Part shown: piece by piece, positions 1-28,949 of the stretch
How positions within the stretch are numbered: position 1 is the first letter of the stretch
Layout: each line of letters opens with the position of its first letter
Virus record (IMG/VR): IMGVR_UViG_3300003650_000024
Span: 1 to 28,949 of that record
Direction: 5' to 3' (one strand)
DNA length: 28,949 nucleotides
Source of the DNA: a virus
The notes under the pieces: generated by a model
Told to the model about the DNA's origin: nothing
The model's database searches: none
The model's input: the letters and a program-made list of their open reading frames with translations, nothing else
Made by a program: the position numbers and the translations under genes

Positions 1-2
1 TT

Positions 3-1775
3 GCGACCAGTGGACGGTCTTGGGCTATCCCCATGGGGCACACCACAGGGGTGATGCTGTTTCCTGAAGAAACTGGTGATGGTAGTACCATCCCACCAGA
101 GGGATTTCGTAAGGTCTTAAAGAGTGGGCAAGAGTCAACTGCCAAATCTCGTTATATCAAACCAGCCACCTACGAAGACCCACCAAAGCAACTATCACGG
201 GCAGAAGTACTCCAGCGTCTAAGGCCGTTGTTCTTTAGCGACCTGATTAAGGTTGGGCACAACGTTAAGTTTGACGCAAGGTCTATAGCAAAGTATTACG
301 GTGAAATGCCCCCAGGACCATATGTAGATACCATGCTGGCACAACACATTGTTAATGAGAACTTGATGAGTTACTCTCTTGAAAACCTCATAGAGACCAA
401 CTATAAAGGGCATAAGGCTTATAAAGGTGCTGGCAAGTTGGGCAAAGAAGTAAACAATAACCCAATAGACGTCGCCTCTTTATATGTACATAGGGATGCA
501 CGGTGGACATGGCTGTTGTACACCACCCTTATGCGTAAGATCAATGCCCACTCTGACTTGAAGAAGGCACTGGCGTTAGATTGTCAGGTACTTGAGGTTT
601 TGATGGACATGGAAAATGTAGGAATACCCGTAGATGTCACCAACTTAAACAATTTAAGTAAGGATTTGGACGGAGAACTAAAAGAGGTGTTGGACACAAT
701 CCTAACTTACGCACCTACAGGGTTTAACCCAGACTCCAATAAGCATAAGCAAACCTTTTTGTTTTCTAAGAAGTCCGAGGGTGGCTTAGGCCTTAAGCCA
801 TTTAAGTTAACTGAGAAAGGCGCTGCGTCTGTTGACGAAGAGTCATTAAAAGCCATAGAGCACAAGCATGTCGTAGTTCCACAGTTATTACGTTGGGCTG
901 AACTTAAGAAGTTAAAATCAACATATGTTGATGGACTTATACCTAAACTTAACAACGGCAGGCTTCATCCGTCGTTTAACTTACACAGAACAGCAACTGG
1001 ACGACTATCCTCGTCCAACCCAAACCTACAGAACATTCCAAGAAGTTCCAGCATCCGTAAACTGTTTGTCGCACCCAAAGACTGTTTATTACTAGTTGCT
1101 GACTATGACCAGATTGAACTTAGGGTCATGGCAATGTTTAGTCAGGATAAGAAGTTGTTGTATGTCTTTGCGAATAATGAGGACATCCATACCGCAACTG
1201 CCGCCGCAGTCTTTAAGAAAAAGCCAGAGTTAATTACGCCAGAAGAGCGCCAAATTGGTAAAGGTGTTAACTTCCTTACTGCGTATGGTGGTGGTTCTAT
1301 GAAACTGTCACGAGTTACTGGCATACCTAGAGACCATGCCGAAGAAATACTAAGTAACTACTACAAGAGTTTTGCGGGGCTAACGGCGTGGAAAAGGGAA
1401 GCCGTGGCTAAGGGTTGTCGTGATGGGTACGTATCTACCCTGCACGGACGGCGTAGGAGGCTCCCAGACCTACATTCTAGGGACCAAGGCCTTCGTGCAC
1501 GGGCAGAGCGCCAAGCAGTCAATGCCATCGTACAGGGAACCGCTGCTGACCTTTGTAAAATAGCGATGGTGGATGTACACACAGCCATGAAGGACACTGG
1601 TGTAAAGTTGTTAGTGCAAGTACACGATGAGTTGGTAGCAGCCGTTCCAGAGTCATCTTGCGACAGTATTTTAGAGCCGTTTATTAATGCGATGGGAGAG
1701 GGTATGATGTTAGAAGGTGTGCCGATTAGGGTTTCTCATCAATTTGCAATAAGTTGGGCGGAGGCAAAAGAATGA
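3..1775 (+). CDS. polA: DNA polymerase I, family A (5' end cut by window)
   Basis: Replicative DNA polymerase of the Pol I (family A) type with a 3'-5' proofreading domain. The frame is open to the window edge, and residues just before the first ATG (33) still read like Pol I exonuclease sequence, so the true start and the Exo I motif lie upstream. Exo II is seen as HNVKFDAR (about residue 83) and Exo III as YVHRDA (about 160). Polymerase motif A is DYDQIELR (about 367), motif B is RQIGKGVNF followed by YG (about 415), and motif C is QVHDELV (about 537). All catalytic acids of the palm are present, so the enzyme should be active for synthesis and proofreading. No 5'-3' flap nuclease domain is seen in this part. 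It overlaps the next gene by ATGA and heads the recombination cluster with RecA and two nucleases. Confidence 0.96.
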   Translation, partial: ATSGRSWAIPMGHTTGVMLFPEETGDGSTIPPEGFRKVLKSGQESTAKSRYIKPATYEDPPKQLSRAEVLQRLRPLFFSDLIKVGHNVKFDARSIAKYYGEMPPGPYVDTMLAQHIVNENLMSYSLENLIETNYKGHKAYKGAGKLGKEVNNNPIDVASLYVHRDARWTWLLYTTLMRKINAHSDLKKALALDCQVLEVLMDMENVGIPVDVTNLNNLSKDLDGELKEVLDTILTYAPTGFNPDSNKHKQTFLFSKKSEGGLGLKPFKLTEKGAASVDEESLKAIEHKHVVVPQLLRWAELKKLKSTYVDGLIPKLNNGRLHPSFNLHRTATGRLSSSNPNLQNIPRSSSIRKLFVAPKDCLLLVADYDQIELRVMAMFSQDKKLLYVFANNEDIHTATAAAVFKKKPELITPEERQIGKGVNFLTAYGGGSMKLSRVTGIPRDHAEEILSNYYKSFAGLTAWKREAVAKGCRDGYVSTLHGRRRRLPDLHSRDQGLRARAERQAVNAIVQGTAADLCKIAMVDVHTAMKDTGVKLLVQVHDELVAAVPESSCDSILEPFINAMGEGMMLEGVPIRVSHQFAISWAEAKE

Positions 1776-2140
1776 GTGACGTTCAAAGCATTGTAGATAA
1801 ACGTTTATTTTATCTGATGCTATCGGTTGCCCAGGGTCAAGATTTTGCCCAGAGCATGGGCTTTTCTTCGCCATCAGATGACGTAGGGCAGGCCGAAATG
1901 TTTGATATTGCCAGCCGTTGGGCATTATTCGTTAATCAAGGCATTTTGCAAAGTACAGAGGAAGCAGCAGCATGGCTACTAGACTTGCTGTCTGAGCAAC
2001 AAAAACTAGTTACACCAAGAGAAGATTTAATGCCCGTTTTTGTTGCTTACGGTTTATCCTTACTAAACAAACTTTTAGAAAATGGCAATGTACACATAGT
2101 ATTAGATGAAGCCTTGTTAGGGTGGAGTAGTCATGAGTGA
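1772..2140 (+). CDS. Hypothetical helical protein next to DNA polymerase
   Basis: Protein of 122 residues, not recognised. The ATG at 1772 overlaps the polymerase stop codon and has a GGAGG ribosome site 7 bases upstream; a longer TTG form from 1754 is less likely. The sequence looks mostly helical, with alternating leucine-rich and acidic stretches and no cysteine pairs or membrane segment. Its position between polymerase and RecA suggests a replication or recombination accessory role, by context only. Confidence 0.8.
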   Translation: MSDVQSIVDKRLFYLMLSVAQGQDFAQSMGFSSPSDDVGQAEMFDIASRWALFVNQGILQSTEEAAAWLLDLLSEQQKLVTPREDLMPVFVAYGLSLLNKLLENGNVHIVLDEALLGWSSHE

Positions 2141-2504
2141 CTGGTGGGCAAAAAGACTGGCTGGAGAGGCACCCTCGCCTTCGCCAATGCTACTTGTTCC
2201 AGCGCAATACAGTAATAGACCAGTAGCACCTCAAGAACAGCCCGTACAGAGAGTGCTCAATGAGCAGATGGGGCCTACAGATCAAATTGGTATGGGTGCA
2301 GCGATAAGGTTATGGAAAGGTGGAGAAGCGTATCGAGTGGAAGGAGGTAAACGTTGTCCCAGTTGTGGAAGTGCTAATGTGTTTTCACGAACAGGTAGAG
2401 GGTCAAACAGTATGATAAACGGAGCAGCACCAGCACCACATTGTTTTGAGTGTGGTTGGAATGGTAAGTACGAGCAAGCATCACAAGGTTCATGGGCAGT
2501 CTAA
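2133..2504 (+). CDS. Zinc-ribbon conserved phage protein
   Basis: Protein of 123 residues that starts MSDWWAKRL, then a Pro/Gln-rich linker, then a C-terminal zinc ribbon formed by CPSCG and CFECG pairs about 27 residues apart. This architecture (short Trp/Lys start, disordered Pro/Gln linker, CPxCGSxNxFSR then C-x-x-CG) matches a family I recall from many actinophages, whose function is not known to me. It overlaps the upstream gene by 8 bases and its stop codon lies inside the RecA ribosome site, so the three genes are co-translated. Four-Cys ribbons commonly bind nucleic acid or partner proteins; that role is inferred. Confidence 0.85.
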   Translation: MSDWWAKRLAGEAPSPSPMLLVPAQYSNRPVAPQEQPVQRVLNEQMGPTDQIGMGAAIRLWKGGEAYRVEGGKRCPSCGSANVFSRTGRGSNSMINGAAPAPHCFECGWNGKYEQASQGSWAV

Positions 2505-2514
2505 GGAGCATCAC

Positions 2515-3543
2515 ATGGTAGATTACGAATCATTAACATCCATCATCGCATCAATTAACAAGAAGTGTGGTGAAGATGTACTAATCAGGGGTTCCCAGAT
2601 TAGAGAAGAAGTTTTGCGCGTCACATCAGGCGTACTTGCTTATGACTTAATGCTTGGCGGGGGGTGGCCTGTAAACCAATGGTCTGAAATCATTGGCGAA
2701 GAATCATCAGGTAAAACAGCATTAGCATACAAAACTATTGCCGCAAATCAAAAGATTAATCCTAACTTTATAGCATTGTGGATTGCAGCAGAAGCGTATG
2801 TTCCACAATACGCAAAAGCCGTTGGTGTAGACATTGACCGCCTATGGGTAGTAGAGTCAAACATGATGGAGCAGGTGTACGACATTATTATTAGGGCTTT
2901 AGAGAATAGGGCAGTAGACATGATTGTTCTTGACTCCCTACCATCTTTGATTCCTAGCGATGAAGCCGAGAAAGCCATGGACGAATTTACAATGGGTCTT
3001 GGTGCCCGTTTGACAGGGAAGTTCTTTCGCAAATCATCAAAGTCACAACGCAGGTCACTAATTGATGAAGACAGGCCCTGTACTGGGTTGGTCATTAACC
3101 AATGGCGTGAAAAGATTGGTGTAATTTGGGGAGACAATCGCACTACCCCAGGTGGCAAGGCTAAGAACTTTCATTATTTCGCTCGTGTAGAAGTAAAGCG
3201 TGACGAGTGGCTGAAAGATAAGGAAGAGATAGTTGGCCAGACCATTAAAGCACGTACTATTAAGAACAAGACATACCGTCCACAACAAACAGCAGTAGTT
3301 GACTTTTACTTTACTAAATCAAATGGCTTTACTTTTGGTGACTTTGATACTGTTAAGGACGTTGTAAACATCGCCATAGCCATTGGACTAATCCCACGTG
3401 CGGGAGCGTACTACTCATTTAAAGACCAAAAATGGCAAGGTAAAGAAGCGTTACTCTTAGCGGTTCGTGAAGACCTTGACCTACAGAAAGAACTCAAGGA
3501 CGCTGCGTTTGGGCACTTTGGATTGAAAACACCAGCAGAATGA
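2515..3543 (+). CDS. recA: RecA recombinase
   Basis: Phage RecA-family ATPase of 342 residues for homologous pairing and strand exchange. Walker A is GEESSGKTA (about residues 61-69), in place of bacterial GPESSGKTT. The catalytic glutamate follows in WIAAEAYV (E in the AE pair), Walker B is MIVLDSL (about 135), and the NQW segment near 193 corresponds to the RecA NQ(I/L) switch glutamine. The following KIGVIWGDNRTTPGG matches the RecA L2/TTxGG region. Length is near bacterial RecA (about 350), larger than Sak4-type mini-RecA proteins. ATG 2515 is chosen because AAGGAG lies 6 bases before it; the upstream TTG extension (2446) would only add a shadow of the previous gene. It overlaps the downstream nuclease by ATGA. 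Confidence 0.94.
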   Translation: MVDYESLTSIIASINKKCGEDVLIRGSQIREEVLRVTSGVLAYDLMLGGGWPVNQWSEIIGEESSGKTALAYKTIAANQKINPNFIALWIAAEAYVPQYAKAVGVDIDRLWVVESNMMEQVYDIIIRALENRAVDMIVLDSLPSLIPSDEAEKAMDEFTMGLGARLTGKFFRKSSKSQRRSLIDEDRPCTGLVINQWREKIGVIWGDNRTTPGGKAKNFHYFARVEVKRDEWLKDKEEIVGQTIKARTIKNKTYRPQQTAVVDFYFTKSNGFTFGDFDTVKDVVNIAIAIGLIPRAGAYYSFKDQKWQGKEALLLAVREDLDLQKELKDAAFGHFGLKTPAE

Positions 3544-3869
3544 TACTAGGTAGTGATGGTGCGCATAAAGACAGGATGAAGCGGTCTAAAAAGCAAGAGA
3601 GTAAGACAGCAGGTAGGTATAACGGAAGCCGTAATGCAGGTTCAGGTTCAGGGTGGATGAGGAAAAATGATGTAAGAAGTCACGAGTTCCTTATTGAAAA
3701 CAAGTTTACGGATAATCTAAAGCAGTATTCAGTTAAATTAAAAGATTTGCTAGAACTAGAAGAACGTGCAATATTAGAAGATAGGATTCCAGTACTACAG
3801 TTTGAAGTACAAGGCAAAGGATTTGTGATACTAAATGAAAACGACTTCATAAGTATGTTTTATGAGTAA
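3540..3869 (+). CDS. PD-(D/E)XK nuclease, Holliday-junction-resolvase-like
   Basis: Protein of 109 residues. The core GSGSGWMRKNDVRSHEFLIE followed by NK fits the small phage PD-(D/E)XK fold: a conserved Ser-Gly turn, a metal-binding Asp in KND and the E-x-K pair in IENK. It is followed by the YSVKLKDLLELEE helix and a late FVILNENDF strand typical of these resolvase-like proteins. The N-terminal 35 residues are basic and probably disordered. The start overlaps the recA stop (ATGA) and the stop overlaps the Cas4-like gene by 8 bases, so RecA, this nuclease and the Cas4-like nuclease form one recombination cassette. The specific substrate (four-way junctions or flaps) is inferred from family resemblance. 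Confidence 0.75.
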   Translation: MILGSDGAHKDRMKRSKKQESKTAGRYNGSRNAGSGSGWMRKNDVRSHEFLIENKFTDNLKQYSVKLKDLLELEERAILEDRIPVLQFEVQGKGFVILNENDFISMFYE

Positions 3870-4785
3870 CGACGACTTTAACATTGAGAACTTAAAGAAA
3901 CAGTTGCGTATCAAAGGACGCTTAATACCCTTTGCTGCGGCTCAGGCCTCCATTGAGAGTGACCAGGATACGAAGTTGCGGGATACAGCACACCTACACC
4001 CAAGTGAGATATGTAAGCGTGACTGGTGTCCACGTGCATCTATGTATAAAATACTGGGATACACCCCAGAAAAAGAAAGGGACTACGGTTTCCAAACTTT
4101 AAACATCTTTAAAACTGGACATGATATTCATGATAAGTGGCAGGGTTGGCTGGAACGAGCAGGGGTGCTAACTCAAAAAGAGGTACCGCTATACAGCGAA
4201 GAGTACCACATTAAAGGGAACGCAGACGGAATAATCCTGGATTACACTGGCGAAGCCGTTTTAGAAATTAAAAGTGTTGGTGCTGGAACAGTTAGGTTTG
4301 AAAATCCAGAATTGTATTATAAGTATAGTAAACAAGAAATAACTCACGAAGAACTGTGGACAAAGATTAGGCAACCCTTTCCGTCACACTTACGTCAACT
4401 AAACATTTATATGTTTGTATTAAACATCCACTCTGGAATTGTATTATATGAATGGAAAGCCACACAGGCCTGCAAAGAGTTTGAAGTTAAGTTGCAAAAA
4501 GCCTTAATTGAGCCGATACTCGCAGCGTGCGCACTGGTTAAAAAGGCGTTAATGGATGGTATATTGATTGCTAGACCAGTTTGGGCGACAACTAAAGAAC
4601 ACACAACATGTAAGCAGTGTCCGTTTAAGACGGAATGCTGGAAAGAAGGAAATAATGCTGAAGGCATACCACTTGGAGAACACCCCAATTATGCAAGAAT
4701 TCTTGCGGAAGTTCTCACTCCCGATGCGCCCATCGGAGAACATTCCCGAAATACCACAACAGTTAGACAACTTATCCGACAGTGA
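3862..4785 (+). CDS. Cas4/RecB-type PD-(D/E)XK exonuclease with Fe-S cysteines
   Basis: Protein of 307 residues resembling Cas4 and AddB-like single-strand exonucleases. The nuclease core is visible as GNADGI (metal Asp, about residue 121) and LEIKS (E-x-K, about 133-136). A downstream Gln in PSHLRQLNIYMF matches the RecB-family QxxxY motif. Cysteines likely to hold a 4Fe-4S cluster are split in the expected way: C51/C56 near the N terminus (CKRDWC) and C250, C253, C259 near the C terminus (CKQCPFKTEC). No CRISPR array or other cas gene is present, so this is the phage end-processing nuclease, not an adaptation protein. It lies immediately after recA and a resolvase-like gene. Confidence 0.88.
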   Translation: MSNDDFNIENLKKQLRIKGRLIPFAAAQASIESDQDTKLRDTAHLHPSEICKRDWCPRASMYKILGYTPEKERDYGFQTLNIFKTGHDIHDKWQGWLERAGVLTQKEVPLYSEEYHIKGNADGIILDYTGEAVLEIKSVGAGTVRFENPELYYKYSKQEITHEELWTKIRQPFPSHLRQLNIYMFVLNIHSGIVLYEWKATQACKEFEVKLQKALIEPILAACALVKKALMDGILIARPVWATTKEHTTCKQCPFKTECWKEGNNAEGIPLGEHPNYARILAEVLTPDAPIGEHSRNTTTVRQLIRQ

Positions 4786-5146
4786 CTTAATGGAGCACTA
4801 CTCCGAGTTTATGGCATGGTTGTCATACGCTAAAGCAGAGTTAGTTATGTCTGAAATAACGGAAGAACGTTGTGCCAGTGATTGCCACTTAACAGAAGCC
4901 AAAACGTTGATTATGCAATGGAGTGGAGGAAAGGGAGACACCGTAACCCTTGCTAAAGCCCGCCGTGACATTGATGACAATGTAATACACACGCAAGAGC
5001 AACATTTGAATTCTCGCGCCTATCGCAAACTAGTGGAATCTGTGTTTGAACGTTGTGAACGTGGGTCGCAAGTATTATCACGTGAATTAAGCAGGCGTAT
5101 TAGTTTGGCACCAAATGAGCGTAGGTTAACTAGGTTTGCACCATAA
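4691..5146 (+). CDS. Hypothetical helical protein downstream of Cas4-like nuclease
   Basis: About 151 residues if started at ATG 4691; ATG 4724 and ATG 4790 are alternatives, and none has an outstanding ribosome site. The recognisable part begins ENIPEIPQQLDNLSDSDLME, a pattern I associate with conserved actinophage proteins found beside Cas4-like nucleases, with alternating acidic and basic helices after it. It overlaps the end of the nuclease gene in another frame by up to about 95 bases, an unusually long overlap here that argues for one of the later starts. Function unknown. Confidence 0.7.
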   Translation: MQEFLRKFSLPMRPSENIPEIPQQLDNLSDSDLMEHYSEFMAWLSYAKAELVMSEITEERCASDCHLTEAKTLIMQWSGGKGDTVTLAKARRDIDDNVIHTQEQHLNSRAYRKLVESVFERCERGSQVLSRELSRRISLAPNERRLTRFAP

Positions 5147-5176
5147 GGATTAATGTGTGACGAGAAGGAGAACAAA

Positions 5177-5479
5177 GTGAGCGATAACACAGAGAAGTTT
5201 GCGGTGTGGGTAGATGGGCTGATTGCCGAATCTAAGTCGCAGGTAAAGCGGCTCAAGACGCAGACTGGTGGTGCTATGGGTGGTATGCGACCCGATTTCA
5301 CATGGCCTAATGGTGCTGGCGGGGAACCGCAACCACAAGTGGATGTTGATTTGCTGGTTCAAGAGTTGGCGATGGCTAACGGGCATATCAAATATTTACA
5401 GGCAGAACTTGGATTGGAGAAACGGATGCACACCCAGTTACAAGCGGAAGTGGACAACCTAAGGAGTAGACAGCAATGA
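5177..5479 (+). CDS. Hypothetical protein with C-terminal coiled coil
   Basis: Protein of 100 residues if the GTG at 5177 is used, which has AAGGAG 6 bases upstream and gives an N terminus (VSDNTEKF) like the neighbouring MSE-type genes. The ATG at 5153 would add 8 residues. The first 40 residues are followed by a Gly/Pro stretch (GGAMGGMRPDF) and then a heptad-rich helix from about residue 55 to the end. Its stop overlaps the next start (ATGA). No function recognised. Confidence 0.75.
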   Translation: MSDNTEKFAVWVDGLIAESKSQVKRLKTQTGGAMGGMRPDFTWPNGAGGEPQPQVDVDLLVQELAMANGHIKYLQAELGLEKRMHTQLQAEVDNLRSRQQ

Positions 5480-5973
5480 GTGAACCAGCAGATATTGTTG
5501 CCGAAGCGAAAAGTGCTGTTTGTTGTATCTTTGACGCTTTTGGTGGTCGCCGCGCTCGTAATGCGGTTGAAGCGCTGAGTGACCTAGTGGAACGGCTACA
5601 AGCGGAACTTAGCCTGTTGAAAGAATCTATCGAGTCGCAAGTGTTCGGTGAAATCAAGGCACCAACCGAGTTCGACAAACGCTATTGGACTGCCGCCCAA
5701 AAGAAGACCGCCGCCACCGCCATACTTGGAGACTCAAACCCACCTTACCCCGTAGTACCAAAACGCCCACGACTCACCCGTAACGCCGCACATTGCCGTA
5801 CCTGCAATACGACTATAGAATCAAAATCCCGTCACAGTTGGGTGGCATGTGGCTGTCCACCAGACTCAAGCACAGGCATCTACGTTGATGGTGGCCTTGC
5901 TTATAGCCGTCGAGGTGCAGGAGTCAATGCCGATTACTTTGATCTATGTGAGTACGAAGGAGACAAGAAATGA
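5476..5973 (+). CDS. Coiled-coil plus Cys-rich conserved phage domain protein
   Basis: Protein of 165 residues. It begins MSEPADIVAEAKSAV, has a short coiled coil with VERLQAELSLLKES (residues about 38-51), then a C-terminal domain with CRTC, IESKSRH, CGC and IYVDGGLAYSRR. That last domain matches a widespread small phage domain (C-x-x-C, ESKxRH, CxC, VDGGxxYxRR) of unknown function, probably zinc-binding. The N-terminal half belongs to the family of short MSE..DIVA..EVERLQAE proteins seen at 6356, 7045 and 26142. It therefore looks like a fusion of the coiled-coil module to the Cys domain. Confidence 0.8.
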   Translation: MSEPADIVAEAKSAVCCIFDAFGGRRARNAVEALSDLVERLQAELSLLKESIESQVFGEIKAPTEFDKRYWTAAQKKTAATAILGDSNPPYPVVPKRPRLTRNAAHCRTCNTTIESKSRHSWVACGCPPDSSTGIYVDGGLAYSRRGAGVNADYFDLCEYEGDKK

Positions 5974-6119
5974 AATATAAAGAGATCAGCAAAGCAGAAA
6001 GAGTAGCCGACCGAGTTGGATTCTGGTTGTCAGTAACTTTCATCATGGTAATAACAGTATGGTTAAGCGTTTGGTTCGCATGGCAAATACTTGGATTCTT
6101 GGTTAGCCGTAATGGGTGA
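5970..6119 (+). CDS. Small single-pass membrane protein
   Basis: A 49-residue gene starting at an ATGA junction with the previous stop and ending inside the next start, so it exactly fills the gap between two genes. After a charged N terminus (MKYKEISKAERVADRVG) there is one hydrophobic segment of about 28 residues rich in Trp, Val, Ile and Phe, then a short SRNG tail. It is too small to assign. A membrane role such as a holin-like or superinfection function is possible, but nothing specific supports it. Confidence 0.65.
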   Translation: MKYKEISKAERVADRVGFWLSVTFIMVITVWLSVWFAWQILGFLVSRNG

Positions 6120-6366
6120 GCCAGAATCTGTTAGCGACAGGATTGGCAACATCATTTCTGAAGACTCTGGCGAGTTTCTTACCGAGTTTGTTGTGCTCGC
6201 CAACTGCGTGGATAATGATGGAGACAACACCTTCTACTATTTGACCCCAGAAGGGCAACGCATGTCCAACACTCTCGGGCTATTAGAAAGTACCGCCGCT
6301 GTCGTCAAAAGTTGGATAGTGGAGGGGTACAGTATACATCAGGAAGGAATGGAAAATGATGAGTGA
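6112..6366 (+). CDS. Small acidic conserved actinophage protein
   Basis: Protein of 84 residues from the ATG at 6112, which overlaps the previous stop; an upstream TTG at 6091 is less likely. The pattern SDRIGNIISED, LTEFVVLANC, then TLGLLESTAAVVKSW resembles small actinophage proteins that pair a beta-rich 'VVVA' strand with a C-terminal helix starting LGLL. Function is not known to me. The stop overlaps the next gene. Confidence 0.75.
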   Translation: MGEPESVSDRIGNIISEDSGEFLTEFVVLANCVDNDGDNTFYYLTPEGQRMSNTLGLLESTAAVVKSWIVEGYSIHQEGMENDE

Positions 6367-6574
6367 ATCACTAGATATTGTTGCTAAGTGGAATGAGCAT
6401 ATGTTTAGTAGGCCTTTCGTGAACAACTCGACGCTCGCGCTCGGCAACAGACTGTGTGCCGAAGTGGAACGGCTACAAGCAGAGAATATAAAACTGAAAG
6501 CCAAGGCCGAGGCTTTGCGAGCAGGACTTAGGAAACGTTGGCGGTGGTTATCGGTACGGGGGAAAATGAAATGA
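6356..6574 (+). CDS. Short coiled-coil protein (EVERLQAE family)
   Basis: Protein of 72 residues; two adjacent ATG codons (6356, 6359) can start it, the first being better spaced from GGAAGG. It begins (M)MSESLDIVAKW, then AEVERLQAENIKLKAKAEAL forms a basic coiled coil, and the tail is strongly basic (RAGLRKRWRW, VRGKMK). It is a paralogue of parts of the genes at 5476, 7045 and 26142. A basic tail plus coiled coil would suit a DNA-associated dimer, which is speculation. Confidence 0.72.
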   Translation: MMSESLDIVAKWNEHMFSRPFVNNSTLALGNRLCAEVERLQAENIKLKAKAEALRAGLRKRWRWLSVRGKMK

Positions 6575-6837
6575 GTGAACCAGTAGAAGCCGTGTCTATC
6601 GAGCAGGCGCGGTCTGAACAGCCGTTCTGGTGTCTATGTGACCCAAAACAACTGTATCTGCATAACAACACTGATTCAGCATGCCGTCACGACGATATGT
6701 TGGGGTTACATGAGCGTATTGCCCTACTAAGAGTGCAGTTGCAGATGGCGAACGACAAACTGATAGACCAAGTGTTTCAGCCGCCGCAGTTGTCGTCAAT
6801 GATGTTGAAGGCGCTAGATGTAGTAGGTACAAAATGA
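6571..6837 (+). CDS. Hypothetical short protein with Cys/His residues
   Basis: Protein of 88 residues from ATG 6571 (ATGA junction; GGGGGAA upstream). It begins MSEPVEAVSIEQARSEQPFW, has WCLCDPKQ and later CRHDD, then a helix HERIALLRVQLQMANDKL. The MSEP start matches the neighbouring coiled-coil genes but the EVERLQAE segment is replaced. The CxC and CRH residues could bind a metal, though only three or four ligands are visible. Function unknown. Confidence 0.7.
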   Translation: MSEPVEAVSIEQARSEQPFWCLCDPKQLYLHNNTDSACRHDDMLGLHERIALLRVQLQMANDKLIDQVFQPPQLSSMMLKALDVVGTK

Positions 6838-7052
6838 AAACTAAACTTATCAAATCAACGAATAATCCAGTATTGCGGTTGTACGGTAATCTGGCGTCAT
6901 CATGGACAATAAAGTTACTTCAGCCAGCAATGATGGATGACAAGCACAATATGTTTACATGGCCCCTTGCCGCTATCATGAACCATTCATTAAAGTATGC
7001 TGATTTTTATGAAGTAATAGATTGGGAATTAGGAGGAGAACCAAATGAGTGA
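6834..7052 (+). CDS. Hypothetical protein
   Basis: Protein of 72 residues starting at an ATGA junction. It is not recognised: a basic N terminus (MKTKLIKSTNNP), no coiled coil, no membrane segment, two tryptophans in the middle and an acidic C terminus. The stop lies inside the start region of the next gene (8-base overlap), and its last codons supply that gene's GGAGGAG ribosome site. Confidence 0.7.
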   Translation: MKTKLIKSTNNPVLRLYGNLASSWTIKLLQPAMMDDKHNMFTWPLAAIMNHSLKYADFYEVIDWELGGEPNE

Positions 7053-7602
7053 AGTATATACTGTTGACAGCGCAATTGAGTTCGTGCGAGAGTGTAAGTT
7101 ACAAAGTGTTGATGTTCTCGCCGCACTATGTCTTGCTGACGAAGTGGAACAGTTGCAAGCAGAAGTGCACTGGTTGGAAAAAGTGGAAATGAGACTGCTA
7201 CAGAAAGAAATTGAACGCCAACGCACAGTAATTGAAACCCTTGAAACTGCCGACTGGTTTGCCGAACGCGCCCGCGCTAACTCGCTTCAGTTTGAAGTGG
7301 AACGGCTGAATGAAGCGTTTGGTTGGTTAAAGGCAGATTATGATAGCCGAGGTTTAGAGGTTGACCATTTGCGCACACTTGTTGTCCATTACGAAACCGA
7401 CAAAGTGGAAACCGAAATGAGCGAAGAAAGTGGAGAAACGCTAAGTACAACTGTTAGGTTGCTGGCAGACATAGCAAAAGAAGGGGAAGGGCGCATCACT
7501 CTTAAGTTTGAGCCAGCCTTTCTATATGAGATTGCTAACGCCCTAGAACACCTAGAGGACTTAGATGTGATTGTTGGTGGATGGTTAGAACGTGGGGAAT
7601 AA
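7045..7602 (+). CDS. Long coiled-coil protein (EVERLQAE family)
   Basis: Protein of 185 residues with a strong GGAGGAG ribosome site. It begins MSEVYTVDSAIEFVREC, then DEVEQLQAEVHWLEK starts a helical region running to about residue 125, with a second FEVERLNEAF repeat near residue 87. The last 60 residues form an acidic domain (ADIAKEGEGRITLKFEPAFL then ALEHLEDLD). It is the largest member of the paralogous coiled-coil set. The repeated EVE-(R/Q)-L segment within one protein points to internal duplication. Confidence 0.78.
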   Translation: MSEVYTVDSAIEFVRECKLQSVDVLAALCLADEVEQLQAEVHWLEKVEMRLLQKEIERQRTVIETLETADWFAERARANSLQFEVERLNEAFGWLKADYDSRGLEVDHLRTLVVHYETDKVETEMSEESGETLSTTVRLLADIAKEGEGRITLKFEPAFLYEIANALEHLEDLDVIVGGWLERGE

Positions 7603-7957
7603 GCATAAGGCTAAAGGTACGTCGTACGAAACCCTTATTAAGGATTATTTAATAAACAAAGGTTTTAAGGAAGCACGACGCACGGCCTTGGCTGGTGCTG
7701 GTGACACTGGGGATATTAATGGGGTAGTTCAACGAACCACTAATCGCCCTCTTTGCATACAGTGTAAAAATCAAAAGAAGTGGGATGTAAGTGGATGGCT
7801 TAATGACACTATAGAGCAGGCTGGGAGATTAGGTAACGCCCTACCAGCGCTACTCATCAAGCGTCCTGGAAAAGGGGCAAAAGCAGTCGGTGAGTCCTAT
7901 GTCGTGATGAGGTTAGATGACTTTGTAGAACTGCTACAGGACGCACAATACCAGTAA
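7592..7957 (+). CDS. Resolvase-like PD-(D/E)XK nuclease
   Basis: Protein of 121 residues starting at GTG 7592, overlapping the previous stop by 11 bases. The order KGTSYE (early helix Glu), GAGDTGDINGV (metal Asp), CIQCKNQKKWD and KRPGKG then YVVMRLDDFVELL matches small Mrr/archaeal Holliday resolvase-like phage nucleases. The usual E-x-K is replaced by Q-x-K (QCKN), a substitution seen in some PD-(D/E)XK branches. It is the second resolvase-like enzyme in the window after 3540, and closes the coiled-coil gene run. Confidence 0.72.
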   Translation: MGNKHKAKGTSYETLIKDYLINKGFKEARRTALAGAGDTGDINGVVQRTTNRPLCIQCKNQKKWDVSGWLNDTIEQAGRLGNALPALLIKRPGKGAKAVGESYVVMRLDDFVELLQDAQYQ

Positions 7958-7994
7958 TATAGTAGTACACACTAACTGGAATTGTAGGTACTAT

Positions 7995-8288
7995 ATGGCA
8001 CAAGAATTTCGCGGCATCATTGATGATTTTATTAAAGTTTCTGGCAGCAGTAATCCCCAAAGCGTAGGGTCGATCATTGCTAGAGCCGTTAACGCTGGGC
8101 AACTTCCCAAAATACGAGCCATCGGTGCTTCAGCCGTAAACCAAGCAGTAAAAGCCTGCGCTATTGCTAGAGGCTTTGTTTCCCCTAGGGGCATTGACAT
8201 CGTATACATAATCGGATTTGATGATATTATTGGTGAGAACGGCGACACTATTTCAGCAATATTCTTTAAACCCATTGTGAGGCAATAA
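7995..8288 (+). CDS. SpoVS-like (Alba-fold) protein
   Basis: Protein of 97 residues. From about residue 14 it follows the stage V sporulation protein S pattern closely: IKVSGSSNPQSVGSIIARAV, then IRAIGASAVNQAVKACAIA and RGFVSPRGIDI, ending in an acidic strand region before a FKP terminus. SpoVS is a small Alba-like, probably nucleic-acid-binding protein that affects sporulation and septation in Bacillus. The likely function here is nucleic acid binding. It follows a 37-base gap with a TACTAT hexamer directly before the ATG, and has only a weak ribosome site. The TAATG stop junction couples it to the next gene. Confidence 0.85.
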   Translation: MAQEFRGIIDDFIKVSGSSNPQSVGSIIARAVNAGQLPKIRAIGASAVNQAVKACAIARGFVSPRGIDIVYIIGFDDIIGENGDTISAIFFKPIVRQ

Positions 8289-8527
8289 TGCCAACTAACC
8301 ATAGAGGTGAACCTGTAGGGGATAACCACGCAAATAGAATTCTCGCCGCCAAGGAAAGGGAGCGGGCAAACCATCTCCAATCCGAGAATACTGCGCGACT
8401 ACGGGCAGAAGAGGCTGATAGCGGAATGCATTCTGATAATGAACATTACCCAGATACAGACTATGGGGATACGGATATGAGTTACAACGAGCCAACATCC
8501 TATTGGGAGCCAGGTGACGACGTATGA
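8288..8527 (+). CDS. Acidic disordered hypothetical protein
   Basis: Protein of 79 residues coupled to the SpoVS-like gene by TAATG. An N-terminal basic/helical half (RILAAKERERANHL) is followed by an acidic, Asp/Tyr-rich tail (YPDTDYGDTDMSY). No cysteines, no membrane segment and no recognised domain. It opens the long series of low-complexity genes. Confidence 0.72.
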   Translation: MPTNHRGEPVGDNHANRILAAKERERANHLQSENTARLRAEEADSGMHSDNEHYPDTDYGDTDMSYNEPTSYWEPGDDV

Positions 8528-8871
8528 AAAAGATTCGTGGTGGAGCAGGTGCAGGTCGTGGGGATAATCCACACCACAAAGCAGGTTTGGGCGGAGGTTT
8601 AGATGACATCTTTACTGAAACTGAAAAGCAAAAACTAAAACTGGATTTACAAGCCAGCAGTATGTATGATGATAAAACAAAGGCTGAGGCAAGAGCACTA
8701 TACGATTCTCGTGAGTTTGGTAGCGAAGGTTCTGACTCCTTTCCAGAAGGTAGCAGGTACGACGAAGGTGACCCTGACGCAGAACTCACGGCTGACGAGC
8801 AAAGGCAAGAAGACCGTTGGGCAAACAGGAGTAACGACTTTGAAATGGGTAATGAATACGATGGCGACTAA
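8524..8871 (+). CDS. Charged low-complexity hypothetical protein
   Basis: Protein of 115 residues (ATGA junction). The N terminus is Gly/Arg-rich (KKIRGGAGAGRGDNPHHKAG), the middle is a Lys/Leu helix and the C-terminal half is strongly acidic (Asp, Glu, Asn, Gly). Overall it looks disordered. Function unknown. Confidence 0.72.
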   Translation: MKKIRGGAGAGRGDNPHHKAGLGGGLDDIFTETEKQKLKLDLQASSMYDDKTKAEARALYDSREFGSEGSDSFPEGSRYDEGDPDAELTADEQRQEDRWANRSNDFEMGNEYDGD

Positions 8872-9020
8872 TGTCTAGCGGGCGTAGGAAGCCGTCTTCC
8901 CGTAATAACACACGGTATTGGCGTAAGAAGAACCAGACACACCCTATTTCTCCAGTTGGCGGAGGCTTACAGGGTGGGCTAGTGGCAGCATCTGCACAAA
9001 ATAATGGAGGACTAGCGTAA
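8871..9020 (+). CDS. Small basic protein
   Basis: A 49-residue gene that exactly bridges two TAATG junctions (8869-8873 and 9018-9022), which is the best evidence that it is real. The first 22 residues are very basic (MSSGRRKPSSRNNTRYWRKK) and the rest is Gly/Ala-rich (VGGGLQGGLVAAS). A nucleic-acid contact is plausible from charge alone. Confidence 0.65.
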   Translation: MSSGRRKPSSRNNTRYWRKKNQTHPISPVGGGLQGGLVAASAQNNGGLA

Positions 9021-9511
9021 TGGCGGCTAATACCTTTACATCATGGGCTACCCCTGAACAGGGGCCTGGAGTAGGTACTGCTACTACCTTTGGTCCTACC
9101 CCAGTATTCCGCAACGCCAAAGACATGCAGTTGTCTGGCTATAGGACTTCTAGTGACACACAGTATCCAGATGGATACCTCGGCACGATGTCGTCCAACC
9201 GTCGCCAAGATAAGGTTCTAGGAACGCTAAGCCGTATGAATGCCCGCCAGTACTCACGTGGGGTACACAAGGGTGAGCGTATTAATGCGGGTGACTACTT
9301 ATGGCCCGATGAGTTCAACATGTGGACTGGGCTGAATCTAGAGGCACAGGGCAAGAAGTTCTCACCACCTGGAGCCGAACCAGTACGACTAACAAATGAT
9401 GGTAAAGTCGGCCCAAGAGGCATATCTCGTGATAGAGAAACAGTAGAAGCACAACAGTACAGTCCTGAAAGGCGTTCACGCTTAAAGGCATTAGCGCCAC
9501 GCTGGAGGTAG
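9020..9511 (+). CDS. Hypothetical protein of the low-complexity module
   Basis: Protein of 163 residues. Gly/Thr/Pro-rich first 30 residues (TPEQGPGVGTATTFGPTPVF), then a polar middle with DGYLGTMSSNRRQDKVLGTL, a short possible folded patch (GDYLWPDEFNMWTGLNLEAQ) and a basic C terminus (RRSRLKALAPRWR). No family recognised. Start and spacing follow the TAATG pattern of its neighbours. Confidence 0.72.
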   Translation: MAANTFTSWATPEQGPGVGTATTFGPTPVFRNAKDMQLSGYRTSSDTQYPDGYLGTMSSNRRQDKVLGTLSRMNARQYSRGVHKGERINAGDYLWPDEFNMWTGLNLEAQGKKFSPPGAEPVRLTNDGKVGPRGISRDRETVEAQQYSPERRSRLKALAPRWR

Positions 9512-9514
9512 GCT

Positions 9515-9718
9515 ATGCCAAGAAATTATAGTGACGACTTCGTAGATAGTGCTAGGCATGAGCATGATATTGACGGTCCTATTTGTAAGACTTGTTGGAG
9601 TCCATTAACTACTTCTTATTTGCGTGACTCACGGCAAATGGGATACAATGCGTTATGCCCAGACTGTGATAAGAACGCACATAGGACACCAGTTCATGGG
9701 TATGGGCGAAGCAATTGA
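9515..9718 (+). CDS. Small zinc-finger protein
   Basis: Protein of 67 residues with two cysteine pairs, CKTC and CPDC, about 24 residues apart, typical of a treble-clef or ribbon-type zinc site, flanked by histidines (ARHEHDIDG, KNAHRTPVHG). No HNH catalytic pattern is convincing. Function unknown; nucleic acid binding is the usual role of such small phage zinc proteins. Confidence 0.72.
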   Translation: MPRNYSDDFVDSARHEHDIDGPICKTCWSPLTTSYLRDSRQMGYNALCPDCDKNAHRTPVHGYGRSN

Positions 9719-10797
9719 CTAGGGAGTATTGGTCAGAAGAAGAGGGTGTAATGAAAGACCCTATAGACGACCTGCACGGTATTGAGAGGCTACAACACCG
9801 ACTAGCCAGAAGGGTACTTAAACCAACTTCTATAAACGTTGCAATACAGTTACAACACCAACGTTTAGACAACGGCGGGTGGGGAAGAAACATAAGTGCC
9901 GCACGTTCCGAACCACCACGCTTGTCTGATGAACACGAAGACCTGTTACGTCAAGGCTTGGCTAATCCAGATGTTCACCATGGTTTTGAAAGATCGTTTC
10001 GTGAACTATTTACTCCTAAAGTCAATCACCGCGAAGGTCTATATCGTAAAACAGGGGCGGACGTACCAGACCCACACACTGGTGGGGACAGGTCGCACCA
10101 AAGTTTTGAAGAGCATTTACAAGACGTTAAGCAACATAAAGACCGCACAAACCCACGAGTGGTGACCGCTGCTGCCTTACTTGGTGTAAATGCTGTTAGT
10201 GGTGCCCTCGACTACGCCACACAAAGCCGTGAACTTCCAAAAAGAAAGCAGTTTGATGCTGATATGGATGGAGAAGGTCCAGCAGGAGTCTATGACACAA
10301 CAGAAGTAGGACGCTTTAAACTAGTTCAAAGACAGAAAACTAGAAACCTTTCACGTTTTGGCAAACTCAAAGCAAGGGTTGCGCCATATCACGCTGTTGT
10401 TCACGAACTATCAGATAGTTATGGTGGCCGAGAAGAGGGTGGCTGGTACTATACCTCTGGGAAACTAGAGCACACAAGCAGGGGTCACTTGACACAGCGC
10501 AGTGCAAATAGAACTGCCGAGACGTTAAGAGAAACATATACACATAAAGACCGCAATAGCCTAAACATAAGTGCATCTGATGCATACCAAGAAGACCTTG
10601 ATAAGGGTGTATTTGAACCAATGATGTATCAAGACAATGCTGCGCATGCTGAGGGCATGCCATCACACTTTATACAAGAACCAGACGACGAAGACTACGA
10701 TTACTCACATTTTGGTCAACACTCAAAGGACTATCAGGTTAGTACAGTAAAAGGAACATCGGGAGATTACCCACAAAGCCGCCCTTATTACGAGTAG
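9715..10797 (+). CDS. Long disordered protein carrying a YGGxEEGGWxY phage domain
   Basis: Protein of up to 360 residues; TTG 9715 overlaps the previous stop, while ATG 9751 is a shorter alternative with GAGGG upstream. The first two thirds are charged and unrecognised (many His, Arg, Asp). From about residue 230 there is VVHELSDSYGGREEGGWYYT, then a helical stretch, and the chain ends GDYPQSRPYYE. That start-and-end pair (YGGxEEGGWWY ... P-x-x-RPxYE) matches a small stand-alone phage protein family I recall, function unknown. The gene therefore looks like that domain joined to a long unstructured N-terminal region. Confidence 0.75.
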   Translation: MTREYWSEEEGVMKDPIDDLHGIERLQHRLARRVLKPTSINVAIQLQHQRLDNGGWGRNISAARSEPPRLSDEHEDLLRQGLANPDVHHGFERSFRELFTPKVNHREGLYRKTGADVPDPHTGGDRSHQSFEEHLQDVKQHKDRTNPRVVTAAALLGVNAVSGALDYATQSRELPKRKQFDADMDGEGPAGVYDTTEVGRFKLVQRQKTRNLSRFGKLKARVAPYHAVVHELSDSYGGREEGGWYYTSGKLEHTSRGHLTQRSANRTAETLRETYTHKDRNSLNISASDAYQEDLDKGVFEPMMYQDNAAHAEGMPSHFIQEPDDEDYDYSHFGQHSKDYQVSTVKGTSGDYPQSRPYYE

Positions 10798-10807
10798 TGA
10801 AACAAGG

Positions 10808-10821
10808 TATACTAGAACATG
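10808..10821 (+). promoter_or_regulatory. Possible leaderless promoter (-10 TATACT)
   Basis: TATACT at 10808-10813 lies 5 bases before the ATG at 10819, so transcription from it would be expected to start at about the A of the start codon, giving a leaderless message as is common in Actinobacteria. No convincing -35 box is seen. The same arrangement occurs at 14942 before a gene with the same N-terminal sequence. A short AAGG before the box could alternatively act as a distant ribosome site. Confidence 0.45.
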
Positions 10822-11124
10822 GCTAGAGGCAAAGACACATCAAAAGACGGTGCTAGAATTGTGGACTTTGCAGCCTTTAAAGCACGGTATTTGGCAAGTC
10901 AGCGCGTACAGCACCCATCAACTCCCGAAGTTCAAAAACGCCTTAATGACGCTTTAGCAGAAGAGCACAGCCCAATTGAAAACGCTACACCTGCACAAAT
11001 TCCGTATGATTGGGTAAAAGAAGACCCTGATTTGGGGTATGAAGGCAGTATAGATTCTGACCCAACCCCACAACACGGAACTGTGCGCCCACCATTAACA
11101 GATAAAGAACGGAATGATGACTAA
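10819..11124 (+). CDS. Hypothetical protein with MARGKDTSKD N terminus
   Basis: Protein of 101 residues. It begins MARGKDTSKDGARIVDFAAF, then a helical stretch and a Pro/acidic C-terminal half (HSPIENATPAQIPYDW). The first ten residues recur at the starts of the genes at 13153, 13392 and 14954. Preceded by a TATACT box 5 bases before the ATG and coupled to the next gene by TAATG. Function unknown. Confidence 0.75.
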   Translation: MARGKDTSKDGARIVDFAAFKARYLASQRVQHPSTPEVQKRLNDALAEEHSPIENATPAQIPYDWVKEDPDLGYEGSIDSDPTPQHGTVRPPLTDKERNDD

Positions 11125-11420
11125 TGGCTAAACCATGGCAATCCCGTCAAGAGATGCTTGTAGACCTTGCGCTAGAATCAGCCATATCTGACCCAGAGAC
11201 AATTCGCCAGATTCGCCCAGTAACACCAATACAAATGTCCCCAGAACGATATGGGTATTCTAAGCGCGAATCAGGTATAATGGACGTATTATCGTTACAG
11301 CGTAATGCTCCAAGTAATAGGTCGTGGGTTTCAGGAGCACCAGTTATGTTTCGTAACGGTTTTATTGATGATAGTTTTGAAGGTTCTAGTAGGTACTCTA
11401 TGCAAAGTTTGTGGTCATAA
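11124..11420 (+). CDS. Hypothetical protein
   Basis: Protein of 98 residues (TAATG junction). N-terminal helix MAKPWQSRQEMLVDLALESA, then a polar region with several Arg/Ser/Met, ending RYSMQSLWS. No domain recognised. It sits directly before the large Gly/Pro-rich gene. Confidence 0.7.
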   Translation: MAKPWQSRQEMLVDLALESAISDPETIRQIRPVTPIQMSPERYGYSKRESGIMDVLSLQRNAPSNRSWVSGAPVMFRNGFIDDSFEGSSRYSMQSLWS

Positions 11421-11423
11421 CTT

Positions 11424-12941
11424 ATGCCAGTTAATCCATACGAAGGTTTACAGCAAGCGGCATGGGGTGGTAGGCCACTAACTTCTAAGACAAACGAGCA
11501 GTTGACTGATAACTTTGGTAACATTAGAGAACTTGGAAGGTCATCGCTACACCAACAGAGCAGGGCTACAGGTGGGAACATTGGTGCCGCCGCTAGTATA
11601 AACCAAGGGCATAGAAGTAAGGGTTCGGCACCAGCGTGGACTGACAAAAAACTAGTAGCCCCAACAGCACGAGGAAGCGGGAATAATGCAATGGCACAAC
11701 TGAGCGGTCCAAATTATGGTAATCAAAAAGTAACTGCACCTTCTAGCGGTGCCGCTAGTGCTGGTCGTCGTGGTGGCGCTTTTGGTGCAGGACATGGTAA
11801 GGGGGGTGGTTCAGGAACCACCATTGGTGGTGATGTTAATATCAATACTGGGACCTTTACTGGGATTCAGGGCGCTGGCGGTAATGTTAGCGGAGAGAAT
11901 AATCAGGGCGGTGTAGGTAATGTTAGCGGAGAGAATAATCGTGGTGGCATTAGTAATGACAATAGCGTTCGCGGTCTGCCTGCAACGCCCCGCAGAGGTG
12001 GCGGCGGACGCACGAAGACTCCAACAAAACCAACAGCCACTCCAGCAGGACCAACACCAACAACCACTCCAGGGGCAGTTGGTGCAGGACCAACCCCAAA
12101 GGGACTAGGACCAGGGACTCCAGAACCAACAACGCCAGTTAAGCCTATGACTCCAGGGTCTCCAGACCGTACCCGCACACCACCAGCGGATACACCATCT
12201 CCAGACACCCGTCCTCGTTCAACAGACTCACTAACGCCACCGCCACTACCAGACCGTACCCGTACAAAGGTAACTGATGCTACGGTTCCCACTGCAACCG
12301 CTGGGCCAGTAGGCGGTAAAAGTAATTTTATTCTAAACACAGATAAGTCCCCTGTAAAAGGTGGCTATGCCCCTACCCCAAAGTATGGTAATTACGCGGA
12401 TGCTAAAAAGGTTGCCACTGATAAACAAGGTGCACGAGGTCTTAGTGACAAGCCAGCACTTGATAAGTCTGGTGGACCATATGTTACAAACACAGATAAG
12501 TCAGGTACTGGAACACCAGTCTTTGGTGGGAGGGAAGCGGCGGTAAGCGCAGCAGCGGGAAAGAAAGAGGCAAGGGATAGCAAGAGCACTACTCGTGGGT
12601 TTAACCCAGCAACAGCCCCAGCAGAACCAACAAACCCATCTGGTCGTAAAAAAGCGACACCAGGGAAGCGCACACTTGAGCCAGTAGGTGATGGGCAGAT
12701 TGGACCACGCACTAATATAGACGGTAGTGAAGATAAGAAGCAGTACACGACAGGTACTGGGAAGTCCCCAACAGGGGGAGGTAAGGGAGTTACACCCTCG
12801 CTAATCCAACCAGCAGGTCCAAAGGGTGCAATAAAGGCAGCGGCTACTAAGAAAGTAACTGACGCAGTTGCCAAACCCCCAACAAACGCATCTGCCCCTA
12901 AAGCACGCACAAAGAAAAAGAAAGCAACTACCGAGGAGTAA
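11424..12941 (+). CDS. Large Gly/Pro/Thr-rich disordered protein with GNVSGENN repeats
   Basis: Protein of 505 residues, the biggest of the low-complexity module. N-terminal polar region (1-120); a Gly-rich part with two copies of a 12-residue repeat, GNVSGENNQGGV and GNVSGENNRGGI, closing with SNDNSV (about 152-182); a Pro/Thr linker (about 190-290) with DRTRT repeated; and a Lys/Gly-rich region ending in a very basic tail (KARTKKKKATTEE). Nothing indicates a folded enzyme. The Asn/Gly repeat recurs in the small gene at 27589, 16 kb away. The basic tail suggests nucleic-acid or cell-surface contact; a virion-associated or scaffold-like role is possible but not shown. The long reading frame on the opposite strand here is a by-product of the composition. 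Confidence 0.8.
   Translation: MPVNPYEGLQQAAWGGRPLTSKTNEQLTDNFGNIRELGRSSLHQQSRATGGNIGAAASINQGHRSKGSAPAWTDKKLVAPTARGSGNNAMAQLSGPNYGNQKVTAPSSGAASAGRRGGAFGAGHGKGGGSGTTIGGDVNINTGTFTGIQGAGGNVSGENNQGGVGNVSGENNRGGISNDNSVRGLPATPRRGGGGRTKTPTKPTATPAGPTPTTTPGAVGAGPTPKGLGPGTPEPTTPVKPMTPGSPDRTRTPPADTPSPDTRPRSTDSLTPPPLPDRTRTKVTDATVPTATAGPVGGKSNFILNTDKSPVKGGYAPTPKYGNYADAKKVATDKQGARGLSDKPALDKSGGPYVTNTDKSGTGTPVFGGREAAVSAAAGKKEARDSKSTTRGFNPATAPAEPTNPSGRKKATPGKRTLEPVGDGQIGPRTNIDGSEDKKQYTTGTGKSPTGGGKGVTPSLIQPAGPKGAIKAAATKKVTDAVAKPPTNASAPKARTKKKKATTEE
11878..11977 (+). repeat. Tandem GNVSGENN coding repeat
   Basis: Two adjacent 36-base units inside the 505-residue gene share GGTAATGTTAGCGGAGAGAA at their starts, and a third partial unit follows (AGTAATGACAATAGC). 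The encoded units are GNVSGENNQGGV and GNVSGENNRGGI. The second unit plus tail is found again at 27778-27831 with only a few base differences. Confidence 0.8.
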
Positions 12942-12943
12942 TT

Positions 12944-13153
12944 ATGGCTGTAAATGAAGCACGCTCAATGAACCGAGACCTAGTACTAGGCGCAACTGAT
13001 GGTAAGTTTAAAAACCTCACCCCAGACAGGGGCGGGGAAGTAGACACACTAGATGCAACTATTCGTGCCCAAGAACTTCAATTACAGTACGACCTAGTTA
13101 ATCGCACACCTATGGCAGACTTGCCAACAGCAGCGTACGGTCGGAGAAGGTAA
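12944..13153 (+). CDS. Hypothetical small protein
   Basis: Protein of 69 residues with a GAGGAG ribosome site formed by the end of the previous gene. It reads MAVNEARSMNRDLVLGATDG, then a helix (TLDATIRAQELQLQYDLVN), and ends in a basic AYGRRR. No family recognised; TAATG junction to the next gene. Confidence 0.7.
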   Translation: MAVNEARSMNRDLVLGATDGKFKNLTPDRGGEVDTLDATIRAQELQLQYDLVNRTPMADLPTAAYGRRR

Positions 13154-13392
13154 TGGCTAGAGGAGAAGACACAAAAAACCACCCAAACCGTCAGGTTGGA
13201 AGACGAGAGGGTGGTGTCTCATACGGAACATATTTGGGAAATGTAGGAGACACTCATATGTTTTCTGCTGAAAGCACTGGTGGTGGAGAAACAGATTCAC
13301 TTTCTTTCAACTCCCCCAAAGGATACACCGCCACCTACAATCGCGGGCAAAAGTATGCGTGGAGTACTGGCTCAAGGAATATGCCCGTCTAA
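13153..13392 (+). CDS. Hypothetical protein with MARGEDTK N terminus
   Basis: Protein of 79 residues. The start MARGEDTKNHPNRQ resembles the N termini at 10819, 13392 and 14954. The rest is Gly/Ser/Thr/Tyr-rich (YGTYLGNVGDTHMF, GYTATYNRGQKYAWSTGS), suggesting beta or disordered structure. Function unknown. Confidence 0.7.
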   Translation: MARGEDTKNHPNRQVGRREGGVSYGTYLGNVGDTHMFSAESTGGGETDSLSFNSPKGYTATYNRGQKYAWSTGSRNMPV

Positions 13393-13649
13393 TGGCTAAA
13401 GGTAAAGACGAAGCGTACAATCCTAAGCGTAGACCTCCGAGGTACGATTTTGGAGTTGACTCTGATTCAGAACTAGTAGAAGAGTCAGAGCGTCGAGCAG
13501 AACAACCAGACTGGGTGTTGCATAAGTCGGGTGAGTTAGACAGAGAAGAAATGCAAGCAAGGGAAGATGCTAAGGGAAATGATGGTGTGGCGGGGCCAGG
13601 GGATGCTAAGGATAATTCTGGATTTTCAGATAACGAAATTAAGGATTAA
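13392..13649 (+). CDS. Charged hypothetical protein with MAKGKDEA N terminus
   Basis: Protein of 85 residues from the ATG in a TAATG junction; a longer TTG form (13359) is unlikely. Basic start MAKGKDEAYNPKRRPPRY, then a strongly acidic helical body (ELVEESERRAEQ, ELDREEMQAREDAKG) and a Gly/Asp/Asn tail. Looks disordered. Shares its start with three other genes in this module. Confidence 0.7.
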   Translation: MAKGKDEAYNPKRRPPRYDFGVDSDSELVEESERRAEQPDWVLHKSGELDREEMQAREDAKGNDGVAGPGDAKDNSGFSDNEIKD

Positions 13650-13651
13650 TT

Positions 13652-14671
13652 ATGCCCTTTAGTCACGTACCTGGAAAAGTGGCTACTAATAAACTTGCTC
13701 CTTTTAAGGACAGCGCAAATGTTGTACGTGCTAACGCACTATTAGCCAGTATTAATCGTGACATACATAGTCAAGATTTAATAGATGGCGCTAATCGTCA
13801 ATGGGGTCCAGATACAGACGAAACCATAGAGCAACAGCGTGCTGATTTTGATACCAGTAAAGGCATATTTAGAGAGGGTGAACATTTACAGGATTTAGCG
13901 GTACACGACTTTGAACATGGGACTAATTTTAGGGCTGAGTACGAAACTGAAGCAGTGTCTTTGGACCCATATAGTGTCAGAAGTCGGTTGTTGGGCACTC
14001 CGTCTAGTCCAGAGGACGTTACAGAAATTATGCGTAGGTTTAGTGCCGCTCCAGAGACCAGTTACTCCACTTCACCATCGCGTCGCCCACCATTAACAGG
14101 TACAGCACAACCAATATACACAACGAGGCACGGCGCTCCAGGCTCTACTTTTGATGATAGCGCAGAAGGCCGTGACGATTACAATGAGATGTATGGTATT
14201 GCAAGACTACACCCTGAAGCGCGTTGGTCCAGGCCTATAAGCCGCCCAGCAAGGTCACGGACACAGACTAGGGGTAGGAGAGTCTCAACAGATGTATTGA
14301 TGCAACACGCCGCTAGTGGTGGTATTGTAGACCTACGGGCTGGTGGAGTGGGCGGACACCAACCAGGACAGCATTCAGTAAGGTACACCAGTTCACAACA
14401 AGGTTCCGTTAGTCCTGATATATCATCAGGTAGATTGGCACATCGCTATATTGCGTCACTTCAAGAGGGAGATACAGAAGCAGTAGTTCATTCGTATTCT
14501 ACGCCAATTGGTTGGCGCACCAGAGATGCCATGGGTGCATCATCTTGGGTAGTACCCGCAGTAAAGTATAGTAGGACTACATCAAAGCATCAAGGCAAGT
14601 TACGAAACCAACTTTCTCGAAGTAACTTTGCCCAAACTGAACATGACCCAGAAGTATGGGAACAGACATGA
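13652..14671 (+). CDS. Long low-complexity protein with C-terminal YSxxTPI...TSKHQG phage domain
   Basis: Protein of 339 residues. The first 260 residues are polar, rich in Arg/Ser/Asp/Pro, and not recognised. The C-terminal part reads VVHSYSTPIGWRT, then WVVPAVKYSRTTSKHQGKLR, which matches a small phage domain I know as a stand-alone protein (YSYxTPIA ... YSxTTSxHQ). As with 9715, a small conserved phage domain seems attached to a long unstructured chain. Function unknown. The stop overlaps the next start (ATGA). Confidence 0.75.
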   Translation: MPFSHVPGKVATNKLAPFKDSANVVRANALLASINRDIHSQDLIDGANRQWGPDTDETIEQQRADFDTSKGIFREGEHLQDLAVHDFEHGTNFRAEYETEAVSLDPYSVRSRLLGTPSSPEDVTEIMRRFSAAPETSYSTSPSRRPPLTGTAQPIYTTRHGAPGSTFDDSAEGRDDYNEMYGIARLHPEARWSRPISRPARSRTQTRGRRVSTDVLMQHAASGGIVDLRAGGVGGHQPGQHSVRYTSSQQGSVSPDISSGRLAHRYIASLQEGDTEAVVHSYSTPIGWRTRDAMGASSWVVPAVKYSRTTSKHQGKLRNQLSRSNFAQTEHDPEVWEQT

Positions 14672-14946
14672 CACCAGATAAGAAAATGGGTAGGTACTAT
14701 CATCACCCTGTTGAGGTGCCACCAAAGCCACGGCAATGGCAATACACAAGAGACTACCGTAATGATAATGCCCGCTTTGAATCAAAAGACACTGGGCAAT
14801 TATGGGGTGTAAGTATGCATGCGGTCTTAGGTAGTGGGAAACGTCATACAGGACCAGTTGTTTATGATTACCCTCATGAATGGCAAGCCATAGCCCACGC
14901 AGAAATGCTAAACAAAGAACTTGATGCCAAGGGCGATACGGTATAA
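14668..14946 (+). CDS. Hypothetical protein
   Basis: Protein of 92 residues; ATG 14668 is chosen for its ATGA junction, with ATG 14656 as an alternative. Sequence includes GRYYHHPVEVPPKPRQWQY and a C-terminal helix (YPHEWQAIAHAEMLNKELDA), so it is probably a small folded domain of an N-terminal beta part and a helix. Not recognised. Confidence 0.7.
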   Translation: MTPDKKMGRYYHHPVEVPPKPRQWQYTRDYRNDNARFESKDTGQLWGVSMHAVLGSGKRHTGPVVYDYPHEWQAIAHAEMLNKELDAKGDTV

Positions 14947-14956
14947 TAGTCACATG
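14921..14956 (+). promoter_or_regulatory. Consensus leaderless promoter
   Basis: TTGATG (14921-14926), a 15-base spacer and a perfect TATAAT (14942-14947), which lies 6 bases before the ATG at 14954. Transcription would be expected to begin at or next to the start codon. It overlaps the end of the previous gene, whose TAA stop is part of the -10 box. It is the best sigma-70-type promoter in the low-complexity module. Confidence 0.6.
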
Positions 14957-15244
14957 CCTGCTAGAGACGGTCGAGACACATCCAAAGACGTACGTCGTCG
15001 TCCACAGCGTCCTCGTATTGGTGGAGTGTACGAGTGGCATCCAACGGGATTAGACGCATTTGACCCCAAGGTAAGGAGTAAAAGAGGTTCCCTAGTTAGG
15101 GTAGCAAAAGGAAGTCAAACAGGTTCAAAAGGGCGCACACCAAGACCATTTACATATCTAGAAGACCCTTACACTGGTGAGTTTTTAGGACTAGGTTTAG
15201 ATGATAGTCTGAGGGCACAAGGGAATGAAGAAGTAAAAGAATAG
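14954..15244 (+). CDS. Basic hypothetical protein with RDTSKD N terminus
   Basis: Protein of 96 residues. It starts MPARDGRDTSKDVRRRPQRP, a basic variant of the MARGKDTSKD start at 10819, and continues with a Gly/Lys/Arg-rich middle and a short acidic tail. ATG 14954 has no ribosome site but has TATAAT 6 bases upstream, consistent with leaderless translation. A longer TTG form (14921) would begin inside the promoter. Function unknown. Confidence 0.72.
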   Translation: MPARDGRDTSKDVRRRPQRPRIGGVYEWHPTGLDAFDPKVRSKRGSLVRVAKGSQTGSKGRTPRPFTYLEDPYTGEFLGLGLDDSLRAQGNEEVKE

Positions 15245-15280
15245 ACATACAAAGAGGTTAACAAATGATTGGAGTAGCAT

Positions 15281-15742
15281 ATGGCTAGTGACGACTACCG
15301 CCTATTGGTGTGCAAAACACACGGAACTATGTGGAAATTGCGCCCTTACGATGGACCAGGCGAATACGATATGGAACTTAGGGAGATATGTAACCGCCAC
15401 AATGCCCAAGTCCCAAACCCAGAAGCCTGTAAAGCATCTATTTTTCGTACGGATGCCGAAACTGCTAAAAAACTGGATATGGAAACAATTCTCACAAATA
15501 AACTAAAAGACCACGATGTCTACATTAAAGACTATCGAGATGAACTTAAGGTGGATGCACTTAAGTGCTACAGTCGGCATAATCGCCCAAAGCATGGGTG
15601 CATTGATTGGCGCATTGACGCTAAAATCATTGGACGTAAGACAGGGGTACCAAAAGACAAACTACAGTACCTATGTTATTACTGCCCAGCAGCAGAGTAC
15701 TACACCCACAGGGAAAGAATAGAACTGGGGTTGTACGACTAA
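15281..15742 (+). CDS. Cys-rich conserved actinophage protein
   Basis: Protein of 153 residues with GGAG 6 bases before the ATG. Cys/His positions (CKTHG, ICNRH, CYSRHNRPKHGC, CYYC) suggest one or two zinc sites. The C-terminal half (HNRPKHGCIDWRIDAK, GRKTGVPKDKLQYLCYYCP) is a pattern I recognise from many actinophage proteins of unknown function. It begins a new block of conserved genes after the low-complexity module, and couples to the next gene by TAATG. Confidence 0.8.
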   Translation: MASDDYRLLVCKTHGTMWKLRPYDGPGEYDMELREICNRHNAQVPNPEACKASIFRTDAETAKKLDMETILTNKLKDHDVYIKDYRDELKVDALKCYSRHNRPKHGCIDWRIDAKIIGRKTGVPKDKLQYLCYYCPAAEYYTHRERIELGLYD

Positions 15743-16218
15743 TGGTAATCATTACTTTTGAAGTCATCGCCAATAGGGCTAAAGAGATTGGCGCAAGCCA
15801 ACCAAGTAAGTACGGTAGAAAACTTTGGAATCTATTCTTTGGTGCTTACAATGGTCGCATTTGCGTATTAATTAATGATATTGCAAAGCATCAGCACGAG
15901 TTAGCAATGGAATGGCTTAAACGGGAAAACTTTAAACCAGGCTCCATTGACTTCCATTGGGAGAAGGGTTCAGAAAACCGTTTAGATAGGGTGAGGGCGC
16001 TACACGCCATCCATACTAAGATTGATTGGTTTATAGATAAGGACGCAGAAACTATTGCTAAAGTGCTGAAAGATGGCATCCCTACACTAATGGTATCTAT
16101 GCCGTACACCATTAGGCCTGAATGGGAAGAAGAGCGTACTATAGTAGGGTGGGATAAACTGTCGGAAGAACTGGACATCCAAGCCCTTAAAAAGGCAGAA
16201 CGGGAATGGAAAGAATGA
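15742..16218 (+). CDS. HAD-like protein, possibly catalytically degenerate
   Basis: Protein of 158 residues (ATG in a TAATG junction). The N terminus ITFEVIANRAKEI lines up with the HAD motif I region (hydrophobic-DxDGVxANR in phage HAD proteins), but both aspartates are absent. Later parts fit the fold: a helix-rich cap, then KIDWFIDKDAETIAKVLKDG as the motif IV acid loop and a closing IPTLMVSMPYTIRPEWEEE segment. If the alignment is right, this is a non-catalytic relative of the nucleotidase at 18087. The assignment is moderate; it could be an unrelated Rossmann-type protein. Confidence 0.5.
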   Translation: MVIITFEVIANRAKEIGASQPSKYGRKLWNLFFGAYNGRICVLINDIAKHQHELAMEWLKRENFKPGSIDFHWEKGSENRLDRVRALHAIHTKIDWFIDKDAETIAKVLKDGIPTLMVSMPYTIRPEWEEERTIVGWDKLSEELDIQALKKAEREWKE

Positions 16219-16490
16219 TACCAATGACGCGAGAGGGCATTGAGGCAGTGTTAGAAGACATGGGAGAAAGCACACTGCTTATGGATGGCTTTGACGGAGC
16301 ATTTATTGGCTTTGCGCGGCGACTAAATGAACCCTGCCTAGCCGTATATGACTACGAGAAAATGGTGACGGTCTGCGTTGAGCGTGACGGAATGGACGAG
16401 GAAGAAGCAATGGAGTATATAGATTTTAACTGCGTAGGGGCTTGGGTGGGGGAGCAAACACCCATTATTGTCATTGCCCCAGGCTGCTAA
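16215..16490 (+). CDS. Conserved small phage protein (FNVxGAWVGExTP family)
   Basis: Protein of 91 residues from an ATGA junction (ATG 16206 and 16224 are alternatives). The order FDGAFIGFARR, CLAVYDYEKMV, DGMDEEEAMEYIDFN and VGAWVGEQTP matches one of the most widespread small phage proteins, found across many unrelated tailed phages. Its function is not established to my knowledge. The short domain is complete, and the helix-turn-acid pattern GM(D/S)xEEAxEY is intact. Confidence 0.85.
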   Translation: MIPMTREGIEAVLEDMGESTLLMDGFDGAFIGFARRLNEPCLAVYDYEKMVTVCVERDGMDEEEAMEYIDFNCVGAWVGEQTPIIVIAPGC

Positions 16491-16492
16491 TT

Positions 16493-17929
16493 ATGCAACT
16501 GTTTTTTGGTGGTGCTGAAAAGAGCATGTATGCTTCAATGCTTAAGACCTGTGGGGTAACTCGCTATGGCATCAACTTAACCCACTTTAACATCCCTAAA
16601 AAGAAGTTAGTAGACCTAAAAGAAAAGTTTAACGGCGGTGAAATCCTTATATATACGTCAGAAAATGATGAGGATATCTCTAGACTAGACTCCTTTTTAC
16701 GGATGAACGCCGATGACTTAACGTATGTACTTGGTAGGCCTGACTATAATGGAGAGTGGTTAGGGAGTAAATATATCCCCATCTGGAACGATGGCACTGA
16801 TTTGGAACGCTTCAACCACCTTTGTCAGAGGTATGGCAAGGTGGCTATTAGCGACAAGGCTTTGACCCAACACCAGCCCAATAAGATTAATGCTATTGCC
16901 CAACGTTGGAATGCAACCCTATTAGGGATTACATCTAAACCTGATTATATTGAAAAGATTGAGTGGGAAGCCGTTTTGGTTAACTCATGGACTAGTGCTG
17001 TACGCTATGGGGAGACCCAAGTATGGACTGGACATGGCCTTCGCAGATACCCTGCACAACAAAAAGACTCTGCAAGAAGGCGGCATCGGGCTGACATCGA
17101 ACGCCTGGGTATATCCTATGAGAGCGTAATGGCAGACGAAGTTGACGCTGTTGGTGCACTAGCGATCAAGTCTTGGAAGAGTTATGAACAACGAGTTTTT
17201 GGGGGCTATGACCAAGTGAAAACTACGAATAGTGATGATAACGAAGTAACCAATAATGGTGACATAACAATTATACCAGCACAATACCCAACTAGCACTA
17301 ATGCGGTTTCTAGGGGGGGAAGTATTGTTGTACCACTTCCAGAAAAGCGGCACGAAAGAGAGCGTCTATTATTGCCCGTTATGGGGGTGGACTCCGTTAC
17401 ATCGGTTGGCTCTCAAACCGTTGATAGCAATGGAGAATCCATAGAAATCGCTCCTGAAAATATTAAGATAATGCGCTATGAAAACAACTTATTGAGGCAC
17501 TGCAATAATTGTTATCTCGCCCCAAAATGTCCTGCATTTAAGGAAAATGCTGAATGTGCATATAAGTTGCCTATAGAGATTCGTACCAAAGAACAATTGC
17601 AGGGTGCTTTGAGGGCACTGTTAGAGATGCAAGTAGGTAGAGTAATGTTCGCTCGGTTTGCCGAAGAGATAGAAGGGCAAGGACTTGACCCCGCTTTATC
17701 ACAAGAGATGGATAGAGTCTTTGACATGGTAGACAAGTTTAGGAACATTACAGATACCCGTGATATGGTTAGGTTTGAAGTAGAGGCTCGTGGTTCTAGC
17801 GGCGTACTGTCTAGGCTATTTGGTTCACGGGCTGCGGAAGTTGCTAATCCCATGCCATTAGGTGGGATAGGGCCAGCGGCTACAGAGAGGTTCTATAATG
17901 AAGTACTAGACATGGACGAAGATGCATAA
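16493..17929 (+). CDS. Conserved two-part actinophage protein, possibly TGT/DpdA-like
   Basis: Protein of 478 residues; ATG 16493 follows the previous stop closely. The N-terminal 240 residues include MQLFFGGAEKSMYASML, GRPDYNGEWLGSKYIPIWND, ISDKALTQ and a WEAVLVNSWTSAVRYGETQVW-type segment that reminds me of tRNA-guanine transglycosylase/DpdA-fold enzymes, which insert 7-deazaguanine bases into tRNA or phage DNA. I do not see the canonical catalytic Asp motifs, so this is tentative. The C-terminal part, CNNCYLAPKCPAF then CAYKLPIEIRTKEQL and a long helix, is a family conserved in actinophages with four Cys likely binding zinc. The middle (about 245-300) is polar and likely a linker. Confidence 0.7.
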   Translation: MQLFFGGAEKSMYASMLKTCGVTRYGINLTHFNIPKKKLVDLKEKFNGGEILIYTSENDEDISRLDSFLRMNADDLTYVLGRPDYNGEWLGSKYIPIWNDGTDLERFNHLCQRYGKVAISDKALTQHQPNKINAIAQRWNATLLGITSKPDYIEKIEWEAVLVNSWTSAVRYGETQVWTGHGLRRYPAQQKDSARRRHRADIERLGISYESVMADEVDAVGALAIKSWKSYEQRVFGGYDQVKTTNSDDNEVTNNGDITIIPAQYPTSTNAVSRGGSIVVPLPEKRHERERLLLPVMGVDSVTSVGSQTVDSNGESIEIAPENIKIMRYENNLLRHCNNCYLAPKCPAFKENAECAYKLPIEIRTKEQLQGALRALLEMQVGRVMFARFAEEIEGQGLDPALSQEMDRVFDMVDKFRNITDTRDMVRFEVEARGSSGVLSRLFGSRAAEVANPMPLGGIGPAATERFYNEVLDMDEDA

Positions 17930-18114
17930 TGCCGAAAAAGAAGTTACCTTATACTTACATTTGTGGCTTGTGTGGAGGCACGGTTTCAGTAATAAGCAAT
18001 AAGTACAACCCCATATGTAATAATAAGTTGGTACACTCATCTACTCGCATCGAAATGGAACTATTAGACAGAAATGGGATTATTAAGTGGCCAAGCACGA
18101 ACACCGACACATAA
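17929..18114 (+). CDS. Small zinc-binding protein
   Basis: Protein of 61 residues at a TAATG junction, basic start MPKKKLPYTYICGLCGGTV. CGLCG and a later Cys in NPICNNK give three possible metal ligands. No family recognised. The downstream nucleotidase begins inside its last 28 bases in another frame. Confidence 0.68.
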   Translation: MPKKKLPYTYICGLCGGTVSVISNKYNPICNNKLVHSSTRIEMELLDRNGIIKWPSTNTDT

Positions 18115-18737
18115 CTGATGTAGGTATTGATTTAGATGGGGTTGTCTACCCATTTACAACAGCCTTTAGAAAGTACTGCCAAGATGTATTGGGGGATGGA
18201 GACTACCCAGACCCACAAACATGGACGTTTTATAAAGAGTGGGATATCTCATCAGATAATTTTACAAAGATGCTTGAGGAAGGCCCAGTAACCCATAACC
18301 TCTTTGCTAATGAAGTACCTATGGAAGGTTCTCAAGAAGCCTGGGAACTGCTACGTACGTTAGGTGTCAAAGTACACGTCATTACATCACGACCACATAC
18401 TGCTTGGGCACAGACAGCCCAATGGTTAGTAACACATGGACTAACGCCAGACCACCTATTCTTTACGCACGATAAAGCGATACTGTCACACGTAGCAGAG
18501 CAAGAGTCAGCCATGATTGATGACCATGTTGAGTACTATGAGCAATTAGAAAACGCTGGTGTTATATCAGTACTACGTAACCAACCATGGAATCGTCATA
18601 AAGAAAACGCTAGAAGAGCGGAATCCTTATTAGAGTTTGCTACACTTATAGAAAAGGTAAACAACAGGGAGATATCATGGGTGAAAAAAGAGGTAAAACC
18701 GAGCGGGAAGTTCTATTACATGACGCCTCTAATTTAG
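18087..18737 (+). CDS. 5'(3')-deoxyribonucleotidase-like HAD hydrolase
   Basis: Protein of 216 residues starting at GTG 18087; there is no in-frame ATG before the catalytic motif. HAD motif I is DLDGVVYPF with D15 and D17 (nucleophile and acid/base), motif II is in VITSRP, and motif IV is the IDDHVEYY acid pair. Fold and length fit phage nucleotidases that remove phosphate from (deoxy)nucleoside monophosphates, adjusting the nucleotide pool. The start overlaps the preceding small gene by 28 bases and the end overlaps the DUF6378-like gene by 61 bases, so one or both ends could be slightly different. The 60 C-terminal residues are less typical. Confidence 0.82.
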   Translation: MAKHEHRHITDVGIDLDGVVYPFTTAFRKYCQDVLGDGDYPDPQTWTFYKEWDISSDNFTKMLEEGPVTHNLFANEVPMEGSQEAWELLRTLGVKVHVITSRPHTAWAQTAQWLVTHGLTPDHLFFTHDKAILSHVAEQESAMIDDHVEYYEQLENAGVISVLRNQPWNRHKENARRAESLLEFATLIEKVNNREISWVKKEVKPSGKFYYMTPLI

Positions 18738-18994
18738 TCGTCGGTACCCGTAACAACGATTACGGAGACCCGTATGATGACTTTAGGCTGACATCAGAAT
18801 TGTGGGAGTCCTACTTATCTCGCATATTTGAAAAGCGCAAAGGCATTAAACTAGAGCCACACGACATCGCCGCAATGATGGTTCTTTTAAAAGTCAGCCG
18901 TTTGTCATGGACACCGACAAAGAAAGACCATTGGCTAGACCTTGCTGGCTACGCAGCCTGCGGTTGGGATTGCACAACGAGGGATGAAGAGTGA
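18677..18994 (+). CDS. DUF6378-like phage protein
   Basis: Protein of 105 residues with AGGGAG before the ATG. The motifs NDYGDPYDDFRLTSELW, HDIAAMMVLLKVSRL and DLAGYAACGWD follow the DUF6378 pattern (YG-P-x-x-x-F, then D-x-A-x-MM-x-L-K, then D-x-x-GYA), an all-helical phage protein resembling MazG-like NTP pyrophosphatase helices. Enzymatic function is not shown. It sits next to the nucleotidase, which would suit a nucleotide-pool role; that link is inferred. Confidence 0.82.
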   Translation: MGEKRGKTEREVLLHDASNLVVGTRNNDYGDPYDDFRLTSELWESYLSRIFEKRKGIKLEPHDIAAMMVLLKVSRLSWTPTKKDHWLDLAGYAACGWDCTTRDEE

Positions 18995-19335
18995 TGAACT
19001 ACTTTACTATAGAGCAGGACAGAGCAGAAGAGCACACCAGGATAGATAATGCCTATCAAACAACTAGCCACTTACTTTGTGACCCTATATACACCTTAAC
19101 AGACATTGCTGAAAAGACAGTCATGTCATTAACTGAACTACGTTATGCTGGTTGGGAAAACCTGTATGACTACATTAGAGGTTTAGAAAACCAAGTAGAA
19201 GTACTAAAAAAAGAAAAAGATACAGAAACACAAAAATTGCATAATCTTGTTGTAAGCATGGAAAGTGTTGTTGCAAATATAACTAATGCATATAGATCAT
19301 CACGGACGGTTGAAGAATACAGCAAGGAAGAGTAG
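18994..19335 (+). CDS. Hypothetical protein with central coiled coil
   Basis: Protein of 113 residues from ATG 18994 (GTG 18991 possible). A helical N-terminal part (IEQDRAEEHTRIDNAYQ), a middle with LTELRYAGWENLYDYIRGLE, then a coiled coil QVEVLKKEKDTETQKLHNLV and a polar tail. Not recognised. Its TAG stop overlaps the GTG start of the WhiB-like gene. Confidence 0.72.
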   Translation: MNYFTIEQDRAEEHTRIDNAYQTTSHLLCDPIYTLTDIAEKTVMSLTELRYAGWENLYDYIRGLENQVEVLKKEKDTETQKLHNLVVSMESVVANITNAYRSSRTVEEYSKEE

Positions 19336-19745
19336 TGTCGCATGCCTGGCAAGGCTCGGCCTTGTGCATTGGTAAGAATTTAGATTTTTGGTACCCACCG
19401 CTAGAAAGTGATGAGCCTGAGCAATACTATGCGATTGCTCGTGAAGTTTGTAATATTTGTCCTGTGTGGATAGAATGTTTGAATGCTGGGAAAACAGAAA
19501 TATGGGGTATGTGGGGAGGATTAACCCCCATAGAACGCAGTGTCTTTAAGGAAAAGCCTAAAAAAACAGCACTACGATTACATGGTACAGCACCCCGCTA
19601 TAGACAAGGATGCCGTTGTGACATTTGTACCAAAGTCCATACAGCAGTAGCAAAAGAAATAAAAGATATTACAATTATTCCTGGATATCGTGTGCCATCA
19701 AGCACAGTTGATCTTTTTGAAATGTTGTATAGGTTGCTCCAGTAA
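19335..19745 (+). CDS. WhiB-like Fe-S regulator with Cys-rich C-terminal extension
   Basis: Protein of 136 residues starting at GTG 19335. The WhiB signature is complete: C11, then C39, C42 and C48 (CNICPVWIEC), which would hold a 4Fe-4S cluster, followed by GMWGGLTPIER, the WhiB Gly-Trp turn that contacts the housekeeping sigma factor. After this, instead of the usual short basic tail, a second motif HGTAPRYRQGCRCDICTKVH appears; that motif is known to me as a separate phage domain (HGTxxxYxxGCRCxxC). WhiB proteins occur only in Actinobacteria and their phages, where phage copies can act as dominant-negative regulators of host septation or immunity. It is followed by a TATAAT element and hairpin rather than a directly coupled gene. 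Confidence 0.9.
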   Translation: MSHAWQGSALCIGKNLDFWYPPLESDEPEQYYAIAREVCNICPVWIECLNAGKTEIWGMWGGLTPIERSVFKEKPKKTALRLHGTAPRYRQGCRCDICTKVHTAVAKEIKDITIIPGYRVPSSTVDLFEMLYRLLQ

Positions 19746-19748
19746 GTT

Positions 19749-19757
19749 TGATATAAT
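19749..19757 (+). promoter_or_regulatory. Extended -10 promoter TGATATAAT
   Basis: A perfect extended -10 (TGn then TATAAT) lies 3 bases after the WhiB stop codon. There is no clear -35. A start about 7 bases downstream would fall at 19764, the first base of the hairpin stem at 19764-19821, so the promoter and the structured RNA fit together. Confidence 0.65.
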
Positions 19758-19763
19758 AGAGGT

Positions 19764-19824
19764 AGACCGTAACAGCAATAAGTGTGTCAACATAGGCACT
19801 CTCAAAAACTTGTTACGGTTTTTT
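19764..19824 (+). ncRNA. Candidate structured small RNA / attenuator upstream of endolysin
   Basis: Positions 19764-19774 (AGACCGTAACA) pair with 19811-19821 (TGTTACGGTTT) to form an 11-bp stem with one G-T wobble, closed by a 36-base loop and running into six T at 19819-19824, like an intrinsic terminator with a large loop. The loop carries AAGTGTGTC (19780-19788), an exact 9-base complement of GACACACTT (19844-19852), which overlaps the ribosome site edge and the TTG start of the endolysin gene. The element may be a 60-nt small RNA or a cis leader controlling lysis timing. Structure is read from sequence; function is inference. Confidence 0.5.
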
Positions 19825-19850
19825 CTATAACTCTATTGAGGAGGACACAC

Positions 19851-20381
19851 TTGATACGCTATTGGATAATTTCTATTTACATACTAATTGGGACAGTAAT
19901 CATAAGTACGAACGAAGAGAGCGTAAAGGAAACGGTTATTACCGCTGACATGATTAGCGTAATAGAACCAAGGATTATTGTGGAACGTTTAGCAGTGGTA
20001 ACGGTAGCACTACCAGAGACACCAACCGTGGTAAAGACTAACAAGCACACACACGTAGAGAAGTCTTGTCCACAATTTGAGGAAGCCTTCAAAAACTATG
20101 GGCTTGAGCCAGTGAGCACCTTTTCGTATATTGCTTACCGCGAGAGCCGTTGTCGGATAAAGGCTATCAATGCAAAATGGGACAAGAATGGCAACATGAC
20201 ATGGGCACTAAACAAAGATAGGTCCTATGACTCTGGCTTATTGCAGGTAAACTCGTCATGGGTTACGGTTACTAAAAACGTCTGTAAACAAGACATATCA
20301 GCCCTATTAACCCTGGATTGCAACCTAAAAGTAGCAAAATACTTGCTAGATAACGGTGGACTTAACCACTGGGGCATGTAA
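19851..20381 (+). CDS. Membrane-anchored lytic transglycosylase (endolysin-like)
   Basis: Protein of 176 residues from TTG 19851, chosen for the strong GAGGAGGA ribosome site 6 bases upstream; the longer frame would start in the hairpin. The first 23 residues (IRYWIISIYILIGTVIIST) form a signal-anchor or signal peptide. After a Thr/Val linker the SLT/lysozyme-like domain has catalytic Glu98 in YRESRC, then SGLLQVNSSW and a late VAKYLLDNGG-LNHW segment. It should cleave the glycan backbone of peptidoglycan outside the membrane. The anchor suggests secretion by the host Sec system, or a signal-arrest-release lysin. No holin is recognised beside it, though small membrane proteins are encoded at 5970 and 25465. 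Confidence 0.85.
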   Translation: MIRYWIISIYILIGTVIISTNEESVKETVITADMISVIEPRIIVERLAVVTVALPETPTVVKTNKHTHVEKSCPQFEEAFKNYGLEPVSTFSYIAYRESRCRIKAINAKWDKNGNMTWALNKDRSYDSGLLQVNSSWVTVTKNVCKQDISALLTLDCNLKVAKYLLDNGGLNHWGM

Positions 20382-20419
20382 CATAGTAAACAAGAAACAC
20401 GACCACACAGGAGAACAAT

Positions 20420-20632
20420 ATGTTAATAGATTCAACCAACCTTTGCGGAACTGCTGAAGCAGCAGTCACTTTAGGTGTACTGAAGCAACGCATCCACACC
20501 CTTCGCAAACGTCTAGACTTCCCACCACCAGTTGCAACTTTAGCGGCTACCCCAATTTGGGACAAAGACGAGTTGTTGGCATTTAAGAGCACTTGGAAAA
20601 GGGCGACCACCCAAGTAACCGACACCGAGTAA
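20420..20632 (+). CDS. Small helix-turn-helix (excisionase/AlpA-type) protein
   Basis: Protein of 70 residues with an AGGAG ribosome site. GTAEAAVTLGVLKQRIHTL is a MerR/Xis-like winged-helix start, followed by RLDFPPPVATLAATPIWD and DELLAFKSTW, the typical wing and final helix of actinobacterial AlpA/excisionase-like DNA-binding proteins. It likely binds DNA as a small transcription factor or excisionase. With no integrase in the window a regulatory role is more natural. It is one candidate for reading the palindromes at 21745-27878, though nothing directly links them. TAATG junction to the glycosyltransferase. Confidence 0.85.
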   Translation: MLIDSTNLCGTAEAAVTLGVLKQRIHTLRKRLDFPPPVATLAATPIWDKDELLAFKSTWKRATTQVTDTE

Positions 20633-21708
20633 TGCTCGTTGGGGTAGCATCGGGAGACTACATATCAGCCGAACAATCCTCTGATGGGAAGGTCCATTGG
20701 GGTGGTGCAGGCTGGGCACGTCTTGGGCAGTACTTGCCACTGCTAGAACATGAAGTTATTATAGGAACGCTTGTTTGGCACTACAACTGCTTTAAGATAA
20801 TGACACCTGATAAAGTCATGCACGACATACATGTAGTGATACTACAACGCATTATGAATGAGGGCTTAGATAGACATATCAAGTTGGCTCGTAAAATTGG
20901 GCAAGTAGTAATAAATGACGTAGATGATTGGTACTGGGGGCTTGACCCTAACAACCAAGCGTGGCACGCATCACACCCCAGAGCCAACCCTGTTGAGCAC
21001 ATCTACCATTACAAGAGTGTAGTAATGGCAAGTAGTTTAATAACGGTATCAACTCCGTACTTACAAGAGCGCATCAGTAGGTGGAACCCAAAGTGTGAAG
21101 TACTGCTAGTACCTAATACTGTGGACATTACTCGTTTCAAAAAACACGACCACACAAAACGTGTACCTGTTGTGGGTTGGGCTGGCTCAACTGACCACCG
21201 TAGTGGTGACTTAGAAGTACTACGTGGTATTTTAACGACCACACATAAGACGACCACACATAAATACACATTATTACATAGTGGGGCACGTATAGGGTCA
21301 AGGACATTTGCGGAAGCCGTAGGTGTTCCACTAAGCGCAGTTAAGACAAAGCCAGCAACCGACGCAGAAGATTACCCAAGTTTGCTGACGATGGACATAG
21401 GGCTTGCGCCGTTACGCAACTGCGCGTTTAACCATGCTAAATCCGAAATAAAACTTCTAGAGTATTCCGCAAGCGGCATCCCTTGGATTGCGTCTAAAAC
21501 GCCAGCGTACGTAGCGCTACACAACACAATTAAGGCAGGAAGAATTGCCAAGAAGCCCGTTGATTGGTCGCGCCATCTAAAGCAGTTGTGTGGTAGCGCA
21601 CAACTTCGTAGTGATGAAGGTAACGAATTGTTTGAGTTGGTCAAGAGATACGACATCCGTCATGGTGTAGATAAGTGGCATGAGGTCATAGGTAACACGA
21701 AGGCTTAA
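20632..21708 (+). CDS. Glycosyltransferase, GT4-like
   Basis: Protein of 358 residues from the ATG in a TAATG junction. The N-terminal half has GGAGWARLGQYLP and the INDVDDWYWGLDP segment, and the C-terminal half begins VPNTVDITRF, followed by VGWAGSTDHRSGDLEVL (sugar-nucleotide domain start) and APLRNCAFNHAKSEIKLLEY with SGIPWIAS, the Glu-containing GT-B donor-binding motif. It should transfer a sugar from a nucleotide donor; possible targets are phage DNA bases, virion protein or the host surface. A 15-base tandem duplication (TTTHK twice) lies in the inter-strand loop near residue 205. Confidence 0.85.
   Translation: MLVGVASGDYISAEQSSDGKVHWGGAGWARLGQYLPLLEHEVIIGTLVWHYNCFKIMTPDKVMHDIHVVILQRIMNEGLDRHIKLARKIGQVVINDVDDWYWGLDPNNQAWHASHPRANPVEHIYHYKSVVMASSLITVSTPYLQERISRWNPKCEVLLVPNTVDITRFKKHDHTKRVPVVGWAGSTDHRSGDLEVLRGILTTTHKTTTHKYTLLHSGARIGSRTFAEAVGVPLSAVKTKPATDAEDYPSLLTMDIGLAPLRNCAFNHAKSEIKLLEYSASGIPWIASKTPAYVALHNTIKAGRIAKKPVDWSRHLKQLCGSAQLRSDEGNELFELVKRYDIRHGVDKWHEVIGNTKA
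21235..21264 (+). repeat. 15-base in-frame tandem repeat
   Basis: Two copies of ACGACCACACATAA(G/A) side by side inside the glycosyltransferase gene, encoding TTTHK twice. The only difference is a silent final base. Other copies of the 10-mer CGACCACACA occur at 20400-20409 and 21147-21156. Confidence 0.9.
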
Positions 21709-21744
21709 CGTGTGACGTTGGTTACATATGACGTGGGTCACATA

Positions 21745-21781
21745 TGTTCCACGTGGAACACTTGGGGGCGTGTGGTACGCT
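21745..21781 (+). promoter_or_regulatory. Promoter A: parS-like palindrome plus extended -10
   Basis: The perfect palindrome TGTTCCACGTGGAACA (21745-21760) is followed after 15 bases by TACGCT (21776-21781), preceded by TGG to give an extended -10. The palindrome lies where a -35 box would be. The leader CGGACACAACAGGAAGAGG leads to the helicase ATG at 21814. The 16-mer differs from canonical ParB-binding parS (TGTTTCACGTGAAACA) only at positions 5 and 12. Confidence 0.75.
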
Positions 21782-21813
21782 GGTCATACGGACACAACAG
21801 GAAGAGGCTACAA

Positions 21814-23727
21814 ATGGCTGTATCTACACTAACGGTATCCATCTTGCCTAAACAACAGGTTCAGATTACGTCATTGGTTACGTCACGCTCTATGCCATTA
21901 GGTGTGTACGACACAGACATAGACGAGTGGATTAAGGCGCACGAACTAGATGACCTGACGTATGACAGCGCAGACCAACTCATCCAGTACCTTACGATGT
22001 TGCCAGTAAGTAGGACGACTTCGCAAGCGCACCTACCAATGAGTAGCACGAGCATTTTGGTAAATACCAAGAAAGGTAAGTGCGTCTTGTGTAATGAAGA
22101 CGTACTCGCTGGTCTCGGCTTATACGTATTTAACGCTGGTGGATGGGATACGTTCCATACGAGTGCTGACTGTCCACAGGTACATGAGTTACCCCTGATA
22201 AATTGGAACTGCGTAGCACTAATGGAAAGCCTAGAGATGTTTATTGTCGGGCTACCTCGCACTCCGAAGGTCATTGAGGTGTGTGAAGAACTACTAGCAC
22301 TCTCTACGGCGCATACCGCCAGCCTACCGTTTGACTTAGCCTTACCGCTAATGGAGTTTCAGAAGGCAGGCGTATCGTATGCGCTAAAGGCTCGGCGCAC
22401 GCTGTTGTGTGATGCGATGGGCTTGGGCAAGTCGTGTCAGGCTATTGCTGTGGCGATAGACGTAAAACTACATGGTGGTAGAACTGTCATCGTGTGCCCA
22501 TCGCACTTACGCTTACAATGGCTAAAAGAGATTAAGCGGTTTGCGCCATCATTAAAGACCGTGACAGTCACAGGGCGCAAGCCATATGGCATTGGCAAGT
22601 CAGACGTACTAGTTATTAGCGATAGCGTAATCAACTATTGGGCATTAGCACTTAAAGACAAGTTCACAGCGTTGATAGTAGACGAGGCGCACTCCATTAA
22701 GAACGAGAAAGCAGGGCGCACAAAGGGCGTGAGGTATCTTGCCCAAAGCATCCCAACTGACGGAATAATCATGTTGATGTCAGGCACACTTACTCCAAAT
22801 CGTCCGTCAGAATTACTATCGCCACTATCCATTATTGGAAGGCTAAATAGTGTCTTTGGAAGTCGTAAGCAGTTCTTGTTGAGGTACTGCGATTACCGCA
22901 TTGTAAACGGCTTCGTAAACAAGAACGGCGCAACGAACACTACCGAACTAAACACTAAACTACGTGGCACATGTATGGTACGGCGCAGGAAAGAAGATGT
23001 ACTGTCCGACTTGCCACCAAAGCGCCGAGCGCAGATAGACGTAGAACTATCGGCAAGTGAGATGGCTACTTACCGCAAAGCAGAGGATGACTTCTTGCTA
23101 TGGGTATTTAATAACTACGGTAAAGACGCATGGCAACGTGCGAGCAAGGCAGAGATTATTACACGCATGAATAAGTTGCGTGAGATATTGGGAATAGCAA
23201 AGATACGTAGCGTTGTAGAACACGTCAAGTCTCTGCTCTCAGAAGATGAGCAGGTAGTTGTATTCGCCTACCATCGCAAGGTCATAGAGGGTATCAAAGA
23301 AGCCCTAAAGGATTACGGAGTAGTTGTAGTCGCAGGTGGCTCTACGCCTGAGCAGAAGGAAGAGAGGGTTGAGAAGTTTATGAAGGGCGAGGCAAAGGTA
23401 TTCATTGGGCAGTACCAAAGCGCAGGGAGTGGGCTAAACCTAACTTGTGCGAGCAACGTGGTACTCGCTGAGATGACTTACACACCAGCCGAAGGACAGC
23501 AGGCAGAGGACAGGTGTCATCGCATTGGACAGCCTTATCCCATCGTGGCGTGGTGGATAACCGCAGTAGATACGAAGAAGCCCACGATGGATATGAGGAT
23601 GTGGGCACTACTTAATCAGAAGTCACAAGTGACGAGTGCCACAATGGATGGTTGGGCTGAGAACCTAAACGCTGACGCTGGCACAATGACCGCACAACTA
23701 CTACAAGATATGCTTCAGGAGTACTAG
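21814..23727 (+). CDS. SNF2-family helicase/translocase
   Basis: Protein of 637 residues; ATG 21814 lies downstream of the palindrome promoter and so is preferred to GTG 21712, which would translate through it. The N-terminal 200 residues include a possible zinc patch (CVLCNEDVL at about 90, then a later HTSADC). The two RecA-like domains follow: Walker A LCDAMGLGKSCQAI (about 200-213), motif II VDEAHSIKN (about 288), motif III MSGTLTPNRP (about 321), motif Ia-type HLRLQWLKEI, and motifs V-VI GSGLNLT ... EDRCHRIGQ (about 568). The layout is that of single-polypeptide SNF2/SMARCAL1-like ATPases, which translocate on double-stranded DNA in replication or repair. It is the first gene of the accessory block. 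Confidence 0.9.
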   Translation: MAVSTLTVSILPKQQVQITSLVTSRSMPLGVYDTDIDEWIKAHELDDLTYDSADQLIQYLTMLPVSRTTSQAHLPMSSTSILVNTKKGKCVLCNEDVLAGLGLYVFNAGGWDTFHTSADCPQVHELPLINWNCVALMESLEMFIVGLPRTPKVIEVCEELLALSTAHTASLPFDLALPLMEFQKAGVSYALKARRTLLCDAMGLGKSCQAIAVAIDVKLHGGRTVIVCPSHLRLQWLKEIKRFAPSLKTVTVTGRKPYGIGKSDVLVISDSVINYWALALKDKFTALIVDEAHSIKNEKAGRTKGVRYLAQSIPTDGIIMLMSGTLTPNRPSELLSPLSIIGRLNSVFGSRKQFLLRYCDYRIVNGFVNKNGATNTTELNTKLRGTCMVRRRKEDVLSDLPPKRRAQIDVELSASEMATYRKAEDDFLLWVFNNYGKDAWQRASKAEIITRMNKLREILGIAKIRSVVEHVKSLLSEDEQVVVFAYHRKVIEGIKEALKDYGVVVVAGGSTPEQKEERVEKFMKGEAKVFIGQYQSAGSGLNLTCASNVVLAEMTYTPAEGQQAEDRCHRIGQPYPIVAWWITAVDTKKPTMDMRMWALLNQKSQVTSATMDGWAENLNADAGTMTAQLLQDMLQEY

Positions 23728-23755
23728 ATGTTCCACGTGGAACATATGCTACGCT
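23728..23755 (+). promoter_or_regulatory. Promoter B: parS-like palindrome close to extended -10
   Basis: The 18-base palindrome ATGTTCCACGTGGAACAT (23728-23745) begins directly after the helicase stop. TACGCT at 23750-23755 is preceded by TGC, with only 5 bases between the 16-base core and the box, about one helical turn nearer than in promoters A, C and E. The leader GTGGACAACAATAAGAGG and a GGAGGAGG site lead to the ATG at 23792. Confidence 0.72.
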
Positions 23756-23791
23756 GTGAACGTGGACAACAATAAGAGGGAGGAGGACAAC

Positions 23792-23938
23792 ATGACAGAT
23801 TACAGGGTGAGCATTTGGGCATCCGTCAATGTCACGGCAGACAACGAAGAAGAAGCGTGTGGATTAGCGCACGACATGGTATTAAATCAGGATATCAAAA
23901 TGCGTGATTATGAGTTTGACGCACAAGCAAGGGATTAA
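23792..23938 (+). CDS. Very small conserved-type protein
   Basis: Protein of 48 residues with a strong GGAGGAGG ribosome site 7 bases before the ATG. TDYRVSIWASVNVTADNEEE followed by ACGLAHDMV resembles a short beta-strand/helix unit seen in many small phage proteins ('V-x-A-D/T-x-EEEA'). It is the only gene between promoters B and F. Function unknown. Confidence 0.72.
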   Translation: MTDYRVSIWASVNVTADNEEEACGLAHDMVLNQDIKMRDYEFDAQARD

Positions 23939-23949
23939 CTTTAAGCGTA

Positions 23950-23958
23950 TGGTACGCT
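23950..23958 (+). promoter_or_regulatory. Promoter F: extended -10 without palindrome
   Basis: TGGTACGCT (23950-23958) is identical to the box of promoter A, and the following TTGGACATAACAACGACAAG leads to AAGGAG before the ATG at 23987, matching the leader of the palindrome promoters. No TGTTCCACGTGGAACA copy lies upstream; instead there is TTAACTTTAAGCG. It therefore appears to be the same promoter class without the operator. Confidence 0.6.
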
Positions 23959-23986
23959 TGGACATAACAACGACAAGGAGAACAAC

Positions 23987-24994
23987 ATGAGCAAAGAAAC
24001 ATTTAAGTGGCTAAACACCTACTGTAAAATAGGGTTCACAGATAAGCGTGGCACGTCATGGCATTATCGTAAGTCAGAACAAGGCGAAAAGCCTAACCAT
24101 TACGCAGGCGCAATTCCAGTCGGTGATGTACTTAGCGACCTGTTTAACTGGAAAGCACAAGAAGCAGAAGTAGCGGTACAAGTAAATGGCACGTGGCTCT
24201 CACAGCCTGACCGCAAAGCCATCGTTCGTTCAGACAACGGTGCGGTACTCGGCATGTTTAAGGATAGTTACGCTATCCACCAGTATGAGGACTGGCTGAT
24301 TAACAGTCTGTCACACCTCATTGACGATGACCTGAACATTGGCTCGGCTGGCTTACTTAAAAATGGCGCAGTAGCCTTTGTAAGCATTGAGATGCCCGAA
24401 AGCATTAAGGTACTGGACGGCTTTACCGTTCGCCCAATGCTTCTCGCTACTACCTCACACAACGGTAGTATTAGCACAACCTTTAAGAAGGTTGCTACTC
24501 GTGTTGAGTGTGACAACCTCCTAGCCTACGCTCTGCGTGAGGATGGTGAACAATTTAGGGCAAGGCACAGCAAGAACTCCACGATGAAGTTACAGTCTGT
24601 ACGTGACGCATTGGGCTTCGTACATGCGATGACAGATGACATTGTGGCAGAGGTACTAAAGTACTCCAATGTCAAGGTTACAGACCGTGAGTGGGAAGCA
24701 ATAGTACAAAGGTTAATGCCAATTAGCCTTAATCCCGATGTAGCAAAGCAGGCAGTATCTCGTGTAGAGAACAAGCAAGAGCGCATGCGTGAGATGTACA
24801 AGAACGACCCACGTGTTGCGCCGTTTGCGGGTACTGCGCTGGGAGTTCTACAAGCCTTTAACACGTACGCACAGCACGTAGTAGGTAAAGAAGAGAACAA
24901 GGTTGAGCGCAACATGTTTAACGCCATCACAGGCAAAGTGGAAGCCCAAGACCTAGCGGTGCTGAAGGTTATTGAGGAACTAGTTGGGGTATGA
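23987..24994 (+). CDS. DUF932 family protein
   Basis: Protein of 335 residues. It follows the DUF932/plasmid-phage pattern: an N-terminal region with an AIVRSDNGAVLGMFKDSYAI strand set, then HLIDDDLNIGSAGLLKNGAV, and later FTVRPMLLATTSHNGSIS and a VRVECDNLLAYAL-type core, ending in a helical tail. DUF932 proteins are common on plasmids and phages; their function is not settled, though roles in DNA transactions or anti-host functions have been proposed. The strong AAGGAG site and a promoter (F) directly upstream suggest good expression. ATGA coupling to the WhiB gene. Confidence 0.9.
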   Translation: MSKETFKWLNTYCKIGFTDKRGTSWHYRKSEQGEKPNHYAGAIPVGDVLSDLFNWKAQEAEVAVQVNGTWLSQPDRKAIVRSDNGAVLGMFKDSYAIHQYEDWLINSLSHLIDDDLNIGSAGLLKNGAVAFVSIEMPESIKVLDGFTVRPMLLATTSHNGSISTTFKKVATRVECDNLLAYALREDGEQFRARHSKNSTMKLQSVRDALGFVHAMTDDIVAEVLKYSNVKVTDREWEAIVQRLMPISLNPDVAKQAVSRVENKQERMREMYKNDPRVAPFAGTALGVLQAFNTYAQHVVGKEENKVERNMFNAITGKVEAQDLAVLKVIEELVGV

Positions 24995-25296
24995 CAGCAC
25001 TAGTTAAATACGACACTTGGTACGACCACGCTTCTTGTAAGGACTATGACCATACGGTGTTCTTCCCTGAGATAAAGAGGGGGCATCCTAGAGGAACATC
25101 GGTCAAAGAAGCAAAAAACATATGCGCTAAGTGCCCTGTATCTCACGAGTGCTTTACTACCGCCTTCCAAAACAATGAAGAATACGGAATATGGGCTGGT
25201 GTGTTCTTTAACCGAACCGCTAAAACAAATAAGGCAAGGAACGAGGAGCGCATTAAAAAAGATTACATAAAGTTCCTTAAATGGAAAGTGCGATGA
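24991..25296 (+). CDS. WhiB-like Fe-S regulator (second copy)
   Basis: Protein of 101 residues. C16, C45, C48 and C54 (ICAKCPVSHEC) form the WhiB cluster, with FFPEI after the first Cys and EEYGIWAGVF as the turn motif, then a basic tail (RNEERIKKDYIKFLKWKVR) suited to DNA contact. Unlike the 19335 copy it has the usual C-terminal layout. It is co-translated with the DUF932 gene (ATGA) and so is under promoter F. A role in redirecting host transcription is likely by family; the target is unknown. Confidence 0.93.
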   Translation: MTALVKYDTWYDHASCKDYDHTVFFPEIKRGHPRGTSVKEAKNICAKCPVSHECFTTAFQNNEEYGIWAGVFFNRTAKTNKARNEERIKKDYIKFLKWKVR

Positions 25297-25484
25297 GTAA
25301 GAGGTGGACTGTACTAGATATTCAGTACCTAGCACCATCTCTACACATACTAGAGTGTGCGTATCTGCTGAACGTACTGTACGTGAGTACACTACCGCTA
25401 GACACATGGACACAACTAGAAGAGGGCTTAAAGCACTACGGAATAGAAGTAGAAGGGAAGAAGTATGTGGATGATATTAGTTAG
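25293..25484 (+). CDS. Hypothetical small helical protein
   Basis: Protein of 63 residues from ATG 25293 (ATGA junction); ATG 25281 would add four residues. MSKRWTVLDIQYLAPSLHIL starts a mostly hydrophobic-helical domain, somewhat like a helix-turn-helix, then a polar tail (LEEGLKHYGIEVEGKKY). Not recognised. Its C terminus overlaps the micro-ORF at 25465 in another frame. Confidence 0.68.
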   Translation: MSKRWTVLDIQYLAPSLHILECAYLLNVLYVSTLPLDTWTQLEEGLKHYGIEVEGKKYVDDIS

Positions 25485-25554
25485 AGGGTTTGGCTTAGCG
25501 TGTATGGCTGTGGCAATAGTTATGTACATACTGAACCGTTATGACGATTACTAA
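25465..25554 (+). CDS. 29-residue membrane microprotein
   Basis: A short reading frame starting at ATG 25465 with AGAAGGGAAG upstream at good spacing and ending TAA at 25552-25554, directly before promoter C. After MWMILVRGF it has a hydrophobic run (GLACMAVAIVMYIL) and a charged end (NRYDDY), the layout of a single-pass membrane peptide. Its stop abuts the palindrome. Too short for function assignment; real existence is likely from ribosome site and position. Confidence 0.55.
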   Translation: MWMILVRGFGLACMAVAIVMYILNRYDDY

Positions 25555-25592
25555 ATGTTCCACGTGGAACATTGTTAGGCATGTGCTACGCT
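25554..25592 (+). promoter_or_regulatory. Promoter C: 20-base parS-like palindrome plus extended -10
   Basis: AATGTTCCACGTGGAACATT (25554-25573) is perfect over 20 bases. TGCTACGCT follows, with TACGCT at 25587-25592 and 15 bases between the 16-base core and the box, as in A and E. The leader is ACAGGACAACAACTAGGAGG and the first gene starts at 25622. Confidence 0.78.
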
Positions 25593-25621
25593 GTACACAG
25601 GACAACAACTAGGAGGATAAA

Positions 25622-25864
25622 ATGTCAATAGACATTAGTGAGACAGAAGACATTAGTGAAGAAGTCTTTAAGACAAAGCAGATTACGGTTCGCCGTTACC
25701 GCATTGTAAAGGCATGGTCACTTGCTAAGTTACAAGCAAGGGTCAATAATGGCGCACGTTCAGGCTACAAACTCTCTCATTGGGGAGGGATGACAGCCTT
25801 TTCTAACTCGGCTACCCTCTACAAAGATGTAGAGATTACTGTTCTTGATACGGATGGGGTGTAA
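25622..25864 (+). CDS. DUF1737-like small protein
   Basis: Protein of 80 residues with AGGAGG 7 bases before the ATG. After an acidic start (SIDISETEDISEEVF) it has RRYRIVKAWSLAKLQARVN, then GARSGYKLSHWGGMTAFSN. The order Y-x-I-V, L-x-x-V-N, GY/W-x-x-x-GG follows DUF1737 (a short lambda-like domain of unknown function, common in phages). TAATG junction to the next gene. Function unknown. Confidence 0.72.
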   Translation: MSIDISETEDISEEVFKTKQITVRRYRIVKAWSLAKLQARVNNGARSGYKLSHWGGMTAFSNSATLYKDVEITVLDTDGV

Positions 25865-26145
25865 TGATTACACGTTACGTACTCCATCTCGTCACAAAGA
25901 ACTTGCCTAACGGACAACCACGCCGTATGACTTTAATCTACCTGAGTAGTGGTGGCAATAACGTACCAACTCCGCAGGGTGGTCAAACTCATCGTTTGAC
26001 GAGCGTGTTAGAGGGCAAGCATTGTCCGACTACACCACCAGCAGACGCACACGCTTTTAGGATTACACCTACCTCATACAACGAGTGGTTGGCAAAGGCA
26101 GAAGCCCTACTCCCACGTACGTCATGGAGTGTACAAGAAGCATGA
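25864..26145 (+). CDS. Hypothetical protein
   Basis: Protein of 93 residues (TAATG). N-terminal beta pattern (MITRYVLHLVTKNLPNGQPR, MTLIYLSSGG), then a Pro/Thr/His-rich middle and a closing helix (SYNEWLAKAEALLPRTSW). Not recognised. Confidence 0.7.
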   Translation: MITRYVLHLVTKNLPNGQPRRMTLIYLSSGGNNVPTPQGGQTHRLTSVLEGKHCPTTPPADAHAFRITPTSYNEWLAKAEALLPRTSWSVQEA

Positions 26146-26330
26146 GTGAAACGAGTGTAGACATTGTTGCCGAAGGCAGGCTATTTGCCGAGACTGTGCG
26201 CACGAAGTACGTACCTACCCCAGCCGTACACGCCAGCATCGTTGATGTGTTGTGTGACGAAGTGGAACGGCTACAAGAGGAACGAGACATGTGGAAAGGA
26301 AAATATCAGTACATAGAGGTAGAACCATGA
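26142..26330 (+). CDS. Short coiled-coil protein (EVERLQ family)
   Basis: Protein of 62 residues from ATG 26142 (ATGA). MSETSVDIVAEGRLFAETV, then DEVERLQEERDMWKGKYQYI. This is a paralogue of the genes at 5476, 6356 and 7045, 19 kb away, with a nearly identical DNA stretch (GACGAAGTGGAACGGCTACA). It is under promoter C. Confidence 0.75.
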   Translation: MSETSVDIVAEGRLFAETVRTKYVPTPAVHASIVDVLCDEVERLQEERDMWKGKYQYIEVEP

Positions 26331-26578
26331 GCGATAAGCGCAAACCTATCGGAGCATACGTCACATACATAGACGTGTTTAACAATGACGAAGTGACAAC
26401 CAACTACTTCTCGTTTGGGGAGTTTGATGAAGACACAGGGCTAGACAGTAATGGTACTGACGACTTGGATATCTACTACTACACAACGTACGAAGACCTA
26501 ATGGAAGAGTGGCTTGACCCAGCCTCGCAGGCTATGGGTTCAGACAACGGAGAGATATTGGGGTTTGACTTAGCCTAA
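26327..26578 (+). CDS. Acidic hypothetical protein
   Basis: Protein of 83 residues (ATGA). Beta-like start (MSDKRKPIGAYVTYIDVFNN), then very acidic with Tyr/Asp runs (DDLDIYYYTTYEDLMEEWLD). Net charge strongly negative, which would be compatible with a DNA-mimic or protein-inhibitor role, but there is no direct support. Not recognised. Confidence 0.7.
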   Translation: MSDKRKPIGAYVTYIDVFNNDEVTTNYFSFGEFDEDTGLDSNGTDDLDIYYYTTYEDLMEEWLDPASQAMGSDNGEILGFDLA

Positions 26579-26580
26579 CA

Positions 26581-26606
26581 ATGTTCCACGTGGAACATGC
26601 TACGAT
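26581..26606 (+). promoter_or_regulatory. Promoter D: parS-like palindrome close to extended -10
   Basis: ATGTTCCACGTGGAACAT (26581-26598) is followed by TGCTACGAT, with TACGAT at 26601-26606 and 3 bases between the 16-base core and the box. An overlapping TATAAA (26606-26611) is a second possible -10. The leader ACAGGACAACAACAAGGAGG leads to the ATG at 26636. Confidence 0.72.
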
Positions 26607-26635
26607 ATAAACAGGACAACAACAAGGAGGTAAGC

Positions 26636-26839
26636 ATGAAAAACAAATACATCATCGCAACAAGGACATTTACGTATGACGTGGAGCAAATCCGCACAGA
26701 ACTAAATGAGATGAACGACAGCGATGCTTCAGATGAGGACATTTGGGAGATGGTAAATGAGTGGGTATATGAGGACATGCGCTCGCCAGTATCACGCCAC
26801 GACATGAAAATGACGGACGAAGATGGGGTGGAGATATAA
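26636..26839 (+). CDS. Acidic hypothetical protein
   Basis: Protein of 67 residues with an AAGGAGG site. Start MKNKYIIATRTFTYDVEQIR, then a very acidic helix (NEMNDSDASDEDIWEMVNEW) and an acidic end. The N-terminal strand followed by an acidic helix resembles several small phage proteins. Function unknown. Confidence 0.72.
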   Translation: MKNKYIIATRTFTYDVEQIRTELNEMNDSDASDEDIWEMVNEWVYEDMRSPVSRHDMKMTDEDGVEI

Positions 26840-27162
26840 TGGACAACCACATTGTAGAGATATCTTCTGTGGATACATGGGAAGACACATATCGCCCCAT
26901 TACTAACTTCTTAGACGATGACGCTTCATTTACTGGAACGATGTTTGAGACATACGGCGCAGAGCATGAAGTTGTTATGGTTGTTCGCAATACTAACAAA
27001 GTGTGGACACTCATAGGTGGTGATGGTGGCACGTATATCATTAACGGATACCATTGGATTAACCGTCTTGGCTACTTCATTACAGCAGTACCATACAAGG
27101 ACGATACAGACTATACAGTTACAGTAGAGACCGACCAGTACGAAGGAGAAGCAAATGTCTAA
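26839..27162 (+). CDS. Hypothetical protein
   Basis: Protein of 107 residues (TAATG). Mostly beta-rich: HEVVMVVRNTNKVWTLIGGD, GTYIINGYHWINRLGYFI, then an acidic end. No cysteines or membrane segment. Not recognised; overlaps the next start by 8 bases. Confidence 0.7.
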   Translation: MDNHIVEISSVDTWEDTYRPITNFLDDDASFTGTMFETYGAEHEVVMVVRNTNKVWTLIGGDGGTYIINGYHWINRLGYFITAVPYKDDTDYTVTVETDQYEGEANV

Positions 27163-27418
27163 TAACAATGAAGAAGGGCAACTATTTGAGTGGCACGTGC
27201 CTGTGATGCTATCAGGTATGTATGACTTCCGTGTATACGCACCTACCGCAGAAGAGGCTAGGGATATGGTGGTGGATGGTGTAGTCACTATTGACTACGA
27301 ACGGCTAGAGTTGTGGACAGGTTGGGATTACGGAGATGTAGACGTAAGCGATGTGTATACTGAGGATGTATTCCCCCAACCGACATACGAACAGTTAGAG
27401 TTACCATTTAGTGATTAG
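27155..27418 (+). CDS. Hypothetical protein
   Basis: Protein of 87 residues with GAAGGAGAAG before the ATG. A WHVPVMLSGMYDFRVYAPTA beta-start, then EEARDMVVDGVVTIDYERLE, ending in an acidic QLELPFSD tail, similar in style to the small 'V-x-A-x-EEA' proteins at 23792. The last gene before the longest non-coding stretch. Function unknown. Confidence 0.72.
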   Translation: MSNNNEEGQLFEWHVPVMLSGMYDFRVYAPTAEEARDMVVDGVVTIDYERLELWTGWDYGDVDVSDVYTEDVFPQPTYEQLELPFSD

Positions 27419-27588
27419 TACACGTACAACAGTTTTTATACGTTTCTTTGCCTGATAGGCTGTCATGCGCCTACCCCAGTAAGAGGCACACGAGGACTGA
27501 AAAGATATGCGATATATGAACTACTCAGGCAGGGGAATATGTGCCGATATCGTTTTGTGCGTGTACTAAACACTAAAGGAGAACAGTC
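27419..27588. other. 170-base non-coding region with nested inverted repeats
   Basis: Longest gap of the accessory block. At 27449-27488 four short arms alternate as TGCCT, AGGC, GCCT, AGGCA, which can fold in more than one way (two adjacent GCCT/AGGC hairpins or a nested TGCCT/AGGCA structure). No tRNA features (no T-loop or CCA end) are seen. The palindrome and TGSTACGMT box of promoters A-E are absent here. A 20-codon reading frame at 27507-27569 is possible but weak. No promoter or terminator can be named with confidence. Confidence 0.4.
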
Positions 27589-27858
27589 ATGAAAGTATTT
27601 ATCTGTGGGGTTACAGGCAAGGTGCTATTCGCACAGAACATATGGCTCGTAGACACGGACGACCTACATACTGACAAAGAAGCACGAGAGATAGAAACAT
27701 CGGCTCGGACAGGTGAGGTAGTAGATACCGACATATGTGAGTACGGCTGGCACGTGATGACACTACTAGATACTGCTGGCGGTAATGTTAGCGGTAATAA
27801 CTCTCGTGGTGGCATTGGTAATGACAACTCATGTGTGAGTAACTACGCAGAAGAGTAG
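27589..27858 (+). CDS. Small protein with GNVSG repeat shared with the 505-residue protein
   Basis: Protein of 89 residues, AAGGAG site upstream. The first 60 residues are a compact beta-like domain (MKVFICGVTGKVLFAQNIWL, then DKEAREIETSARTGEVVD). The end carries GGNVSGNNSRGGIGNDNSC, nearly the same as a segment of the 11424 gene at both protein and DNA level. Function unknown. It ends just before promoter E. Confidence 0.75.
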   Translation: MKVFICGVTGKVLFAQNIWLVDTDDLHTDKEAREIETSARTGEVVDTDICEYGWHVMTLLDTAGGNVSGNNSRGGIGNDNSCVSNYAEE

Positions 27859-27860
27859 TC

Positions 27861-27899
27861 AATGTTCCACGTGGAACATTTACCCACGTGTGCTACGAT
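27861..27899 (+). promoter_or_regulatory. Promoter E: 20-base parS-like palindrome plus extended -10
   Basis: AATGTTCCACGTGGAACATT (27861-27880), perfect over 20 bases, begins 2 bases after the previous stop. TGCTACGAT follows, with TACGAT at 27894-27899 and a 15-base spacer from the 16-base core, as in A and C. The leader TAACTAGGACAACAATAGG and GGAGGA lead to the ATG at 27928. Confidence 0.78.
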
Positions 27900-27927
27900 G
27901 TAACTAGGACAACAATAGGAGGACAGC

Positions 27928-28272
27928 ATGAGTGGTGAAAAAATAATAGTAATGACCAAAAAGTGCCCCATATGTGATGATATCGGGGAAGTCGTAATGC
28001 CAGCCGAAGATGCTGAGTATGGTGCGAACCTACGCTGGGCAGGCTCACTCATCCAAGAGTGCTACCCAACCTTGTCACCAGCCTTACGAGAGCAGGTCTT
28101 GACAGGAACACATCCTGAGTGTTGGAACGAGTTGCTTGGCATTACAGAGCAGACGCTATGGGCTGGCGTGTGTGACGCTGATAAAACAATGAGGGATGCC
28201 GAGAAAGCATTTAAGGATGCCGAGAAAGCATATGACGAAGCATACGACAAGTGGTGGGAAGAGAACTCGTAA
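27928..28272 (+). CDS. Hypothetical protein with CxxC and C-terminal helical repeat
   Basis: Protein of 114 residues under promoter E. CPIC near residue 13 is a single Cys pair, with possible partners in QECYP and PECW. The last 30 residues contain a duplicated helix unit, RDAEKAFKDAEKAYDEAYD, with a matching direct DNA repeat (GATGCCGAGAAAGCAT twice). Mostly helical; function unknown. Confidence 0.72.
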   Translation: MSGEKIIVMTKKCPICDDIGEVVMPAEDAEYGANLRWAGSLIQECYPTLSPALREQVLTGTHPECWNELLGITEQTLWAGVCDADKTMRDAEKAFKDAEKAYDEAYDKWWEENS

Positions 28273-28277
28273 CTAAC

Positions 28278-28466
28278 ATGACACGAACTATGAAAGAACT
28301 ATACAACACTCAGTCAGAGATAGTGGCAGACCTGACAGGTCTTATTGACTACTTAGATATTCACAGCACACTCTTTGACGAGGACAGTAAACAATGGGCA
28401 ACAAGGTGTAAGAACTACATAGCAATAACACTTGCTACGTTTATAGACACAGTAAAAATAGACTAA
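28278..28466 (+). CDS. Hypothetical small helical protein
   Basis: Protein of 62 residues from ATG 28278, five bases after the previous stop, with only a weak ribosome site; ATG 28290 is an alternative. MTRTMKELYNTQSEIVADLT then a leucine/isoleucine-rich helix (YLDIHSTLFDEDSKQWATRC) and a final hydrophobic helix. Not recognised. Confidence 0.65.
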   Translation: MTRTMKELYNTQSEIVADLTGLIDYLDIHSTLFDEDSKQWATRCKNYIAITLATFIDTVKID

Positions 28467-28485
28467 CGACAAAAGGGGCAAAGGT

Positions 28486-28704
28486 ATGACACGGTTACTT
28501 ATAGGGCATTACGCAAAGGAACTAGTAGGTAAGACCATAAAAGATGTACGCTCAGTTACCAAAGAGGAACTAGAACTACTTTGCTGGTACGAGGGTAGCG
28601 ACCCTACTTGTGTCATTGAGTTCACAGATGGCGCATACGCAATAGTATCTGCTGACCCTGAGATGAACAACACAGGCTTCTTAGACATAGGAGAATACGC
28701 ATGA
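28486..28704 (+). CDS. Small conserved-type phage protein
   Basis: Protein of 72 residues with GGGGCAAAGG before the ATG. VGKTIKDVRSVTKEELELLC then CVIEFTDGAYAIVSADPEMN and NTGFL follow a pattern (G-x-x-I-x-x-(V/I)-R-x-(M/V)-T-x-E-E-L ... L/F-x-D-G ... D-x-E-x-N-x-x-G) seen in many phage proteins of unknown function. ATGA junction to the last gene. Confidence 0.75.
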   Translation: MTRLLIGHYAKELVGKTIKDVRSVTKEELELLCWYEGSDPTCVIEFTDGAYAIVSADPEMNNTGFLDIGEYA

Positions 28705-28949
28705 CAATAGAACCGAGCGACTGGACAACATCGGCAAAGGAACACCACTACATTATTGCCTACAACGCAAGCGAGGGCTACTGGTATCACGATGTAGATA
28801 GTGAGGAAGTAAAGTTCCCTACTGGAACTATCTACGACAACCTGACTGACGAGTGGGAGTACGCATACAAAGGTGACGGAGAATACGCCGACCACGAGGA
28901 AGGGCTATCAGCGATGATTACTAAAGTACTAAACCAACTAAACGGATAA
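28701..28949 (+). CDS. Hypothetical acidic protein (ends at window edge)
   Basis: Protein of 82 residues, ending with TAA exactly at the last base, so it is complete. Aromatic and acidic: HHYIIAYNASEGYWYHDVDS, then DEWEYAYKGDGEYADHEEG and a short C-terminal helix. Not recognised. Confidence 0.7.
   Translation: MTIEPSDWTTSAKEHHYIIAYNASEGYWYHDVDSEEVKFPTGTIYDNLTDEWEYAYKGDGEYADHEEGLSAMITKVLNQLNG

Follow-up and report, generated by a model that had tools for sequence, protein, structure and literature searches.

The gene for a predicted SLT-type lytic transglycosylase (the lysin) in a lake-type actinobacterial phage is preceded by a conserved leader in which an extended -10 promoter element is followed at once by a hairpin and a T run, and this arrangement, which many relatives retain, probably gates the timing or the amount of enzyme production. 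Transcription attenuation at a promoter-proximal intrinsic terminator may well be the means by which the leader gates the lysin gene, a reading that we hold with moderate confidence. To our knowledge, the control of lysis timing in phages of the abundant freshwater Actinobacteria is uncharacterized, and a conserved promoter-terminator leader that lies 5' of a lysin gene and adjoins whiB provides a concrete, testable control point. No description of such a lysin leader was found in the literature, of which our coverage was partial.

The leader lies in a linear viral record 28,949 bases long, which was analyzed at its full length and is called the window here. Comparison of the window DNA with named phages found no close DNA relatives, and the bacterial genomes searched for relatives of the lysin held none; the lysin shows 59% identity over 61% to the DSL-LC01 "transglycosylase SLT domain 1." The presence of a WhiB gene upstream of the lysin suggests that the host is an actinobacterium; phages of Nanopelagicales that carry whiB have been cultured (PMC10202952). 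In the window, whiB is the last gene in a co-directional run, the leader follows directly 3' of it, and the intergenic span from the whiB stop to the lysin TTG is 105 nt.

Features of the whiB-lysin region, in coordinates of the window
Feature	Position	Strand	Basis and remarks
WhiB-like transcription factor gene, directly 5' of leader	19335..19745	+	Pfam PF02467, E 9e-11; PHROG WhiB
Extended -10 element TGATATAAT, just 3' of WhiB stop; -35 poor	19749..19757	+	Sequence; relatives have TATGCT, TAAACT or TACACT at same position
Predicted 61-nt terminated RNA	19764..19824	+	Outer stem pairs 19764/5-19775 to 19810-19821; loop contains an inner hairpin; T run 19819-19824
AAGTGTGTC, complementary to lysin start region 19844-19852	19780..19788	+	Sequence; not conserved in relatives
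SD GAGGAGGA (19838-19845) and TTG start codon (19851-19853) of lysin	19838..19853	+	Sequence; N-terminus MIR common to window lysin and L003
SLT-type lytic transglycosylase (lysin), hydrophobic N-terminus	19851..20381	+	Pfam SLT, E 0.0015, below gathering cut-off

An earlier note on this DNA had proposed an extended -10 promoter at the 5' edge of the leader, a hairpin rising from its predicted +1, and a terminator-like end that would yield a compact RNA of about 60 nt. All of these elements are present in the sequence and recur in relatives whose WhiB proteins are 44 to 63% identical, and the predicted RNA has the expected length; the activity of the promoter we infer from its box. TGNTATAAT occurs a single time on the + strand of the window. 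The 5' arm of the hairpin begins at 19764 or 19765, and the 3' arm, TGTTACGGT (19811-19819), runs into TTTTTT; Ts of that run take part in the outermost stem pairs. Intrinsic (rho-independent) terminators are marked by a stable stem that leads straight into a T run, a feature both present here and conserved in relatives. The fold of 19764-19825 has an energy of -20.0 kcal/mol, far stronger than that of shuffled sequence (-8.1 +/- 2.1 kcal/mol; z, -5.7; 0 of 200 shuffles), a comparison that the note had proposed. A long-loop hairpin with a T tract is found once on the + strand of the window, and Markov-random windows (n = 8) held 0 to 2 each, with a mean of 0.5. A standard scanner missed both the promoter and the terminator because of the poor -35 and the long loop. 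Rfam models recognized neither a known RNA family nor a riboswitch in the leader, and a tRNA search of the leader region found none. The T run and the lysin start are separated by 26 nt, in which we saw no additional promoter. Other promoters in the window have short, unstructured leaders without a hairpin.

Searches with alignments of the lysin and WhiB yielded about 100 loci. WhiB lies directly 5' of an SLT lysin in 52 of them (27 distinct leaders from several clades), a count in which some contigs appear twice or are near-identical; L002, L006 and L007 are a 99.9% identical twin of the window and contribute no independent evidence. These leaders are 74 to 105 nt long and share a common order of elements: the WhiB stop, a TANNNT box 0 to 12 nt later, the hairpin, a T-rich tail, a short spacer, the SD and the lysin. 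The -10 boxes, such as the one at 2678-2683 in L003, were recognized by eye after the sequences had been viewed, and TANNNT is a loose pattern in AT-rich DNA. The layout is kept even in clade D, where the enzyme domain is only ~30% identical to that of the window. The stem is GCCGTAAC...GTTACGGC in the nearest clade, AGACCGTAACA...TGTTGCGGTCT in L009, CGCCCATAG...CTGTGGGCG in clade B, CTTCATA...TATGAAG in clade C, and GCCCC(AT)...(AT)GGGGC in clades D and E, where it lies 3' of a second, 5' hairpin; outside the window clade the stem sequence is wholly different, with a stem and T run still present. T-rich tails occur in all of the WhiB-type clades and are weakest in L086-like leaders (GGCTTCAGTTTTATCC in L086); termination may be partial in relatives with such a weak T tract. 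In L092, no ATG, GTG or TTG stands at the expected lysin start after GGAGAAA (3473-3495); the frame opens TTTATTATAACT, and the uncertain start codon of this lysin is possibly ATT or ATA.

The sequences themselves show the elements, their order, their conservation and the paired changes in the stem. In the five clades examined, leader identity within a clade is 84 to 96%, which matches or exceeds the identity of the coding DNA on either side. In clade B, the leader is 93% identical, versus 81 to 87% for the whiB 3' end and 70 to 71% for the lysin 5' end, and the stretch from the -10 box through the SD is almost invariant (11 leaders). Pairing is maintained in 98.6% of cells of the outer stem across the seven distinct leaders of the window clade, compared with 19 to 47% in slid controls. 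Two pairs of this stem show changes on both sides, one from A-U to G-C and the other among GU, AU and GC. A shuffle test for covariation (15/500) gave limited support, as the alignable leaders number seven and come from one clade.

These observations suggest a model in which RNA polymerase would start at the extended -10 promoter just past whiB, at about 19764, transcribe the hairpin and T run at once, and mostly stop near 19824, releasing an RNA of ~45 to 60 nt. Transcription entering from the whiB operon would meet the same terminator. Because the promoter precedes the terminator, transcripts from the leader promoter and from whiB alike can extend into the lysin only by passing the terminator, so that the lysin would be expressed only from read-through transcripts, arising either by a low rate of leakage or through a phage or host factor that overrides the terminator. 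Promoter and terminator activity, the control of read-through and its timing we infer from this layout. Few strong terminators occur in these phages (13 candidates in four records of 87 to 98 kb). In the phage of L097, three other terminators have a TGTAATGTCC promoter-like box 3' of them, as is usual; the lysin terminator, by contrast, lies after its promoter. The promoter-then-terminator order, the rarity of terminators, the reverse order usual elsewhere, and the unstructured leaders of other window promoters are the grounds on which we read the element as a gate. With a 5' arm that starts at +1, no upstream RNA is available in the local transcript for an antiterminator hairpin. A classical antiterminator hairpin was considered and rejected, as the longest complement to the 5' arm is at most 4 nt upstream and 3 nt in the loop. 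Given this start at +1 and the lack of a good partner in the loop, we favor a protein that acts on polymerase, or mere leakage, over a riboswitch-type switch. No antiterminator protein was seen among the proteins scanned, which represent a subset of the genes. We consider it improbable that the leader belongs to a new actinophage antitermination system, in which the upstream WhiB-like protein or another phage factor would carry polymerase past the terminator and so time lysin expression.

The element could instead simply terminate the whiB operon, with some leakage, and by chance follow a promoter adding some lysin mRNA, with no regulated read-through. Its position directly after the last gene of a co-directional run and the variable strength of the T tract fit this explanation, but the promoter box is conserved 5' of the terminator and not 3' of it, unlike at other operon boundaries in the phage of L097, and we regard it as unlikely. 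Less probable still is a gene for a free small RNA of ~45 to 60 nt whose targets in trans are other RNAs of the phage or the host, the lysin merely lying downstream. An RNA that starts at the base of a hairpin and ends in a T run has the shape of a small RNA, and the loop is conserved within clades; however, the loop is completely different between clades, the hairpin element was always found adjoining the lysin, and of all gene starts in the window it is the lysin start that gives the best match, one that is not conserved.

A hairpin at the very 5' end of an mRNA might also protect the lysin message from decay or space the ribosome site without acting as a terminator. Among more distant lysin loci that lack WhiB, a promoter-like box is often retained together with a hairpin leader, but the T run is mostly absent, and the hairpin could therefore have had another role ancestrally; these leaders combine a hairpin without a T run with a TATCC...CAAAGGAG stretch, as a protective or spacing function would allow. 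Against this explanation, which we judge highly unlikely, the WhiB-type clades all retain their T-rich tails and the hairpin has the strength of a terminator. A TTATCC-NCC-N-CAAAGGAG-like stretch recurs between hairpin and SD in many otherwise divergent lysin leaders (L008, L009, L013, L023, L048, L072 and L110). Within the ~60 bases 5' of the lysin start in the distant leaders of L020, L022 and L080, the loop of a hairpin has the sequence CCCCTCCTT, which resembles an anti-Shine-Dalgarno and lies just 5' of the lysin SD.

The mechanism favored in the earlier note was that the loop pairs with the lysin SD and start, in cis or in trans, and blocks translation. The complement that it reported is there: AAGTGTGTC matches GACACACTT exactly over 9 nt (10 pairs counting one G-U), the 10-bp duplex has an energy of -12.6 kcal/mol, the match is the best among 58 starts in the window, and an H-type pseudoknot looks sterically possible. 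Nevertheless, the complementarity is modest evidence, with a p of 0.004 in a single-pair shuffle test. The longest complements of window gene starts to their own upstream regions are 9 (the lysin), 8 and then several of 7, which places the match at the top of an ordinary distribution. The segment is partly inside the inner hairpin and hence is not a free loop, and a forced pairing that replaces the terminator hairpin is less stable (-21.7 versus -25.2 kcal/mol). In 22 relatives the longest stretch of the predicted RNA that complements the start region of its own lysin is 4 to 6 nt, a chance level, versus 9 in the window; the longer match is confined to the window phage and its twin, and the duplex energies of relatives' own pairs are no better than those of cross pairs with the start sites of other relatives. 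The pairing is best taken as chance or as private to the window phage, and a translational block built on it is very unlikely. The note had named loss of the stem or of the complementarity in close relatives as evidence against its proposal: the stem is kept and the complementarity is lost. Its broader suggestion of a brake on lysis survives in part, as a plausible control point on the lysin that recurs in relatives, shorn of the base-pairing mechanism.

Several known systems resemble attenuation in the lysin leader to different degrees. The 6S RNA of phage lambda is ~194 nt long, whereas the window RNA would end near +60. At the lambda-type late promoter pR', Q reads through the terminator (PMC6266700), and the pR'-tR' region shares with the window the succession of promoter, short RNA, intrinsic terminator and lysis gene. 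The window differs in having no identified Q homologue or qut site and an actinobacterial host, and its genes 3' of the lysin code for a glycosyltransferase and a helicase, not a virion operon. In Pseudomonas aeruginosa, the alpBCDE lysis genes are preceded by tB, a terminator that starts 54 nt past the start site and is read through by AlpA (PMC7969949). There, too, a terminator near the start site gates lysis genes, although the window hairpin begins at +1, its -35 is poor, and no AlpA binding element or AlpA-like gene was identified in it. The layout of promoter, close intrinsic terminator and lysis gene is found in the window as an arrangement of sequence alone. By analogy, the best reading is that the leader works like lambda pR'-tR' or P. 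aeruginosa PalpB-tB; we do not claim membership in the Q or AlpA class, since no antiterminator or loading site was identified. Early transcripts of gene e (lysozyme) in phage T4 have their ribosome site masked by a leader hairpin (PMC3014915), and RNA structure 5' of the lysin could likewise hold back lysis in the window, but a fold of 19764-19900 leaves the SD and start outside the main, stable helix, in a weakly structured region. PAK_P4as15, a phage RNA of ~550 nt that also adjoins an endolysin gene, is antisense to that gene (PMC12197685), whereas the window element is a same-strand leader.

Elsewhere in the window, the palindrome TGTTCCACGTGGAACA occurs in five exact copies (21745, 23729, 25556, 26582 and 27863; 0.15 expected at up to 3 mismatches). 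All five are followed 0 to 12 nt later by an extended -10 TGNTACGNT, and most then by a GGACAACAA leader. The copies may constitute a repeated promoter module that resembles an operator or parS, of a kind with the 17-bp repeats carried by cluster O mycobacteriophages (PMC4351075). A further promoter-like box of the TGGTACGCT type, at 23950-23958, has a similar leader and lacks the palindrome.
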